A stretch of 64,000 bases of DNA from Polyangium jinanense. GTDB taxonomy: Bacteria; Myxococcota; Polyangia; Polyangiales; Polyangiaceae. Positions within the stretch are counted from its first letter, which is position 1. Every line of letters starts with the position of its first letter. The translations under genes and the position numbers were made by a program. Location: contig NZ_JAGTJJ010000001.1 in the NCBI RefSeq assembly GCF_028435365.1, positions 806,001-870,000 of the forward strand, given 5' to 3'. The notes under the pieces were generated by a model. It saw nothing but the letters and a program-made list of their open reading frames with translations, did not search any database and was not told the DNA's origin. Shown in pieces: positions 1 through 64,000 of this stretch.

Positions 1-135
1 CCCATCCGCACCGGCGTCCACCGGCGCAGGCGACACCGTCTCGACCGGCGAGCACGCGAACCCAAGGGCCGGGAGCGCGAGCGCAAAAAGCACCCCCGCG
101 CTCCACAAAAATGAGCGGTCTCGGCGGCGAATCAC
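1..135 (-). CDS. Putative lipoprotein, N-terminal fragment (3' end beyond left edge)
   Basis: An open frame runs on the minus strand from a GTG at 135 to the window edge without a stop (45 codons). It encodes a basic start (IRRRDR), a hydrophobic core (WSAGVLFALALPALG) and Ala-Cys at residues 27-28, followed by a Ser/Pro/Ala/Asp-rich stretch. That is a secretion signal leading into a linker, as in the other lipoproteins here, although the lipobox GFAC is a weak match. The same frame has a stop at 178-180, so only a few start codons are possible; CTG at 156 or TTG at 108 are alternatives. No strong Shine-Dalgarno is visible. The start codon lies in the strong hairpin at 118-144. It follows the DksA-like gene on the same strand by 42 bases and may be cotranscribed. 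The mature function cannot be judged from this fragment. Confidence 0.55.
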   Translation of the reverse strand, partial: MIRRRDRSFLWSAGVLFALALPALGFACSPVETVSPAPVDAGADG

Positions 136-144
136 CGCCGAGAC
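118..144. repeat. Perfect 10-bp inverted repeat over a start codon
   Basis: Bases 118-127 (GTCTCGGCGG) are the exact reverse complement of 135-144, with a 7-base loop. On minus-strand RNA the stem holds the putative GTG start (133-135) at the loop boundary. It could hinder translation initiation, be a protein-binding palindrome, or act as a weak terminator after the upstream DksA-like gene (no T-run follows on the minus strand). Which of these applies is inference. Confidence 0.6.
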
Positions 145-177
145 TTTATCAGGCAGGCGCCCCCGTCGGGCCGGTTT

Positions 178-657
178 TCAGACGCCGCCGCGCGTACGCG
201 CCTCGCGCTCGAGCTGCTCCTGGTACTCCACGCTGAAGCGCGCCCATGGCCGCGAGCGCAGCCGCGGGAAGCCAATCGGCTCGCCCGTGCCCTCGCACAG
301 GCCGTACGTGCCGTCCCTGAACTTCGCGAGCGCGCGATCGATCTCCGAGAGGAGCTGCACGTCGCGTTCGAGCAGGCGCGAGGCCATCGCCGTCGCGCCC
401 TCGATGTTCGCCTCGTCCATCTCGTCGCCGACCTCGCGCCCGGTGTCGCGTTCTTGCTCCTGGCGCGTCTCGATGCTCGCCAGGATCTCCGCGCGCTTCG
501 TCTCGAGCAAGGTGCGCAGCTCGTCGCGCTGCTCGGGCGTGAGCTCCGGCTCTTCGTCGATCGACTCGGGGTTCAGCGCGCCCGCGCGCGTCGCAGGCCT
601 CGCAGCGGGTCCCCGCGGCGCGATGCTCCCGATCCCTACTCCCTTTCGAGCGTCCAT
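178..657 (-). CDS. DksA/TraR-family transcriptional regulator
   Basis: The 159-residue protein has the DksA layout: a disordered N-terminus, a coiled-coil hairpin (about 40-110, with TPEQRDELRTLL and LSEIDRALAKF) and a C-terminal zinc-finger-like region beginning YGLCEGTGEPIG. DksA-type proteins bind RNA polymerase through the secondary channel and, with ppGpp, alter initiation. Only one of the four zinc cysteines remains: the usual CxxC...CxxC becomes C-x2-T...S-x2-Y. Single-Cys DksA variants are known in other bacteria, so the fold may be kept without zinc. The ATG at 657 is preferred because AAAGGGG lies just upstream and the longer reading to 735 adds only an Arg-rich extension. It lies downstream of the lipoprotein gene on the same strand. 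Confidence 0.85.
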   Translation of the reverse strand: MDARKGVGIGSIAPRGPAARPATRAGALNPESIDEEPELTPEQRDELRTLLETKRAEILASIETRQEQERDTGREVGDEMDEANIEGATAMASRLLERDVQLLSEIDRALAKFRDGTYGLCEGTGEPIGFPRLRSRPWARFSVEYQEQLEREARTRGGV

Positions 658-765
658 GGTCCCCTTTGTCGTTCGGCGAATGTTTTCCGGACGAACGGCA
701 AGGGACATGCCCCTCGCCCTGCGCACGAATCGCACGTCACGCCGAAGACCGAGAGCCTAGCAGGC

Positions 766-2760
766 TCAGCGGCGCGCGCCGCTCACACCGAGCGTCTTGA
801 TGAGCCAGCCGATGTCCTCGAAGGCCGCCTTCGAAGCCGTGACAGCAAGCTCACCGCGCGGTGCGTCCACGGTGCCCGTCGAGCTCGACGTGACGAAGAT
901 GGGCGTTTCGCCCTGGTGCGGCATCGTCGAGACGGCGCGAATCAGCTGCTGGACGCGAGCATCCTCGCGCGGGCCGAACACGTCCTTCATGCGGTCCAGG
1001 CTCTTGACCAGCGGGCCCATCGAGAGGAAGCCGGAGCCCATGTGGGTGCCGCGACGGAGCGGCTCGAGATCCGTGCGCGACGCGATCGTCCCCGCGTCGG
1101 GCGCGCCGGTTTTCACCGCGAGCAGGCGCTTGACGAGCCCGTCGGGCTTACCGCCCCCGACGGCGAGCCACGTGCGCGACTTGCCGTCGGTCATGAGCAG
1201 GACGTGCACCTCGACGCTGACGAGAGCCTTCTGCGGGGCGCTCTTGTCGAGCAACGCCGCCGGGACGTTCTCGATCTTGATCGACAGATCCAGCGAGTCG
1301 GGCCCGAGGGCCGCGGGGCCCGGGCCGACCTTCACCTTGGGGAGCGCCTTCGAGAGCTCCGGCCCGAGCTCCTTGCGCAGCGGATCCTGAAAACCCTTGC
1401 GGTTGTAGACGTCCGCGATCTTGCGGAGCTGCTTTGCGAGGTTCGCCGAGCCCTCCTCGTAACCGGCGAGGCCCCAGCCGATCCAGCCGTTCACGAGGGC
1501 CTCGGCCTCTTGCTGCGGGGTGCGCGTGCCCTTGACCTCCGCGACCTCCACGCGGCCGCTCGCCGTGACCGTCTCGACGTCCTTGCCCATGGGCCAGTCG
1601 AAGAGCTCGCCGACCGCGCGATGATCGGCCTCGGAGCCGACGTTCACCTTCGCGAGGATGCCTTCGACGAGGAGGCGCGCCGTGCGCAGGATCGGCTGGA
1701 AGCGCTTCGGGTCGGAGCCGCGGCCGTAGAAGACGGACGCGCTGTCCTTGGGCGCGCGCCAGAAGATCGCGGGCGGCGGGCCGGCTCGCTCCGGGCGCTC
1801 GCCCATGAGGCCGCTCACCCAGGAGTTTTTCCCGCGCATCGCGAGCGAGGCGCTCGCGCGCAGGCACGTGGCCGGATCCATGGAGACGTCGAGCGTGAGT
1901 TTGTCCGCGTCCTGCGCGAAGGCGACGATCTCGTCCGCGAGGCCCGTGGCCGCGTCGACGATCGCACGGTCGAACTTGGGCTCGCCAATGGCGAGCTCGG
2001 CCTGCGCGATCACGGGCAAACCCTGCACCTGCGTGCGCAAAAGCGAGCCATACCGGGCCTCGGCCGGGGCGAAGCGCACCTCGAGGTGCATGTCCGAGGC
2101 CGCGCCGGCCTTCGTCGGCAAGGTGCGCGTGAGGTACGGCGCGAGCGTGGTGACGTCCTTCTCCTTCGGCCCGCACACGAGCCGCGCGGGCGTCGCGCCC
2201 GCGGACGCCGCGATCACGCACGTCGAGCCCGACCTGCCGCCGATGCGGAACATGCCCGGGCCGAGCTCCGTGACGGGACCCGCGCCCTCGACGGCCATCT
2301 TCGCCTTTTCGAGGGACGTGAGGCCGAGCGAGAACGCGACGAAGGCGCCAGCGCGCTTCGATTGCGTTTCGAGTGAGGCCACGGCGAAGACGGGCGCGTC
2401 GAGGGAGACGGCGGCCGCGAGACTACGCACGTCGACGTTGCTCGACACGACGTCGCGGAGGAGCGCACGGAGCTGGCCTTCGACGCCGCCCATGAGCGGT
2501 TCGGGCGGGATGGCCGCGCAGGTCCCGAAGCTCGTCAGCGTGGCCGCGGGGCTCTTCCAGCCGAAGAATGCGACGACGTCCTCGGGCTCCGGCACCGGCG
2601 AGAGGTCGTAGGCCGTCTCGGTCGGCTGAGGGGCGGCGACTTGCGCGGCGCCTTTTTCCTTCGAAGCATCGGCCGGCGTCTTCGTGGGTTCGACGGTCGC
2701 GGGCGACGGGCCACACGCGAGTGCGAGGAGGGCAAAGGCCGGGAGGAGCGACGTACGCAT
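766..2760 (-). CDS. Large lipoprotein of unknown function
   Basis: About 664 residues. The start at 2760 places a lipoprotein signal (MRTSLLPAFALLALAC) at the very N-terminus, with Cys16 as the likely lipidated residue, then a Thr/Pro/Ala/Lys linker to about residue 50. The rest is a large soluble alpha/beta-looking domain with alternating hydrophobic segments and no catalytic motif I recognise. The repeated 'fraction of calculated value' texture (FAVASLETQ, AGAFVAFSLGL) recalls DUF3352-like secreted proteins, but this is not strong enough to name it. It is divergent from the lipoprotein gene at 2862, with a shared intergenic region of about 100 bases. Confidence 0.8.
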   Translation of the reverse strand: MRTSLLPAFALLALACGPSPATVEPTKTPADASKEKGAAQVAAPQPTETAYDLSPVPEPEDVVAFFGWKSPAATLTSFGTCAAIPPEPLMGGVEGQLRALLRDVVSSNVDVRSLAAAVSLDAPVFAVASLETQSKRAGAFVAFSLGLTSLEKAKMAVEGAGPVTELGPGMFRIGGRSGSTCVIAASAGATPARLVCGPKEKDVTTLAPYLTRTLPTKAGAASDMHLEVRFAPAEARYGSLLRTQVQGLPVIAQAELAIGEPKFDRAIVDAATGLADEIVAFAQDADKLTLDVSMDPATCLRASASLAMRGKNSWVSGLMGERPERAGPPPAIFWRAPKDSASVFYGRGSDPKRFQPILRTARLLVEGILAKVNVGSEADHRAVGELFDWPMGKDVETVTASGRVEVAEVKGTRTPQQEAEALVNGWIGWGLAGYEEGSANLAKQLRKIADVYNRKGFQDPLRKELGPELSKALPKVKVGPGPAALGPDSLDLSIKIENVPAALLDKSAPQKALVSVEVHVLLMTDGKSRTWLAVGGGKPDGLVKRLLAVKTGAPDAGTIASRTDLEPLRRGTHMGSGFLSMGPLVKSLDRMKDVFGPREDARVQQLIRAVSTMPHQGETPIFVTSSSTGTVDAPRGELAVTASKAAFEDIGWLIKTLGVSGARR

Positions 2761-2861
2761 GGGCCGCCTTATACGGCGGGCGGAAGCGGACGTCGAGAGA
2801 GCCAGATTCACGCGCGGGCTCGGACTTGCCTTCCGCGCGACCTCGTCCTACGCCGAGCTTC

Positions 2862-3596
2862 ATGCGTCTACGGACCCGCTTCGACAAGCTGCTCCGCACC
2901 TCGATCCTCGGATTGCCGGCGCTCATCGCCGCCTTTGCCGTGGCGTGCGGCGGCGAGCCGACCCCGCCCCCGGCCAATCCCGAGCCGCCCCCCGCGGCGA
3001 CACCTGCGCCCACGCCGACGGAGACTCCAACGGCCGCGCCCGAGACGCCTCCGCCCAAGCCTACGGCGTCGGCGTCCGCCGAAGCGCCGCCGCCGCCGAA
3101 GTCCGCCGCGGAGGAGCGGCCGCCGGTGCTGATGAGCTCCGACAAGGAGCTGCAATCGATCTTCACCACGAGCCCGGGCGCGAAGCTCGAGCTCGGCGAC
3201 GATTCGGGCCGCGCCGTCTTCCGCATTCGCGAAGGCTCGCTGGGCTCGCCGCACATCATCACGTTCAAGCTCGATCCGAAGGGCAAGTCGACGGGCGTGC
3301 CGATCGGGAAGATCTACCGGCTGCTCGTGCAGATCGAGAACTCGCCGGATCTGCCCACGCTCGAGTCCCTGGACAAACCCTTCGAGTTCAGCTTCCCCGC
3401 GGGCAACAAGAAGGACGCGAACCTCGCGATCGGCGAGCTGAAGGTCGACGACAAGGGCCGCGAGAAGATCACGTGGACGGTGGTCGCGCCCGAGAAGATC
3501 GACGACGCGACGGGGACGGCGTTCTTCAAGATCAAGGCGATCGGAAACTACTTCATGCACGTCACGGCGAAGGCCCCGACCGAGGCGCCCAAGTGA
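2862..3596 (+). CDS. Lipoprotein with proline-rich linker
   Basis: 244 residues from the ATG at 2862. A signal peptide (TSILGLPALIAAFAVAC) ends at a Cys near residue 23. An extended Pro/Thr/Ala/Glu linker of about 60 residues follows, with PPP and TPAPTPTETP runs. The folded part (about 90-244) is rich in beta-strand-like segments (IITFKLD, IYRLLVQIEN, ITWTVVAPEK) and ends in Lys/Ala/Pro. It looks like a beta-sandwich envelope domain held away from the membrane; no family is recognised. Its last 35 bases overlap the 3' end of the convergent oxidoreductase gene. It is divergent from the large lipoprotein upstream. Confidence 0.8.
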   Translation: MRLRTRFDKLLRTSILGLPALIAAFAVACGGEPTPPPANPEPPPAATPAPTPTETPTAAPETPPPKPTASASAEAPPPPKSAAEERPPVLMSSDKELQSIFTTSPGAKLELGDDSGRAVFRIREGSLGSPHIITFKLDPKGKSTGVPIGKIYRLLVQIENSPDLPTLESLDKPFEFSFPAGNKKDANLAIGELKVDDKGREKITWTVVAPEKIDDATGTAFFKIKAIGNYFMHVTAKAPTEAPK

Positions 3597-4800
3597 AACG
3601 CGCCTGATCGAGCGCCCAGCCGAACAACGCCCCTCCGAGATCGAGCGCACTCCTGCCGAGCGCGCGCCGATCAACTCGTTCACCCGCGAAATAATCCATC
3701 CCCGCCCGCGCGAGCGCGTGCGAGCGCGTGACCCATCGCTCGATCACGGGGCGCGCGCCGCCGTACACGAAGCGCGCCGCGCGCGCGCGCAGGCGGAGAT
3801 CCAAACCGAGGCGGCTCTCGCGGAGCACCGAAGGAAACGAGGCGAACGAGAGGTCGCCCGCTTCGAGCGCGCGCGCGAGGAACGGGCCCGCGACGGAGCC
3901 GTACTGGATCGCCTGCGCGATGCCCTCGCCAAGCGCCGGATCGATGCCCGCCGCCTCCCCCACGAGGAGCACACGTGGCTGGGCGAAGGGCTCATGCAAG
4001 GAGAGGCCTCGCTCGGCGAAGCGTCGCAGCGAGGACGCGGGCACGGCCACGCCCTGGTCGTTCGCACGAGCGAGGAGCCGCTCGGCCGGCGCAGGCTCGG
4101 TCGCGGCGCGCTCGGGTACGCCCTCGGCGCGGAGCTCGTAGATGCCACGACAAACCATGGGCCGTCCGTGGACGAGCGTCGGAAAGTCCCACGCGTACCC
4201 GGGCAAACCCCGTGCGGCCATGTCGAAATGGAGGACGTCGCGCGGGCCGTCGCCGCGAGCTTCGGGGGTGTCGACTTCCACGGCCTGGGCCATGAACGCG
4301 CCGCGTGGCAAGCCGAGCGCGCGCCGCACGACGCTGCCGACGCCGTCGGCGCCGATGACGGCGCGTGCGCGAATCTCGCCGATCGAGCTCTCGATCCGCG
4401 CGTCGTGTTCGCCGATCACGAGGCCCGTGACCTTCACGCCGTCGCGCACGCGTATGCCACGCGCCATGGCCTCGCGCGCGAAGGCGTGATCGAACTCGAA
4501 GCGGCGGACGACACGGCCGATCGGCGGTCCCTCGGCGCGCGCGGCGAGCCTTCGGCCCGAAGCATCCACAGACAAACCGTGGATCGGGACCGACGGGACG
4601 AAGACACGCACGCCGATGGACGCGAGCAGCCGATCCGCGCGCGCGCCGATCGCACCCGCGCAGATCTTTTCGCGCGGATACGTCGCTCGTTCGAGCACGA
4701 CGATCCGCTCGGCGAGTCGAGGTGCGGCGTGCGCGAAGAAGAGCGCCGTCGAGATGCCGGCGGGGCCTCCGCCGACGATCACGATCTCCGCGTCGAGCAT
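3562..4800 (-). CDS. FAD-dependent oxidoreductase, geranylgeranyl-reductase-like
   Basis: 412 residues. The N-terminus has the FAD dinucleotide fold (IVIVGGGPAGIS, Gly10-Gly15), then the family segment YPREKICAG near residue 60, a second nucleotide motif IGADGVGS near 145, and the C-terminal FAD site GEAAGIDPALGEGIAQAI near 285. This is the arrangement of the geranylgeranyl reductase/FixC-like flavoenzymes (p-hydroxybenzoate hydroxylase fold), which act on isoprenoid or other hydrophobic substrates; the substrate here is unknown. The ATG at 4800 is 14 bases after the argJB stop on the same strand, so it is probably the last gene of an argC-argJB-oxidoreductase unit, though nothing ties it to arginine. 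It converges with the lipoprotein gene and overlaps it by 35 bases. Confidence 0.85.
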   Translation of the reverse strand: MLDAEIVIVGGGPAGISTALFFAHAAPRLAERIVVLERATYPREKICAGAIGARADRLLASIGVRVFVPSVPIHGLSVDASGRRLAARAEGPPIGRVVRRFEFDHAFAREAMARGIRVRDGVKVTGLVIGEHDARIESSIGEIRARAVIGADGVGSVVRRALGLPRGAFMAQAVEVDTPEARGDGPRDVLHFDMAARGLPGYAWDFPTLVHGRPMVCRGIYELRAEGVPERAATEPAPAERLLARANDQGVAVPASSLRRFAERGLSLHEPFAQPRVLLVGEAAGIDPALGEGIAQAIQYGSVAGPFLARALEAGDLSFASFPSVLRESRLGLDLRLRARAARFVYGGARPVIERWVTRSHALARAGMDYFAGERVDRRALGRSALDLGGALFGWALDQARFTWAPRSGPSP

Positions 4801-4814
4801 GGTGTCGAGGGGGC

Positions 4815-6941
4815 TCAGCCCATGGGGAATTCTTCGCCCTCTTTGGGCGCGCCTGCGCGGATCATCGTGCCGACGCCACGCGAGGTGAAGAGCTCCGCCA
4901 CCACGTTGTGCGGGACGCGGCCGTCGATGATGTGCACCGTCTCCACGCCGCCCTCGAGCGCGCGCAGGATCGACGCCGCCTTCGGGAGCATGCCGCCCGT
5001 GACCGTGCCGTCACGCATGCGCGCGTCGAGCTCCTCCGCGCTCATCTCCGACACGAGCAGGCCATTCGAGAGGATGCCCGCGACGTCGGTCAGGTAGATG
5101 AGCTTGCGCGCGCCGCACGCGACCGCGACCTCCGCGGCGACGGTGTCGGCGTTGATGTTGTACGTGTTCCCATCCTTGCCGAGGCCGATGGGCGAGATGA
5201 CGGGGATGTACCCCTTGCCGAGCAAAAGCTCGAGCACGTCGGGATCGATCCGCGCAACCTCGCCGACGTAGCCGAGGTCCTTGCCCGGCGGCATGTTCAT
5301 CTTGCGCGCCTCGATCAAGCCGCCGTCCTTTCCGGACAACCCCACGGCCTTCGTGCCCGCGCGCGCGAGCGAGGCGACGACCTCCTTGTTGATCTGGCCC
5401 GTGAGGACCATCTCGACGATACGCAAGCTCGCGGCGTCCGTGACGCGCAGGCCGTCGACGAACTCGGTCGCCTGCCCCATCTGCTCGAGCGTGCGCGAGA
5501 TCTCGGGGCCACCGCCGTGCACGATGATCGGGCGCAAACCCACGGCCTGGAGCAGGCGCACGTCCTCGGCGAAGCGATCCTTGAGGTCGGCGCGCACCAT
5601 CGCGGCGCCGCCGTACTTGATGACCGCGCGCGTGCCGGCGAAGCGCTCGATGTAGCGGAGCGCCTGCACGAGCGTGTCGGCCTTGAGCTCCGGCGTCTTG
5701 TGGTCGAGGCTCGGATCACGGCGCACCGGGCCGCCCGCGGGGTCGACGAGGACGGCCGCGTAGTCGGCGTTGATTCGTACGTAATCGTAGGAAAGGTCGC
5801 AGCCCCAGGCCGTCGCCTCACCCACGCCCGTGCCGACCTCGATGTCGACGAAGACCTCTTCACCGCGAAGAAGCGCGCGGAGCGCGTCGGCGTCGAAGGC
5901 CTGCGGTTTGCCCTGCGCGTAGACGAGGACGTTCTGCAGGCGCACGCTCGCCACGGTCGGATCGAAACGAATGTGCTGCTCGGCCGCGCGCGAGCCGACC
6001 GCCGCGAGGACACGGCCCCAGTTCGGGTCCGTCCCGAAAAACGCCGCCTTCGCGAGGTTCGATTCCGTGACGGCGCGAGCGAGCGCGCGCGCGGACGTGA
6101 GGTCCTCGGCGCCACGCACGGTGACCGTGATGAGGTGCTGCGCGCCCTCGCCGTCGGCGGCGATCGTGCGCGCGAGCTCGCGGCAGATGTCGATGAGCGC
6201 AGCGGCGAAGCTCTGCGCTTCGGGCGAGTCGCGGCGCGTGATCGGATCGTTCTCCGCCATGCCGTTCGCGAGCACGAGGACCTGATCGTTCGTCGACGTG
6301 TCGCGATCGACGCTGACCATGTTGAACGTCTCGTCGACGGCCGCATGCAGGATCGCGTCGAGCACGGAGACGTCGATGGCCACGTCGGTCACGAGGAACG
6401 CGAGCATCGTGGCCATGTTCGGGTGAATCATGCCCGAGCCCTTGGCGATGCCCGCGATACGCACGCGATCACCGCCGAGGAAGATCTCGCGCGAGGCGAG
6501 CTTCGTGCACGTGTCCGTCGTGAGGATCGCCTCGGCCGCAGGCGTGGGATCCTGGCTGAGCTTGGCGATGAGGCCGGGGACCGCAGCGGAGACTTTTCCA
6601 TGCGGCAGAGGCACGCCGATGACGCCGGTCGAGCACGTGAGGACCGCGTCGACGGGGACGCCGAGCGCGTCGGCGACGGACGCGGCCATGCGCTGGTTCG
6701 CCTGGACGCCCTCGTCGCCCGCGAGGCAGTTCGCGTTGCCGCTGTTCGCCACGATCGCGCGCGCGTCCTTGCGAGGCAGCCGCGCGACGTTCCAGTCGAC
6801 ACACGCCGCGCGCGACTTCGAGCGCGTGAAGCATCCGGCCGCGACGGCGGGAACCTCCGAGAGCACGAGCGCGAGATCGGGGCGTTTGACCTTGATGCCG
6901 GCAGAGGCCCCGGCGAACGAGAATCCAAGCGGTATCTTCAC
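4815..6941 (-). CDS. argJB: Bifunctional ArgJ-ArgB fusion: glutamate/ornithine acetyltransferase plus acetylglutamate kinase
   Basis: One uninterrupted 708-residue frame. Residues 1 to about 395 are ArgJ, which makes N-acetylglutamate and recycles acetyl groups from acetylornithine. It shows KGSGMIHPNMATML with the Ala-Thr self-cleavage site (Thr178 is the predicted nucleophile) and the conserved end DYVRINADY. After about 25 linker residues (DPAGGPVRRDPSLDHK), residues from about 422 are a complete acetylglutamate kinase: an N-terminal helix, VIKYGGAAM, IIVHGGGPEI, YNINADTVAAEVA and the C-terminal TGGMLPKA motif. If ArgJ autocleaves, the kinase would stay attached to the beta chain. GTG at 6941 is preferred because GAGGTGG lies just upstream; a GTG at 6980 would add 13 residues. 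It follows argC on the same strand. Confidence 0.93.
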   Translation of the reverse strand: MKIPLGFSFAGASAGIKVKRPDLALVLSEVPAVAAGCFTRSKSRAACVDWNVARLPRKDARAIVANSGNANCLAGDEGVQANQRMAASVADALGVPVDAVLTCSTGVIGVPLPHGKVSAAVPGLIAKLSQDPTPAAEAILTTDTCTKLASREIFLGGDRVRIAGIAKGSGMIHPNMATMLAFLVTDVAIDVSVLDAILHAAVDETFNMVSVDRDTSTNDQVLVLANGMAENDPITRRDSPEAQSFAAALIDICRELARTIAADGEGAQHLITVTVRGAEDLTSARALARAVTESNLAKAAFFGTDPNWGRVLAAVGSRAAEQHIRFDPTVASVRLQNVLVYAQGKPQAFDADALRALLRGEEVFVDIEVGTGVGEATAWGCDLSYDYVRINADYAAVLVDPAGGPVRRDPSLDHKTPELKADTLVQALRYIERFAGTRAVIKYGGAAMVRADLKDRFAEDVRLLQAVGLRPIIVHGGGPEISRTLEQMGQATEFVDGLRVTDAASLRIVEMVLTGQINKEVVASLARAGTKAVGLSGKDGGLIEARKMNMPPGKDLGYVGEVARIDPDVLELLLGKGYIPVISPIGLGKDGNTYNINADTVAAEVAVACGARKLIYLTDVAGILSNGLLVSEMSAEELDARMRDGTVTGGMLPKAASILRALEGGVETVHIIDGRVPHNVVAELFTSRGVGTMIRAGAPKEGEEFPMG

Positions 6942-7008
6942 GGGCCACCTCGGGGTAGGGGGAGCCGCGGCGCGAATCACGACGCGGGGGAGCCCTTCTT
7001 TTTGTCTG

Positions 7009-8055
7009 TCAATGCGGCGAAAGCGGCGGCGCGCCGATCATGGCGCAGAGGTTCTGGAGCGCCTGGGAGGCGGCTCCCTTCAGCAGGTTGTCGAGCGCCG
7101 ACGTGACGACGACCGAGCCTCGCTCGGCGTCGGCACGAACGCCGAGGCGCGCGTACGGGGTGTACGCGACCTGCGCGAGCGTGACGTCCTCCGGCGCGCG
7201 CACCTCGACGAGGTCGGCAGGGGCGTACGCGCGCCGGAAGAGCGCTTCGATCTGGTCGTGCGGGACCGCGCCGGAGAGGCGCGCGAAGGCCGTGACGAGC
7301 AGGCCTCGACGAACGGGCAGGAGATGCGGGACGAACGTCACGGAGGCGCGCACGCGGCCCGCGCGGGAGAGCGCTTGCTCGATCTCGGGCGTGTGCTGGT
7401 GGTTGCCCACGCGGTACGCCGAGAGGTTCTCGTCGACCTCCATGAACAGGAGGCGCTCTTCAACTTTGCGACCCGCGCCCGATACGCCGCTCTTGCCGTC
7501 GACGTACATCGAAGCCGGGTCGATCGCGCCCGCCTCGACGAGCGGCGCGAGCGCGAGGATCGCGGCCGTCGCATAACAACCGGGGTTCGCGATGAGGCGC
7601 GCGTCCTTCGCGCCGCCCGTGCGCGTCGAGGCGGAGGCGACCTCGGGCAAACCGTAGTGCGCCTCGGCGAGGAGCTCGGGCGCGGGATGCTCGAAGCCGT
7701 ACCAGCGCGGATACGCGGCCGGATCCTCCAGGCGAAACGCGCCCGAGAGATCAACGACGCGCACGCCGTGCGAAAGGAGCTCCGGCGCGAGCTTGGCCGA
7801 GACCTCGGCGGGCGTCGCGAGCAGCGCGACCTCGCTCTGCCGGGCCACGGCGACGGCGTCGCTCATCGGCGCGACAGGGAGCTTTCCGACGCTCGCGGGC
7901 ACACGCACGCGATCACCGAGCTTCGATCCCTGCCATCGATCCGCGGCGACACCCGCGAGCGAGAGGGACGCATGTTCGGCGACGAGCCGCGCGAGCTCGC
8001 TGCCGGCGAAGCCACTGACGCCGAGGATCGAGACGGGGACTTTGGAGGCGCTCAC
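7009..8055 (-). CDS. argC: N-acetyl-gamma-glutamyl-phosphate reductase
   Basis: 348 residues, the normal ArgC length. It reduces acetylglutamyl phosphate to the semialdehyde with NADPH, the third step of arginine synthesis. Visible features are the NADP-binding start ILGVSGFAGSELARL, the catalytic cysteine in NPGCYATAAILAL (Cys160), VDGKSGVSGAGR and a conserved HQHTPEIEQAL segment. It is the first gene of an argC-argJB unit, so three consecutive steps plus acetyl recycling are encoded together; aminotransferase and later steps are not in the window. The 105-base gap to the divergent lipoprotein gene at 8161 should hold both promoters; no clear ARG box was identified by eye. Confidence 0.95.
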   Translation of the reverse strand: MSASKVPVSILGVSGFAGSELARLVAEHASLSLAGVAADRWQGSKLGDRVRVPASVGKLPVAPMSDAVAVARQSEVALLATPAEVSAKLAPELLSHGVRVVDLSGAFRLEDPAAYPRWYGFEHPAPELLAEAHYGLPEVASASTRTGGAKDARLIANPGCYATAAILALAPLVEAGAIDPASMYVDGKSGVSGAGRKVEERLLFMEVDENLSAYRVGNHQHTPEIEQALSRAGRVRASVTFVPHLLPVRRGLLVTAFARLSGAVPHDQIEALFRRAYAPADLVEVRAPEDVTLAQVAYTPYARLGVRADAERGSVVVTSALDNLLKGAASQALQNLCAMIGAPPLSPH

Positions 8056-8160
8056 GGGCGCGCTTCCCTACTGAGCGATGACGCCCTTGTCAAACGGTTG
8101 TGCATGCTCGCTGCGTGATGGCACCTCGGTTGCTCGTCCGAGTCGAAAGCGAGGTGACCT

Positions 8161-8589
8161 GTGCGGATCAGAAGCAACGTTGGCGCCCCGGACGGACGAT
8201 ATCGTCGAACGAATCGCGGCGCGTGGATATTCGCGCCCGTCATCGCATTGTCGATGCTGGCCGCGGGCTGTACCGCGACGCTGTCGGCCGGGACCCCGAA
8301 CGTGGGCGGGTACGACGTGGCGTATGCGGAGGCGGTTCCCATCGATGTGAATACGTACCCGGCCGTCGCCTATCGGGGCCGGCTCGCTTACCTCGTCGAG
8401 GGACGCTGGTACTGGCCGACGGACAATGGCTGGGTCGTGTTCCTCGAGGAGCCGCCTGAGCTCGCGCGTTACCGCACGAACGTCCAGACCGCGCCGCGCG
8501 CCGTGCCGCCGCCCGCGGTCGAGTACGGCTACCCGCCGGTTCGTCCCACGAAACCACGCGAGATCCATCGCGAGTACCGGCCTCGTTGA
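8161..8589 (+). CDS. Small lipoprotein, unknown function
   Basis: 142 residues from a GTG with GAGGTG 4 bases upstream. A basic N-terminus precedes a hydrophobic signal and lipobox (LSMLAAGC, Cys at about 37). The mature part is Tyr/Pro-rich, with AVAYRGRLAYLVEGRWYWPTD-type aromatic segments and a Pro/Arg-rich end. Aromatic-rich small lipoproteins of this style recur in myxobacteria; no function can be assigned. It lies 27 bases upstream of another lipoprotein gene on the same strand and is probably cotranscribed with it. Confidence 0.7.
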   Translation: MRIRSNVGAPDGRYRRTNRGAWIFAPVIALSMLAAGCTATLSAGTPNVGGYDVAYAEAVPIDVNTYPAVAYRGRLAYLVEGRWYWPTDNGWVVFLEEPPELARYRTNVQTAPRAVPPPAVEYGYPPVRPTKPREIHREYRPR

Positions 8590-8616
8590 CCGATGACAGA
8601 CAGGGGGAGGTTTTCC

Positions 8617-9102
8617 ATGCGCGATTCGATCATGAAATGGGCAGGCTCCGCGGCCTTTGTGCTTTCGCTCGCCCCCACCGCGATGGGGTGCCTGGCCGAG
8701 GGGTCCGTCGTGTACGTGCCCATCGGCCGCGATACGGGGACGGTGACGCAAACCTGGTCCATCGGAGGCCGCTTCGACCCGAGCCTCTGCCGGACCTACG
8801 GCGCCGATCGCATGGAGCTCGTCATCCGCGACATGTCCGACCGCACCGTGGCGCGCGCATATCAGCCCTGCAGGGAGATGCAGATGAGCGTGAAGCTGCC
8901 CGAAGGGACGTACAAGGGCGACGCGACGCTCATCGCCCGCGACGGCTCGGAGGTGAGCACCACGCTCGAGCTGCTGCCGTTCCGCATCCTCTCGAACACC
9001 GATACGCCCGTCGACACCGACTTCCCGACGTCGTCGATGCTGACGGTGCTCTCGGTGGACGCGGTCGCCGCGAGCGCGGAGGTCGACGACGAAGCTCCCT
9101 GA
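8617..9102 (+). CDS. Putative lipoprotein, unknown function
   Basis: 161 residues from the ATG at 8617, which has an excellent ribosome-binding site (GGGGGAGG, 6 bases away); an in-frame ATG at 8593 is less likely. A signal peptide (AGSAAFVLSLAPTAMGC) ends in a plausible lipobox Cys near residue 25. The mature domain has two further cysteines (SLCRTYG and YQPCREM) that could form a disulfide, and a beta-strand-rich pattern ending in an acidic tail (AEVDDEAP). No family is recognised. It is the second gene of a two-gene lipoprotein unit upstream of the kinase gene. Confidence 0.75.
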   Translation: MRDSIMKWAGSAAFVLSLAPTAMGCLAEGSVVYVPIGRDTGTVTQTWSIGGRFDPSLCRTYGADRMELVIRDMSDRTVARAYQPCREMQMSVKLPEGTYKGDATLIARDGSEVSTTLELLPFRILSNTDTPVDTDFPTSSMLTVLSVDAVAASAEVDDEAP

Positions 9103-9142
9103 TCCAGGGGACACACGACCGGGGGACGTGAGACGCGTGCGG

Positions 9143-9160
9143 AGGCCGACGCGTCGGCCT
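9143..9160. promoter_or_regulatory. 18-bp perfect palindrome upstream of the kinase gene
   Basis: AGGCCGACGCGTCGGCCT reads the same on both strands. It lies in the 134-base gap between the lipoprotein pair and the kinase gene. With no loop and no T-run it is not a typical terminator; a dimeric-regulator site is possible. Its role is inference, and chance is not excluded at this GC content. Confidence 0.35.
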
Positions 9161-9236
9161 TGATCTACGTCCCCATCTTCATCCATGCTCTCCGCGCTCG
9201 CCTCCTTCGTTCCGGCAAGGCGGCGCCGCGCCCCAC

Positions 9237-10790
<1,554 letters not shown>

Positions 10791-10857
10791 CAGATAAGCC
10801 CTTCATCTTGTCGCTCGCTTTTCGCTGGGAGAACCGCAACCAGGTTGGCCTTCGGAA

Positions 10858-11478
10858 TCAGAGCCCCCACGGCGGGGGAATCTTGAAATATTCGGCCTGG
10901 CAGCAGCCCCTTGTAGCAGACTTGCAATACAGCTGGTCTCCATCGTCACACGTGCCCACCTCGACGCCGTCGATGAGGCATTTGCAGGTCATCGTGCCGC
11001 CGGCAGGCGTCGAGCAGTCGGTCTGGTAGGTCTTGCCAAAGCAGAGGTCGCCGCAGCCGCAGCTCACGTCGCCGTTCATGTCCGCGCCTCCCGGGCACGA
11101 GTCCGAGCCCAAGATGAGACACCCGTGCATCCCCCCGCACATCTCGAACGTGTCCCACTCGTCCTTGCACGCGCCCTCCTCGTCCGCGCAAGTCGACGTG
11201 AATGGCAGACGGCAGGCGTAGGCCGCACCCAATTCGTCCTCGCATTCGGTGGTGTACAAGTCGATGAGACCGTCGCACTGCTTCGTGCACGTGTCCGACG
11301 CCTTCGGGCAGCTGTTCACCTCGAGCGCGTGACAGTAATCGTAACAGGCCTGCCTTCCTGTCGGACCGGTGCCGCCCGCGCCCCCCGAATCGTTGTTCGT
11401 CGAGTCGCCTTCGCACGCGGAGAGCAAGCTCGCCGCGCCCAGAAGGACCATCCCCAAGAGTGCCGAAAACATTCGCAT
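10858..11478 (-). CDS. Cysteine-rich lipoprotein (paralogue of the one at 32541)
   Basis: 206 residues. The signal is MRMFSALLGMVLLGAASLLSAC with the lipid Cys at 22. A short Gly/Thr linker (GGAGGTGPTG) precedes a domain with about 20 cysteines in recurring patterns (CYDYCHALEVNSC, CTKQCDG, CGCGDLCFGKTY, CSTPAGGTMTCKC, CCQAEYF). The same cysteine order and several identical segments (DTPAGG/STPAGG-MTxCxC, VGTC, CCxxxF at the end) occur in the protein at 32541-33185, so the two are paralogues. Disulfide-rich outer-surface lipoproteins of this type are abundant in myxobacteria; their role is unknown. It converges with the kinase gene. Confidence 0.85.
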   Translation of the reverse strand: MRMFSALLGMVLLGAASLLSACEGDSTNNDSGGAGGTGPTGRQACYDYCHALEVNSCPKASDTCTKQCDGLIDLYTTECEDELGAAYACRLPFTSTCADEEGACKDEWDTFEMCGGMHGCLILGSDSCPGGADMNGDVSCGCGDLCFGKTYQTDCSTPAGGTMTCKCLIDGVEVGTCDDGDQLYCKSATRGCCQAEYFKIPPPWGL

Positions 11479-12100
11479 GCTTGCGACGATAGCTCAACTT
11501 CGCGCAATGTGATCGCTCGAGACGCGTGCGCTGCGCTCATCGCCTAGGGCGAGCGCTCAGGAAAACGAACTCGCCAGTTTCACACGTGGGCCTGACGCGG
11601 AAAGTCGTTCCGCAACGGCTCGACATTCCACTTGAAACGTTCGAACCGCGTTCGCCACGGAGCGCCGCCCCCGCCTCCGCCCGCCCTTCTGCACAGGGAG
11701 AGTTCCGCAGGTCCTCTCGGGGGCCGAAAGCCGAACGTCGACGCGTCGCCACCCCGCGCGCTTCGCCCAAACCGCTCCGTCGACGCGTTGGCATGCAGGT
11801 TCGAGCGTCCTCCGCCGACGGGGCCGACGTTCGCACCGCGCGCCTCGGGCGCCGCTCCTCCCGGCGCAACCGCGCACGCCCCTGCGCGTCCTGCCACGTC
11901 CCGCCCGTCGACGTTGCAACCCCACTTCCGGCGCCCCGAGCGCCCCCGCAACGCGTTGCAATGCCACTTCAGCCACCTCGAACGCCCCGGCAAGCCGTCG
12001 CCGACGCGTCCGAGCCCTCCCGCGCAGAGGACCGCGGCGTCTCGACGTCGACGGGACGAAGAACCCTTGCTCTGCGATTCGTGATACGAGTCGCGCTTCG
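11479..12100. other. Intergenic region with no convincing gene
   Basis: The 622 bases between the divergent cysteine-rich lipoprotein and the agmatine-deiminase-like gene contain overlapping open frames on both strands. They lack recognisable domains, have Arg/Pro-biased composition and poor starts, and I regard them as non-genic. The region is dominated by the decayed 42-bp repeat array. The promoters of both flanking genes must lie here, but I could not place them. Confidence 0.6.
11615..11992. repeat. Decayed 42-bp tandem repeat array
   Basis: Four clear copies begin at about 11615, 11783, 11909 and 11951, spaced 168, 126 and 42 bases: exact multiples of 42. The core resembles ACGCGTTGCAATGCCACTTC followed about 8 bases later by TCGAACGC. 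The copies at 11909 and 11951 agree at roughly 31 of 42 positions. Weaker in-phase copies are at 11741 and 11825. The period is 14 codons, so a peptide repeat such as NALQCHF-x3-ERP appears in one plus frame, but there is no credible gene start. Confidence 0.6.
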
Positions 12101-13378
12101 ATGCGTATTGCCTTCGCCTTCCTCGGCCTCTTTCTCGCCGCGTGCACGAAGGCACCGGAAGCGCCCGTACGGAAGGCCGACGCCCGAGAGGCGTATTCGT
12201 TCCCGGCGGAGTTCGAGCCGCACGCGTCGATCTGGGTCGCCTGGCCGACGTACGAAAACAAGGCGGGGCACCCGACGGAGCCCGTCCTGGAGGACATCCT
12301 CCGCGCGCTCCACGGCCACGTGTCGGTCGACCTGCTCGCCCAGGACGAGGCGGAGGCGGGCATGATCCGGGAGCGGCTCGCCCGCGACGCCGTGCCGTCG
12401 GATCACGTACGAATCCACGCCGTTCCGCACGCAGACATCTGGCTGCGGGACATGGGGCCGATCTTCGTGAAGACGAGCGGCGGCGGGCGCGCGGTCGTCG
12501 ATTACGCGTTCAATGCCTGGGGATATCCCGGCTTCGATCGTTCGAGCCGGACGGGGTTGATCGAGGATGCCGTCGATCGAAAGGTGGCGGCGCTACGAGG
12601 CCTGCCCGTCGTGCGATCGAGCCTGTCGAGCGAAGGCGGCAATCGGGAGTCGAACGGCGCGGGGACGTTGATGCTCACCGAGCAGGTGGAGCGGCAACGA
12701 AACCCGGGGCTCTCGCGCGAGCAGATCGAGGCGGAGTTCCGGCGGACGCTCGGCGCAACGCATTTCGTGTGGCTGCCGCAAGGAATCGCGGAGGACGATG
12801 CGACCTGGGAAGGGCCGCTCCCGGGCGGCATTTATACGCCGCTCACGCCGGGAGGACACATCGACGAGTATGCGCGGTTCGCCGATGCCCACACGATCCT
12901 GCTCGGCGAGGTGACGGAGGCCGAGGCGCAAGAAGACCCGATCCGGGCGATGACGCGCGAGCGGCTCGAAAAGGCGCGCGCGGCGATCGAAGCGGCGGGC
13001 GATCAGGACGGGCGTCCTTTCCGGATCGTGCGGGTCCCGATGCCCGAGCCGCTCTACGACACGCTCAGGCCCGGAGACGGCGTCTACGCCTCGATGAAGG
13101 GGATGCGATATACGAGCGGCGTGCCTTTTCCGAAGGGCAAGCCGGTGCGGATCATCGTGTCGACGAGTTACCTGAATTTCCTGGTCACGAACGGCGTGGT
13201 CCTCGCGCAGGTCTATTTCAAGGAGGGGCGACCGCCGCGCGTGAAAGAAAAGGACGATGCCGCGCTGCGGATCCTCGGCGAGGTGTTTCCGGGGCGGAGA
13301 GTCGTCCCGATCGACGCCGAGGCCGTGAACCTCGGCGGCGGCGGCGTTCATTGCATCACGCAGCAGGAACCGCTCTGA
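12101..13378 (+). CDS. Exported lipoprotein of the agmatine deiminase / bacterial PAD family
   Basis: 425 residues. A short lipoprotein signal (FAFLGLFLAAC, Cys15) precedes a full agmatine-deiminase-like domain. Family landmarks are EPHASIWVAWPT near 40, DIWLRDMGPIF (about 112-122), the SSEGGN segment near 177, GGHIDEYARF (His253) and the catalytic cysteine in GGGGVHCITQQEP (Cys418). Cytoplasmic AguA enzymes convert agmatine to N-carbamoylputrescine; related bacterial peptidylarginine deiminases are secreted and modify Arg in peptides. The lipoprotein signal places this enzyme in the periplasm or outer membrane, so extracellular agmatine or peptidyl-arginine is the likely substrate (inference). 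It starts just after the 42-bp array and converges with the CBM9-like gene 7 bases away. Confidence 0.88.
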   Translation: MRIAFAFLGLFLAACTKAPEAPVRKADAREAYSFPAEFEPHASIWVAWPTYENKAGHPTEPVLEDILRALHGHVSVDLLAQDEAEAGMIRERLARDAVPSDHVRIHAVPHADIWLRDMGPIFVKTSGGGRAVVDYAFNAWGYPGFDRSSRTGLIEDAVDRKVAALRGLPVVRSSLSSEGGNRESNGAGTLMLTEQVERQRNPGLSREQIEAEFRRTLGATHFVWLPQGIAEDDATWEGPLPGGIYTPLTPGGHIDEYARFADAHTILLGEVTEAEAQEDPIRAMTRERLEKARAAIEAAGDQDGRPFRIVRVPMPEPLYDTLRPGDGVYASMKGMRYTSGVPFPKGKPVRIIVSTSYLNFLVTNGVVLAQVYFKEGRPPRVKEKDDAALRILGEVFPGRRVVPIDAEAVNLGGGGVHCITQQEPL

Positions 13379-13385
13379 GGGCCGC

Positions 13386-14207
13386 CTACTCGCGCACCCA
13401 CTTCACCCGGCCGAACCGCGCCGCCTTGTGAAAATTCCCCATCCCGAGGATCGGCGACCAGGCGACGCCGCCGTTGTTCTGCATCGCATACAAATTCATC
13501 CGCCAGGTGTCCCCGGGCGCGGGGGGCGACGCTTTCGCTTTTGCGAATGATTTCCAGGGAATCTTCGCCTCGACGGTGTATCCCTCGTCTTTGTCCTTGT
13601 CGTCGTCGATCGTGCCGCGCAGAACGACCGCACTTTCGAACCCCGCACTCCATTCCTGGTGCCCGAACGGCCCGGCGTTTCCGCCTCGAGGACGATTGTA
13701 ATCGTCGAACTGCGAGTCGAAGACGAGGTTCTGCGGATTGATCTGGATCTCGTAATAGTCCTTGTTGTCGCCGTCGCCGTCGGGATCGATCATCAACTCG
13801 ACGGTGTCGCGCTCCCAGAGGTGCGGATCGGGCGCGTCCGTGGGAAAACCGCCGCGGATCGTGGTGTCTTTGACGTCGAAGCCGACGTAAAGGAACTGGT
13901 CGTCCCAGAGGAGCCGCGCGCTGCCCTGCACCGGGATCCGCGGGTTTGGCGCGCCAGACGAAACGTCGACGAACGGACCCGTGTCCGCGGCCTTCGCCCA
14001 CGCCGGCTCGTCGAGCTTGCCGTCGATCGTGATCGCGTCGCCGGGCGCCAGCGCCTTCACGGCGATCTCCTTGATCACGCGCCGCGGATCCTCGGTCGAC
14101 GCCCCCTGCGTGTTCGTCCCGCCAACCTGTTTTTCCGGCGGCGCGACCGAATCCCGCGAGCACGCGGCGATGGCAAGCGCGCACGCGACGAAGAGAGCTC
14201 GACGCAT
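13386..14207 (-). CDS. Lipoprotein with CBM9-like carbohydrate-binding domain
   Basis: 273 residues. The signal MRRALFVACALAIAAC gives a lipid Cys at 16. After a Ser/Thr/Gly linker, residues from about 55 match the family 9-like carbohydrate-binding fold: AITIDGKLDEPAWAKA, an FLYVGFDVKD strand, RDTVELMIDPDGDGD with an acidic calcium-type stretch, YYEIQINPQN, GYTVEAKIPWKSF and a final RFGRVKW. Such domains occur in secreted xylanases and in orphan outer-membrane proteins. With no catalytic domain this is probably a binding or sensory lipoprotein. It lies upstream of ffh on the minus strand, 13 bases after the ffh stop. Confidence 0.85.
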   Translation of the reverse strand: MRRALFVACALAIAACSRDSVAPPEKQVGGTNTQGASTEDPRRVIKEIAVKALAPGDAITIDGKLDEPAWAKAADTGPFVDVSSGAPNPRIPVQGSARLLWDDQFLYVGFDVKDTTIRGGFPTDAPDPHLWERDTVELMIDPDGDGDNKDYYEIQINPQNLVFDSQFDDYNRPRGGNAGPFGHQEWSAGFESAVVLRGTIDDDKDKDEGYTVEAKIPWKSFAKAKASPPAPGDTWRMNLYAMQNNGGVAWSPILGMGNFHKAARFGRVKWVRE

Positions 14208-14220
14208 GCGCGCGTGCCTC

Positions 14221-15876
<1,656 letters not shown>

Positions 15877-15958
15877 ACGGGGGCGCTCTTTAGCACGAGG
15901 CGCGCGCGTCCCGTACCCCCCAGGGCGCGTTTTCCCTTGCCTGGTTCCGAATACTCCG

Positions 15959-16372
15959 TCAGCGGCGGCGAAGGCGCAGCTCGGCCGCCGCCTTCTCACA
16001 GGCCGGCATGGCCTGCTCGCTGCTTTTCTTGATCTTCTCCTCGGCCGCGGCGAGGTCGGCGAGCAGGGTTGTCGGCACGGGCCCCCCGCCACCGAGCGCG
16101 CGCTTGACGCCCTCGGTGCCCTCCTTGCCTTCGAGGAGGAGCCGGTACGCCTCGGCGCAACCGTCCCGGGCGCGCTGGGCCTCGGGGCTTCGGGCCGGCT
16201 TCTTTTCGAGCGCCGAAAGGAGGTTCTTCCGCCCGCCGAGGTCCTCCGCGGGCGCGTTGCGGAGCGCCTCGATCGCCGCGAGGAGCGCGCGCTCCTCCTC
16301 AGCCTCGGCCGACGTGCAGCCGAGGGCAGAGCCGAGGCCCAACGCGAGGAGGAGCGTGGTTCGGAAGGTCAA
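15959..16372 (-). CDS. Small lipoprotein, helical
   Basis: 137 residues from a TTG (16372-16370) that overlaps the TGA of the upstream gene, so translation is probably coupled. The choice is supported because it gives a compact signal, [19 protein letters not shown], with the Cys at 19. The mature part is Ala/Glu/Leu-rich and probably all-helical ([34 protein letters not shown]), with one Cys pair. The function is unknown. It sits between a zinc-ribbon membrane protein and ffh. Confidence 0.7.
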
Positions 16373-16911
16373 TCCGCGCCCGCGCGCTTCGGCGCCGGGC
16401 CCATCTGGATGCGCTCGCCGATGTAGGAGCCGACCATCGTGAAGAGCACGCCGATCACCGCGAGGATGACGTACATGAAGAGCGGCAGTGTCCGCACGGT
16501 CTGCGACTTCATGAGCTGAAAGACCGTGGGGATCGCGACGAGCATCGTGGCGACGACGGGCTCAGCCACCGTCTTTCCAGGCGAGATCATGCCGAGCAGG
16601 ATGCCCCCGACGAACCACACGGGCACCGCGATCATCATGCCGTAGCGGCCCTCGAAGTCGAAGGCGCTGACGACCATCGGCAAGCCGACGACGATCGCCG
16701 CCGTGAGCACGGCCTGCACGAGCAGCGCGATGCCGGCCCAGGCAACGCTGAAGCCGTCAGGGCCGCGCCGCCCTTCGCCTTCGTCGCGGCTCCGGCCGAG
16801 CTCCATCGACGCGCCGCACGAGACGCACCGGCCGCTCGGCGGGACGGGCGAGTTCGTCACGCCGCAGGAGGGGCAGGCGACGGAGGAAACCTTCTTCGCG
16901 GACGTTGCCAC
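16369..16911 (-). CDS. Zinc-ribbon membrane protein
   Basis: 180 residues. The N-terminus carries a zinc ribbon (CPSCGVTNSPVPPSGRCVSCG: CxxC at about 13-16 and 29-32), then an acidic/basic linker, then four hydrophobic segments (WAGIALLVQAVLTAAIVVGL; MMIAVPVWFVGGILLGMI; VVATMLVAIPTVFQLM; LPLFMYVILAVIGVLFTMVG). It is an inner-membrane protein with a cytoplasmic zinc ribbon; no function is recognised. Its stop overlaps the start of the helical lipoprotein gene. Confidence 0.75.
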   Translation of the reverse strand: MATSAKKVSSVACPSCGVTNSPVPPSGRCVSCGASMELGRSRDEGEGRRGPDGFSVAWAGIALLVQAVLTAAIVVGLPMVVSAFDFEGRYGMMIAVPVWFVGGILLGMISPGKTVAEPVVATMLVAIPTVFQLMKSQTVRTLPLFMYVILAVIGVLFTMVGSYIGERIQMGPAPKRAGAD

Positions 16912-17050
16912 GCGCGTAGGCTAGAAAAGCGAGGCCACGAGGGCAAGAGATCCCCCGCCCGGCCCCGAGGAACCGGACGGGCAGGCGGCGGAAATCCGAC
17001 GCGAGGCCGAAGGAACCGGGCCCGCCCGGCGATGTCCGTCGGTTATACTC

Positions 17051-17767
17051 GTGACCGGAAACCGCTACCCGACCCCCACCGCCCTGCTCGTGCCCCGCGA
17101 TCCGTCGCCCACCCTGACCGCGCCCCGCCCGCCGTCCCTCGACGCCGCGGGGTCGGATCCCGAGCTCGTCGCGCTGCCCGCGCCGCCGAAACGCGAGCGC
17201 ACGGCGACGGTGGTGCTGATGGGGATCACGGCGCTCGCGGCCGCCTGGATGGCCTTCGTGCTCTCCGGAGAAGCGCGTTACGCGCTCACGCAGGGCCAGC
17301 TCGTGGAGGTGCCGGATCTCGCGACGCTCACGCCCAGCGCGGATGTGGAGAACCGCTACGTGCGCACGTCGGGCCTGCTCGGCACGACGGGGGCGATCCG
17401 GTACGGACGCGCGGCGGAGGGAGATTCGTTCCGGCTCGCGCCCGTCGCGGGCAACGAGAAGATCTGGGTGGAGATCCGCGTGCCCGAGGGCTTCGAGGGT
17501 CCACGCTTCGTGCCGCCGACGAGCTTCGCCGGCCGGCTCGTTCCGTTCCGCAAAGCAGGTCTGCGCCACGCGCGCCTGCCCGAAGCGGTGCACGCGCAGA
17601 CGAGCAAGGTCGTGCCCGACGACGCATGGGTGCTGATCGACGGGAGCTCGCCGCGCGCGTCGCGATGGGCCGTCGCGCTGGTGGCGCTCTTCCTCGGCTT
17701 CGCGGCGTGGAACTTCGCGGGCATCGTGCGCGTGCTCGCGCGCGTACGAGACGGCGAAGCGCGCTAG
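17051..17767 (+). CDS. Membrane protein, two transmembrane segments
   Basis: 238 residues from a GTG. After about 50 Pro/Ala-rich residues there is a membrane segment (TATVVLMGITALAAAWMAFVL, about 51-71), an extracytoplasmic domain of about 135 residues with beta character (YVRTSGLLGTTGAIRYGR, IWVEIRVPEG), and a second membrane segment near the C-terminus (WAVALVALFLGFAAWNFAGIV) followed by a basic tail. The layout resembles SURF1-like or stomatin-like envelope proteins only in outline; I do not recognise the family. It converges with the hydrolase gene across a long palindrome. Confidence 0.65.
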   Translation: MTGNRYPTPTALLVPRDPSPTLTAPRPPSLDAAGSDPELVALPAPPKRERTATVVLMGITALAAAWMAFVLSGEARYALTQGQLVEVPDLATLTPSADVENRYVRTSGLLGTTGAIRYGRAAEGDSFRLAPVAGNEKIWVEIRVPEGFEGPRFVPPTSFAGRLVPFRKAGLRHARLPEAVHAQTSKVVPDDAWVLIDGSSPRASRWAVALVALFLGFAAWNFAGIVRVLARVRDGEAR

Positions 17768-17776
17768 TCGCGCATC

Positions 17777-17900
17777 AGAGGGTGCTGCCACAGGCGTCGC
17801 GAGCGGCTCGAGGCTAGGGAGGCCGAGCGAGGCGTACACCGTACGTCGAGCGAGGCCGACCGACGCATCGAGCCGCGCAGCAGCCTGTGGAGCACCCTCT
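17777..17900. repeat. 124-bp nested palindrome between convergent genes
   Basis: The outer arms AGAGGGTGCT (17777-17786) and CCACAGGC (17788-17795) are reverse complements of 17891-17900 and 17883-17890, an 18-bp stem with one bulged base. A second stem GCGGCTCGA (17803-17811) pairs with 17868-17876, and an apical hairpin CGTAC-ACC-GTACG lies at 17833-17845. The right end touches the stop of the hydrolase gene. There is no T-run. It could serve as a bidirectional terminator, a structured RNA or a mobile palindromic element. Confidence 0.75.
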
Positions 17901-18775
17901 CAGGGCGCGCCGAGAAAATCGAGCAGGATCGGGTTCACGATCTCGGGCCGCTCGAGGTGCACGAAGTGGCCCGCGCGCGGGATGGTGTGCACGCGGATGC
18001 CCGCGAGGAAATGTCGCTCGATGTCGCGCGTGAGCTCGACGCCGACGCAGCCGTCGTCCTCGCCGTGGATGTGAATCGCAGGGACGGTCGTCTTCTCGAG
18101 GAGCAGACGCCGCGCCTCCCCGAAGAGCGCGCTCGGCGTGAAGAACGCGCGGTAGTAGGCGATGACCTCGGTCACGCGCGGGGCGATGCCGGCCTTGATG
18201 CGATCGAGGTCCTCGCGGGATGCCGTGTAGCCGGGGGACCAGTCGCGCCAGAGACGATCGATGAGCGCGAAGTCGTTCTTCGCGAGGCCACGCTCGGCGA
18301 TGCCGCGGAGCTGGAAGTACGCGGTGTACCAGGAGCGGCGGAGCTGCGCGGGAAGCGCGAGCTTCGGGAGCGTGGCGCGGAGGTGCGGCACGGCGATCGT
18401 GACGAGGTGGGAGAAGCGCGCGGGCGCGAGCGCGGTCGCCGCATACGCCGCGATGGCGCCCCAGTCGTGACCGACGAGGCGCACGGGCGAGCCGGGCGAG
18501 AGTCGATCCGCGAGCGCGACGAGGTCACGGCCGAGTGCTTCGGCGTCGTAACGACGGCTCTTCGGGATGCCGCTCGGCGCGTAGCCGCGCATCGTCGGGC
18601 ACGCGACGCGGAAGCCTCGCGCGACGAGGGGATCGATCTGGGCGCGGAACGAGCGCGCGTCGTCGGGGAAGCCGTGCGCGCAGAGGACGAGGGGACCGTC
18701 GCCGTGCACGGTGCAGGAGAGCTCGACATCGCCGAGGTCGAGCGTCTTCGTCTCGAGCGTCTTCGTCTCAGCCAT
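17900..18775 (-). CDS. Alpha/beta hydrolase, epoxide-hydrolase-like
   Basis: 291 residues. It has the oxyanion segment CAHGFPDDARSF, the nucleophile elbow VGHDWGAIAAY (an Asp nucleophile as in epoxide hydrolases and haloalkane dehalogenases), an acidic residue in HGEDDGCVG and the catalytic His in RAGHFVHLERP. A helical cap lies between about 140 and 225. The reaction is hydrolytic opening of an epoxide or a related substrate; the true substrate is unknown. The N-terminus contains a 15-base direct duplication encoding ETKTLETKTL. No signal peptide, so cytoplasmic. It ends within the 124-bp palindrome. Confidence 0.85.
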   Translation of the reverse strand: MAETKTLETKTLDLGDVELSCTVHGDGPLVLCAHGFPDDARSFRAQIDPLVARGFRVACPTMRGYAPSGIPKSRRYDAEALGRDLVALADRLSPGSPVRLVGHDWGAIAAYAATALAPARFSHLVTIAVPHLRATLPKLALPAQLRRSWYTAYFQLRGIAERGLAKNDFALIDRLWRDWSPGYTASREDLDRIKAGIAPRVTEVIAYYRAFFTPSALFGEARRLLLEKTTVPAIHIHGEDDGCVGVELTRDIERHFLAGIRVHTIPRAGHFVHLERPEIVNPILLDFLGAP

Positions 18776-18849
18776 GCCGCGAGGCTACACGAGGCGCGTG
18801 AGAGCCGGCGACCCGCGCGACGTGCGTCCGCGTGCTAGCGTCAGCGGTG

Positions 18850-19020
18850 ATGAAGCTCGAGCTCGGGATTCCGGTCTGGTTGCTCTGCGGCATCCTCGGC
18901 GCCTGGATCGCCACGACGAAGGGCCGCGGCGGCTGCTTCTGGTTCCTCACGTGCGCGGTGCTCGGCCCGATTGGCCTCGTCTTCGCGGCTGTCGTTTCGA
19001 AGAAGTCGCAGAAGGACTGA
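18850..19020 (+). CDS. Small two-helix membrane protein
   Basis: 56 residues from the ATG at 18850 (MKLELGIPVWLLCGILGAW). Two hydrophobic segments flank a polar loop with TTKGRGGCFWF, and the second helix has the CAVLGPIGLVFAAVV pattern, ending SKKSQKD. This 'short loop, Gly-rich, GPIGL' layout is a widespread small inner-membrane protein type of unknown function. It is divergent from the hydrolase gene. Confidence 0.6.
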   Translation: MKLELGIPVWLLCGILGAWIATTKGRGGCFWFLTCAVLGPIGLVFAAVVSKKSQKD

Positions 19021-19432
19021 CGACGGACGCGTACGTCCCGATCGGCTCGTGTCGACGTGTCCGGCGCGTGTGCGCACGCTCGGGTCGTGGGCGAATAGAC
19101 GGGGGCAAAATCGACGCACGTCCGAACGCGCCGGACGAACGCGCTGCGAACCGCCGCAGACGGCGCCGATCGCCTCGGGGCAGACGTGGCAAAAAAGCGC
19201 GGCGATCCGTGGAGAACGAGCGCCACGTGGTCCGCGAATTCCCCGCATGCGCCGCCGCGCGTTCACGCAGGCTGGATGCACGGGGCCGGATCGGCCGACG
19301 GCCGCCGCCTTGCATTGCGAGGTGAGCGCGCGCCTCGACGACGAGCACCCGCTGCTGGTCGCAAGGCGTCGTCCCCTGCACGCGGCGCACGCCACGCGCA
19401 GGGCACCACGCGAGACAAGGAGAGGTATCTCG
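19021..19432. other. Intergenic region, nothing recognised
   Basis: 412 bases between the small membrane protein and the repeat protein. Open frames here are antisense or out-of-frame shadows. A good ribosome-binding site (AAGGAGAGG) for the downstream gene is at its right end. No hairpin terminator, promoter hexamers or RNA gene could be supported. Confidence 0.5.
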
Positions 19433-20377
19433 ATGAAGAAGTCGATCCAACTCCTCATGGCGGCGGCGATCGCCACGAGCGCACCCTTCCTGAGCATCGG
19501 CGACGCGTCGGCGGACGGCGGCTACGGCGGCTACGACTACAACCCGCGCTTCGGTCAGGTCGACGCCCGCTTCCTCGACAACGGCGACCTGCGGTTCGGC
19601 TTCGAGCAGATGAACATCCGCCGGCAGTTCGCCCGGTACTCGATCAACGCCGACCTCCAGGCGACGTACCGTTGCCAGGATCAGCGCGGAAACTTCGCCG
19701 GCGAGCCGATCGTCCTCCGCGATTCGTGGAACGACGCGAAGAGCTTCCAAGCGTCCCGGCAGGGCCGCGTCTACGGCGAGTTTCTCATGCCGCGGGATCG
19801 GTTCCGCGGCGCGGGCGCTTGCCGTGGCAGCTACCAACAGCCGGTGCTCATGCGGGTCACGATCGTGAACGTGCGCCTGCTCGACGAGACACACAACCTG
19901 CCGTACGCGCGCGAGCGCATCACGTGCGACGCGCGCGGCGCCTACGGCTACGACGACACGCAGTACGGCCCGGGCAAGGGCGACATCCAGTACGGCCCCG
20001 GCAAGGGCGACATCCAGTACGGCCCCGGCAAGGGCGACGAGTACTACGGCGACGAGGGCCAGTACGGCGGCGCCGACGATCAGTTCGACATCGGCCCGGG
20101 CGACACGCAGTACGGCGGCGACGTGCAGTACGGCCCCGGCAAGGGCGACGTGCAGTACGGCCCCGGCAAGGGCGACGTGCAGTACGGCCCCGGCAAGGGC
20201 GACGTGCAGTACGGCCCCGGCAAGGGCGATGTCCAGTACGGCCCTAGCAAGGGCGATGTCCAGTACGGCCCCAGCAAGGGCGACATCCAGTACAGCGGCG
20301 GCGACAGCCAGTACGCCCCGAGCAAGGGCGACGTTCAGTACAGCGGCGGCAAGGGCGACATCAACAAGGCCTACTGA
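19433..20377 (+). CDS. Secreted protein with QYGPGKGD tandem repeats
   Basis: 314 residues. ATG at 19433, preceded by AAGGAGAGG. A Sec signal peptide (KKSIQLLMAAAIATSAPFL, cleavage probably after ASA near residue 28) is followed by a domain of about 145 residues with three cysteines (TYRCQDQRG, GACRGSY, RITCDARG) and aromatic-rich strands. The C-terminal 135 residues consist of 9-residue units VQYGPGKGD (variants IQYGPGKGD, VQYGPSKGD, VQYSGGKGD), with one diverged insert at EYYGDEGQYGGADDQF. The repeat alternates Tyr/Gln, Gly/Pro and Lys/Asp, as in extended, adhesive or matrix-type proteins. No sorting signal; the function is unknown. It is followed by a strong terminator, so it is probably monocistronic. 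Confidence 0.85.
   Translation: MKKSIQLLMAAAIATSAPFLSIGDASADGGYGGYDYNPRFGQVDARFLDNGDLRFGFEQMNIRRQFARYSINADLQATYRCQDQRGNFAGEPIVLRDSWNDAKSFQASRQGRVYGEFLMPRDRFRGAGACRGSYQQPVLMRVTIVNVRLLDETHNLPYARERITCDARGAYGYDDTQYGPGKGDIQYGPGKGDIQYGPGKGDEYYGDEGQYGGADDQFDIGPGDTQYGGDVQYGPGKGDVQYGPGKGDVQYGPGKGDVQYGPGKGDVQYGPSKGDVQYGPSKGDIQYSGGDSQYAPSKGDVQYSGGKGDINKAY
19958..20359 (+). repeat. 27-bp in-frame tandem repeat
   Basis: Units of 27 bases, for example CAGTACGGCCCCGGCAAGGG plus CGACGTG, are repeated about 12 times; several consecutive copies from about 20126 are nearly identical. Such recent homogeneity implies expansion by slippage or unequal recombination. No spacers separate the units, so this is a coding repeat and not a CRISPR array. 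Confidence 0.85.
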
Positions 20378-20402
20378 GCGTCGCGGTCGTCGACTCCTCC
20401 TC

Positions 20403-20440
20403 CCGATCCCGGGCTTCGGTTCGCCCGGGATCGGTTTTTT
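20403..20440 (+). terminator. Rho-independent terminator of the repeat-protein gene
   Basis: CCGATCCCGGGC (20403-20414) pairs perfectly with 20423-20434 across an 8-base loop and is followed by six T (20435-20440) and a further TTT. It lies 26 bases after the stop at 20377. It is the clearest intrinsic terminator in the window. Confidence 0.92.
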
Positions 20441-20456
20441 CTTTCCGAACCCGTGA

Positions 20457-21632
20457 TCACCACGAGCCGTCGCGGAGCGGCTCGGCGCCGAAGAGCTCGG
20501 CAAGCACCTTGCGGTACTGATCGGCGAGCCGCACGAGGTCGTGGAAGACCGCGGCGATGTCGTGCTCGCTCGCGAACGCGGAGACGGGCTCGGAGAAGGA
20601 GAGCACGACGACATCCCCCGCGAGCGAGAGGCGACACACGCCCGAGGTCTGATCGTTCGCCGTGAGCAGGAGCCGGTAGAACGGTTCGTGGTTCGCCGAA
20701 GGCACACGCACGAGCGGCACGCGCAAGATCACCTGCAAGCCCGCGCTGTCGAGGCGGATCGTCACCTCGGAAGGTGTCGCGTCTCCGCCGAGCGCGCGAT
20801 GATGAATGCGCCACGATCGCGGCCCGGTGCGTGCCTTGTTCGCGACGATCCCGAGCGCGGTGAGCGCGTCGCGCACCACGCGCTCGGCCCCGGCCGACTC
20901 GGTCTCGAACGCATGCGGCAAGAGGATCCCGCACGACTCGCAACGATCGTTGTCCGCGGAGAACGCCTCCGTGCAGCCAGGGCAGCGGTGAATGAGGGTG
21001 CGCTCGCCGAGCTCCGACGCAGGCACGTCGAGCGCGCGGAGGTCCCGCGCGAGGAGACCGACGGGCAGGATGCACCGAGCGCGATCGAGCGCATCCCGGC
21101 CGATGCGCCGCGCCGTGGTGATCACACCGATCACACGCCCGGCCGCATCGATCACGGGAGAGCCGCCGCGCCCGGCGCGCGCGCCGAGATCCGGATCGAG
21201 CGCCGCGAGCTCGCCGCCGCGCCCCTCGGCGCACACCACGGCCATCGCCGTCACGAAGGTATCGCCTGGCGCCGCGATCAGCGTGGTGACGGGCTCGCCG
21301 AGCCGCGGCAACGGATCCGCGCGCAAGGGCAGCGGCGCTGCGCCGATCGCTTCGAGTGGGAGCACGAACGCGAGATCCCGTTCCGCGTCCACGGCGACGA
21401 CGCGACCCGCCGCGCGCCTGCCTTCCTCGGTCGAGAGCACCACCTCGGACTGGAAGCCCACGGTGCGCCAGCTCGTCACGACCACGCCGTTGCCGAGCGC
21501 GACCCAGCCCGTGCCGCTCGACGTCCCCGACGTCACCGTCACGACCGATCGCCGCGCGACGCCGAGCACGCTCTCTCCCGGGTTGCCGTGTTGCATGAAA
21601 TCCGCGAGCGACGAGGCGATACGCGAGCTCAT
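20457..21632 (-). CDS. Trypsin-fold pseudoprotease with zinc ribbon and YbjN-like domain
   Basis: 391 residues. Residues about 20-200 follow the HtrA/trypsin plan (VVTVTSGTSSGTGWV, VVTSWRTV, DLAFV, GGSPVID, GVITTAR), but the catalytic His of TNAHVV is Arg56 and the Ser of GNSGGPV is replaced (RGGSPV, 155-160); only the Asp in ERDLAF (Asp86) is kept. A zinc ribbon follows (Cys217/220 and 231/234). The C-terminal region (about 240-385) has strand and helix texture like YbjN/type-III-chaperone-like domains (LQVILRVPLVRVP, LSLAGDVVVLSFSEPV). It is likely a binding protein. Its ATG overlaps the stop of the upstream gene (ATGA), so the two are coupled. Confidence 0.8.
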   Translation of the reverse strand: MSSRIASSLADFMQHGNPGESVLGVARRSVVTVTSGTSSGTGWVALGNGVVVTSWRTVGFQSEVVLSTEEGRRAAGRVVAVDAERDLAFVLPLEAIGAAPLPLRADPLPRLGEPVTTLIAAPGDTFVTAMAVVCAEGRGGELAALDPDLGARAGRGGSPVIDAAGRVIGVITTARRIGRDALDRARCILPVGLLARDLRALDVPASELGERTLIHRCPGCTEAFSADNDRCESCGILLPHAFETESAGAERVVRDALTALGIVANKARTGPRSWRIHHRALGGDATPSEVTIRLDSAGLQVILRVPLVRVPSANHEPFYRLLLTANDQTSGVCRLSLAGDVVVLSFSEPVSAFASEHDIAAVFHDLVRLADQYRKVLAELFGAEPLRDGSW

Positions 21633-23398
21633 CCGGACGCGATCCTCTTCAGCGCCGTCATCATCAGATCGAGCGCCGCCTGCTTGGGCACGTCGCGATG
21701 CGCGTGCGCCACGATGTCCTTCAAGCGTTGCGACGTCTGCTGTGGCAAACGCGTCCGTGTGAGCAACTCCGTCAGCGCGCCGAGCGCGAGGAAGTGGCGG
21801 AGCGTCGCGTCCTGCGGCGCGAGCTCGATCTCCTCGACGTACTTCGCCAGGTGCTCACGCGCCTGCGCCGCCGTCGCGAGCGGCTCGACGATGAACGCCC
21901 TCTCCTTCGGGAGAAGCGCGCGCGCCGCGACGATCCGCTCCATCGCGAGCAGCGCCGGCTCGGCCATCGGGATCGGCGACGACGGACGCTTGCCGCCGGG
22001 CGACGCGCTCGGCCAGATCGCACGCGTCACGCCCGACGCGTTCCGGTAGAGGTACGAGACCGCGTCGGGCACGTGCTCGCCGAACTCGTAGATCGCGCGA
22101 TACACCGCGGCGCGCACGAGCAGGAGCATCGTCGCGGGCCGCTCCTCGTAGCTCAGCGCCGTCGCGAGCGCCTGCGCCTGATGCAAGAGCTCGCAGAGTT
22201 TGTCCGCGGGCGTGAGCGCGCGGCGCGCCGCAGCATCGTCGAGGTCTGGCGAGCCGGGGCGCGTCGCGCCTTCGACCGCGGGCATCCCGGGCACCGTGCG
22301 TCGACGCGCGCCGGGCGCGGCGAACGGCATCGGCGTCGTGAGCGACGGGATCGCCCCGAGGCGCGCGGTCTCCGGCGGCGGCTCGCGGTCGGGCCCAGGC
22401 GGCGCAGCGAACGCGGACGTCTGCGGAACACCGAGCCGCGCCGTCTGCGGCACGTTCTCGGGAGGCGCGAGCACCGGCGGCACGCCGTCCTCGCCGCGCC
22501 ACGTATCCGAGAGGCGGAACGGCGCGAGCACCGGCGGCAGCTCCTCCTCCGCGACGGGAGGCCGCGACGCATCGTTCGCGAAGGCCGGCGCGAGGATCGG
22601 CGGCAGATCGTCATCCGGCGGCGTCGCGTTGTCCGCGGGCCTGAGCGTCGAGGGCGGCGGCGGCACGACTGATCGTCGCTGCGGCGCCGGCTGCAACGTC
22701 GAGAGCGTCCGCTTCCTCCCGAGCGACTCCCATCCACCGCCTCCGCGCGCATCTCCGTGTGCCGCGGTGCGCGCATCAAACGACGCCACGAAGATCTCCG
22801 CGTACCGCTCCGACGTCGCCATCATCTCGCGGATCACGTGCCGCACGAGCGGCGGCGACGCGGCGCCGAGCTGCGTGACGAAGCGCAGAAGGAGCAGATC
22901 GTCCCGCAGGCACACGCGTGACGTGATCGCCTCCTCGTCGCAGAGCTCGAGCGACAGCCGCATCGCGGGGACGCGCTGGCTGCGCGGCAGGCGCGCCACC
23001 GGCGACTCCACGATGAGGTGCATCGACTGCATGTCGAGCGACAGGAACACGCTCGACTCCTTGCCGATGAGCGCCCAGCCCGGCCCCTCGGGCAGGTTCA
23101 CCGCGCGCGCCGTCAGGTTCGACTCGGCAGAGGCGACGATGCCGAGCGCGCGCGCATACTCGCCACGCCGGAACGCTTCCGTCGCCCTCTCCAGCCCGGA
23201 AGGATCGAGCGACGCGTGCCCGCGCGGCACGAACCTCCGCATCGAATCTTCAAGCGCCAGCGGCGCGCGGTATTCCCCGCAGGCGTCGCAGCGTGGCCCG
23301 TGGACGGGCCATCCGCACACCGTGCAGAACTCCCGGGCCGTTCGGCTCGCGGCTCCCACCGCGCAGAGGATAAAGCGAACACGGCCCGCCGCGGGCAC
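21629..23398 (-). CDS. Zinc-ribbon / YbjN-like protein with proline-rich linker
   Basis: Up to 589 residues from a GTG at 23398; a GTG at 23359 is also possible. A zinc ribbon (CTVCGWPVHGPRCDACG, Cys25/28/37/40) is followed by a YbjN-like domain (about 95-205: FLSLDMQSMHLIVESPVARL, LLLLRFVTQLG). A linker of about 160 residues repeats the motif LPPxLAP (DLPPILAP, ELPPVLAP, GVPPVLAP) and QTARLG/ETARLG. The C-terminal 190 residues are helical (DKLCELLHQAQALATAL, LLLVRAAVYRAIYEF). No signal peptide or membrane segment, so cytoplasmic. Sharing a ribbon plus YbjN-like fold with the next, overlapping gene suggests that the two proteins act together (inference). Confidence 0.7.
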   Translation of the reverse strand: MPAAGRVRFILCAVGAASRTAREFCTVCGWPVHGPRCDACGEYRAPLALEDSMRRFVPRGHASLDPSGLERATEAFRRGEYARALGIVASAESNLTARAVNLPEGPGWALIGKESSVFLSLDMQSMHLIVESPVARLPRSQRVPAMRLSLELCDEEAITSRVCLRDDLLLLRFVTQLGAASPPLVRHVIREMMATSERYAEIFVASFDARTAAHGDARGGGGWESLGRKRTLSTLQPAPQRRSVVPPPPSTLRPADNATPPDDDLPPILAPAFANDASRPPVAEEELPPVLAPFRLSDTWRGEDGVPPVLAPPENVPQTARLGVPQTSAFAAPPGPDREPPPETARLGAIPSLTTPMPFAAPGARRRTVPGMPAVEGATRPGSPDLDDAAARRALTPADKLCELLHQAQALATALSYEERPATMLLLVRAAVYRAIYEFGEHVPDAVSYLYRNASGVTRAIWPSASPGGKRPSSPIPMAEPALLAMERIVAARALLPKERAFIVEPLATAAQAREHLAKYVEEIELAPQDATLRHFLALGALTELLTRTRLPQQTSQRLKDIVAHAHRDVPKQAALDLMMTALKRIASG

Positions 23399-23449
23399 AA
23401 TGTGCGTGCGCCGTGATCCGCGCCGCCTTTTCCGGCCCGTTCGCCCCGA

Positions 23450-25408
23450 TCAGATCAGGGGGTTCAGGTGCAGCGGGGTTCGCGTTTCTCGCAGGTCCAC
23501 CTGGATCCGGCGCACGAAATGGGCGGCGAAGGCGGCCCAGGTCACGAACGTGACCACTCCGCTCACGAGCCCGGCGTTCCGGCCGAAGCTGATCACCGTC
23601 GTCGCAAGGGCGCCGAGCAGAACGAACGCCGAGGCCACGATCGCGAGCGGCAAGAACCATCGCAGCGCGATCCGCGACCGCTCCTCCGCGCAGAGCCGCG
23701 GCAGCGCCCAGCGCAGCCACACCACCGTCAGCACGAGGCCCCAGCTCTTCAGCAAGAAGAGCAGCGCGCCCACGATCTTCAGCGCGCCCGCGCTCTCCTG
23801 CGTCGCGCCTGCCACGCCCGGGAGCTGCCAGCCGCCGAGGAAGATCGCGCTCGCGATCCCGCAGGCCACGAACACGTGCGCCCACTCCCCGAAGTAGAAC
23901 AGAAGCTGCCGCGCGCCGACCTTTGCGGGTGGCGCGAGCTCCTCCCCGCTCGCTTCCGCCTCCCGCAGCGCGCCCGGCGCACGCCCGTCGGCCGTGATCA
24001 TCGACGTCACGTACGCGAGGAACAGCACGAACGTCGCCGGGTTCCGGAACACGAACCAGTGCCAGGGCCACCCGCCCGCGTCGAGCGGCGATCCCCCCTG
24101 CCCACCTTGCGCCGCCACGATGTCCTCGAGCCGGAGCGACCCCGTGCTCGACACGACGCACACGATCGCCACCACGGCCGGTAGCTCCTGCAGAAGCACC
24201 CGCCCTGCGCCGCGCAGACCTCGCAGCACGGACCAGCGCTCCCCCGCGAGCGACCCACCCGTCACGAACCCGAGCCCGAGCAGCGCCACGAGCGCGAGCA
24301 GAAACAGCATCCCGACATCGAGGTCCGCGCCCACGAACCTTTGCGAGAACGGCATCACCACGAACGTCGCCGAGATCGCCGCGAACGCGAGCACCGGCGC
24401 GAGCTTCGACAGGATCGGATCCGCGTCCGGCGGCGCGATCGCCGAGGCCACCTCGCGATGCACCTCCGCGGCGAGCCGCGCGACCGGCGAGCGCACGAGC
24501 GTCTTCTTCCCGCTCCGCTGCCCTGCGAGTCGCGACGCCACGCGCCGCACGAGCCACGCCACGAGCGCGCCGAGCGGCGTCGCGAACACGAGCAGCGTCG
24601 CCGCGGACAAACCCAGCACGATCGCCGCGCCGAGCAGGTCCGAAGGCGCGCTCGCGTGGAACCCCTCGATCGAGATCGGGACGATCCGCGGCTCCTCCGC
24701 GCCGCGCTGCACGGCCACGAGTGGCGCGCGCTCCTCGCCGCTCGGAATCACGTCGGCCACGCTCGTCACCTTCACGCCCTCGAAGCTCGTGATCACGTCG
24801 CCGCCCTCGATCCGCGCCGCGGCTGCGGGGCTGTCCGGACGAACCGCCGCCACCACGAGCCCGTTCGACGTGGGTGCGTCCGGTGAAACCGTGATCCCCA
24901 GGAAGTCGAGCGCCCGCTGCCCGTCGCGCTCCCGTGCCAGCGCGATCGCGCGCCGCGGCGCCTTCGGCCGCACGTCGATCGTCACCTCCTTGACCGATCC
25001 CGTCACGGGCAGCGCGCCCTCGGCCTTCGTCTCCAGCGTGACCGTCACGTCGCCGTGGAACGTCGTGTGCGCCGACTCATCGCCTTGCCCGCAGAACCGC
25101 GCCACGAGCGCCTCGCTCACTGCGGCGCTCACCTTGTCGGTCGAGATCCTCGCCTTGTCGACGACGATCGTTTGCCCTTCGATCGGCGCTTCTCCGGGCC
25201 GCTTCAGCGTCCCGCGGAACGTGATCGTCGCCTCGCGCGCCTCTCCGGTCGGCAGGTTCGTCCCGAGCACCTCCAGCCGATCGCCCGACTCGAGCTCGCG
25301 CGGCGCCACGTCGACCACCCGCAGGAGATCGGGCGCGCTGTCGTTCACGTTACAGCCGCTCGCCAGGAGACAGGCGAGGGCGAGCGTGATCCTTCCATGA
25401 CCGGGCAT
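23450..25408 (-). CDS. Lipoprotein-PDZ domain fused to a NuoH-like (complex I subunit H) membrane domain
   Basis: 652 residues. ATG at 25408 begins a lipoprotein-type signal (RITLALACLLASGC, Cys19). Residues 30-150 form a beta-rich domain, and 165-250 read as a PDZ domain (LDFLGITVSPDAPTSNGLVV, SPAAAARIEGGDVITSFEG). From 257 the protein follows NuoH helix by helix: PDADPILSKLAPVLAF (compare the NuoH ANAD...LAPVLA), GADLDVGMLFLLAL, RGLRGAGRVLLQELP, DGRAPGALREAEA for NRAPFDLPEAEA, LLFYFGEWAHVFV, AIFLGGW, and LKSWGLVLTVVWLRWALPRL. NuoH forms part of the quinone site and proton path of complex I. No other nuo gene is in the window, so this may be a repurposed quinone-site subunit. It starts 8 bases after the ABC ATPase gene. 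Confidence 0.82.
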   Translation of the reverse strand: MPGHGRITLALACLLASGCNVNDSAPDLLRVVDVAPRELESGDRLEVLGTNLPTGEAREATITFRGTLKRPGEAPIEGQTIVVDKARISTDKVSAAVSEALVARFCGQGDESAHTTFHGDVTVTLETKAEGALPVTGSVKEVTIDVRPKAPRRAIALARERDGQRALDFLGITVSPDAPTSNGLVVAAVRPDSPAAAARIEGGDVITSFEGVKVTSVADVIPSGEERAPLVAVQRGAEEPRIVPISIEGFHASAPSDLLGAAIVLGLSAATLLVFATPLGALVAWLVRRVASRLAGQRSGKKTLVRSPVARLAAEVHREVASAIAPPDADPILSKLAPVLAFAAISATFVVMPFSQRFVGADLDVGMLFLLALVALLGLGFVTGGSLAGERWSVLRGLRGAGRVLLQELPAVVAIVCVVSSTGSLRLEDIVAAQGGQGGSPLDAGGWPWHWFVFRNPATFVLFLAYVTSMITADGRAPGALREAEASGEELAPPAKVGARQLLFYFGEWAHVFVACGIASAIFLGGWQLPGVAGATQESAGALKIVGALLFLLKSWGLVLTVVWLRWALPRLCAEERSRIALRWFLPLAIVASAFVLLGALATTVISFGRNAGLVSGVVTFVTWAAFAAHFVRRIQVDLRETRTPLHLNPLI

Positions 25409-25416
25409 GGCCCGGC

Positions 25417-26229
25417 TTATCCATCGCGCCGCGGCAAAGGGCCAAGTTGAGGGCGAACCGGCAGGAAATACCGGGCGTGGTCGAGCTCGTTCACCCCCAC
25501 GAAGAGCTCCACCTCGAACACCTCTTTGAGGCGCCGGTACGTCATCACCTCCTCGATCGACCCGTGCGCCACGAGCCTCCCCGCCTTCAAGAGCGCGATC
25601 CGATCCGCGTACTGCGCCGCCGCGTTCAGATCGTGCAGCACCATCAGGCACGCGAGCCCACGCTCCCGCACCTCGCGCCACACGAGCTCCGACAACGCGA
25701 GGAAGTGCCGCACATCGAGGTGCGCCGTCGCCTCGTCGAGCAAGAGCACCGGCGCCTCCTGCGCGAGCGCCCGCGCGATCGCGACCCTCTGCTGCTCGCC
25801 GCCCGACAGCTCTGACACGCGCCGATCCGCGAGCGTTTCGAGCTCGCACGCGGCGATCGCCCTCTCCACCGCCTCTTCATCGTGCTTCGACGCGCGCATC
25901 CATGCGCCCTGGTACGGCGCGCGCCCCATCATCACGATCTCGCGCACCGAAAAGCCCACCACCGGCTCCGACGACTGCGGCACGAGCGCGATCCTCTTCG
26001 CGATCTCCCTACGCTCCATGCGCGCGAGGGACTCGCCGAGCACCTGTACCTCGCCACGCTGGGGCGGGAGCGCGCCCGAGATCACCTTCACGAGCGTCGA
26101 CTTTCCGGCGCCGTTCGGCCCGAGGACCGCGCAAATCTCGCCTTTCCGCACGGAAAGGTCGATGTTCTCGAGCGCCACGCCTCCTGCCGCGTAGCGAACC
26201 GAGACCCCGGATAGTTCGATGGCATTCAT
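25417..26229 (-). CDS. ABC transporter ATPase, FecE/HmuV/BtuD type
   Basis: 270 residues. It has Walker A GPNGAGKST, Q-loop VPQSSEPVVGF, signature LSGGEQQRVAIARAL, Walker B VLLLDEATAHLD and an H-loop in VLHDLN. The overall pattern (ISGALPPQRGEV, MMGRAPYQGAW) is typical of the ATPases energising uptake of iron-siderophore, heme or cobalamin. No permease or binding protein is encoded nearby; instead the gene is followed after 8 bases by the lipoprotein-PDZ-NuoH hybrid. It may therefore serve a distant transporter or an unusual complex with its neighbours. It is divergent from phaR. Confidence 0.9.
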   Translation of the reverse strand: MNAIELSGVSVRYAAGGVALENIDLSVRKGEICAVLGPNGAGKSTLVKVISGALPPQRGEVQVLGESLARMERREIAKRIALVPQSSEPVVGFSVREIVMMGRAPYQGAWMRASKHDEEAVERAIAACELETLADRRVSELSGGEQQRVAIARALAQEAPVLLLDEATAHLDVRHFLALSELVWREVRERGLACLMVLHDLNAAAQYADRIALLKAGRLVAHGSIEEVMTYRRLKEVFEVELFVGVNELDHARYFLPVRPQLGPLPRRDG

Positions 26230-26277
26230 GGCAACCGCGACATTTCAGGCCCTCGGACGATTCACGCTGTCATCACC

Positions 26278-26306
26278 TTGCACATATGCGTTACAGGTGG
26301 TCCAAT
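26278..26306 (+). promoter_or_regulatory. Possible promoter of phaR
   Basis: TTGCAC (26278-26283) and TCCAAT (26301-26306) are separated by 17 bases, 26 bases before the phaR start. Both match the housekeeping consensus only partly (TTG of the -35; four of six in the -10), so this is a weak call based on spacing and location. Confidence 0.25.
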
Positions 26307-26331
26307 TCGATCGCAGCGCGAAGGGGAGATC

Positions 26332-27042
26332 ATGGATACGGTGAAGGAGACCTCGGGGGCCAGTGCGACGCCGCGACGCGTCATCAAGCGGTACTCCAAC
26401 CGTAAGTTGTACGATACGAAGGACAGCCGCTACGTGACCCTCCAGCAGATCGGGGAGATGGTCCGTGCCGGCGAAGAGGTCCAGATCATCGACAACGCGA
26501 CCAAGGAGGATAAAACCGAGGTCACGCTGGCGCTCATCATCTCGGAGGACCTCAAGTCCCAGCCGCGCAGCGTGCCTCTCGGGACGCTGCGTGATCTGAT
26601 CCAGGAGCGCGGCGAGCGCCTGCTCAACACGCTCCGCGAAGGCCCGATCGGTCGGCTCATCCCGGGCGGCGGACAAGAAGACGCCCCCGCGGAAGCGGCG
26701 CCGGCCGCCCCCGCGGAGAAACCGCCCACGCAGCCGCCGCCCGCGCCTGTCGCGGCCGCTCCGGCCGAGGCGGACAAACCCGCCGCCGCCCAGGGCGCGA
26801 AGGGGCGTTTGTCCGAGATCGTCGAGAGCTCGAAGCAGACCCTCGACCAGTGGCAACACGCCGTGGACGAGCGGATCCGCCACATCCTGCCCGGCGTTGG
26901 CCTCTTCCGCGACCTCCAGACCGACGTCCAGCGCCTTTCGCAGCGCGTCGAGGAGCTCGAAGCCCTCGTCCGCAAGCTCGGCGGTGATCCAGGCAACACG
27001 TCCGAGACGCCTGCGCAACCTGAGACCTCGGCCGAGGAATAG
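26332..27042 (+). CDS. phaR: Polyhydroxyalkanoate synthesis regulator PhaR-like
   Basis: 236 residues; ATG at 26332 after AAGGGGAGATC. The N-terminal 65 residues are the PHB/PHA-accumulation-regulator DNA-binding domain (VIKRYSNRKLYDTKDSRYVTLQQIGEMVRAGEEV), followed by a helical region with DLIQERGERLLNTLREGPIGRLIPGG. A Pro/Ala linker (120-165) leads to a C-terminal phasin-like coiled coil (LFRDLQTDVQRLSQRVEELEALVRKL). PhaR proteins bind DNA and PHA granules and repress phasin genes. No pha biosynthesis gene is in the window. It sits 30 bases upstream of an ECF sigma factor gene, so the three genes 26332-28640 are probably one operon. Confidence 0.85.
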   Translation: MDTVKETSGASATPRRVIKRYSNRKLYDTKDSRYVTLQQIGEMVRAGEEVQIIDNATKEDKTEVTLALIISEDLKSQPRSVPLGTLRDLIQERGERLLNTLREGPIGRLIPGGGQEDAPAEAAPAAPAEKPPTQPPPAPVAAAPAEADKPAAAQGAKGRLSEIVESSKQTLDQWQHAVDERIRHILPGVGLFRDLQTDVQRLSQRVEELEALVRKLGGDPGNTSETPAQPETSAEE

Positions 27043-27072
27043 TCCGAGGGGTGCTCCTGTTGGGAGACCGCG

Positions 27073-27777
27073 ATGGCGTTTTTCTTCAGTAAAAAGCCAG
27101 CTTCGGTCGCCCAGGACCTGAGCATCTCCGGCGCTGGGGACGGTACGTCGGGGCTCGACACGTTCGAGGTGGAGCTGCTTGGCCACCTCGACACGCTTTA
27201 TGCGGTGAGCTGCCGCATGACGCGAAGCACGACCGAGGCCGAGGATCTCGTCCAGGACACGGTCGTGAAGGCCATGCGCGCCCGCGACCAGTTCGAGCCG
27301 GGCACGAACCTCAAGGCCTGGCTCCTTCGCATCCTCACGAACACCTTCATCAACCGCTACCGCCGCGGCGGACTCGAGCGCGACATCCTCGAAGGTCCGG
27401 ACGTCGAGTCGCTGACCGACGGATGGATCGGCGCGACGACGATGCGTGGCATGCGGGATCCCGAGACGGCGGCCCTCGCACCGCTCGTCGAGGCCGAGGT
27501 CCAGCGCGCGCTCGACGATCTGCCGCCGGAGTTCCGCGTCGCTGTCGTGCTCTCCGACATCGAAGAGCTCTCCTACAAGGAGATCGCCGAGGCGATGGGC
27601 ACGCCGATCGGAACGGTGATGTCGCGGCTGCATCGCGGCCGGAAGCTCTTGCAGAAGACGTTGCGCGACCATGCGGTCGCCATGGGCATCGTGAGCGAGG
27701 GGTCCTCGAACAAGGCCGACCAGGCTCCGACGGACCTCGCGGCGTACCGGAAGCGGAAGCGGAGTGCTGCGGTATGA
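27073..27777 (+). CDS. ECF-family RNA polymerase sigma factor
   Basis: 234 residues. Region 2 runs from about 32 (LLGHLDTLYAVSCRMTRSTTEAEDLVQDTVVKAMR, ending LKAWLLRILTNTFINRYRR) and region 4 from about 150 (DLPPEFRVAVVLSDIEELSYKEIAEAMGTPIGTVMSRLHRGRKLL). This is the SigH/SigR-like (RpoE1) ECF type, which pairs with zinc-binding anti-sigma factors and often responds to redox stress. An N-terminal extension of about 30 residues and a basic C-terminal tail are unusual. The stop overlaps the ATG of the anti-sigma gene (ATGA), giving coupled translation and balanced stoichiometry. Confidence 0.93.
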   Translation: MAFFFSKKPASVAQDLSISGAGDGTSGLDTFEVELLGHLDTLYAVSCRMTRSTTEAEDLVQDTVVKAMRARDQFEPGTNLKAWLLRILTNTFINRYRRGGLERDILEGPDVESLTDGWIGATTMRGMRDPETAALAPLVEAEVQRALDDLPPEFRVAVVLSDIEELSYKEIAEAMGTPIGTVMSRLHRGRKLLQKTLRDHAVAMGIVSEGSSNKADQAPTDLAAYRKRKRSAAV

Positions 27778-28640
27778 ATGGGCTCAAGGTGATGACCGAC
27801 GAGTGCTCGTTGTTCGCGCGTTGCATGTCGGCGTACGTGGACGGAGAACTCGATCCAGGACACGCGGTCGACATGGAGGCGCACGTCCTTCATTGCGGCA
27901 CGTGCTCCGAGCGCGTCACGTTCCTTCGCGCGATGCGCGCGAGCATGAAGCGCACGGCTGAAAAGCGTGTCCCCGACGCGATGCGCGCGCGCCTCCACGC
28001 CGCGATGCTCGCCGAGAAGCGCCGCGTGAAGGACGCCGATCGCGAGGTCCATTCCGCGAAGCTCGTGAGCTGGAAATACGCTGCGACGCTCGCGGCTGCG
28101 GCCGGTGTCGCGCTCACGGTGGCGGCCGCGAAGAACCAGAAGGACGTGGCGGTCACGCCGGAGCTCGCGCGAAGCGGCGCGACGACGGAGATGGCTGCGG
28201 CTGGCATGGACTCGCTGCTCGACGATCTCGTCGCGCTTCACGCGCATCCCTTGCCGCCCGAGACGACGAACCCCGAGGAGCTCGTCCGTTTTGATCCGCT
28301 CGTCGGCGTGCCCGTTCGTCGGCCTGCGTTCCAGCCGTTCGTGGCGAGCTTCAACGGCGCGCGCGTGCACGCGATGCGTGATCAACGCGCCGCGCTCCTG
28401 CAATACACCGTCGAGGGCAAACACCGCGTCACGGTGTACGTCTTCGATCCGCGCGCCGTGCCGATGATGCGCGTGACGCGGCTCGAGCCGCGCGTCGTGC
28501 GCGAGCGTCCCGTCTACGTGGGCAAACTCCGCGGCTACTCGGTCGCTGCGGTCGAGAAGAGCGGCGTCGGTTACGCGCTCGCGACGGACTTCGACGACGA
28601 ACGCAGCGCGCAGCTCGTCCTCGCCGCCACGCAGCAATAA
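27774..28640 (+). CDS. Zinc-finger anti-sigma factor, membrane-anchored
   Basis: 288 residues from the ATG at 27774 overlapping the sigma stop; an ATG at 27792 after AAGGTG is the alternative. The N-terminal ZAS domain has YVDGELDPGHAVDMEAHVLHCGTCSERV, a His-x3-Cys-x2-Cys zinc site. One membrane helix lies at about 100-120 (YAATLAAAAGVALTVAAA). The outer part (about 140-288) contains a domain with VYVFDPRAVPMMRVTRLEPRVV and a Val/Ala/Thr-rich end, resembling extracytoplasmic domains of anti-sigma factors. It should bind and inhibit the adjacent sigma until a redox or envelope signal. It converges with ggt across a hairpin. Confidence 0.88.
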   Translation: MNGLKVMTDECSLFARCMSAYVDGELDPGHAVDMEAHVLHCGTCSERVTFLRAMRASMKRTAEKRVPDAMRARLHAAMLAEKRRVKDADREVHSAKLVSWKYAATLAAAAGVALTVAAAKNQKDVAVTPELARSGATTEMAAAGMDSLLDDLVALHAHPLPPETTNPEELVRFDPLVGVPVRRPAFQPFVASFNGARVHAMRDQRAALLQYTVEGKHRVTVYVFDPRAVPMMRVTRLEPRVVRERPVYVGKLRGYSVAAVEKSGVGYALATDFDDERSAQLVLAATQQ

Positions 28641-28644
28641 CCGC

Positions 28645-28683
28645 TTGGGGGCTACGCTCGGACAAGCCGAGCTACGCCCCCAA
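28645..28683. terminator. Hairpin between convergent genes, probable bidirectional terminator
   Basis: TTGGGGGC (28645-28652) pairs with GCCCCCAA (28676-28683), and inside it GCTCGG (28656-28661) pairs with CCGAGC (28667-28672) across a 5-base loop, separated by a symmetric TAC/TAC internal loop. It starts 5 bases after the anti-sigma stop and precedes the ggt stop. There is no T-run on the plus side, so efficiency is uncertain. Confidence 0.6.
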
Positions 28684-28747
28684 ACCCCCACGAGGGGTTC
28701 GCGGGGACAAACCCGGCAAACCCCTCTTCCTCCCCGACAAACCTTCC

Positions 28748-30541
28748 CTACTGCACGAGCCCGGCGCCGCCCTTGCGCGGATCGGCGCCGACCAGAAGCG
28801 CCCGCGCGCCGTCCGGGCCCTCCGCGATCGACACGGCCTGCACCGCAGAGAAGTTCGGCTTGCTCGTGTCCACGACCTCGCCGCGCTTCTCCAGGTCTTG
28901 CAGCACCTCGGTCCCGATCGCCGCGTCGATGAACAGCCCGCCCGTCGGCGGCGTCTCGAAGCGCGGCGCGGCCACGGCCTTGTCCACCGGCATCCCGAAC
29001 ACGAGGTGCGACAGGAGCACCTGCGTCGTCCCCGTCGCGATGCGCGTCCCGCCCGACCCGCCGAGCGCGAGCACGGGCTTTCCATCCTTCAGCACGATCG
29101 TCGGCGTCATGCTCGAGGCCGGCCGCGCGCCGCCGCGTGGATAGTTCGGCCCGTTCGACATGCCGAACAGCTTCTCCACGCGCTCGGCCGTGAAGTCCCC
29201 GAGCTCGTCGTTCAGCAAGAACCCGGCTTCCGTCGCGAGCTGCGCGCCGAACATGTTGTTCACCGTCGTCGTGATCGACGCGACGTTCCCCTCCGCGTCC
29301 ACCGTCACGATGTGCGTCGTGCCCGCGTCGTTCACGGGGAAGTTCTCGGCCTTCGTCGTCGACGTCATCGAGATCTTCGCGCGCCGCGCCTTCATCCGCT
29401 CGGGGCTCACGATCTTCGCCAGATCCATCTTCACGAATTTCGGATCGCCGAGCAGCCGCACGCGATCCGCCACCGCGCCGCGCATCGTCTCGGCGAGCAG
29501 GTGCGTGTACGCGCCCGTGTTGTGCCCGAGCGCCGCGAGATCCGCCTTCGAGTGCATGTGGAGCGTCTCGAGCATCATCACCCCACCCGCCGAGGGCGGC
29601 GGCATCGTGACGACCTCGTAGCCTTCCCACTGCGTGCGCAGCGGCTCTCGCTCGAGCACCTTGTACTCCTCGAGATCCTTCTTCGTCATGCGGCACTTGC
29701 CGGCGCGCGCCGTCGAAAGGATGTCGGCCGCGATCGACCCTTCGTAAAACGCCTTCTTCCCCTCGGCCGCGATCTTCCGCAGCGTCGCGGCGAGCGCCGG
29801 GTTCTTCACCATCTCGCCCACCGGCACGATCGCGCCGGCCTTCGCGAAGAGCCCGTACCGCGGCGTCGAAAGCAGCCACTTCTCGTTCCACTTGAGCGCC
29901 CGCACCATGTGCGCGCTCACGGGAAAACCCTTCTCCGCCGCGTCCGCCGCGCCGCGCACGAGATCCGTCATCGCGAGCTTGCCCCAGCGCGCATGCAGCT
30001 CCGCGATGCCCGCGACTTCCCCCGGCACGCCCGTCATCACGCCGCGTTTGTCCTCGGGCACCGGCCGCTTCGCGAGCTCCGTCGGCACGAGGTCCTGCGG
30101 CGCGGTCTCCCGGAAATCGAGGATCCGGATCTCCTTCGTTTTCGCGTCGTACACCGTCGCGAACCCGCCGCCCCCGATCCCGCTCGACACCGGATGCACC
30201 ACGCCGATCGCGAAAGCCCCCGCGATCGCCGCGTCGACCGCGCTCCCGCCGCGGGCGAGCACGTCCATCGCGATCGCCGACGCCGTCGCGTTCTCCGTCG
30301 CCACGGCGTACTTGTGCTTCGCCTTCGCCGCGGGCGCGGCCGGCGCGGGCGCTTGCGCGGAGCCTTGGGGGATCAGGTTCGCGGCGGGCGCGGCGGGCGT
30401 GGGCGCGGGCGGCGGGGCCTTCGCCGTGGCCTCGTCCGGCGAGCGTGCGGCCGGTGCGCTGCAGCCCGAACCGGGCAGGGCGACGAGCAGCGCGAGGGCG
30501 GCGGCAAACGATGCCGTCGAGAGGGCACGGAGAGTTCGCAT
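28748..30541 (-). CDS. ggt: Gamma-glutamyltransferase, lipoprotein form
   Basis: 597 residues. A lipoprotein-type signal (FAAALALLVALPGSGC, Cys27) and a Pro/Ala linker precede a complete GGT. It shows the HPVSSGIGGGGFATVYD segment, FRETAP with the glutamate-binding Arg144, the PPPSAGG loop and DAGTTHIVTVD, in which Thr408 is the predicted autocleavage site and nucleophile, then a C-terminal small subunit with SSMTPTIV and GGSGGTRI. GGT cleaves gamma-glutamyl bonds of glutathione and transfers the glutamyl group. The signal puts it in the periplasm or outer membrane. It is divergent from gshB, so synthesis and extracytoplasmic breakdown of glutathione share a 113-base control region. Confidence 0.95.
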   Translation of the reverse strand: MRTLRALSTASFAAALALLVALPGSGCSAPAARSPDEATAKAPPPAPTPAAPAANLIPQGSAQAPAPAAPAAKAKHKYAVATENATASAIAMDVLARGGSAVDAAIAGAFAIGVVHPVSSGIGGGGFATVYDAKTKEIRILDFRETAPQDLVPTELAKRPVPEDKRGVMTGVPGEVAGIAELHARWGKLAMTDLVRGAADAAEKGFPVSAHMVRALKWNEKWLLSTPRYGLFAKAGAIVPVGEMVKNPALAATLRKIAAEGKKAFYEGSIAADILSTARAGKCRMTKKDLEEYKVLEREPLRTQWEGYEVVTMPPPSAGGVMMLETLHMHSKADLAALGHNTGAYTHLLAETMRGAVADRVRLLGDPKFVKMDLAKIVSPERMKARRAKISMTSTTKAENFPVNDAGTTHIVTVDAEGNVASITTTVNNMFGAQLATEAGFLLNDELGDFTAERVEKLFGMSNGPNYPRGGARPASSMTPTIVLKDGKPVLALGGSGGTRIATGTTQVLLSHLVFGMPVDKAVAAPRFETPPTGGLFIDAAIGTEVLQDLEKRGEVVDTSKPNFSAVQAVSIAEGPDGARALLVGADPRKGGAGLVQ

Positions 30542-30654
30542 GAAGTAGCTCCTCTGCGCGGGCGCCCCGCGCGTGCGCTAGGATGCCCCGGCCGTGCCGC
30601 GGGGATCAACCGTGGCCGGAGAGAGCATTCGATCCCCGACGGGAGAGCCAAACC

Positions 30655-31605
30655 ATGCGCTTCGTGTTCGTGATGGACCCCCTGACCCGCGTGACGCACG
30701 ACAAGGACACCACCTTCGCGTTCATCCGCGCGGCGCAGGCGCGAGGTCATCAGAGCTTCCACTGCTTGCCGCAGGACCTCTACGTCTCGCAGGGATTTCC
30801 GTTTGCCACGGCGCACCGTGTCGAGATCCTCTCCGATCCGCCGTACATCACGCTCCGTCGGGACGAAGGCGCGCAGCGCCTGCCGCTGCACGACGTCGAG
30901 GCCGTCTTCATCCGCAAGGACCCGCCCTTCGACCAGGCCTACCTCTACGCGACGCTCATGCTCGAACCCGCGCGCGGCAAAACGCTCATCGTCAACGACC
31001 CGCGGGGCCTTCGCGACGCGAACGAAAAACTCTACGCACTCGGCTTCTCCGAGTGGACGCCGAAGACCCTCGTCACGGCCGATCGCGACATGATCCACGA
31101 CTTCGTCCGCGACGTCGGCGGAAGCGCCGTCATCAAGCCGCTCGACGGCGCCGGCGGCTGGGGCGTCATGATGCTCCGCTCGGACGACAAGAACGCCCGC
31201 GCCATCGCCGACATGCTCACCGGCGAAGGACAGCGGCTCGCGATGGTGCAGGAGTTTCTCCCGGCTGTGTCCGAGGGCGACAAACGCATCCTCCTGCTCG
31301 ACGGCGAACCCCTCGGCGCGATCCTGCGCGTGCCGCGCGGCGACGAGATCCGCTCGAACATCCACGTCGGCGGCCGCGTCGTCCCGACCGACCTCACGCC
31401 GCGCGAGCGCGAGCTCGTCCGCTCCGTCGGCGCGCGCCTCAAGGCTGACGGCCTCTACTTCGTTGGCCTCGACGTCATCGGCGAGCACCTCACCGAGGTG
31501 AACGTCACGAGCCCGACCGGCATCCAGGAGCTCAGCCGCTTCACCGGCAAGGACCAGGCGGCCAGCGTCATCGAGTGGGCCGAAAAGACCGCCCGCTCGC
31601 GTTGA
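30655..31605 (+). CDS. gshB: Glutathione synthetase
   Basis: 316 residues, the standard GshB length. ATG at 30655 with GGGAG upstream. Family marks are MRFVFVMDPL, DTTFAFIRAAQARGH, FIRKDPPFDQAYLYAT, VNDPRGLRDANEKLYAL, the ATP-grasp core VIKPLDGAGGWGVM and the end FVGLDVIGEHLTEVNVTSPTGIQEL. It joins gamma-glutamylcysteine and glycine with ATP. gshA is not in the window. It is divergent from ggt; a small Cys/His protein and folK follow on the same strand. Confidence 0.96.
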   Translation: MRFVFVMDPLTRVTHDKDTTFAFIRAAQARGHQSFHCLPQDLYVSQGFPFATAHRVEILSDPPYITLRRDEGAQRLPLHDVEAVFIRKDPPFDQAYLYATLMLEPARGKTLIVNDPRGLRDANEKLYALGFSEWTPKTLVTADRDMIHDFVRDVGGSAVIKPLDGAGGWGVMMLRSDDKNARAIADMLTGEGQRLAMVQEFLPAVSEGDKRILLLDGEPLGAILRVPRGDEIRSNIHVGGRVVPTDLTPRERELVRSVGARLKADGLYFVGLDVIGEHLTEVNVTSPTGIQELSRFTGKDQAASVIEWAEKTARSR

Positions 31606-31658
31606 TTTCGACCCGCAAAAACTTGGCCCGCGCGGCCCCTCTCGACGAGGGTTCGCGC

Positions 31659-31973
31659 ATGGCCCCGCCCGCCCACGCTTGCGCCGTCTGCGCCGCCGAG
31701 GCCTCGGCGACGACCTCGCTCGTCCGCGTTTACGTCGAGGGACGCACACTCCACCTCTGCCGCAACCACGCGGCCACCGTCGTCGCCGCGCGCCCGGAGA
31801 CGTTCGAAGAGCTCCGCGCGCTCTTCGTCGGCGTCACCGTACGCACGGGCAGCGGCGTCGAACGCAGGTCGCCCATTCCGCGCCGCTGGGGCGAGGATCG
31901 ACGCGCCTTCCCGCCCCGCCCCGAAGGCCGCCGCGTCGCGAACGGCCGCCGCTCCACCGATCCTCATGACTGA
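31659..31973 (+). CDS. Small Cys/His-rich protein, possible zinc binder
   Basis: 104 residues from the ATG at 31659. The start has ACAVCAAEAS and LHLCRNHAATVV, a CxxC...CxxxH spacing that fits a zinc site. The C-terminal half is Arg/Pro-rich and probably disordered (RRSPIPRRWGEDRRAF). It may bind nucleic acid; no family is recognised. Its last 8 bases overlap the folK start (ATGACTGA), so it is coupled to folK. Confidence 0.6.
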   Translation: MAPPAHACAVCAAEASATTSLVRVYVEGRTLHLCRNHAATVVAARPETFEELRALFVGVTVRTGSGVERRSPIPRRWGEDRRAFPPRPEGRRVANGRRSTDPHD

Positions 31974-32484
31974 GCCCGCGCCCTACACGACACGCATGCA
32001 GCAAGCCCGGCGCATCGCCCTCGCCCTCGGCTCGAACCTCGGCGACCGTGCCGCCACGATCGAGCGCGCCATCGCCGAGCTCGGCGCCACGCCGGGGTTT
32101 GTCGTGGTCGACTGCTCGCCGCTCTACGTCACGCCGCCGGCCGGCGGGCCGCCCCAGGGGGATTATTTGAATGGCGCCGTCCTCGTCTCCACGGCTTTGC
32201 CGGCGCGTGACGTCCTCGCACGGACGCAGGCGATCGAGCGCGCGCTCGGCCGCGTAAGGCCGGATCCCGTCCGCTGGGGGCCGCGCACGATCGACATCGA
32301 CATCCTCTGGATCGAGGGTGAATGCATCGACGAGCCCGGCCTCGAAGTCCCGCATCCGCGCCTCGAAGGCCGCGTCTTTGCGCTCCGCCCGCTGCTCGAC
32401 GTCGCCCCGGACGCGGCGCATCCGCGCACAGGCAAACGTTACGATGAGTTACCTGCGGCGCACCTCCCGATCACGCGCGCATAA
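31966..32484 (+). CDS. folK: 6-hydroxymethyl-7,8-dihydropterin pyrophosphokinase (HPPK)
   Basis: 172 residues. HPPK signatures: IALALGSNLGDRAATIERAI, a Pro-rich loop (YVTPPAGGPPQGDYLNGAVLV) and the Mg/ATP motif GPRTIDIDIL preceded by an Arg-rich stretch (RPDPVRWGPR), then VPHPRLEGRVFALRPL. It transfers pyrophosphate from ATP to the pterin alcohol in folate synthesis. Other fol genes are not adjacent. The ATG overlaps the end of the Cys/His protein gene by 8 bases; a second ATG 10 codons in (MQQARRIALA) is an alternative start. Confidence 0.95.
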   Translation: MTEPAPYTTRMQQARRIALALGSNLGDRAATIERAIAELGATPGFVVVDCSPLYVTPPAGGPPQGDYLNGAVLVSTALPARDVLARTQAIERALGRVRPDPVRWGPRTIDIDILWIEGECIDEPGLEVPHPRLEGRVFALRPLLDVAPDAAHPRTGKRYDELPAAHLPITRA

Positions 32485-32540
32485 GGCACGCGCACGGAAG
32501 CGTCCTCGACATAGCCACGCGGACCGGGTATCGTCGCGGC

Positions 32541-33185
32541 ATGCGAATGCTTCGTCTTTCCTTGGTTGGGCTTTTCCTTTTGGGTGCCGCGCAAACCCTC
32601 GCGGCGTGTGGCGGCGACGTCACGAATAACGGGCAGGGCGGCTCGGCCGGCAGCGGCGGCGCGGGCGGCAGCGGCGGCGCGGGCGGTAGCGGCGGCGCAT
32701 CGCCGGGCGACGCCAAGCAGGCTTGCATGGATTTCTGCCACATCGGCGAGGTCAACAACTGCGGCATGGAGATCGACAATTGCAGCGAGTTCTGCGATAA
32801 GGTTTTCGCCGACGCCGGCGCCGAATGCGAGGACGAAGTGGGCACGCTCTTCGCGTGTTACATCCCCGCCGCGAAGGACTGTCCGGACGACCCGCCGCCC
32901 GAGTGCAACGACGAGGCGGAAGCCGTGGAGGCCTGCCAGGAGGCGAACGGTTGCGTCGACAGCGGATGCTTCGAGAGCGGCGGGCCGGATGGCGCGACGA
33001 GCTGCGGCTGCGACACCACCTGCAAGGGCGTTGTTTATTCGACGGTCTGCGATACCCCCGCCGGCGGCGGAATGACGACGTGTACGTGCACGCAGGGCGA
33101 CATGGTCGTCGGCACCTGCACGAACACCGACGCCCAGGGCTGCGGCGTCGACACGAGCTGCTGCGCGCAATTCTTCAATCTCTAG
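32541..33185 (+). CDS. Cysteine-rich lipoprotein with GSGG linker (paralogue of the one at 10858)
   Basis: 214 residues. Signal MRMLRLSLVGLFLLGAAQTLAAC with lipid Cys at 23. A Gly/Ser linker of GGSGGAG units (about 33-53) is followed by a domain with about 20 cysteines: ACMDFCHIGEVNNC, CSEFCDKVF, CGCDTTCKGVVYSTVC, DTPAGGGMTTCTC, VGTC, CCAQFF. The order and spacing match the protein encoded at 10858-11478, including the final CC-x3-F. It is a disulfide-rich surface lipoprotein of unknown role. It ends at a long palindrome shared with the convergent CBS gene. Confidence 0.85.
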   Translation: MRMLRLSLVGLFLLGAAQTLAACGGDVTNNGQGGSAGSGGAGGSGGAGGSGGASPGDAKQACMDFCHIGEVNNCGMEIDNCSEFCDKVFADAGAECEDEVGTLFACYIPAAKDCPDDPPPECNDEAEAVEACQEANGCVDSGCFESGGPDGATSCGCDTTCKGVVYSTVCDTPAGGGMTTCTCTQGDMVVGTCTNTDAQGCGVDTSCCAQFFNL

Positions 33186-33277
33186 CAGATTGTCGATAAA
33201 CTTGCTGCACGCCCTGGATCGTCGGTCGTCGTCCTCCCTAGCTCCAGGGCGCTCGCGGCGTTTCTCGACAACCTGCT
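33184..33277. repeat. 94-bp nested palindrome between convergent genes
   Basis: Outer arms AGCAG-TTGTCGA-AAAC (33184-33201, two mismatches) pair with 33260-33277. The inner arms CGCCCTGGA (33210-33218) pair perfectly with TCCAGGGCG (33243-33251). The left end overlaps the stop codon of the lipoprotein gene and the right end is 6 bases from the CBS stop. The architecture parallels the element at 17777-17900, although the sequence differs. Confidence 0.7.
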
Positions 33278-33282
33278 GACCG

Positions 33283-33687
33283 TCAGCCCACTTCGGGCTC
33301 GGGCGGCATCACTTTTTCCACGAAATACCTGAGCACGTCGAGCGGGGTGATGATCCCGACGAGCCGTCCGCTCCGCACCACCGGCAAATGGTGAATCTGG
33401 CCCGTGCGGAGAATGGTCATCACCTCGTCCGTCGTGGCGAACTCGTCCACGACGATCGGCGGGTGGCTCATCACGTCGCGCGCCGCGGCTCCGGGCGTCT
33501 GCCCTTGCAAGAGCGTCGCCATCAGATCCGTCTCGCTCACGAATCCGACCACGCGCTCGTGCTCGTCGACGACCGGGACGCCGCCGATCCGCGCGTCCAC
33601 GAGCAGCCGTGCGATCTCCTCGAGCGGCGTCCCGAGCGAGACGGCGTCGGCGTGATGCGTCATGATGTGGCGCGCGTGTCCCTTCAT
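33283..33687 (-). CDS. Tandem CBS-domain protein
   Basis: 134 residues from the ATG at 33687; a GTG at 33750 would add 21 Arg/Gly-rich residues with no better ribosome-binding site. Two CBS motifs: HIMTHHADAVSLGTPLEEIARLLVDARIGGVPVVD with VVGFVSETDL, and DVMSHPPIVVDEFATTDEVMTIL with HHLPVVRSGRLVGIITPLDVL. Stand-alone CBS pairs bind adenine nucleotides and act as energy or redox sensors. No partner domain is attached, and the neighbours do not reveal the target. Confidence 0.9.
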   Translation of the reverse strand: MKGHARHIMTHHADAVSLGTPLEEIARLLVDARIGGVPVVDEHERVVGFVSETDLMATLLQGQTPGAAARDVMSHPPIVVDEFATTDEVMTILRTGQIHHLPVVRSGRLVGIITPLDVLRYFVEKVMPPEPEVG

Positions 33688-33772
33688 GGCCGGGGGAAGA
33701 ATGGAGCCTCGCGACCGGCCTGTCCACCCCTCGCGAGCGTCCGTCCCCACATGAGCGGAACGGACTTCCGTA

Positions 33773-34870
33773 TCAAACGAGGCGGGTTCGTCCGCGCGCC
33801 TTGAGCGCCGCGACCACCTCTTTCACGTCCTGCGCCCGCGCCCGCGGCACCACGAGCAAAGCGTCGTCGGTCTCCACCACCACGAGATCCTCCACGCCGA
33901 CGAGCGCAATCACGCGTTTTCCCTCCTCGGCCCCTGCGCGCAGATCGAGCACCAGGTTCCGCCGCGCGTCGACGAACAGCGCGCTCGGGGGCGCCGCATT
34001 CTGCTGCGCGTCCTTCTCGGCGAGATCGAATGCCGTCTGAAAACTCCCCACGTCGCTCCAGCCGAAATCGCCGGGGACGACGGCGAAATGGTCGACGTGG
34101 TCCATCACGCCGTGATCGATGCTGATCGACGGCAATGTCGGGAAGATTCGTTCGAGCGCGGCTTGCTCCTCGCCCTCCTCGGCGGCGCGGTCGATCGCGT
34201 CGAGCCCCTCGGCGAGGGCGGGCATGTGCGCGCGGATCGCCTCCACCATGTCGCGTACCCGGAAAAAGAACATCCCCGCATTCCAGAGATGCTTGCCGCC
34301 GGCCACGAAGCTTTCCGCGCGCGCCGCGTCCGGCTTCTCCACGAACCGCTTCGCCAGAAGCGCCTCGACGCCGCGCGCTTCTCCTTCGAGCTCGATGTAC
34401 CCATACCCCGTCTCCGGGTGCGTGGGCTTGATTCCGATCGTCGTGATCGTCCCGCTCGCGGCCGACGCCACCGCGCGCTCGAGCGCGCGCCGAAAACCCG
34501 GGACGTCGCGCACGTGGTGATCACTCGGCAGGACCATCAACACGGCGTCCGGGTCCGTCCGGGCAATGTGAAAGACCGCCCAACCAATGCAAGGCGCCGT
34601 GTTCCGCGCGGCGGGCTCGACGAGCGTGTTCTCGGCGAGCAATTCCGGCAATGCCTCGGCCGTCTGCTCCACGAGGTGCTTGCCCGTCGCCACGAAGAGC
34701 CGATCCCAGCCGACGAGCGGCGTGATCCGCTCCGCCGTCTGCCGGATGAGCGGGGACTTCCCGACGAGGGGCAAGAGCTGCTTCGGCCGCGCGGCGCGCG
34801 AGGCCGGCCAGAAACGCGTGCCGGCGCCGCCGGCGAGGATCAGGGCGTAGACGGAAGGAGCGGATTGCAT
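33773..34870 (-). CDS. manC: Mannose-1-phosphate guanylyltransferase
   Basis: 365 residues: the nucleotidyltransferase half only, without the C-terminal isomerase cupin found in many ManC proteins. Motifs: LILAGGAGTRFWPASRAARPKQLLPL, VEPAARNTAPCIGWA, VLPSDHHV, GIKPTHPETGYGYIE, KRFVEKPD, WNAGMFFF, and SIDHGVMDHV. It makes GDP-mannose for glycan and polysaccharide synthesis. The start overlaps the end of the UppP-like gene by 31 bases on the same strand, so the two are coupled and may serve polysaccharide export and lipid-carrier recycling. Confidence 0.93.
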   Translation of the reverse strand: MQSAPSVYALILAGGAGTRFWPASRAARPKQLLPLVGKSPLIRQTAERITPLVGWDRLFVATGKHLVEQTAEALPELLAENTLVEPAARNTAPCIGWAVFHIARTDPDAVLMVLPSDHHVRDVPGFRRALERAVASAASGTITTIGIKPTHPETGYGYIELEGEARGVEALLAKRFVEKPDAARAESFVAGGKHLWNAGMFFFRVRDMVEAIRAHMPALAEGLDAIDRAAEEGEEQAALERIFPTLPSISIDHGVMDHVDHFAVVPGDFGWSDVGSFQTAFDLAEKDAQQNAAPPSALFVDARRNLVLDLRAGAEEGKRVIALVGVEDLVVVETDDALLVVPRARAQDVKEVVAALKARGRTRLV

Positions 34871-35742
34871 GGTTTGTCATCCATGGACATAACGGCCATC
34901 ACGGGCGACGCCGGTGCCTCCCCTGCCGAAACCTCGCCGAACGAACGGCCGTACGAGACCGTGGCGAAGCCCAAGGGGAGGATCCAGAACGCAAGCCGCG
35001 CAAGGGCGTGTTTTTCGAGCAAGCTGCGCGCGAGGCCGATCGCGACCGTCGCGCCGAGGAAAGCCGTCAAAAGGCCGAAGCCGATCGCCGGCGCGCCCAT
35101 CTCCGGGACCTCCGGCATCCCGAACAGGCCCGAGACGAACGACGCAAGCAGCGTGATGCCCGTGAGCGCGAACGCAAGATCGAGCGCGCGCTCGGGCTTC
35201 GTGCCCATCCACATCGTGATCACGAGCGCCGCGCCCACGTCCGAGCCGCCGGGCAGTGCGCCCGTCCCGTGCACGAGGCCGAGCAGCGCGGCGAGCGAGA
35301 GCGGCGGCGCCTCCTCGCGCCCGGCCGGGGCGAGGCTCATCGTGGCCACGACGAGCCCCGTCCAGACGAGGCCGAAGCCCACCGCGATCGGCGCGCCGCT
35401 CCAGAGCTCGACGTAGGGCGCCGCGAGCGCGCGCGCGAGCAAGCTCGTGCCCGCGGCGACCACGAGCACGGCCGCGTCGTGCGCGCCCGGCGACGAACGC
35501 ACGAGCGAAGGACGCGCGACAGCCCTGAGGCCCTCGGAGACCGCGGCGACGAGGCTCCGCCGGGCGCCGACGAGCAACGCGGAGGCCGTCGCGACGTGCA
35601 GGATCGACTCGAGCGCCGCGGCGCTTCGCCCCGGATCGAGCCAGAGACGAGCGACTGCGTCGTGCCCCGAACGCGAGATCGGCAGCGCCTCGGCGAGGCC
35701 CTGAATCCCGGCGAGCAGCACGACCTCCGCGAGCGGCAGCAC
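34840..35742 (-). CDS. UppP/BacA-like membrane protein with altered catalytic motif
   Basis: 300 residues with about eight hydrophobic segments. The first UppP motif is kept in part (GIQGLAEALPISRSGHDAV: Glu18 is present, the preceding Glu is Gln14). The second motif, PGxSRSxxT in undecaprenyl-diphosphatases, is PGGSDVGAA (165-171 region), losing the Arg and the Ser and Thr around it. Canonical UppP removes a phosphate from undecaprenyl diphosphate to recycle the carrier. Without the Arg it may be inactive or handle another lipid. It is coupled to manC, which points to polysaccharide assembly (inference). Confidence 0.75.
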   Translation of the reverse strand: MLPLAEVVLLAGIQGLAEALPISRSGHDAVARLWLDPGRSAAALESILHVATASALLVGARRSLVAAVSEGLRAVARPSLVRSSPGAHDAAVLVVAAGTSLLARALAAPYVELWSGAPIAVGFGLVWTGLVVATMSLAPAGREEAPPLSLAALLGLVHGTGALPGGSDVGAALVITMWMGTKPERALDLAFALTGITLLASFVSGLFGMPEVPEMGAPAIGFGLLTAFLGATVAIGLARSLLEKHALARLAFWILPLGFATVSYGRSFGEVSAGEAPASPVMAVMSMDDKPCNPLLPSTP

Positions 35743-35787
35743 GCGGGCAGTGATAGCAGCGCCGCGGCGCCCTTGTAAATCGGGCTG

Positions 35788-36561
35788 CTAGGCCGCCTTC
35801 TCCCGTGAGCCGCCCTGCGTCATGCCCTGTTCACTGCTTCCCGCGCCCGTCGTGGCTTGCGAGGTCCCGTGCGTCCCGCCAGCCGTGCTCGTCGCGCCTG
35901 TCGTGCCTGTCGCGGATGTTTGTCCCGCGGTCGTGCTCGCGCCCGTGCCCGACGCGCCGCTCGCCGAGGTTTGCGGACGCACGCCCGATTGCACGGCTTG
36001 CTCCTCTGCGCGGCCTTCACCCCGCTTCACGCTGATGCGCTTCGGCTCTTCTGCCTTCGATTTCGGGATGACCACCTCCAGCACGCCGCTGTTCAGGTTT
36101 GCTTCGATCCGCTCCGGATCGATCCCCTCGGGCAGCGTGAACGACCGGGTAAAACTCCCGTACGAGCGCTCGTAGGCCCAGTATCGGTCGCCCTCGTCGC
36201 GCTGCTCCTCCTCGCGCCTGCCGCTGATCGTGAGCCGCCGGCCGGAGACGTCGATCGAGACGTCGTCCTCCTTCAGCCCCGGCAGATCCGCGCGGATCAT
36301 GTATCCATCCTTCGTCTCGCGCACCTCCATGTCGGGCATGAAGGCCCGGCCTTGCGGCAGGAAGGACTCCATTTCGGCGAACGGATCCCAGGAGAGCATC
36401 TCGCGCATGCGCCGGAATGGATCTCCGTAACCGAGCGCGCGGAACGGATCCACGGTCGCGAGCCGCTGCTCCCGACCCGGCTCCCGGGCGCCTGCCTGCG
36501 TCATCTCGCGCGATTGCCCCTGTCCTTCTCGGCCTTCTCGTCTGCGCATGAATCCAGCCAT
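35788..36561 (-). CDS. Hsp20 small heat-shock protein with Ser/Thr/Gly-rich tail
   Basis: 257 residues, long for Hsp20 (usually 140-160). The N-terminal arm has DPFRALGYGDPFRRMREM. The alpha-crystallin domain (about 75-180) includes MPDMEVRETKDGYMIRADLPGLKEDD, LTISGRREEE, YGSFTRSFTLPEGID and the GVLEVVIPKSK signature. After IxV-like ISV, a tail of about 75 residues is nearly all Ser, Thr, Gly and Ala (for example TSATGTTGATSTAGG). The chaperone holds unfolded proteins in oligomers; the tail is probably disordered and may aid solubility. GGAGGGGG lies before the ATG. It is divergent from the lipoprotein upstream of sdhCAB. Confidence 0.93.
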   Translation of the reverse strand: MAGFMRRREGREGQGQSREMTQAGAREPGREQRLATVDPFRALGYGDPFRRMREMLSWDPFAEMESFLPQGRAFMPDMEVRETKDGYMIRADLPGLKEDDVSIDVSGRRLTISGRREEEQRDEGDRYWAYERSYGSFTRSFTLPEGIDPERIEANLNSGVLEVVIPKSKAEEPKRISVKRGEGRAEEQAVQSGVRPQTSASGASGTGASTTAGQTSATGTTGATSTAGGTHGTSQATTGAGSSEQGMTQGGSREKAA

Positions 36562-36737
36562 GATGACCCCCTCCTATTCGATTGACTTTGCACTTCATGC
36601 ACGTTCCGTGCGCAAGGCGGGCACGGTGACGATTGCACAGTGCCACGGAGGAGTCCGCCTCGGAGGGCCCGCGAACGGGCGTCCTGGAAAGACGGTCGCG
36701 CTCCCCCTGCGCATGAAGGTTGCACGGATCGGAGGAC

Positions 36738-37415
36738 ATGCGCCGTTTGCTCCTCGCCCTCGCGCTCGCCGTGACCGGATGCGGCAGCTCGTATTATTAT
36801 CAGCCCGCCGAACAAGCCAACGCGTCGGTATCAGGATATCCCGCGGCGCGGTACGACATCCCGCCGGGCTCTGGCAAAGGGGACGTGCGGGTGAGCTCGT
36901 TTGGCGTGACGGACGTGCGTCTCTCCGAGGACGAGAAACCGGTCCGCGCGCTGCACGTCCGCTTCGTCGTGGCGAACGAGGACGGCACCGAACCGTGGAC
37001 CGTCGATACACGCGAGCTCCGCGTGCAGTTCGCCGACATGGCGGGCGAGACCGCGCCTGCGCTCGCGAATGCGACCCACGAGGGGATGCCCGTCGTCGTG
37101 GTCCCGCGCGGCGAATCGACGACGATCGACGCCTACTTCCCGCTCCCGGAGTCGCTCCGGGGCGCCCGCGACCTGCCGCAATTCGACATCGTCTGGCGCG
37201 TGCACACCGACGATCGTGTCGTCACGCAGCGGACCCCGTTCGAGCGGCGCACCATCGAGCCTCCTCCGTCCACGGTGACGTACGGGTATGGTTATGGCTG
37301 GGGCGGCGGGGCGTATCCGTACTGGTGGTACGATCCGTTCTTTTATCCACGCTCGGTGGTCATCCAGCGAGGCCCTGCGCAGCCGCGCGTTTATTACTAC
37401 GGATATCCCCGCTGA
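36738..37415 (+). CDS. Lipoprotein with aromatic Tyr/Gly-rich end
   Basis: 225 residues from the ATG at 36738 (GGAGG 2 bases before; a TTG at 36720 is the alternative). Signal RRLLLALALAVTGC with lipid Cys near 15. The middle (about 45-165) is a beta-sandwich-like domain (ALHVRFVVANEDGTEPWTVD, TTIDAYFPLP). The C-terminal 45 residues are Tyr/Trp/Gly/Pro-rich (YGYGYGWGGG, YPYWWYDPFFYP, VYYYGYPR). Function unknown. It lies 36 bases upstream of sdhC and could be cotranscribed, but a role in succinate oxidation is not implied. Confidence 0.78.
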   Translation: MRRLLLALALAVTGCGSSYYYQPAEQANASVSGYPAARYDIPPGSGKGDVRVSSFGVTDVRLSEDEKPVRALHVRFVVANEDGTEPWTVDTRELRVQFADMAGETAPALANATHEGMPVVVVPRGESTTIDAYFPLPESLRGARDLPQFDIVWRVHTDDRVVTQRTPFERRTIEPPPSTVTYGYGYGWGGGAYPYWWYDPFFYPRSVVIQRGPAQPRVYYYGYPR

Positions 37416-37451
37416 GAACTCCGGATCGTCGTACAGGGAGGAGGGCCCGCG

Positions 37452-38120
37452 ATGGCGACGAGCGTGGAATTCGGAACGACGAGCGTCGCCAAGAAGGCGC
37501 TCATGGCGGTGAGCGGGATCGTGCTCACGGTGTACGTCGTCCTGCACCTCGCGGGCAACCTGCTTTATTTCGCCGGCCCCGAGGCGCTCGACGCGTATGG
37601 CGCTCTCCTCCACCAAAATGCCGCCCTGCTCTGGTCGGCCCGCGCCGTCCTCTTCGCGTCGTTCGGCGTACACGTGGTCGTCGCGCTCGACCTCTACATG
37701 CGCAAGCAGGTCGCGCGTCCGATCTCGTATGGCCGCTACGAACGCGCGGCGAGCAGCCTCGGCGCGCGCTCGATGCTCTGGACCGGCCTCGTCCTCCTCG
37801 GCTTCGTCGTCTATCACGTCCTCCATTTGACCCTCGGTCTCGCGCACCCCGCGTACGCCCCAGGGCGCGTGTATTCCAATGTCTCGGTCGCGTTCGCCTC
37901 GGTCGTGCCCACGGTGATTTACGTGGTCAGCATGATCGCGCTCGGCTTGCACGTCTCGCACGGCGTGCTCGCGATGACGCAATCGCTGGGGCTCACCCTG
38001 CATCGTGACCGGCTGCGCGCGCTCCGGCGGCTGTCCGTCGTCCTCGCGCTGATCGTCGCCCTGGGCCTCGCCGCCATTCCGATCACCGCGCTCGCGCTCT
38101 CTTTCACGAGGGGGCGGTAG
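37452..38120 (+). CDS. sdhC: Succinate dehydrogenase cytochrome b subunit
   Basis: 222 residues with five membrane helices, the single-subunit (type B, di-haem) anchor seen in Bacillus and Wolinella-like enzymes. Conserved pieces: KALMAVSGIVLTVYVVLHLAGN with an axial His, GVHVVVALDLY, RSMLWTGLVLLGFVVYHVLHL, and IALGLHVSHGVLAMTQSLGL. It anchors SdhAB and passes electrons to (mena)quinone. ATG after AGGGAGGAGGG. First of sdhCAB; the gap to sdhA is 9 bases. Confidence 0.95.
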   Translation: MATSVEFGTTSVAKKALMAVSGIVLTVYVVLHLAGNLLYFAGPEALDAYGALLHQNAALLWSARAVLFASFGVHVVVALDLYMRKQVARPISYGRYERAASSLGARSMLWTGLVLLGFVVYHVLHLTLGLAHPAYAPGRVYSNVSVAFASVVPTVIYVVSMIALGLHVSHGVLAMTQSLGLTLHRDRLRALRRLSVVLALIVALGLAAIPITALALSFTRGR

Positions 38121-38129
38121 GGGAAATTC

Positions 38130-40043
38130 ATGCACCTCGACGGCAAGATCCCCGGCGGTCCTCTTCCGCAGAAATGGGAGCGCCGCAAGCTCGAATACGC
38201 GCTCGTGAGCCCGGCGAACCGCCGCAAATACCGTGTGCTCGTCGTCGGCACGGGCCTCGCGGGCGCCTCGTGCGCCGCCACGCTCGGCGAGCTCGGCTAC
38301 CGCGTCGAATGCGTCTTCTTCCACGACAGCCCCCGCCGCGCGCACAGCATCGCGGCCCAAGGCGGTATCAATGCCGCGAAGAACTACCAGAACGACGGCG
38401 ACAGCGTGCAGCGCCTCTTCCAGGACACGATCAAGGGCGGCGATTACCGGGCCCGCGAGGGCAACGTCTACCGACTCGCCGAGGTGAGCCTGCGCATCAT
38501 CGATCAATGCGTCGCGCAGGGCGTCCCGTTCGCCCGTGAATACGGCGGAAAACTCGCGAACCGCTCCTTCGGCGGCGCCCAGGTCTCCCGCACGTTTTAT
38601 GCGCGCGGCCAGACGGGCCAGCAGCTCCTCCTCGGCGCCTACCAGGCCCTGCTCCGCCAGGTCCAGGCGGGCACGGTGCGCATCTCGCCGCGCACGGAGA
38701 TGCTCGACCTCGTCGTCGCCAACGGCAAAGCCCGCGGCATCGTCGCGCGTGACCTCGTGACCGGCGAGATCCGCACGTTCGTCGCCGACGCCGTCGTCCT
38801 CGCCACGGGCGGGTACGGCAATGCCTATTACCTCTCGACGTACGCGCGCAACTCGAATGCGACCGCGATCTGGCGCGCCCATCGCCGCGGCGCGTACTTC
38901 GCGAACCCCTGCTTCACGCAGATCCACCCCACGTGCATCCCCGTCAGCGGCGAGCACCAATCGAAGCTCACGCTCATGAGCGAATCGCTCCGCAACGACG
39001 GCCGCATCTGGGTCCCGCTCCGCGCCGGGGACGAACGAACGCCCGAGCAGATCCCCGAGGCCGAGCGCGACTATTACCTCGAGCGCCGCTACCCGAGTTA
39101 TGGAAACCTCACGCCGCGCGACGTCGCCTCCCGCGCGGCCAAGGCTGTTTGCGACGAGGGCCGCGGCGTCGGCAAGAGTGGCCTTGGCGTCTACCTCGAT
39201 TTCGCGGACGCCATTCGCCGCCTCGGCGCGAGCGTCATCGGCGAGCGGTATGGAAACCTCTTCGCCATGTACGCCGAAATCACCGGCGAGGACCCCTACC
39301 GCACCCCGATGCGCATCTACCCGGCCATTCATTACACGATGGGCGGCCTCTGGGTCGATTATGATCTCATGAGCACGATCGACGGCCTCTTCGTCATCGG
39401 CGAGGCGAACTTCTCCGACCACGGGGCAAACCGGCTCGGCGCGAGCGCGCTCATGCAGGGCCTCGCGGACGGCTATTTCATCGCGCCGCTCGCCGTCGGC
39501 AGCTACCTCGCGCGCGCGAAGCCGCCGTCCATCGACGATTCTCACCCCGCGTTCGGAGAGGCGCGCAAGGATACGGCATCCCGCATCGAGCGGCTGCTCT
39601 CGGTGCACGGCAAGCGCACCGCCGCCTCGTTCCACCGCGAGCTCGGCAAGCTGCTCTGGGACCAATGCGGCATGTCGCGGAACCGCGCAGGCCTCGAAAG
39701 CGCACTCGCCCAGATCCCCGAGATGCGCGAGAGGTTTTACCGGGAAATCCTCATCCCCGGCCAGGGCGAATCCTTGAACCGGGAGCTCGAAACCGCCGGC
39801 CGTGTCGCCGATTATTTCGAGCTCGCCGAGCTCATCTGCCGCGACGCCCTCCGCCGCGAGGAGTCCTGCGGCGGCCATTTCCGAGAGGAGTACCAGACGC
39901 CGGACGGCGAGGCCCTGCGCGACGACGAGCATTTCGGCTACGTCGCCGCATGGGAATGGCGCGGCGAGGGTGAACCCCACGTCCTGCACAAGGAGCCGCT
40001 CGTCTTCGAGGCGGCCCCGCCCATGCAAAGGAGCTACAAGTGA
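38130..40043 (+). CDS. sdhA: Succinate dehydrogenase / fumarate reductase flavoprotein subunit
   Basis: 637 residues. The FAD fold [14 protein letters not shown] (about 37-50) is followed by [13 protein letters not shown], where His72 is the covalent FAD attachment site. Further on are [48 protein letters not shown] and [27 protein letters not shown], typical of the 'non-classical' SdhA class that pairs with the five-helix SdhC. It oxidises succinate to fumarate on the cytoplasmic face. The stop overlaps the sdhB start (TGATG). Confidence 0.97.
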
Positions 40044-40840
40044 TGCGGATCGCGCTCGAGGTCTGGCGTCAGCGAAGCCCCGAGGAGCCCGGCCGGTTCG
40101 TCCGGTACGAGACCGCGGAGGCCTCGCCCGACATGTCGCTGCTCGAGCTGCTCGACGTCGTCAACGAGGGCCTCGTGCAAAACGGCGAGGAACCGATCGC
40201 ATTCGACAGCGATTGCCGCGAAGGCATTTGCGGCACCTGCGGATTCATGGTCAACGGCCTCGCGCACGGCCCGCTCCAGGGCGCGGCCGCGTGCCAGGTC
40301 TATCTCCGCAACTTCCGCGATGGAGAGACGCTCTGGATCGAGCCTTTCCGGGCGAAAGCATTTCCTCTCATCAAGGACCTCGTCATCAACCGCAGCGCGC
40401 TCGATCGAATCATCGCCGCGGGTGGTTACGTTACGGTGAACACGGGCAATGCGCCGGAGGCGAACACCTCGACGATCCCCAAGGACCTTGCCGAGCAAGC
40501 CATGGATGCCGCGGCGTGCATCGCGTGCGGCGCCTGCATCGCGGCTTGCCCGAATACCTCGGCCGCGCTCTTCACGGGCGCCAAGATCACGCACCTCGGA
40601 AAACTCCCGGAGGGCCAGCCCGAGCGAGGGCGGCGCGCGCTGCGCATGGTCCGGGCCGCGGCGGTCGAGGGATTCGGCCATTGCACATTCGCGGGTGAAT
40701 GCGAGACCGCATGCCCGAAAAGCATCCCCCTCCAGGTCATCACGCAAATGAACCACGACTACCTCGCGGCCCGGCTCCGCGGCGAGGGACGCGCGCAACC
40801 AAGGCACATCGAGCCCGGCACGCCGAAACGACGCCGCTGA
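40043..40840 (+). CDS. sdhB: Succinate dehydrogenase iron-sulfur subunit
   Basis: 265 residues. The [2Fe-2S] site is CREGICGTC (Cys58, 63, 66) with a fourth Cys near 84 (AAACQVY). The [4Fe-4S] and [3Fe-4S] ligands are in CIACGACIAACPNTSAAL and the later GECETACPKSIPLQV with an upstream FGHC. It carries electrons from SdhA flavin to SdhC haem. The ATG shares its A with the sdhA stop (TGATG), indicating coupled translation. The C-terminal tail is basic. Confidence 0.96.
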   Translation: MRIALEVWRQRSPEEPGRFVRYETAEASPDMSLLELLDVVNEGLVQNGEEPIAFDSDCREGICGTCGFMVNGLAHGPLQGAAACQVYLRNFRDGETLWIEPFRAKAFPLIKDLVINRSALDRIIAAGGYVTVNTGNAPEANTSTIPKDLAEQAMDAAACIACGACIAACPNTSAALFTGAKITHLGKLPEGQPERGRRALRMVRAAAVEGFGHCTFAGECETACPKSIPLQVITQMNHDYLAARLRGEGRAQPRHIEPGTPKRRR

Positions 40841-40893
40841 CGCGCTCGCGCTACGCGCCTCGACCGCCGCCGTGGTAACCTCGGCACCGCGCC

Positions 40894-41913
40894 ATGCTCC
40901 CGACCTTCCTCGCGCGCCTCGCCGACCCCGCCATCGAGACCGTCCTCCTCTGCGGCTGCGGGGGAGGCTTCGATTTCTTGCAAGGCGCGACGCTCCTGCC
41001 CGAGCTCGAGCGCCTCGGCAAGCGCGTGATCCTCGGTAGTTATTCGTTCGGGGAGCCCGAGCGCATCGACGACGCGCCCGTCGTGTACACGGCCGAGACC
41101 GGCGCCGTCGTCAAGCGGGTCCTCGGGCATTCGAGCCCCCCGCCCGATTACGGCCCCGAGGTGCACCTCGCGAGCTTCCTCGATCAAGAGCGCCCCGAGG
41201 GCGCGCCGCATTTCGTCTACGCTTATTATGCACGGGCCTTCACCGTGCCCGCCCTCCGCGCTTTTTATGCCGAGCTCGTCCGCCGGCACGCCGTCGACGC
41301 GGTGGTCCTCGTCGACGGCGGCTCGGATTCGCTGATGCGCGGCGACGAAGAGGGGCTCGGCGATCCGATCGAGGACGCGGTTTCCGTCGGCGCAGTCGCC
41401 TCGCTCGAAGGCGTGAAGCTCAAGCTGCTCTGCTCGATCGGCCTCGGCGCTGACCGCTTCAATGGCGTCTCGGACGCCGCCAGCTTGCGCGCCATCGCCG
41501 AGCTCACCGAGGCGGGCGGGTTCCTCGGCGCCGTGAGCCTCGAACCGACGAGCCCCGGGTATCGCTTTTACAAACGCTGCATCGAGCACGTCTATGCGAA
41601 CCAGACGTTCCGCTCGGCGCTCACCGGATTCATTCTCTCTGCGGCCGAGGGCCATTTCGGCGGCGAAGAAGTCCCGCCGGCCCTGCGCAGCCGGGTGAGC
41701 CCCGGCCGCTTCTTCGTCTGGCCGCTCATGGCCATGGTCTGGGCGTTCGACGTCGAGGTCGTGGCGGGCCGGTCGAAAATCGTCGGCTGGATCCGCGATT
41801 GCACCACAGTGCGGGATTGCCACCTCGCGCTCCGCCGCGGCCGCACCTTGCTCGCGGAGGGCCCGCGCGAGGTGGAGAACCTGCCGCGGCAGGAGGACAT
41901 GGTCGGTTATTGA
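40894..41913 (+). CDS. DUF1152 family protein
   Basis: 339 residues. A Rossmann-like start (ETVLLCGCGGGFDFLQGATLLPELERLGKRVILG) and later segments (VDAVVLVDGGSDSLMRGDEEGLGDPIEDAVSVGAV, LLCSIGLGADRFNGVSDAASLRAIAEL) match DUF1152, a widespread cytoplasmic family of unknown reaction with a nucleotide-type fold. No signal peptide. It follows sdhB by 53 bases; cotranscription is possible. Its last 7 bases overlap the convergent STAS gene. Confidence 0.85.
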   Translation: MLPTFLARLADPAIETVLLCGCGGGFDFLQGATLLPELERLGKRVILGSYSFGEPERIDDAPVVYTAETGAVVKRVLGHSSPPPDYGPEVHLASFLDQERPEGAPHFVYAYYARAFTVPALRAFYAELVRRHAVDAVVLVDGGSDSLMRGDEEGLGDPIEDAVSVGAVASLEGVKLKLLCSIGLGADRFNGVSDAASLRAIAELTEAGGFLGAVSLEPTSPGYRFYKRCIEHVYANQTFRSALTGFILSAAEGHFGGEEVPPALRSRVSPGRFFVWPLMAMVWAFDVEVVAGRSKIVGWIRDCTTVRDCHLALRRGRTLLAEGPREVENLPRQEDMVGY

Positions 41914-43076
41914 GCCGGTTCGGCCCGACGAACACGCGTCTCGTCTGCCATCCGCCGAATGCAGAGCCTTAGCCCCTCCCGCAGGTTCGCGCAGGTCGTC
42001 AGGCTCGACAGATCGAGCCCGAGCGTCACCATCGTCTGCGCCACCGTTGGCCGGATCCCCGTGACGATGCCCTCCGCGCCGAGCAGCCGGATCGCGCGAA
42101 TGAGGCTGAAGAGGTGGCTCGCCGTCATCGTGTCGACCATATCGACGCCGGTCAGATCGAGGATCGCGAACCGCGCCGACGTGCGCACCACGGCCGAAAG
42201 CAGGTCATCCATCACGCGCGCCACGCGCCGGCTATCGACGACGCCCATCATCGGGAGCGTGACCACGTTCTCCCAGACCTGAATCACGGGTGTCTCCAGG
42301 TTCCGGATGACCTCCTCTTGCCGCTCGATGAGCTCCATCTTCGCCCGGAGCTCGAGCATTGCTTTTCGCATGTCCCTCTTGGCGAGCGTCAGGCCCAGCA
42401 TGTGCGTGGTCTCGCCCTCCTTGTTGCGTATCGGGACGAACCAGCTCTCCCACAGGATGTCGAGGGCATCATTCGTTGAATTGATGAACTCTCCCTCGAG
42501 CGCGCGACGGATGGCGGCCACTCCATCGGTCACGTCCTTGTAAAGCTCGAAGAGGTTCTGTCCGATGAGCGTCCCGGGCTCGTTGCCACCGGTCCTGCAT
42601 CCTTTGCCGTCATGCAGCAGGTACGTGCCCTCTTGATCGATCACGTATGCCGATAGATCCAGGCTATCGAGGATCGCGCGAAGGACACGCTCGGGCGCGG
42701 TCGGGGGCAGCAATGCGAGGTCTTCGGCAGGCGGCACGGCGAGCCGACCCGAGGAGACGCGCGGCGTCGGGACAATGGTGACGTAGATCTCGGAGCGACC
42801 CGGCGCACGCCGCGCGTGCAAGGAGAACGAGCGATAGAGCCCCTCGGCGTCACGCATTTGGCAGAGGGCATTCCAGTCTTCGCCCTCGCTCATCGTCGCC
42901 CACGCCGACGCGACCGTGTCCCTGTAATCGGGGTGAAGGGACTCGAACAAGGATCCGCCTCGCACGCGCTCAGCTCCAAGGACACGCTCGGCCTCAGGAT
43001 TGAAGCCGGAAATCGCGCCCTCCTGGCTCGTGGCCACGAGGATACCAGGGCAATGCTGGAACCAAGCCGAATCCAT
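41907..43076 (-). CDS. PAS-PAS-STAS protein, RsbR-like
   Basis: 389 residues from the ATG at 43076 (GGAG 6 bases upstream); a GTG at 43088 would add four. Two PAS-like sensors (about 5-100, GILVATSQEGAISGFNPEAERVLG; about 130-235, YVIDQEGTYLLHDGKGC...IGQNLFELY) and a short coiled coil (AMLELRAKMELIERQEEVIRNLE) precede a STAS domain: TPVIQVWENVVTLPMMGVVD, FAILDLTGVDMVDTMTASHL, ARLLGAEGIVTGIRP-like text and TMVTLGLDL. RsbR-type proteins form stressosome-like signalling complexes and are phosphorylated on Thr in the VDTMTA region by RsbT kinases. No rsbS or rsbT is adjacent, so it is an orphan. Confidence 0.88.
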   Translation of the reverse strand: MDSAWFQHCPGILVATSQEGAISGFNPEAERVLGAERVRGGSLFESLHPDYRDTVASAWATMSEGEDWNALCQMRDAEGLYRSFSLHARRAPGRSEIYVTIVPTPRVSSGRLAVPPAEDLALLPPTAPERVLRAILDSLDLSAYVIDQEGTYLLHDGKGCRTGGNEPGTLIGQNLFELYKDVTDGVAAIRRALEGEFINSTNDALDILWESWFVPIRNKEGETTHMLGLTLAKRDMRKAMLELRAKMELIERQEEVIRNLETPVIQVWENVVTLPMMGVVDSRRVARVMDDLLSAVVRTSARFAILDLTGVDMVDTMTASHLFSLIRAIRLLGAEGIVTGIRPTVAQTMVTLGLDLSSLTTCANLREGLRLCIRRMADETRVRRAEPAQ

Positions 43077-43224
43077 TACACTCTCCACGAACCTATGCAG
43101 TCCAACGAATGGACTATCACGTCGCTCGTGGCAGCGTCGAGCGGGAAATCTGCAAAATCGATTACACCTCGGAAGGAATTTCCCGCGGATACGTCAACGA
43201 TGTGACGTGGGGAGGCGGCGCGGC

Positions 43225-43719
43225 TCAGTCGTCCACGCGTGCGGCGAGGGCTTTCGGGGCGATCATTTTGTAGCTCCCCGCGACGAGGGCCCGCACCTCG
43301 TTCCAGTCGAGCGGATCATCGTCCTGCTCATCGAGTCGCACGTCGACCCACCCGTGCTTGCCCACGTATTTCGCGATCGTGAATCGCGGATCGGTGGCCA
43401 CGAGCCCGGCTTGCATCTCGAACGTGGTCTTCACCCCGAACGACCACACGCCGTTCTCCCCGCCGATCCCCGCGAAGATTTTATCGCGCACCCGGAACGT
43501 CGGATGTCCCCAGGCCTCGACCTCGGTCGCCTCGGGAAAACTCATGCAAATGGCGCGGAACCGATCGAGTATCCCGCCGGGTCCCTCCATCTTGCTCGCC
43601 CCACGGACCGCCTTTTTCGCCGGGGGAGCGGCCTTCTTCGCCGTCGTTTTGGCCGTCTTCGCGGCCGCCTTTTTGGTGGTTTTCGTCAATTTCGTCGTGC
43701 TGGCTTTCGTGCTCGCCAT
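43225..43719 (-). CDS. MmcQ/YjbR-family protein with histone-H1-like Lys/Ala/Thr tail
   Basis: 164 residues. The first 45 residues are almost only Lys, Ala, Thr and Pro (TKLTKTTKKAAAKTAKTTAKK), like bacterial histone-H1-like proteins. From about 50 the YjbR fold is clear: FRAICMSFPEATEVEAWGHPTFRV, KIFAGIGG, VWSFGVKTT, YVGKHGWVDVRLDE. YjbR proteins have a double-wing DNA-binding-like fold. The basic tail strongly suggests DNA or RNA association. It lies 6 bases after a small exported-protein gene on the same strand. Confidence 0.85.
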   Translation of the reverse strand: MASTKASTTKLTKTTKKAAAKTAKTTAKKAAPPAKKAVRGASKMEGPGGILDRFRAICMSFPEATEVEAWGHPTFRVRDKIFAGIGGENGVWSFGVKTTFEMQAGLVATDPRFTIAKYVGKHGWVDVRLDEQDDDPLDWNEVRALVAGSYKMIAPKALAARVDD

Positions 43720-43725
43720 GGTCCC

Positions 43726-44037
43726 TCAGTACCCGAGGTCACGCATCTTTTTCGTCGTCGTGGAAGGCAATGGTTTGGCGGTCTTCGCGTCGGTCGCGGG
43801 CAGAGGCCCGCGCGCGGCCAAGGCCGAGACCGAACGGCGGGCGTCCTCCTTCCCGTCGCGTACGGGGCGCGTGGCCATGCCGGTCCCGAGCGCGAGCGGT
43901 TTGCCGTCAACCGTCGCCTTCACCTCCTCGGTCGCCGCGCCCGTCACGACGGCGACGTTCTCCGGCTCGCCAGCGCGCGCGAGCGGACCCGAAGCAAGGC
44001 CGAGGACGAGCGCGGCGCAAGCGACCCATCGAGACAT
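43726..44037 (-). CDS. Small exported protein, unknown
   Basis: 103 residues from the ATG at 44037. A Sec signal peptide (SRWVACAALVLGLASGPLARA) with a likely cleavage after ARA near 22 gives a short mature protein (EPENVAVVTGAATEEVKATVDGK and onward) with no recognised domain, ending TTTKKMRDLGY. It sits upstream of, and close to, the YjbR gene; no functional link is apparent. It is divergent from the gene at 44188. Confidence 0.6.
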   Translation of the reverse strand: MSRWVACAALVLGLASGPLARAGEPENVAVVTGAATEEVKATVDGKPLALGTGMATRPVRDGKEDARRSVSALAARGPLPATDAKTAKPLPSTTTKKMRDLGY

Positions 44038-44187
44038 GGACCGCCATTCTGCCGCCCCCTCCCGCCGGATGTCGAGGGGTAGAATCACGCGCTCGATCCG
44101 GCCCCGGACGCCGCCACCCCGCCCCCGCCGCACCTTGACGCGCCCGTCGCCCTTGACTTCGCCGGGCGAAGGAGCGAGGTGTGCTTG

Positions 44188-44661
44188 ATGCGCGCCCCCA
44201 TTTCCCACGACAAACCCTCCTTCTCGCGTCGGCTTTCCGGCGTCCTCCTCGCGATCGCCGCGCTCGTCGGCCCCGCCTCAGCGGCCGCGGACGAGGTCGG
44301 GCCGCTCGAAGAGAGCTGTTACAACAAGAAGTCCGGCGATGCATGCGCCGATCCCGCGGGCGCCGCCGGCACGTGCACCGGCGTGAAAGACTTGCGAGGT
44401 CGCGAGCTACTCCGCTGCTTGGCGGGCGCCAAAGCTCCGGCCACGCAGCCGGCCGACACGAAGACCCAGACCCCGCAGCCGACCGAGGCAAAGACCCCGA
44501 GCCCGACGCCGTCCGCCGCGACCGTGTCCGTGGCCGAGAAAAAGGGCTGCTCCGTGTCGGCCGTCGGGAGCTCGAACGAAGGGGCGCCGCTCGTGATCAC
44601 CGTCGCCCTGGCCGCGCTCGCCCTCTACCGAGTGAAACGCCGCGCGCAGCCCGCGGGGTGA
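44188..44661 (+). CDS. Exported protein with MYXO-CTERM-like C-terminus
   Basis: 157 residues from the ATG at 44188, or 160 from a GTG at 44179 that has AAGGAG 4 bases upstream. A signal peptide (FSRRLSGVLLAIAALVGPASAAA) is followed by a domain with four cysteines (ESCYNKKSGDACADPAG, GTCTGV, LLRCLAG), a Pro/Thr/Lys linker, and an end consisting of KKGCSVSA, a hydrophobic stretch (APLVITVALAALALY) and a basic cluster (RVKRR). Cys plus membrane helix plus Arg cluster is the MYXO-CTERM sorting-signal plan, so surface anchoring by a myxosortase is possible; the match is partial. Confidence 0.7.
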   Translation: MRAPISHDKPSFSRRLSGVLLAIAALVGPASAAADEVGPLEESCYNKKSGDACADPAGAAGTCTGVKDLRGRELLRCLAGAKAPATQPADTKTQTPQPTEAKTPSPTPSAATVSVAEKKGCSVSAVGSSNEGAPLVITVALAALALYRVKRRAQPAG

Positions 44662-44664
44662 GGG

Positions 44665-45033
44665 GTGGACTGGTTCTGGGCATTCGTCTTCACGCAGGTC
44701 GTCGAGATCCCCATCTACGTCTATGGGCTCCGCGTCCGCGTGTACGAGGCATTTGGCGCGAGCGCGCTGACGCACCCGATCGTCTGGTTCGTCATTCCGA
44801 ACCTCTGGGAGCGCATCTACCTCGCCGTGTTCGCGCCTCATCCCTCGTTATGGATCTCGGCTGTCCCGCGATACTGGATCATGGTGGTCATCGCCGAGAC
44901 GTTCGCCGTGACCGCCGAGGCGGGGTATTTTCGTTTCATCGGTAAGAAAAAAACACTCGGGTGGGCGTTCGCCGCGAACATGGCGAGCGTCACCCTGGGT
45001 TTTGCGAGCCGCGCGCTCTTCGATTGGCCGTGA
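44665..45033 (+). CDS. Membrane protein, coupled to kinase gene
   Basis: 122 residues from a GTG 3 bases after the previous stop. Three to four hydrophobic segments (WFWAFVFTQVVEIPIYVY, LTHPIVWFVIPNLW, WIMVVIAETFAVTAEAGYF, WAFAANMASVTLGFASR). Function unknown. The last bases GTGA are both the start of the kinase gene and this gene's stop, so it is translated in step with the kinase and could be its partner or an input component (inference). Confidence 0.7.
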   Translation: MDWFWAFVFTQVVEIPIYVYGLRVRVYEAFGASALTHPIVWFVIPNLWERIYLAVFAPHPSLWISAVPRYWIMVVIAETFAVTAEAGYFRFIGKKKTLGWAFAANMASVTLGFASRALFDWP

Positions 45034-48000
45034 CCGCCGGACGCACGCTCCCCTCCCCGCTCGAGGCCGCGACGCTCGATCCCGCGGAGGGGAGAGGCGT
45101 TCGGCCCGGCACGCTCGGCGAGGCGACGCTGCCCGCGCCCCCGATGAACACGCTCATCGCCCGCACCGGCAAGGACGACGGCGAGGACGAGAATGCCGAG
45201 GAGAGCGCGGCCATGCGGCGCATGCGCGTGGTCGATCCGGAGACGTATGCGGTGGAATCGGAGGTCGCGAAGGGCGGCATCGGTCGGATCCTGCGGGCGC
45301 ACGACACGCACCTCGATCGCCCCGTCGCGCTGAAGGAGCTCATCACGCGCGACCCGCAGGCCGAGGAGCGGTTCATCCGCGAGGCGCGGATCACGGCGCG
45401 CCTGCAGCACCCCTCGATCGTGCCGCTCTACGAGGCAGGCGTCTGGCCCTCGGGCGAGCCGTTTTTCGCGATGAAGCTCGTCTCCGGCCGCTCGCTCGAC
45501 CACTTCATCGCGGAGGCGAGCACGCTCGATCAACGCCTCGCCCTGCTCCCCCACGTGCTCGCGGTCGCCGAGGCGATGGCGTATGCGCATAACGAGCGCG
45601 TCATTCATCGCGACCTCAAGCCGCAAAACATCTTGCTCGGTCCGTTCGGCGAGACCGTGGTCATCGATTGGGGCCTCGCGAAGGATCTCGACGAGGAATC
45701 CTCCGAGCCGCCACCTTCGTCGAAGCTGCCGTCGAAGAGATTGTCTTCGCCGTCCTCGTCGGGATCGATGGCGCTCACCGTGCTCGGCGTGGTCATGGGC
45801 ACGCCCGCGTACATGCCGCCCGAGCAGGCCGCGGGGCGCAGCGTGGACGAGCGCGCCGACGTGTATGCGATCGGCGCGATTCTGTACCACCTGCTCGCGG
45901 GCAAACCCTCCTACGAGGGCAACTACCCGATGGATATCGTCCGGCGCGTGCTGCGCGAGCCGCCGGCGCCCATCGAAAAGCTCCAGCCAGGCGTGCCGCG
46001 TGATCTCGTGACGATCGTGCAAAAGGCCATGGCACGGTCCAAGGCCGACCGATACCGGACGGCCGGTGAGCTCGCCGCGGACTTGCGCTGCTTCCAGACG
46101 GGGCAGATTGTCCAGGCACACCATTATTCGGCCCGCGAGCGGCTCCTGCGGTTCGGCCGGCGCCATCGCGCGACGTTGCTCATGGCATTTGCCGCGGCCC
46201 TCGCGCTCGCGGTCACGGGCGCGCTCGCGGTCGGACGCGTCCTCGACGCACGCGACGAGGCGCGGCGCGAGCGCGACAGGGCCGCGGAGGCCGAGCGGCG
46301 GGAATCGGAGCGCGCCGATACGCTCACGCTCGTCGAGGCGCGCGCGGCGGCCTCGCGGGATCCGCTCGCAGCGCTCGCCTGGCTCAAGACCCTCTCGGCG
46401 TCGTTCCGCGGGCATCGGCGCGAGCGGCTCGTGGCGGCGGATGCAATTTCGAGAGGCGTCCCGCTGCTCCTCCGGGGCCATATGGCGGGCATCAATCGCG
46501 GGGCCTTTTCGCCGGATGGCCGGTTCGTGGCCACGGCGAGCGACGACCGGACGCTCCGACTCTGGGACGTGACGACGGCAAAGGCACGCGTGCTCGAAGG
46601 ACATACCGACGAGGTCTGGGACGCGGCCTTCTCTCCCGATGGCTCCTGGCTCGCCAGCCGCAGCAAGGACACCACGGTCCGGCTCTGGAGCATGCAGACG
46701 AGCGAAACCACGGTCCTCGCGGGACACGCGGCGCCGCTCGGCGCGATTCAATTCTTCCCAGACGGGCGGCGCCTCGCCTCCCGGGGTCGTGATGGATCCG
46801 TATGCGTGTGGGACCTCGCTGCGAGGGAGTGCAAGCGTGCCTGGTCGAAAACCGGCACGGAGCGACAGCTCGTCATTTCGCCGGACGGGCGCACCCTCGC
46901 GTTCGTGGGGGCAGGTTCGCTCGTTCTTTACGACGCCGACACCGGGTCCGAGCGCCGCTTCGAGGGCGAGGCGCAGGAGACGCAGGCCATTGCATTCTCG
47001 CCCGATGGATCCCTCGTGGCCACGGGCGACCGGAAAGGAGACGTTCGATTGTGGGACGTCTCGACGGGTGAATCGAAGCGGCTCGAAGGCCACACCGCAA
47101 TGGTGCGCGCGATCGTGTTTCTTCCGGACGGCTCGCGCTTCGTCTCCGCGGGCAACGACCGCGCCGTGCGCATCTGGGACGTCCGCACGGGGGAAGCGCG
47201 CGTGCTGAAGGGGCACGAGGGGACGATTTACACGCTCGCCCTGTCGCCGGACGGCAAGCACTTGTTGACCGGCTCCGCGGACCAGACCGCGCGCCTTTGG
47301 GACGTGGCCTCCGGGACATCGCGGGTGTTCCGCGGCCCGAACGATTCCTTGTCGGATGTCGACTTTTCCCGCGACGGCAAGCGCGCGCTCGTCGCGAGTT
47401 ACGACAACAGCCTGCGCGTCTATTCGCTCGAAGCCCTCCGCGACCGCGTCGTGGCCGTGCACGAGCGCGAGGCGGGCGTGATCGCCGTCTCGCCCGACGG
47501 GACGTGTGTCGCCTCGGGCAGCGCCGACGGGGCGGTCGTCTGGACGAACCTCGCGGACGGGACGACACGGACGCTGGGCCAGCACGCGGGCGAGGTGCGG
47601 GGCGTCGCGTTTTCCGGCGATGGCGCGGCGATCGCCTCCGCGGGCGCGGACGGACGCGTGCGTGTCTTCAGCACGCAGGGCGCGGCGCTCTCGTTCGAGG
47701 CCCACGCCGGCGCCGCGAATGTCGTCCTGTTTTCGCCGGACGGCGCGCGCATCGTCTCCGCGGGCGAGGACGGGGCCATTCGAATGTTTCCCGCGAAGGG
47801 CGGCGAGGGGCAGATCCTCGCGCGGCATTCGGCGGCCGCGACCGCGCTTGCGTTTTCCCCGGACGGCACGCGCATCGCGTATTCGTTCGCCGATGGGCGG
47901 GTCGTCTTGCGTGAGGTCGTCACGGGCCGAGAAACGATTCTCGCCGGCCACCACGACGCGGTGCACGTGCTCGTGTTTTCCCCGGACGGCGGCCTGCTCG

Positions 48001-48512
48001 CGTCGGGCGGCATGGACCATTCCGTGCGGCTCTGGGACGTGACCACAGGCGCCCCGCGCCACGTCCTCGACGCGGCAGGGACAGGGCTCACGCGGCTCGT
48101 GTTTTTCCCGGACGGCAAACGATTCGCGACGCTCGGCGGCGAGGCCAACGTAAAACTGTGGAGCACGGCCGACGGCCGATTGCTCGATGTCCTGCGAGGA
48201 TATCGAGGCGTCGTCGCGGGGCTCGACGTCTCGCCCGAGGGCAGCCGGCTCGCGGCGGCGGGCGCGGACGGCGTCGTGCGGTCATGGGACCTCGAAGCGG
48301 GCGAGAGCCGGCTGCTCGAAGGGCACGAGGGCAACGTCTTCGCCGTCGCGTTCGCCGAGGGAGGCCGATCCCTCGTCACGGCCGGAAAAGACCGGACCGT
48401 GCGGCGCTGGATGGACGATCTGCCCATGGAAGCGACGAGCATCCGCGCCTTCGTCGAGGCCGCGACGCCGGAGACGGTCACGTCGCTCGGCCTTCACCCG
48501 GACAAACGCTGA
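45030..48512 (+). CDS. Membrane Ser/Thr protein kinase with 16 WD40 repeats
   Basis: 1160 residues; GTG at 45030 overlapping the upstream stop. The kinase domain (about 70-355) has KGGIGRILRA, catalytic Lys102 in ALKEL, HRDLKPQN (Asp195, Asn200), DWG in place of DFG (213-215), a Ser/Pro-rich activation-loop insert (about 222-250) and YMPPEQA for APE. One membrane helix (about 381-402, TLLMAFAAALALAVTGALAVG) and a charged coiled coil follow. From about 470 there are 16 WD40 blades with the FSPDG...RLWD pattern, enough for two propellers. Given a cytoplasmic kinase and one helix, the propellers should face the periplasm. Kinase-WD40 fusions are characteristic of myxobacteria and cyanobacteria. 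Confidence 0.95.
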   Translation: MTAGRTLPSPLEAATLDPAEGRGVRPGTLGEATLPAPPMNTLIARTGKDDGEDENAEESAAMRRMRVVDPETYAVESEVAKGGIGRILRAHDTHLDRPVALKELITRDPQAEERFIREARITARLQHPSIVPLYEAGVWPSGEPFFAMKLVSGRSLDHFIAEASTLDQRLALLPHVLAVAEAMAYAHNERVIHRDLKPQNILLGPFGETVVIDWGLAKDLDEESSEPPPSSKLPSKRLSSPSSSGSMALTVLGVVMGTPAYMPPEQAAGRSVDERADVYAIGAILYHLLAGKPSYEGNYPMDIVRRVLREPPAPIEKLQPGVPRDLVTIVQKAMARSKADRYRTAGELAADLRCFQTGQIVQAHHYSARERLLRFGRRHRATLLMAFAAALALAVTGALAVGRVLDARDEARRERDRAAEAERRESERADTLTLVEARAAASRDPLAALAWLKTLSASFRGHRRERLVAADAISRGVPLLLRGHMAGINRGAFSPDGRFVATASDDRTLRLWDVTTAKARVLEGHTDEVWDAAFSPDGSWLASRSKDTTVRLWSMQTSETTVLAGHAAPLGAIQFFPDGRRLASRGRDGSVCVWDLAARECKRAWSKTGTERQLVISPDGRTLAFVGAGSLVLYDADTGSERRFEGEAQETQAIAFSPDGSLVATGDRKGDVRLWDVSTGESKRLEGHTAMVRAIVFLPDGSRFVSAGNDRAVRIWDVRTGEARVLKGHEGTIYTLALSPDGKHLLTGSADQTARLWDVASGTSRVFRGPNDSLSDVDFSRDGKRALVASYDNSLRVYSLEALRDRVVAVHEREAGVIAVSPDGTCVASGSADGAVVWTNLADGTTRTLGQHAGEVRGVAFSGDGAAIASAGADGRVRVFSTQGAALSFEAHAGAANVVLFSPDGARIVSAGEDGAIRMFPAKGGEGQILARHSAAATALAFSPDGTRIAYSFADGRVVLREVVTGRETILAGHHDAVHVLVFSPDGGLLASGGMDHSVRLWDVTTGAPRHVLDAAGTGLTRLVFFPDGKRFATLGGEANVKLWSTADGRLLDVLRGYRGVVAGLDVSPEGSRLAAAGADGVVRSWDLEAGESRLLEGHEGNVFAVAFAEGGRSLVTAGKDRTVRRWMDDLPMEATSIRAFVEAATPETVTSLGLHPDKR

Positions 48513-48516
48513 TCGT

Positions 48517-49227
48517 TCAGGCCTCGTTTTGCCCGCCGCGTGGCCGTTTTCGCGGCGGCCCGCCGCCGAACGAGGCTTCGGCGCCCGGCTCGGGCGGCGC
48601 CTCGTGGCCCGTGCCGTACGCGCGCAGGAATGCGTCGATGTGCTCGTCGGCGAATTTGTCCCATTCGAGCGGGCGAGTCTTCGCCCCGCCCAGCGAGCCT
48701 TGATGCAGGAGGACGACGAAGGGCGGCGCGACCAGCGCGAGGGCCATCTGCCGCACGTCCCCCGTGCGGATCTCGCCCCGCGCCATGTGCCGCGCGAGGC
48801 GCGCCTCCACGCATTCGAGCGTCGGATCGAGCACCTCGCAGAGGTATTTCGGGCCGAGCGTGGGCTCGCGCAGGCCGCAGGCGAGGCCAATCGCGTGCAC
48901 CTCCCCGACGCCGTTCCGGAAGCCGAGCTCCAGATAAAACAAAAACCCCCGCAGCGACGCGCGCACGGGCAGGAGCGGGCCCGTGGCGACCTCCAGCAAG
49001 TACCGCTGCCCGCGCTCGTGCCACAGCGAGAGCACCGCCGAGACCACGCCCTCGCGCGAGCCGAAATAATGCCGGAGCGTCGCCACGCTGACCCCCGCGG
49101 CCGCCGCCATTTCGCGGAAGCTCGCTCGTGGCCCGTCGGGCTCCGAGAGCCGCTTTTGCACGGCCGCGACGAGCGACGCGCGCGTCGCCTCGAAGTCCGG
49201 ATTGCGTGAACCTGCGGGCCTGCCCAT
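48517..49227 (-). CDS. TetR/AcrR-family transcriptional regulator
   Basis: 236 residues. The N-terminal helix-turn-helix reads ASFREMAAAAGVSVATLRHYFGSREGVVSAVL (about 35-66), the usual TetR DNA-binding domain, followed by a helical ligand-binding domain of about 150 residues with LRGFLFYLELGF and a disordered Pro/Gly/Arg tail (about 205-236). It is transcribed divergently from the tandem Rieske pair, the classic arrangement for a TetR repressor controlling its neighbour. It converges with the kinase gene (stops 4 bases apart). Confidence 0.9.
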   Translation of the reverse strand: MGRPAGSRNPDFEATRASLVAAVQKRLSEPDGPRASFREMAAAAGVSVATLRHYFGSREGVVSAVLSLWHERGQRYLLEVATGPLLPVRASLRGFLFYLELGFRNGVGEVHAIGLACGLREPTLGPKYLCEVLDPTLECVEARLARHMARGEIRTGDVRQMALALVAPPFVVLLHQGSLGGAKTRPLEWDKFADEHIDAFLRAYGTGHEAPPEPGAEASFGGGPPRKRPRGGQNEA

Positions 49228-49362
49228 CTCTTCGGTCGGTACTCTAGATCATCCGTCCTCCAGTTCAAGCGTCGGGCGCGGCCTCTTCGCGGGCCAGGCT
49301 CGGCCACCTTGACGACGCTCGATTTTTTCGTAACTCTAGCGTTCTATAAAACGGAGGCTTCC
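49228..49362. promoter_or_regulatory. Divergent control region of the TetR gene and the Rieske pair
   Basis: 135 bases. ACTCTAG occurs twice (49241-49247 and 49333-49339), and a near-palindrome CGTTCTATAAAACG (49340-49353; 12 of 14 positions symmetric) lies just before the ribosome-binding site of the first oxygenase-like gene. These are candidate TetR operators. A TTGACG at 49309-49314 could be a -35 element, with no good -10 at 16-18 bases. Assignments are by eye. Confidence 0.35.
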
Positions 49363-50034
49363 ATGTTCGATGGCTTCGCGAACGTCTGGACGCCGGTCTT
49401 GTCTGCGCGGGATCTGCGGGACGAGGCGCGGCGGGTGCGGGTCGCCGGGGAGCCGATCTTGCTCTTCCGCGACGGGCGCGGAGATCCCGGCGCGTGTCTC
49501 GATCGTTCGTCGTCTTCGCCGCCCGAGGTGATCACGCTGGAGGCTCGCCTGCCCGCGCGCGAGGCCCTCGGGCTCATCTGGATCTTCACGGGCCGCGAGA
49601 CCCCGGCCGAGGGTCCGGCGTTGCCTGCGATCGATCCGGTGCGGCCTCTCGTGGTCCACGGAGAGACCTGGTCCGCGCCGTTTGCGCGCGTGCTCGAGGC
49701 GCTGCTCGATCCGGCGAACCTGCCCTTCACGTGGGCCCAAGGCGCGCCCGAAGAGCCCATGCTCGCGTTTCGCGCGCCCGGCTGCGTCGAGCTTTTTTTG
49801 CCGACGAACGTCCCCGAAAAGCGCACGCTGCTCTACTGCTTCCCCGAAACCGGAGCGACGACGCGTGTCCTCTTCTGCGCCACGCGCGCGCCGGGCGAGG
49901 ACGACATGACCTCCTGGATCACCGAGTATTTCGCGGCCACGGACCTCGCCCGAGAGCGCGCCTCCAAGGCCGCCGCGATCGGCGCGGACGAGGGCTTGAC
50001 AACGACCCGCGATTTATTAGAACACATGGTGTAA
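49363..50034 (+). CDS. Rieske-oxygenase-like paralogue lacking both iron sites
   Basis: 223 residues; ATG at 49363 after GGAGG. It opens MFDGFANVWTPVLSARDL, near-identical in layout to the next gene (MFESFANVWTPVILAKEL), and shares RVRVAGEPILLFRDGRG and LIWIFTG. The roughly 60-residue Rieske segment is missing: where the neighbour has LDRCPHRG...CPFHGW, this one has LDRSSSSPPEV and runs straight on to ALGLIWIFTG. The mononuclear iron region is also altered: NMLDTPHLPFIH becomes ALLDPANLPFTW, removing both His ligands. It cannot be a conventional oxygenase; it may be a structural or regulatory subunit, or a decaying copy. The frame is intact and the start well formed, which favours expression. 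Confidence 0.75.
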   Translation: MFDGFANVWTPVLSARDLRDEARRVRVAGEPILLFRDGRGDPGACLDRSSSSPPEVITLEARLPAREALGLIWIFTGRETPAEGPALPAIDPVRPLVVHGETWSAPFARVLEALLDPANLPFTWAQGAPEEPMLAFRAPGCVELFLPTNVPEKRTLLYCFPETGATTRVLFCATRAPGEDDMTSWITEYFAATDLARERASKAAAIGADEGLTTTRDLLEHMV

Positions 50035-50051
50035 CAAAACGGGAGGCAAAC

Positions 50052-51104
50052 GTGTTCGAGAGCTTCGCGAACGTCTGGACCCCGGTCATCCTGGCCAAAG
50101 AGCTCGGGAAGAAGCCGCTTTCGGTGAAGGTCGCCGGCGAGACGATCGCCCTCTTCCGGGATGGAAAAGGCGGCGTCGGCGCGCTCCTCGATCGATGTCC
50201 GCACCGCGGCGTCGCGCTCTCGCTCGGCCAGATCGACGAGGACGGCTGTCTCGCGTGTCCTTTTCACGGCTGGGCGTTCCAGAAGGACGGCGCCTGCGCG
50301 AAGATCCCGCTGAACCAAGTCCCGCCGGAGAAACGCGCTCGTTATGGCGCGACGGCCGTGCCGGTGCGCGAGGTCGGGAGGCTTATCTGGATCTTCACAG
50401 GCCCCGATCCCGCCGGCACGGAGCCCGAGCCGCCACCCGTGCTGGTCGAGAAGGGGTGGCACGTCGGCTTCACCCAGGAGATCTGGAAGACGCACTGGAC
50501 GCGGGCCATGGAAAACATGCTCGACACGCCCCACCTGCCTTTCATCCATCGCAAGAGCATCGGCCGCGAGGCCCGGAAAAAGCTCCGGCCGGACACGACG
50601 CTCGAGATGCGCATCGAGCCCGCTCCCTTCGGCGGCCTCATTTACTCGAAATGGGACTACGAGGAGGCCGAAAAGCAGTTCTTGAAGTGGCGCAAGCCGA
50701 ACGCGATGGAGCTCCAGATCATGGACGATCCGAAGCGCCGGATGTCCCTGGCCGTCTATTGCATTCCGGTCGACGAGGGTCACACGAAGATGATGCTCGC
50801 CTCGGCGCGGACGTTCTTCGGCTCGGAGGTGCTCACGTGGATCGCCACGAAGTTCAACAACATCCTCGCCGAGGATCGGGAGGTGCTCGAAACGTCGAAC
50901 CCGCCCGAGGTGCCGCCGCCGGGCGAGGAGCCGTCCGTCGCGACCGACGCGCCGACGCTGTTTTTCCGAAAGTATTACTTCCGTGAGCTGCGCGGCTCCA
51001 CCTCGTCGCTCGTGCCCACGGGTCGGCTCGTCCGCAGGCCTGGCGCCGCCCAGCCGGAAGCCGAAGAAGCGGGCATGCCCGACGGCGCCGCCATCGTCCA
51101 CTGA
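50052..51104 (+). CDS. Rieske [2Fe-2S] non-haem iron oxygenase, alpha-subunit type
   Basis: 350 residues from a GTG with GGGAGG 5 bases upstream. The Rieske cluster ligands are CPHRG (Cys49, His51) and CPFHGW (Cys69, His72). The mononuclear iron site lies in MENMLDTPHLPFIH (Asp158, His161, His166). The arrangement resembles the PaO/VanA-like ring-hydroxylating or demethylating oxygenases, which need a reductase not seen nearby; the substrate is unknown. The C-terminal part is Pro/Glu/Ala-rich. It is 17 bases downstream of its iron-free twin and under the presumed control of the divergent TetR regulator. Confidence 0.92.
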   Translation: MFESFANVWTPVILAKELGKKPLSVKVAGETIALFRDGKGGVGALLDRCPHRGVALSLGQIDEDGCLACPFHGWAFQKDGACAKIPLNQVPPEKRARYGATAVPVREVGRLIWIFTGPDPAGTEPEPPPVLVEKGWHVGFTQEIWKTHWTRAMENMLDTPHLPFIHRKSIGREARKKLRPDTTLEMRIEPAPFGGLIYSKWDYEEAEKQFLKWRKPNAMELQIMDDPKRRMSLAVYCIPVDEGHTKMMLASARTFFGSEVLTWIATKFNNILAEDREVLETSNPPEVPPPGEEPSVATDAPTLFFRKYYFRELRGSTSSLVPTGRLVRRPGAAQPEAEEAGMPDGAAIVH

Positions 51105-51164
51105 CATCGGCCGCACATTCTTCATGTCCCGGGCGCCCGGAATGCGCTATCTCCCGGGCTGCCC

Positions 51165-53042
51165 GTGAGCCCGCCTGCCCTCGACCAACCGCACAATCCC
51201 CTCCGCCGCGCCACCATCCCGCATTTGCCCGCGCTCGATGGGTTGCGGGGCCTCGCCGTGCTCGGCGTGCTCTTGTTCCACGATGGAAGGCTCGACGGCG
51301 GGTATCTCGGCGTCGACCTGTTCTTCGTGCTGTCCGGATACCTCATCCACTCGCTCTTGCTCGCGGAGTGGAACAAGGCCGGGACGATCGATCTCAAGGC
51401 TTTCTGGATTCGCCGCGCGCGCCGCCTCTTCCCGGCGCTCCTCGCGCTCCTGCCGGTGGTCGCGGCGTATGCGCATCACCTCGCGAAACCCGAAGAGCTC
51501 GCTCGGATCCGCAAGGACGGGCTCGCCACGCTGGCGTACGTGGCGAACTGGCGCGCGATTTTCTCGGGGCGGAGCTACTGGGACATGTTCCAGGTGCCCT
51601 CGCCGCTCGAGCACACCTGGAGCCTCGCGATCGAGGAGCAATTTTACGTTGTCTGGCCGCTGCTCGCGTTCGGCGTGCTCTACCTCTCGCGGGGCTCGCG
51701 GCGGGTGATGCTCGGCGTGTCGCTCGCGCTCGCCGTGGTGTCGGGCGCGGTGATGGTTTGGCTGGGCAATCGGGTGGATACGTCGCGGGCCTACATGGGC
51801 ACGGATACGCGCGGCGTGGCGATCCTCCTCGGCGCCTCGCTCGCGTGTTTGATGGCCGAGCGCGGGACGTCGAAGAACAAGTCGGTGGTGCGGGCGCTCG
51901 ATGGGCTCGGGCTCGTCGCGGCGATCGGGCTCGGGGTGGCGTGGGTGAAGCTCGACGGGCAGAACCCGCTGCTCTACCGCGGAGGATTTTTCGGGACGGA
52001 GCTCTGCGTGCTCGTGCTCATCATGTGCGCGGCGCACGGCGAGCAGAGCCTCGTGGCGCGCGCGCTCGCGTTCCGCCCGGTGGCGTGGGTGGGGCTCGTG
52101 AGTTACGGGCTCTACCTCTGGCACTGGCCGATCTACGTGGTGCTGCGGCCGGAACGAATTGGTTTGTCCGGGCTCGGGCTCTCGGCGCTGAGGTACGCGA
52201 CGACGTTCGGGGTGGCGCTGATCTCCTATCATTTCCTGGAGCAGCCGATCCGCAAGCGCGGCGCGCCGTTCGGGCGTCCGGCGGTCATGCTCTCGTCGTC
52301 GGTGGCGCTCTGCCTCGGCGCGCTGCTCGTCGGCACGCAGCATCGGGCGGTGATGCGGGTGGGGCTGCAGCTCTTGCCGTGGCCGGCGGCTCCGAACGCG
52401 GTGAAGATTCTGATCATCGGCGATTCGGTGGCGGAGTCGCTCGGCGAGCGCATGCAATCGGTGCAGGCGGGCACGGGGACGATCGTGAGCCAGCGAGGCA
52501 CGCCGAATTGCAGCATCATGGAGGGAAAGCTGCCGACGCGCTCGCTGACGAACGAGCCGCACGCCGGCGGCGATTGCGGCAAGCGCTGGGCGAGCGACGT
52601 GGAGGAGCTACGCCCCGACGTGACGCTCGTGGTGCTCGGCGGGGGCTATTTCGCGCCGGTGGAGATCGACGGGCGCTGGCAGCACGTGTGCGAGGCGGAA
52701 TGGGACGATGCGTACGCGGACGAGCTCGAGCGCAAGCTGAAGATCCTCGCGGACAAGAGCGGGCGGGTGTATCTGGCGCGCGTGCCGTATCCGGTGGGCG
52801 GGTGGCAGAGGCCGGGGCTGAACGCGCAGGTCGATTGCTACAATACGCTGCTGGAGCGGACGGCGAAGCGTGATGCGCGCGTGCGCATGTTCGACCTCGC
52901 GGCGCACCTCTGCCCCGGGGGACAATGCTCGATGGAGAGCGACGGGGCGGCGATCCGGCCGGATGGAATGCATTTCGCGGGGCCAGGGGCGAAGGAGATC
53001 GCGCGATGGGTGATCGAGCAGGTCAAAGAGCCGGTGCGGTAG
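51165..53042 (+). CDS. Acyltransferase-3 (OafA/YrhL-like) with C-terminal SGNH domain
   Basis: 625 residues. The membrane part (about 20-400, some ten helices) has PALDGLRGLAVLGVLLFHDGRLDGGYLGVDLFFVLSG with the Arg28/His39 acyl-transfer residues, and EHTWSLAIEEQFYVVWPLL. The periplasmic C-terminus (about 415-625) is an SGNH hydrolase fold with IIGDSVAESL (Ser421) and block V DGMHF (Asp600, His603). Such two-domain enzymes O-acetylate cell-surface polysaccharide, the SGNH domain completing the transfer outside. GTG start. The next gene starts inside its last 37 bases. Confidence 0.93.
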   Translation: MSPPALDQPHNPLRRATIPHLPALDGLRGLAVLGVLLFHDGRLDGGYLGVDLFFVLSGYLIHSLLLAEWNKAGTIDLKAFWIRRARRLFPALLALLPVVAAYAHHLAKPEELARIRKDGLATLAYVANWRAIFSGRSYWDMFQVPSPLEHTWSLAIEEQFYVVWPLLAFGVLYLSRGSRRVMLGVSLALAVVSGAVMVWLGNRVDTSRAYMGTDTRGVAILLGASLACLMAERGTSKNKSVVRALDGLGLVAAIGLGVAWVKLDGQNPLLYRGGFFGTELCVLVLIMCAAHGEQSLVARALAFRPVAWVGLVSYGLYLWHWPIYVVLRPERIGLSGLGLSALRYATTFGVALISYHFLEQPIRKRGAPFGRPAVMLSSSVALCLGALLVGTQHRAVMRVGLQLLPWPAAPNAVKILIIGDSVAESLGERMQSVQAGTGTIVSQRGTPNCSIMEGKLPTRSLTNEPHAGGDCGKRWASDVEELRPDVTLVVLGGGYFAPVEIDGRWQHVCEAEWDDAYADELERKLKILADKSGRVYLARVPYPVGGWQRPGLNAQVDCYNTLLERTAKRDARVRMFDLAAHLCPGGQCSMESDGAAIRPDGMHFAGPGAKEIARWVIEQVKEPVR

Positions 53043-54865
53043 GGCTTTTCCTCGCCCTCGCCGGTTGTGCCGGGTCCCCGCCGCCTGCCGCGGAAAACCC
53101 CGCCGCGGCCGCTCCTCCGGCGCCGCTCACGCAGGAGCGCATTCAGGCGCTCGTCGCCGAGGTCGCGCATCTGCGCGGATTGCCGCAACGCGCGCCCGTG
53201 CCGGTGTATTTGCTCGACGAACCGGCGTTTCTGGCGGCGCTGCGCGAGCGGGCCGAGCGGAAGGCGGCGGCGGCCGAGAACGAGGCGCGGAAGGCATTTC
53301 ATCTGGCGTTCGATCTCCTGCCCGACGGAAAGCCGGGCGCCGCGCCGCCGAGCAGCACGCGCGAGGTGCTCGAAGAGCAAGTGCGCGGGTTTTACGATCA
53401 CGAACAAAGGATCATCGTGGTGCGCGCGTCTCGGCCTCGAAACGAGGCCGAGGCCGAGAAAGAGCGTGCGATCCTCGCGCACGAGATCGAGCACGCGTTG
53501 CAGGATCAGAGCTTCGGTCGGCCGGATGTGCAGAAGCAGGCGACGATGGGCGCGGACGAGGTTCTCGCGTACGGATCGCTGCTCGAAGGCGATGCGATGC
53601 TCACGATGTTCGCGTATCTCGCGGCGGAGCGCGGCGTGCCATTCCAGCGCATGGTGCGACGGGCGGCGGACGTGATGCGTGATGTGCCGGCCGAGCGGTT
53701 CGTCGCCGGGGACGGGGACGCGGCGCTGTTTCGCGCGCTGCCGATCGTGCGCGAGCGGCTCCTCTTCCGGTATCACGCCGGTACGGCCATGGTCGCGGAG
53801 CTTTATCGCGCGGGTGGGCTCGATCTCGTCAATCGAATGTTCGTGTCGCCGCCGGTGTCGACCGAGCAGGTGATCCACCCCGAAAAATACCTCGCCGGGG
53901 AGCGGCCCGTCATGCTCGCGGCGCCGCGCGCGCCCGAGGGGTATCGGACGCTCGACGAAGGGACGCTCGGCGAGCTGGAGACACGTGTCGTGCTCGATCG
54001 ATGTTCGCCATTGTCCGCCGCGGCGGCCGCGGGCTGGGGCGGCGATCGATACACGCTGGTTGCGGCGCCGAACGGCGGCGTGGGATTGCTGTGGAGCACG
54101 GCGTGGGATTCGGAGAGCGACGCGGCGGAGTTCGTCACAGCCATTCAATCGAGGCCCGGATGCCTGCGCGCGCTCTCGCTCGGGGCCACGTCGATCGACG
54201 GCGGGATCGTGGTGCGCGCCGAGAAAAACCGCGTGGCCGTGGTGCGTGGTTTGTCAGGGACGATCGCCGAGGCGGCCGCGAAGCAGATCCTCGACGCGCC
54301 GATCGCCGCGCCCGCGAGCCCGTCCGTGGCGCTGCCGTACCGGCTCCTGCCACGCGCGCCCTTGCCGCAGCGCGAGCCTGGCTTTCTCGTCGGTCACGAT
54401 TATTTCAGCCGGTGGCTCGGCATCGCCGGGCGGATCCCGCTCGGATTGAACACGGTCGTCGGATACGAGGGGCTCGAGCTCCGGATCAGCCGCCCCGACG
54501 TGCTCGTCAGCGGGGCCCTGTTCGTCTCGGACCTCGTGACGACGCCGCGATTCCAGGAAAAACTCTTCGCCGACGTCGCGGGCGGGCTCGCGAAGGGCAC
54601 GGAAGGAAAGCAGGTCGTGGCCGCGAGGACCGGACCCGTGGCGACGCCGCTCGGGGCCGGGATCGAGCGGTGGTGGACGATTGGAGAGACGGCGATCTCG
54701 GTGCGCGCGGTGATGGTCCCGATCTGCGGCGGGACGGGGTCGCTCGTGTTCCTGCAATCGACAAGCGACCCGATGGCGCAACGCACGCTCGACGGGTGGC
54801 TTCAATCGTTCCGCTGGAACACGAACGTAAAACCACCCGTCTGCGAGGCGCTCGATCCGCGCTGA
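53006..54865 (+). CDS. Putative HExxH metallopeptidase-like lipoprotein
   Basis: 619 residues from the ATG at 53006, which has AAGGAGA upstream and overlaps the acyltransferase gene by 37 bases. Signal GAVGLFLALAGC with lipid Cys21. The N-terminal domain has FYDHEQRIIVVRAS and ILAHEIEHALQDQSF with His159, Glu160 and His163, the zincin signature, and a possible third ligand Glu194 in SLLEGDAML. The later half (from about 380) is a separate mixed domain (FLVGHDYFSRWLGIAGRIPLG, KQVVAARTGPVATPLG) ending with a Cys-containing tail. Proteolytic activity is inferred from the motif only. Confidence 0.8.
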   Translation: MGDRAGQRAGAVGLFLALAGCAGSPPPAAENPAAAAPPAPLTQERIQALVAEVAHLRGLPQRAPVPVYLLDEPAFLAALRERAERKAAAAENEARKAFHLAFDLLPDGKPGAAPPSSTREVLEEQVRGFYDHEQRIIVVRASRPRNEAEAEKERAILAHEIEHALQDQSFGRPDVQKQATMGADEVLAYGSLLEGDAMLTMFAYLAAERGVPFQRMVRRAADVMRDVPAERFVAGDGDAALFRALPIVRERLLFRYHAGTAMVAELYRAGGLDLVNRMFVSPPVSTEQVIHPEKYLAGERPVMLAAPRAPEGYRTLDEGTLGELETRVVLDRCSPLSAAAAAGWGGDRYTLVAAPNGGVGLLWSTAWDSESDAAEFVTAIQSRPGCLRALSLGATSIDGGIVVRAEKNRVAVVRGLSGTIAEAAAKQILDAPIAAPASPSVALPYRLLPRAPLPQREPGFLVGHDYFSRWLGIAGRIPLGLNTVVGYEGLELRISRPDVLVSGALFVSDLVTTPRFQEKLFADVAGGLAKGTEGKQVVAARTGPVATPLGAGIERWWTIGETAISVRAVMVPICGGTGSLVFLQSTSDPMAQRTLDGWLQSFRWNTNVKPPVCEALDPR

Positions 54866-54870
54866 GGCGG

Positions 54871-56058
54871 CTATTTTTTCTTCGATTCCTCGTGGAACGC
54901 GCGGAGCAGCTCGGCCTCGCGCTCGGGCGAGAGGCCCGCGCGGCGTTTGGCCTGGCGCTCCGGGGGCAATGCATTGAACCAGGCGAGCAGGTCCGTGACG
55001 GTCGTGTCGATCGGCCGGAACGTGAGGCCCGCCTTGCGCGCGCGGTCGACGTTGACGAGGTGGAAGCCCGCGCTCTCGCCCTCGGGCGGCGCCCAGATCG
55101 GCAGGTCGATCGGCTCGCCGCCGCCCGACTCCTTCGTCTTCAGCCACGCGGGCGGGACCCAGGTGAGCTTGACGTCGCTCTTCGGCGAGGCCTTCTTGCT
55201 GGCCTCGATCACACCGCCCATCGTGAGCGGCGCGCCCGGGCCCGTCGCATTGAAGACGCCGGTCGTGCCGTCCACGACGAGCTTGACGAGCCACTCGGCG
55301 AGGTCGCGGACGTCGATCACCTGAATGGGGTCGTTCGGCGTGCCGGGGACGAGCATTTCGCCGCCCTTCGCGACGCGGAGCGGCCAGTACGTGAATCGAT
55401 CGGTGCCGTCCCCCGGGCCGACGATGTACCCGGGCCGCACATTGGCGACACGGCCCGGCATGGCTTTTTCGGCGGCCTGCTCGCAGAGCGCCTTCAAAGG
55501 GCCGTAATTCTCGAATTCCTTGCCCATGGTCTCGACCGTGGGATCGGCCATCGTCCCGACCGCCGCGGTCTCGTCCATGTTGGGCTTGGAGGTGTCCTTG
55601 TAGACCGAGATGCTGGAGATGAAGATGTATTGCTTGACGTTTTTCGCGAGCAGCTCCGCCGAGGCGCGGACGATGCGCGGGACGTAGCCCGAGGTGTCGA
55701 TGACGGCGTCGAAGCTCCGGCCTTCGAGGGCTTTGAGGCCCTCGTCCTTGCTCGGGTCGCGGTTGCCGCGGAGCTTTTCGATGTCGGGGAAGAGCTCGGG
55801 GCGGGTCTTGCCGCGATTGAAGAGGGTGATGGCGAATCCGCGCGCCCGCGCCGCCTCGACGACGGCAGGCCCGACGAACCCCGTGCCGCCGAGGATGAGC
55901 AGGCTTTTTTTCTGGTTCGTCGGGGGCGGAGGCGCCGCGCCCGCGCCCGCCGCGCCCGCAGGATCCGCGGGCGGCGTGGGGGGCTGGGACGCGCAGCCGA
56001 GGGTCGTGGACGCGGCCGCGGCGAGCGAGCCGACGAGGAACGAGCGACGTTTGATCAT
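54871..56058 (-). CDS. Tat-exported Rossmann-fold epimerase/dehydratase-like protein
   Basis: 395 residues. The N-terminus KRRSFLVGSLAAAASTTLGC has a twin-Arg Tat motif and a lipobox-type Cys22, then a Pro/Ala linker. The NAD-binding domain starts at about 52 (LLILGGTGFVGPAVVEAARARGF), with AVIDTSGYVPRIV, FISSISVY, a GPLKALCEQAAEK segment in place of the YxxxK region, and VRPGYIVGPGD. It belongs to the extended SDR/epimerase group. Export by Tat would allow it to fold with its cofactor before leaving the cytoplasm, as for glucose-fructose oxidoreductase; the substrate is unknown. It converges with the HExxH gene. Confidence 0.85.
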   Translation of the reverse strand: MIKRRSFLVGSLAAAASTTLGCASQPPTPPADPAGAAGAGAAPPPPTNQKKSLLILGGTGFVGPAVVEAARARGFAITLFNRGKTRPELFPDIEKLRGNRDPSKDEGLKALEGRSFDAVIDTSGYVPRIVRASAELLAKNVKQYIFISSISVYKDTSKPNMDETAAVGTMADPTVETMGKEFENYGPLKALCEQAAEKAMPGRVANVRPGYIVGPGDGTDRFTYWPLRVAKGGEMLVPGTPNDPIQVIDVRDLAEWLVKLVVDGTTGVFNATGPGAPLTMGGVIEASKKASPKSDVKLTWVPPAWLKTKESGGGEPIDLPIWAPPEGESAGFHLVNVDRARKAGLTFRPIDTTVTDLLAWFNALPPERQAKRRAGLSPEREAELLRAFHEESKKK

Positions 56059-56115
56059 GGCGAGGGATGGACGACGGCGCAGGAGGGTTGTGAACGACGA
56101 TCGTGAAGTCCGCGA

Positions 56116-57042
56116 TCAGCCGCCTTCGTTGATGCGGGCGATGAGGGTCTGGAGGACGTCGTCGGCCTTGTCGTTGTCGATCTGGCAGGTGCCGGCCGCC
56201 TCGTGCCCGCCGCCGCCGTATTCGAGCATGAGCGTGCCGACGTTCGTCTTGCTGCTGCGGTCGAGGATCGATTTGCCGGTGGCGAAGACGGTGTTCTGCT
56301 TCTTGAGGCCCCACATCACGTGGATCGAGATGTTGCACTCCGGGTGGAGCGCGTAGATCACGAAACGGTTGCCCGCCCAGATCGTCTCCTCGTTCCGGAG
56401 GTCGAGCACGACGAGGTTCTTGTGCACCGTGGAGCAGCGGCGGATCTGCTCCTTGAACCGCTTCTCGTGCTCGAAATACATGTCGACGCGCTCCTTGACG
56501 TCCGGCATCTCGAGGATCTCCTCGACCGAATGCTGCAGACACGCGTCGATGAGGCGCATCATGAGGTCGTAGTTCGAGATGCGGAACTGTCGGAATCGGC
56601 CAAGGCCGGTGCGCGCATCCATGAGGTAGTTGAGGAGGACCCAGCCCTTCGGCGAGAGGATCTCGTCGCGGGAGAATTGCGCGGCGTCGGCCTTGTCGAC
56701 GGCCTCCATCATCTCGTCGGGGATGTCGGCAAACCTCTCTTTGCCGCCGTAATGGCGAAAGACGACACGCGCGGCGGAGGGGGCGTGGGGGTCGATGATG
56801 TGGTTTTGGCGCTTGCCGACCCGCTGCGTCTCGCTCGCGTGGTGATCGAAGGCGAGGTGGACGCCCTCGACGTACGGGAGGTTCGTCGTGATGTCCCGAT
56901 CGGTGACGGGGACCTTGCCGTCCTGCATGTCCTTCGGGTGGACGAACTTGATTTCGTCGAGGATGCCGAGCTTCTTCAAGAGGACGGCGCACACGAGGCC
57001 GTCGAAGTCGCTCCGCGTCACCAGCCGGTACTTTTCCGCCAT
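56116..57042 (-). CDS. DHH-family phosphoesterase
   Basis: 308 residues. Signatures of the DHH/DHHA1 superfamily: RSDFDGLVCAVLL (first Asp pair), HLAFDHHASE (the DHH motif), IIDPHAPSAARVV, and the C-terminal GGGGHEAAGTC of the DHHA1 domain. Members include RecJ, exopolyphosphatases and nanoRNA/c-di-AMP phosphodiesterases; the short form here suggests a NrnA- or exopolyphosphatase-like enzyme, metal-dependent and cytoplasmic. Which substrate it uses cannot be decided from sequence alone. It lies upstream of the Tat-SDR gene, same strand, gap 57 bases. Confidence 0.92.
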   Translation of the reverse strand: MAEKYRLVTRSDFDGLVCAVLLKKLGILDEIKFVHPKDMQDGKVPVTDRDITTNLPYVEGVHLAFDHHASETQRVGKRQNHIIDPHAPSAARVVFRHYGGKERFADIPDEMMEAVDKADAAQFSRDEILSPKGWVLLNYLMDARTGLGRFRQFRISNYDLMMRLIDACLQHSVEEILEMPDVKERVDMYFEHEKRFKEQIRRCSTVHKNLVVLDLRNEETIWAGNRFVIYALHPECNISIHVMWGLKKQNTVFATGKSILDRSSKTNVGTLMLEYGGGGHEAAGTCQIDNDKADDVLQTLIARINEGG

Positions 57043-57112
57043 GATCTGCCCTCCGGACCGCTTTTCGCGCCGGAGGATAACCGAGGCCGCGCGCGCGGGG
57101 AAGCCCCGAGAA

Positions 57113-57709
57113 TCAGGGTTCCTTGTTACTGCACCAGGGCTCGGCGCTCGCCGTGGAGAGGACGACCTCGCCCGAGCCGGCCGTGAGGTCGACCATGCCC
57201 TCCCAGACGAGCGTGACGGGCGGGTCGTCGTCCGTCACGTTGCGCATGATGCGCAGCGATATCGTGGAGCTCTCGACAGGCGCGATGTCGGCCGCATAAT
57301 CGAAGACGCACATGCAGCCGCAGCGTGCCTCGCTGCCGTCCTCGAGTTTTTCCGGGGCGTCGGTCTGCGTGACGACGTGGACACCGTTCTCGACGGCGAC
57401 GTCGATGGAGTGCTCGCCGCAGCAATTGAGCTGGATGCGCGCGTCGAGGAAGCCCAGCGTGCGCGTTTCGGGGTCGTAATTCCAGAGGAGGCGCTCGGCC
57501 TCGCAATACGTGGCCGGATCGGGGGACGGCGGGATCTTCGCGCTCTCCGAGCCGCCGAGGAAGCCGCCACACGCGCTGATCGAGGGTGTGACGTCGAGCG
57601 AAGAGGCGGGAGGCGTATTGTTGCTGCTGCTCTCACCCTCGCCGCTGCTGCAGGCGAGGAAGGAGGTCGCGGAAAGGATCAGAATTCCAAGGATACCAAG
57701 CATTTTCAT
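57113..57709 (-). CDS. Lipoprotein, unknown function
   Basis: 198 residues from the ATG at 57709 (GGAG 7 bases upstream). Signal MKMLGILGILILSATSFLAC with lipid Cys20, then a Ser/Glu/Asn linker. The mature domain is beta-rich with paired cysteines (ISACGG, LNCCGEHSID, EARCGCMCVFDY, EPWCSNKEP), which probably form disulfides. Distantly resembles the other Cys-containing lipoproteins here but lacks their pattern. It is divergent from the cysteine desulfurase gene. Confidence 0.78.
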   Translation of the reverse strand: MKMLGILGILILSATSFLACSSGEGESSSNNTPPASSLDVTPSISACGGFLGGSESAKIPPSPDPATYCEAERLLWNYDPETRTLGFLDARIQLNCCGEHSIDVAVENGVHVVTQTDAPEKLEDGSEARCGCMCVFDYAADIAPVESSTISLRIMRNVTDDDPPVTLVWEGMVDLTAGSGEVVLSTASAEPWCSNKEP

Positions 57710-57856
57710 CGTGTGTCTCCAGATCAAGCGGGCGTCGGGGTGCGATGCCCATAACGAATGGACACGAGCAGGCGCGACACGTCAAGGCAGTCGCACGGGC
57801 TCCGCGGCGAAAAGCGCGCTTGACGCGAAGGCCGGGGCTGAGTACCGCGAGAGATC

Positions 57857-58996
57857 GTGCACGCCAAAGATCCGATCTACCTCGACTACAACGCGTCCAC
57901 GCCGCTCTTGCCCGAGGTGGTCGACGCCATGCTGCCCTGGCTGCGCGGCGGATTCGGCAATCCGTCGAGCAGCCACGTGTACGGCAGGCGCGCGCGGGCC
58001 GCGATCGAGGCGGCGCGCGTGGAGGTCGCGGCGCTCGTCGGATGCACGCCGGAAGAGCTCGTCTTCACGTCGGGCGGGACCGAGGCGAATAACCTCGCGA
58101 TCCGAGGCGTGGCCGAGGCGCTGCCCGATCGAAGGCACATGATCACGTCGTCGATCGAGCATCCAGCGACGTCGAAGCTCTGCGCTTGGCTCGCGCGGCA
58201 CGGGCATCGCATAGAGGTGGTGGGCGTCGACGCGGAGGGGCGGGTGCGCGCCGAGGAGATTGCCGCGAAGCTCGGGGACGAGACCGGCGTGATCACGGTG
58301 ATGCACGCGAACAACGAGACGGGCGTGATCCAGCCAATCGAGGAGATCACGCGGGCGGCGTGGCGCGCGGGCGCGGTCGTGCACACGGACGCGGCGCAAT
58401 CGGTGGGCAAGGTGCCGATCGACGTGGGCGCGCTCGGGGTGGATTTGCTGTCGATCGCAGGGCACAAGCTGTACGCGCCGAAGGGCGTGGGGGCGCTGTT
58501 CATCCGGAAAGACCTGCCGATCGCGCCGTTCATGCTGGGCGCGGGGCACGAGCGGGGAATCCGGCCCGGGACGGAGAACGTGCCGTCGCTCGTGGGGCTC
58601 GGGGTCGCGGCGAAGATGGCCATGCGCGACCTCGCGGCGGAGAGCGCGCGGGTGTGCGTTTTACGTGACAATCTGTTTGTCCTGCTCCGGGAGCGGGTGC
58701 CGGGGCTCGCGCTGAATGGGCATCCGGAGAAACGATTGCCGAATACGTTGAACGTGCGGTTCCCGCGGGTGAGCGGGACGGCGCTGCTCGCGCAGGCGGA
58801 GGAGGTGGCGGCGTCGACGGGTTCGGCTTGCCACGACGGGCACGAATCGGCGTCGAGCGTGATCCTCGCGATGGGCGTGAAGCCGGAGGAGGCGATCGGT
58901 TCGGTGCGATTGACGCTCGGGCGAGGGACGACGGAGGCGGAGATCGTGCGGGCCGCCGAGGTGCTCGCGGCGGCGTGGATCAAGCTTTCGCGGTAG
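57857..58996 (+). CDS. Cysteine desulfurase (NifS/IscS class)
   Basis: 379 residues from a GTG. Class-V aminotransferase fold: YLDYNASTPL, FGNPSSSHVYG, FTSGGTEANNLAI, THAQ-equivalent HTDAAQSVGK, the PLP-binding Lys204 in SIAGHKLYAPKG, GTENVPSLVGLG, and the active-site Cys325 in STGSACHDGHE. It removes sulfur from cysteine as a persulfide for Fe-S clusters or thio-cofactors. The short loop around the Cys is of the IscS/NifS type. No iscU or suf genes are adjacent, so its role (housekeeping or specialised) is open. Confidence 0.93.
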   Translation: MHAKDPIYLDYNASTPLLPEVVDAMLPWLRGGFGNPSSSHVYGRRARAAIEAARVEVAALVGCTPEELVFTSGGTEANNLAIRGVAEALPDRRHMITSSIEHPATSKLCAWLARHGHRIEVVGVDAEGRVRAEEIAAKLGDETGVITVMHANNETGVIQPIEEITRAAWRAGAVVHTDAAQSVGKVPIDVGALGVDLLSIAGHKLYAPKGVGALFIRKDLPIAPFMLGAGHERGIRPGTENVPSLVGLGVAAKMAMRDLAAESARVCVLRDNLFVLLRERVPGLALNGHPEKRLPNTLNVRFPRVSGTALLAQAEEVAASTGSACHDGHESASSVILAMGVKPEEAIGSVRLTLGRGTTEAEIVRAAEVLAAAWIKLSR

Positions 58997-59001
58997 GCTT
59001 T

Positions 59002-59946
59002 TCAGCGCGCCACGCAATGGAGCGAGTGCGCGCGGACGAGCTCGTCCCGGCGCGTCGCCGTGAGCGAAGGCCCAAGCTTCGTGACGAGCTGGCCCTCGCG
59101 CCGGCAATACGCCGCATCGTAAAACTCCGCATTCGTCGAGAGCAGCGCCGTCGCCGCGTCGTCGTGCTTCTGCTGCTGGATGTAAAGCTCCGCGAGGGAG
59201 GCGACCATGGCGAGGGCATTCGTGCGTTCGTCGCCCTTGTCCCCGCTCGCTCTCTTGAAAAAATCGAACGCGGCGCTCGGCCGTCCCGCGTCGGCATACA
59301 CAGTGACGAGGCTCGCGCGGGTGGGTGCGGCGAGCGAGGCCGCGCATGGCGCGCCCGGCTCTTTCGCCACGGCGTCGGCGACCTTCTTCAGCGAGGAGAG
59401 CGCCTGCGGGTGGTCGCCTTTTTGCCGGTAGATCTCGGCGAGGCGGAAGTGCGCCACGAGCCAGGCGGTGTTGGTGGGCATGGCGAATTTGACCACATCG
59501 AGGTACGACTGCTCGGCGAAATCGAGGCTTATGGGGTCCTCCTGGCCATTCTTGAAGAAGCGCTCGCCGAACCCGACATAGACGAGCGGGATGTAGGGCG
59601 ATTGCGGGTAGTATTGCTGGATGAAGTGCAGGTACCCGTTGTTCGCCTCGTTCCTGTTGCCCGCCCGCTCGGCGGCGAGGGCCTGGGCATATTTCGACCC
59701 CTCGGGCGAGGCCTTCACGCGCTCGGGCAAACCCCGGCCGTCCCGCAGCCGCTCGATGCAGGTATCGACCGGCTCGACGGTCGTCTTCTCGTCCTCGGGC
59801 CCCTGCGCGAGCAAGAGCGGCGCCGCGGAGCCCGCGCCCACCTCGACGACGGGCGCCTTCGCGGGCTCCTGCTGCGCGGAGGGCCCGCCGCCACACGCGG
59901 ACACGAGAAGCAAAAGCGAGACGAGGGGCGAAGCGAGGGCGCGCAT
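59002..59946 (-). CDS. TPR-like lipoprotein
   Basis: 314 residues from the ATG at 59946. Signal MRALASPLVSLLLLVSAC with lipid Cys18. After a linker, the protein is helical with tetratricopeptide-like pairs (AQALAAERAGNRNEANNGYLHFIQQYYP, LDFAEQSYLDVVKF, FRLAEIYRQKGDHPQALSSLKKVA, ASLVTVYADAGRPSAAFDFFKRA, LAELYIQQQKHDDAATALL). TPR lipoproteins act as scaffolds for outer-membrane or secretion complexes. It converges with the desulfurase gene. Confidence 0.82.
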   Translation of the reverse strand: MRALASPLVSLLLLVSACGGGPSAQQEPAKAPVVEVGAGSAAPLLLAQGPEDEKTTVEPVDTCIERLRDGRGLPERVKASPEGSKYAQALAAERAGNRNEANNGYLHFIQQYYPQSPYIPLVYVGFGERFFKNGQEDPISLDFAEQSYLDVVKFAMPTNTAWLVAHFRLAEIYRQKGDHPQALSSLKKVADAVAKEPGAPCAASLAAPTRASLVTVYADAGRPSAAFDFFKRASGDKGDERTNALAMVASLAELYIQQQKHDDAATALLSTNAEFYDAAYCRREGQLVTKLGPSLTATRRDELVRAHSLHCVAR

Positions 59947-59989
59947 GGATTCGAGCTTAGAACATCGTCCCGCGGGGCGAAATGAGGTT

Positions 59990-60676
59990 TCAGGCGGGCC
60001 GGCGCTTCGGGGTCGGAGGCGGCTCGGCGAGGTCGAAGGGCGTGGGAGCGATTTCGCGGACGGAGAGGTCCGGATCGAACAGCCAGGTGCGCACGACGGA
60101 GGCTTCGAGGTCGAGGAGGCCGAAGCTCGGGTCGTGATCGCGATACAACGTGCCGGCGTTGACGAAGAGGCGATCCTCGATGGGGCGCACGAGCCGTCGG
60201 TGGGTATGACCATTGAGGACAAACCGCATCGAGGTCGTCCGGAGGAGCCGCTTCAGCGACGGGTCGTGGCGGAGCCAGGTGTCCGGATCCCACGGCGAAA
60301 CGCCGGCCATGTCGTCCTCGCCGAGGCCGTGGCAAAGCAAGATCGAGCCGGCGATCGTGGGGATTTCGACCATCGTCGGCAAAGAAGCGAGGTGGGTCCG
60401 CGCCGGTTCGGAGACCCGATCGCGGCCGTGCGCGTCGGGCAGGTCGCGCATGTCGTTCGCGAGAAACCACCGCTCGTGGTTGCCGCGTACCGTGACGACC
60501 CGGTGCTCGCGGAGCAGGTCGACCACGCGTTCGAGGTCGCCTTTGCCGTCGACGATGTCCCCGACGCACGCGAGCGCCTCGGCGCCCTCGGCCTCGAGGA
60601 CGTCGATGGCACGCGCGAGCCGTTCGTCCTCGGCGTGGACGTCGCCCAGAAAACCGACGCGGCGCAGGGTCGTCAC
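59990..60676 (-). CDS. Metallophosphoesterase (calcineurin-like)
   Basis: 228 residues from a GTG. All five metal motifs are visible in order: GFLGDVHAED, CVGDIVDGKGD, TVRGNHERWF, LLCHGLGEDD and LNGHTHRRLV. The size and motif spacing are those of the YfcE/MJ0936-like phosphodiesterases or small Ser/Thr-phosphatase-like enzymes. Cytoplasmic, di-metal, hydrolysing phosphate esters; the substrate is unknown. It is upstream of the TPR lipoprotein on the same strand (44-base gap) and divergent from the methyltransferase gene. Confidence 0.9.
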   Translation of the reverse strand: MTTLRRVGFLGDVHAEDERLARAIDVLEAEGAEALACVGDIVDGKGDLERVVDLLREHRVVTVRGNHERWFLANDMRDLPDAHGRDRVSEPARTHLASLPTMVEIPTIAGSILLCHGLGEDDMAGVSPWDPDTWLRHDPSLKRLLRTTSMRFVLNGHTHRRLVRPIEDRLFVNAGTLYRDHDPSFGLLDLEASVVRTWLFDPDLSVREIAPTPFDLAEPPPTPKRRPA

Positions 60677-60774
60677 GGTGAGATCCTACATGACAGACCT
60701 CCACGAGGCATGTGGTCCGTCCCGGTTGAAACGTGGACATTGCGCACCGCGGCATACCCTGTCATTCTGAGGCG

Positions 60775-61608
60775 ATGCAGCAGCCGAGCCGAACGGCGAG
60801 GATGGTGGCGGCCCTCCGAGCACGAGCGACGGAGCGAGAAACGCCGCTCTGCGACGATCCGTTCGCCCGCACGCTCGCCGGTCCCGGCGGGTTCGAGGAC
60901 GCGACGCGTTACGAGCAAGGCTATCCGCACATCGAACTCTTCGTGGCGCTGCGCACGGCGCTCTTCGACCGCGAGACGCGGCGCTGGCTTGCGCGAGGGT
61001 GTACCCAGGTGGTTCTGCTCGGTGCGGGGCTCGATACCCGCGCCGCGCGGCTCGGGCGGAAAGGCGTGCGGTTCTTCGAGGTGGATCACCCGACGACGCA
61101 GGCGGACAAACTCGCGCGTCTCTCCGCGTTGCCCGGGTATCCGTTCGAGAATGCGACGTACGTGCCGTGTGATTTCGCGTTGCACGATTTCGTGGAGCGG
61201 CTCGATTCGAGCGGGTTTCGCGCGGACAACCCGGCGCTCCTGATCTGGGAAGGCGTGACGTATTACCTGGAAGAACCGGCCGTGCGGGCGACGCTGCGGC
61301 GCATCGCGGAAAAGCTGCACCCGAGCTCGGTGATCCTGTTCGACCACGTGGGCAAACGCATGGGCCAGGGGAACGTGCGCGACGCGTCGTCGATCGCAGC
61401 GCGCGACGGCGTTGCGGAGATGGGCGAGCCGGTGGTGTTCGGGATCGATCATGTGCTGCCGATGCTCTACGAAGAGGGGTTTCGGCACGCGCGATGTGCT
61501 TCGTTCGACGAGATCGCGCTGAACCTGACGGGGACGTACGACCGGGCGCGGACGTTCCGGTTCCAGCACGCGGTCGTGGCGAGCGTGGCCGAAGACGTGT
61601 GGGCGTGA
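60775..61608 (+). CDS. SAM-dependent methyltransferase, LCMT/PPM family
   Basis: 277 residues from the ATG at 60775. The family opening SRTARMVAALRARATERETPLCDDPFA is followed by VVLLGAGLDTRAARLG (the SAM-binding Gly loop), FFEVDHPTTQADK, and IWEGVTYYLEEPAVRATLRRI, typical of leucine-carboxyl-methyltransferase-like and putative polyketide-associated methyltransferases common in actinobacteria and myxobacteria. It methylates an unknown small or protein carboxylate. No secondary-metabolite genes are adjacent. It converges with the gene at 61612, with stops 3 bases apart. Confidence 0.9.
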   Translation: MQQPSRTARMVAALRARATERETPLCDDPFARTLAGPGGFEDATRYEQGYPHIELFVALRTALFDRETRRWLARGCTQVVLLGAGLDTRAARLGRKGVRFFEVDHPTTQADKLARLSALPGYPFENATYVPCDFALHDFVERLDSSGFRADNPALLIWEGVTYYLEEPAVRATLRRIAEKLHPSSVILFDHVGKRMGQGNVRDASSIAARDGVAEMGEPVVFGIDHVLPMLYEEGFRHARCASFDEIALNLTGTYDRARTFRFQHAVVASVAEDVWA

Positions 61609-61611
61609 AGG

Positions 61612-62097
61612 TTAGCCGCTGTTCTTGATCACGTCCTTCAGCTGCTCGATGTAGCGAACGACCTCGGGCTCGCGCGCGGGGGAGACGTCGAGCCAGACGA
61701 GCGCCTGGCGCAGGTCGGTCCGGGCAAACATGCGGTAGATCTGGGACGCGTCGGGCCCGCCGCGCGCGCCGAGCCCGCCGAGGAAGCGGCTCGCACGCGC
61801 GTGCTCCATCGCGCTCAAGGCGTTCGTGACGACACGCGCGAAGAGCGATTCGCTGAGGATCGCGGCGCGCGCGGAGTCCCTGCTGAACGTTCGTACGCGC
61901 TCGTCGAGGATGTGGCGCTGCGCCGCCGTCGGCGCGCCGCCCTCGGTGCAGACGAGGAGGCGAGAGCGGCCGTTCGCGCGGTGATGGACTTCCCACGCCT
62001 CGATGTACGCCTTCCACTCGGGATCGGTCGGCGGTTGCTCGGAATGCGCGAGCACGAGCAGCTCGCCGAGCGTTCCGAACGCGAGCCTCTTCTTCAT
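61612..62097 (-). CDS. Conserved-looking hypothetical protein
   Basis: 161 residues from the ATG at 62097 (MKKRLAFGTLGELLVLAHSE). An alpha/beta pattern is visible: WKAYIEAWEVHHRANGRSRLLVCTEGGAPTAAQRHIL, FSRDSARAAILSESLFARVVTNALS, and a helical end VVRYIEQLKDVIKNSG. The alternating strand and helix layout suggests a STAS/SpoIIAA-like regulator (DUF-type), but no diagnostic residues support that. No signal peptide; cytoplasmic. It is divergent from the esterase gene. Confidence 0.65.
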   Translation of the reverse strand: MKKRLAFGTLGELLVLAHSEQPPTDPEWKAYIEAWEVHHRANGRSRLLVCTEGGAPTAAQRHILDERVRTFSRDSARAAILSESLFARVVTNALSAMEHARASRFLGGLGARGGPDASQIYRMFARTDLRQALVWLDVSPAREPEVVRYIEQLKDVIKNSG

Positions 62098-62197
62098 CGC
62101 GACGCAGGATACCGCAGGGCAAGGCTCCTCCCACGCAGCATTTCGTGCTCTCGCGGCGCGAGACAACACCACGCGCCTCGGTCATCCTCCACGCGAC

Positions 62198-63544
62198 GTG
62201 CCCCTGCCCTTCCTGCTCCCCGCCCCCGTGCTCTTCCTGATCGCCGCAGCGGTCGGGGCGATGTTCACGCTGAACGCGCTCCGGCCGGCCCGCAAGTTCT
62301 GGCCGCTGGTCGGCGCAGGGTTCTTCGCGTCGTGGCTGACCGGCGAGCTCGCCGCGCATCACCTGTTCTGGCAAGCCGTCGCGACCACGCTGTTCGTGTG
62401 GGCCGGCGGGCTCGACGGATGGCCCGGCTGGGTCGCGCTGTTCATCGTGACGCTGTCGTGGGTGGGGCTCGTGCGGATCGTGATCGACGCGCGGAAGGCG
62501 CGCGACGTGACGGAGGCGGCGCTCTGCGAGGGGCTCGGGACGGAGTATCGCAGCGTGATCCCCGAGGAGATCGGCGCGCACGTCGACGAGCATTTTTCCC
62601 TCCGGCAGCGCCTCTTCCCGCTGCCGGTGCTCGACGGGCGCGTGGAGGTCGTGCGCAACGTGATCTTCTCGCGCGCGGGCGGCGTGAACCTGCGGCTCGA
62701 CGTCTACCGGCCGCGCGGCAACACGAAGCCGCGGCCGACGGTGCTGTTCGTGCACGGCGGAGCGTGGGTGATCGGGAGCAAGGACGACCAGGGCAAACCC
62801 CTCGCCTACCGGCTCGCCGCGCACGGGTGGGTCGTGGTGTCGGCGAACTATCGGCTCTCGCCGCGCTTCACGTTCCCGGATCACCTGATCGACGTGAAGA
62901 GCGCGATCCGCTGGATCCGCGAGCACGGCAAGGAGCACGGGGCGGACCCGAGCTTCCTCGTGATCACGGGCGGATCGGCGGGCGGTCACCTCGCGGCGCT
63001 CGCGGCGCTCACGCCGAACGATCCGCGCTACCAGCCGGGCTTCGAGGACGTGGATACGCGCGTGCAAGCCTGCGTGCCGTTCTACGGGGTCTACGACTTC
63101 ACGGATCGGCGCGGGATCTGGAGGGGCACGCTCTTGCGTACGATCCTCGAGAAGAGCGTGATGAAGAAGCAGCTCGACGAGGATCGCACGGCGTTCGAGG
63201 CGGCCTCGCCGATGAGCCTCACGCGCAAGGACGCGCCGCCGTTCTTCGTGGTGCACGGCGATCGCGACTCGCTCGTGCCGGTGCAGGAGGCGCGGCTCTT
63301 CGTGGAGCTTCTGCGCGCCGAGAGCCGCGCGCCGGTGCTCTACGCGGAGCTACCGGGCGCGCAACACGCGTTCGAGGTGTTTCCGTCGGAGCGCACGGGG
63401 CACGCGCTCGCCGCGGTGGAGCGGTTTCTCGCGTACCAGTGGGCGCAGCACCAGACCTCACCCCCGGCCCCTCTCCACTCCGTGGAGAGGGGTGATGGGC
63501 GCCTCCTCTCCCCTCTCCACGGAGTGGAGAGGGGTTGGGGGTGA
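62198..63544 (+). CDS. Membrane-anchored esterase/lipase (HSL-type alpha/beta hydrolase)
   Basis: 448 residues from a GTG at 62198. About four N-terminal helices (FLLPAPVLFLIAAAVGAMF, FWPLVGAGFFASWLTGELAA, VATTLFVWAGGLD, WVALFIVTLSWVGLVRIVI) are followed by a hydrolase: oxyanion HGGAWVIGSKDD, nucleophile GGSAGGHLAAL, Asp in HGDRDSLVPV and His in PGAQHAFEVF. The HGGxW-type motif is that of hormone-sensitive-lipase relatives. The last 29 residues (from TSPPAPLHSVERG) are encoded by a palindromic element, so the natural C-terminus was probably AYQWAQHQ. It converges with the thioredoxin-like gene. Confidence 0.87.
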   Translation: MPLPFLLPAPVLFLIAAAVGAMFTLNALRPARKFWPLVGAGFFASWLTGELAAHHLFWQAVATTLFVWAGGLDGWPGWVALFIVTLSWVGLVRIVIDARKARDVTEAALCEGLGTEYRSVIPEEIGAHVDEHFSLRQRLFPLPVLDGRVEVVRNVIFSRAGGVNLRLDVYRPRGNTKPRPTVLFVHGGAWVIGSKDDQGKPLAYRLAAHGWVVVSANYRLSPRFTFPDHLIDVKSAIRWIREHGKEHGADPSFLVITGGSAGGHLAALAALTPNDPRYQPGFEDVDTRVQACVPFYGVYDFTDRRGIWRGTLLRTILEKSVMKKQLDEDRTAFEAASPMSLTRKDAPPFFVVHGDRDSLVPVQEARLFVELLRAESRAPVLYAELPGAQHAFEVFPSERTGHALAAVERFLAYQWAQHQTSPPAPLHSVERGDGRLLSPLHGVERGWG

Positions 63545-63546
63545 GG
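63456..63546. repeat. 37-bp inverted-repeat pair at a gene 3' end
   Basis: The left arm 63456-63492 (CCTCACCCCCGGCCCCTCTC then CACTCCGTGGAGAGGGG) and the right arm 63510-63546 are reverse complements with only two mismatches (GG against AA). Each arm holds its own palindrome CCCCTCTCCACTCCGTGGAG-type. The stop of the esterase gene falls inside the right arm. This CCCCTCTCCA...GGAGAGGGG text has the look of a dispersed repetitive element. Confidence 0.8.
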
Positions 63547-63548
63547 CA

Positions 63549-64000
63549 CTACAACGTCGCCGCCACGATCTCGTCGAGCGAAGCCTCGTCCACGAGGCCC
63601 GTCATGTACCGGACGACGCGGCCCTCACGATCGATGACCACGAGGCTCGGCAGGTTCTGCACGTCGTACGCCTGCGCCGCCTCCTGGCCCGCGTCGATCA
63701 CGATGGGATACGAAAGTCCCTTTTTTTCGGCGTAGCTCTTCGCCTTCGCGGGCGGGTCGTGCGCGTTCACGCCGAGCACGACGAGGCCCTGCTTCTCGTA
63801 ACGACGCGCGATGCGGTCGAGGATCGGGGCCTGCGCGGCGCAAGGGCCACACCAGGTCGCCCAGAAGTCCAGGACCACCGGGTGCCCCTTGAGGCTCTCG
63901 ATCTGCATCCGCGCCCCGGGATCGCCGTTCGCCGCGACCGCGAAGACCGCGTCGGGCGCCGGCTTGCCCTCGAACGGGCTGCCCCCGCCGACGACGCGAG
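63549..64000 (-). CDS. TlpA/ResA-type thioredoxin-like protein, 5' end beyond right edge
   Basis: At least 150 residues; the frame is open through the right edge with no stop, so the true start lies outside. It shows PFEGKPAPDAVFAVAANGDPG, then ESLKGHPVVLDFWATWCGPCAAQAPILDRIA with the WCGPC redox motif, VVLGVNAHDPPAKAKSYAEKKGL, and the cis-Pro region NLPSLVVIDREGRVVRYMTG. These are TlpA/ResA hallmarks: a thiol-disulfide oxidoreductase acting in the periplasm (cytochrome c maturation or general reduction). A signal or lipid anchor would be in the missing part. Confidence 0.88.
   Translation of the reverse strand, partial: RVVGGGSPFEGKPAPDAVFAVAANGDPGARMQIESLKGHPVVLDFWATWCGPCAAQAPILDRIARRYEKQGLVVLGVNAHDPPAKAKSYAEKKGLSYPIVIDAGQEAAQAYDVQNLPSLVVIDREGRVVRYMTGLVDEASLDEIVAATL

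Follow-up and report, generated by a model that had tools for sequence, protein, structure and literature searches.

The question raised by this locus is what links four closely packed genes in the window, a stretch of 64,000 nucleotides from Polyangium jinanense, and what became of the complex I subunit from which one of their products descends. All four genes lie on the minus strand. In the direction of transcription they encode an ABC ATPase (25417..26229), a lipoprotein-PDZ-NuoH fusion that we call H2 (23450..25408), a 589-aa zinc-ribbon protein with a GTG start (21629..23398), and a 391-aa protein with a trypsin-like domain (20457..21632). The spacing is 8 bases between the ATPase and H2 genes and 51 bases between H2 and the 589-aa gene, while the last two genes overlap by 4 bases (ATGA); the open reading frames, gaps and overlap were all confirmed as the initial annotation had described them. 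The ORF caller used was a simple one, which called the PhaR/ECF stretch wrongly and cut certain starts short. A consensus scan, the only method used here, placed a terminator-like hairpin with a 12-pair stem at 20403..20434 on the plus strand, between the cluster and a convergent gene ending at 20377; the scan found 4 such sites in the region where 1.9 were expected. No sigma-70-like promoter was found at the region, which means little in a GC-rich group.

Conservation of the gene order beyond the source genome, a point the initial annotation had raised, was observed. Of the 20 genomes of the family in which the 589-aa protein has a strong homologue, 19 have its gene next to the NuoH gene, and the complete four-gene set is present in 16. 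The same order was found again in other genera, and omega was 0.16-0.19 for each of the four genes across seven loci of the genus. Therefore, the cluster is more than a chance arrangement. Still, relatives may have the ATPase without the other parts, and likewise H2 or the zinc-ribbon pair, so that a single four-gene pathway was rejected and the common function proposed earlier for all four genes is not shown.

The 270-aa ATPase is BtuD/FecE-like (ABC_tran, 6e-37; omega 0.16), and its Walker A and B, signature and H-loop residues are conserved in an alignment of 30 homologues. Its best NCBIfam match, a corrinoid ATPase, scored 247.9 bits where the cut-off is 537, and the protein is therefore no corrinoid equivalog. 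It fell below every NCBIfam equivalog cut-off considered (BtuD, FecE, HmuV and the corrinoid ATPase), another example being 244 bits against 261. The idea that this ATPase lacks a permease did not hold: ATPases of this kind equalled FecCD permeases in number in 12 of the 12 relatives searched for both, the counts being those found at the cut-offs used, with the larger genomes partly scored (e.g., 150 of 195 first-look candidates in G216). Four FecCD permeases (L143-L146) had no ATPase match, and the best NCBIfam match of the unlinked FecCD permease was BtuC. The ATPase thus probably serves an unlinked BtuC-like importer. Such a system resembles the BtuCD-type (class II) ABC importers in its ATPase and FecCD permease and in their best NCBIfam matches, corrinoid ATPase and BtuC; it differs in that the two genes are unlinked and that no equivalog cut-off is reached.

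For the two genes downstream of H2, the earlier identification as zinc-ribbon/YbjN-like proteins was upheld in part. The Pfam matches stayed under the cut-offs: DZR and YbjN are weak in the 589-aa protein (omega 0.16), YbjN reached 13.7 and 13.6 bits in the two proteins against a cut-off of 22, and the best of 11 members of the 589-aa family had a YbjN E-value of 0.0011. On the other hand, the ribbon cysteines are conserved in the alignments of both proteins, and a domain of about 100 residues, weakly similar to YbjN-type domains, is common to both families (hhalign probability 97.6); the C-terminal part of the 589-aa protein is conserved. The 391-aa protein also matches Trypsin_2 (3e-13), as do 11 of the 11 rows of its family, which brings it close to the trypsin domains of HtrA/DegP. 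Unlike those, the family lacks both GxSGG and the in-register histidine in all 18 readable rows, the aspartate being kept, and carries a zinc ribbon in place of a PDZ domain; two members (L085 and L086) have a histidine one residue earlier than the register. Judged from these rows, the 391-aa protein has the appearance of a pseudoprotease, as had been proposed. The pair is a separate two-gene unit sharing one domain.

H2 itself has 652 residues, and the fusion is real, with PDZ_2 at 2e-8 (34.8 bits against a Pfam cut-off of 27) and NADHdh at 1e-42 (146.8 bits against 27). A frame error as the origin of the fusion was ruled out: the frame is single and open, it is about 99% conserved in G001, a genome of the same genus, and the same fusion is found in other orders. 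The protein begins with a lipobox-like sequence, LASGC, whose cysteine is residue 19 (25352..25354). Alanine at position -3 sets it apart from the classic lipobox, and the lipoprotein signal is putative; Cys19 and an HTTF motif are invariant among 50 aligned sequences (the query and the best 49 of 82). An N-terminal ectodomain follows at residues 24-150 (24959..25339), then a PDZ region at residues 151-250 (24659..24958; PDZ_2 at 170-222) and the NuoH-derived membrane region at residues 256-640 (23489..24643). The AlphaFold model of H2 had a pLDDT of 78 and a pTM of 0.76, with values below 50 at residues 473-494. In it the ectodomain consists mostly of strands (pLDDT mostly 73-91); folded alone and without an alignment, it reached 41.6. 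The modelled membrane region has the ND1/NuoH fold according to Foldseek and VIA, and for the whole model the matches listed were ND1/NuoH chains only, with nothing on the ectodomain.

In both fold and sequence the membrane region thus resembles NuoH/ND1 of complex I. At its best H2 scored 115.4 bits against the NCBIfam NuoH equivalog cut-off of 305, while an operonic relative, L061, passed it at 322.7 bits, and ancestry is traced through such relatives. H2 differs from NuoH/ND1 in its lipoprotein-PDZ ectodomain, in the low score, in its altered sites (see below) and in having no nuo neighbours. In other orders the same fusion lies within nuo operons and has its NuoH motifs intact. The fusion therefore belongs to a second complex I, as its H subunit. 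Within the family to which the window belongs, H2 has left the operon. That H2 might be the only H subunit of the cell was excluded, as G001 carries another NuoH.

We compared the presence of the matching NuoD (D2) with the state of the H2 motifs in 39 mapped genomes. Both were present in 14 and neither in 23, two genomes (G224 and G226) had motifs without D2, and none had D2 alone. After correction for the tree, the association came down to four pairs to none with one tie (p 0.125), a sample that is too small. Polyangium, a genus of soil bacteria, falls in the class with neither, and D2 was absent from the three genomes of the genus searched for it (G001, G216 and G219). The NuoN of the second complex was not found in G216, the one genome tested. 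In genomes with D2, a second gene set is still traceable besides the canonical one. Likewise, the two complex I operons of Rhodobacter sphaeroides (PMC4859585) are a case of second bacterial isozymes. The present set differs from such isozymes in that its genes lie scattered (in G127 they occupy at least three loci) and that in the window's genus, as far as searched, the set has come down to H2 and an L2-M2 fusion.

This L2-M2 relic is present in G001 and G216. In G001 it passes TIGR01972 (NDH_I_M; 306 bits against 264), as a NuoL/NuoM relative would; it differs from NuoL and NuoM in that two subunits share one frame and the charged residues are replaced at what we take to be the pumping positions. 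The antiporter residues are gone and the extra-membrane parts retained. Among the matches listed, certain genomes retain H2 with no M2 relic detected, so L2-M2 is no general partner of H2.

In H2, the former first quinone loop (residues 286-330; 24419..24553) has lost its GPNR and ADG-K-KED motifs, and the former TM5-6 loop (residues 468-504; 23897..24007) has lost AE--R-PFD and TEYSG. For the effects of changes at quinone-loop and E-channel residues we relied on PMC9696053. Among 11 scored quinone-loop and carboxylate sites, 8 are changed in the window, including the positions of N50, E71 and E228; E202, E204 and the TM5-6 loop arginine are still there, and the position of R46 depends on the alignment, an arginine adjoining it. 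All 11 sites are present in 13 of the 13 operonic rows. Among non-operonic rows, 22 retain all of them and 55 are without at least one of N50, E71 and E228. As aligned, H2 in the window has lost most of its predicted quinone-binding and proton-coupling residues. Given these changes and the absence of D2 from the three genomes, the redox function with a quinone site that had been suggested for it is not supported. Accordingly, it is very improbable that H2 and its neighbours form a redox or energy-conserving complex in which H2 is the working membrane subunit that binds quinone: the NADHdh match, the modelled fold and the three residues kept speak for this reading, but H2 scores far under the NuoH cut-off, and, according to Pfam, none of the four genes encodes an iron-sulphur or flavin protein.

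If quinone chemistry has gone, the ATPase might have replaced it, driving H2 mechanically by ATP hydrolysis at the decayed cytoplasmic face. In 19 of 22 rows with intact motifs, and at 7 of 7 genus loci, the next gene upstream of H2 is that of the ATPase. However, this linkage is equally strong where H2 has every complex I site, a large number of decayed H2 genes lack an adjoining ATPase gene (G062 and G112 have theirs elsewhere), and ATPases match FecCD permeases in number in 12 of 12 genomes. We therefore regard such a drive as very improbable.

H2 is retained under purifying selection: omega was 0.19 over seven genus loci (0.10-0.19 for flanking genes), and the frame is open in all seven. 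By region, omega was 0.15 in the N-domain, 0.20 in the membrane region, which is thus not clearly relaxed within the genus, and 0.27 in the PDZ region; the highest value, 0.35, belonged to the former quinone loop. That peak, together with a membrane part that has diverged strongly in decayed rows, is what would be seen if H2 were a slowly decaying relic without function. We find this distinctly unlikely given the overall omega, the open frames, the invariant Cys19 and HTTF motif, and 27 database rows (query included) that all lack the motifs and are all full length, at 55-100% identity in those aligned.

Membrane-region identity was 0.84 among intact rows compared to 0.28 among decayed rows, and N-domain identity was 0.51 compared to 0.37. 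In decayed relatives, 37 of 127 columns of the N-terminal ectodomain are conserved at 70%, as are 14 of 100 in the PDZ region; the lower conservation of the latter and its higher omega weaken the case for a PDZ-peptide role. Decayed rows kept 18 of 60 columns in periplasmic-side loops and 2 of 123 in cytoplasmic ones, for loop sets picked after the column-conservation result was seen and with the side of certain loops deduced. The bias is reversed in intact, operonic and canonical rows. Judging by sequence conservation, the cytoplasmic loops are no longer where constraint lies across decayed relatives; it falls instead on the N-terminal ectodomain and on the loops of the periplasmic side. This pattern also bears on whether H2 serves the cell's canonical complex I as an assembly or accessory factor. 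The canonical NuoH in G001 makes such a complex available to H2, and the folds are similar, but the decayed part is the cytoplasmic face, where NuoH contacts the peripheral arm, and none of the loci read showed H2 linked to canonical nuo genes. We consider this role unlikely.

We favor, as rather probable, the reading that H2 is a subunit of complex I that was decommissioned and then kept for use as a scaffold in the periplasm; its ancestry and its losses follow from the comparisons above, and the scaffold role is our proposal. H2 goes back to a second complex I, one in which the H subunit bears a lipoprotein-PDZ ectodomain, and in the window's lineage the NuoD of that complex is not found, nor, in the one genome tested, its NuoN. 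The NuoH-derived helix bundle would now do no more than anchor and present the ectodomain, which may serve in the periplasm as a scaffold or as a platform for binding, in Polyangium possibly together with the L2-M2 fusion. It is a plausible extension, to which we give somewhat less than an even chance, that several lineages of the family independently switched off the second complex I and kept H (in some, L2 and M2 as well) as a periplasmic machine that performs no redox chemistry and no pumping. The accessory decorations of the enzyme (the lipoprotein-PDZ ectodomain of H, the insert of L and the N-terminal domain of M) would then have become the function.

Neither a complex I H subunit with a lipoprotein-PDZ ectodomain nor repeated decommissioning of complex I with the H subunit kept appeared in the open-access papers found. 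Proteins of Polyangium that carry the name NADH-quinone oxidoreductase subunit H in the database are probably not this enzyme. If the proposal is true, these genomes offer a natural experiment on a complex I membrane subunit without redox chemistry, and the ectodomain of a still intact isozyme, e.g., that of Sorangium, would gain a testable role. The locus points to an envelope protein made from a piece of an energy-converting machine.

The four minus-strand genes are tightly packed, as the initial annotation described: the ATPase gene (26229-25417), the gene of the 652-residue lipoprotein-PDZ-NuoH fusion, hereafter H2 (25408-23450), and the genes of a 589-residue (23398-21629) and a 391-residue protein (21632-20457) follow one another with gaps of 8 and 51 bases, and the last two overlap by 4 bases (ATGA). 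The divergently oriented upstream neighbours are a PhaR-like gene and an ECF sigma factor gene. In the nearest genome searched (G001) H2 was 99% identical to that of the window, and database homologues at 90-95% identity carried the name Polyangium. Among 108 genomes of the Polyangiaceae, the 589-residue protein was matched in 22, strongly in 20 and weakly in G076 and G205. H2 adjoined its gene in 19 of the 20 strong-match genomes (the exception is G179); the complete four-gene order was present in 16 of these, and the ATPase alone was missing in three (loci L104, L105 and L122). The expectation that the gene order recurs beyond this genome was thus borne out; the set recurs but is not obligatory. 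The 4-base overlap of the zinc-ribbon genes was found in 17 of the 19 loci with both genes called (window counted), and was not seen in L074 and L122, where the gene caller perhaps trimmed a start. Alternatively, H2 was followed by NuoL-like and NuoM-like genes (e.g., L057, L058, L059, L034, L108 and L118), while other genomes had H2 with just the ATPase, or by itself.

Several neighbouring genes were also observed. Many family genomes have a conserved gene (c31; L057 11525-12067 and homologues; about 180 residues) that separates PhaR from the ATPase or H2; it had no Pfam match at 0.01. The convergent neighbour in the window (18971-20377, plus strand) ends C-terminally in many short QYGPGKGD-like repeat copies and is highly variable between species of the genus, with 53-69% identity in most matches. 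At 37452-40840 (plus strand) three consecutive genes resemble, by eye, succinate dehydrogenase C, A and B.

The ancestor of H2 belonged to a second complex I. Other orders of the class carry this fusion within nuo operons ordered A, C, D, H, I, J, K, L, M, N, so far as contigs and gene calls permit. In an alignment of 98 proteins scored at 11 sites, all sites were present in 13 of 13 operonic rows; of the 77 rows outside nuo operons, 22 had all 11 and 55 lacked one or more of N50, E71 and E228. The three motifs were absent from all 27 closest database rows (query counted), while the remaining 55 homologues (protease P0083 excluded) included 40 with all three, 3 with two and 12 with none. On the ectodomain tree, a quick tree with 36 of 84 forks open, six motif-state changes were required, four of them forced by starred branches. 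The NuoH equivalog cut-off is 305 bits; the window H2 scored 115 and the operonic L061 protein 323.

In the window H2, residues Q, K, S and A align with E. coli R46 (an alignment-dependent position), N50, E71 and E228; 8 of the 11 scored sites are changed, with the loop Arg, E202 and E204 retained. According to PMC9696053, NuoH changes at E71 and E228 cause strong activity losses, R46 changes do so depending on the substitution, N50 changes suggest misfolding, and the loops carrying these residues lie on the matrix side. By the alignment, catalytic residues have been lost from the window H2.

Proteins at L037, L038, L041, L042 and L043 match H2 in the N-terminal ectodomain only, the remainder not being recognisable as NuoH by the searches used. 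Two operonic H2 regions (L062 5157-6400 and L047 8445-9630) have, by eye, an EF-hand-loop-like stretch between the N-domain and PDZ, and by this likeness their ectodomain may bind calcium there.

The other subunits were traced as well. In G127, with motifs intact, the second complex I is scattered over three contigs: A2-B2-C2-D2 (L148), ATPase-H2 (L055) and L2-M2-N2 (L134). Unlike L148, the lipoprotein-PDZ-type nuo operons L061, L063, L064, L065, L067, L068 and L070 had no NuoB called between NuoA (if present) and NuoC. A search of 41 genomes with an operonic-type NuoD gave strong D2 matches in 14, the query's own G030 and 13 at 60-69% identity. G194 and G065 were not placed on the H2 tree, hence 39 genomes were mapped: 14 had D2 and motifs, 23 neither, two motifs only (the draft assemblies G224 and G226), and none D2 only. 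After correction for the tree, four independent pairs were for the association, none against and one tied (p = 0.125, not significant). D2 is absent from the genus relatives searched; with the eight changed sites, this leaves the quinone-site role initially proposed for H2 unsupported. N2 was present in G230 (67%) and G127 (the query itself), and best matches in G216, G148, G116 and G212 reached at most 41%. Diverged M2 relatives, defined by a match reaching the N-terminal part, occurred in at least 14 of 24 D2-less family genomes (G224 and G226 set aside). G001 has its canonical complex I on two contigs (L048, G001:C11; L135, G001:C39), with a NuoH that carries a long additional stretch within a 600-residue frame.

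L2 and M2 form a single ORF, distant from H2, in G001 (1279 residues) and G216 (1278 residues; loci L138 and L149). Compared with intact copies, its M part shows Glu to Leu, Lys to Arg, Lys to Ser and Glu to Pro, and its L part Glu to Ala and Lys to Thr, at what we take to be antiporter residues. The L insert and the N-terminal portion of M are retained; by eye they resemble PEGA and ASH, respectively. The fusion in G001 is followed by an HsdM-domain gene, a type I restriction-modification methylase (L138 10910-12484).

The cluster ATPase is BtuD/FecE-like, with conserved catalytic motifs, and scored under every NCBIfam cut-off compared. It had been thought to lack a permease; FecCD permeases were present in 24 of 24 genomes searched. 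In all 12 genomes with an H2-linked ATPase searched for both, ATPase and permease counts were equal among the candidates listed at the cut-offs used: ten had one each and two (G230 and G148) two each, the additional ATPase adjoining a permease. No ATPase match lay within about 5 kb of the four other permease loci read, L143-L146; three of these permeases were scanned, with BtuC as best match, below cut-off. Among 10 genomes without an H2-linked ATPase, a related ATPase was beside the permease in three, elsewhere in three and absent at cut-off in four.

For the 391-residue protein the pseudoprotease reading stood: Trypsin_2 was detected in all 11 rows of its family, and neither GxSGG nor an in-register His in any of 18 readable rows (in L085 and L086 a His is one residue earlier). 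The four ribbon cysteines were retained in all 18, and the C-terminal 100 residues of the protein correspond to residues 114-215 of its 589-residue neighbour (alignment probability 97.6). The zinc-ribbon pair accompanies intact as well as decayed H2, and we therefore regard it as an independent unit, which on the simplest reading would be a chaperone-like or adaptor pair.

H2 is under purifying selection. Over seven loci of the genus, omega was 0.19 in H2 and 0.16 in the ATPase; the other two cluster genes had 0.16 and 0.18, and four flanking genes 0.10-0.19. Within H2 it was 0.15 in the N-domain, 0.27 in the PDZ region, 0.20 in the membrane region and 0.35 in the former first quinone loop. 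Mean identity in intact versus decayed rows was 0.84 versus 0.28 (membrane), 0.51 versus 0.37 (N-domain) and 0.45 versus 0.31 (PDZ). With near copies and also L036, L037, L038 and L041 excluded (leaving 42 of the 55 decayed rows and 17 of the 22 intact ones), columns conserved at 70% in decayed versus intact rows numbered 37 versus 47 of 127 in the N-domain, 14 versus 33 of 100 in the PDZ region, and 26 versus 296 of 385 in the membrane region. By these counts the PDZ region is not the best-conserved part of H2.

The quinone loops are cytoplasmic according to PMC9696053 and PMC13324432; the sides of other loops were assigned by alternation. In decayed rows, periplasmic-side loops retained 18 of 60 columns compared to 2 of 123 for cytoplasmic loops (p = 3e-8, a guide only, because the loop sets were drawn after the column counts and the rows are related). 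Conversely, the bias was opposite in intact rows (cytoplasmic 113/123, periplasmic-side 45/60), operonic rows (108/123, 30/60) and seven canonical rows without CAN_G001 (74/123, 18/60). The fusion was not described in the accessible parts of the open-access literature searched, including PMC4859585, PMC9696053, PMC12361115 and PMC13324432. The loop pattern is consistent with a scaffold role, and the best explanation, which we hold to be reasonably probable, is that H2 would be a decommissioned complex I subunit kept as a periplasmic scaffold.
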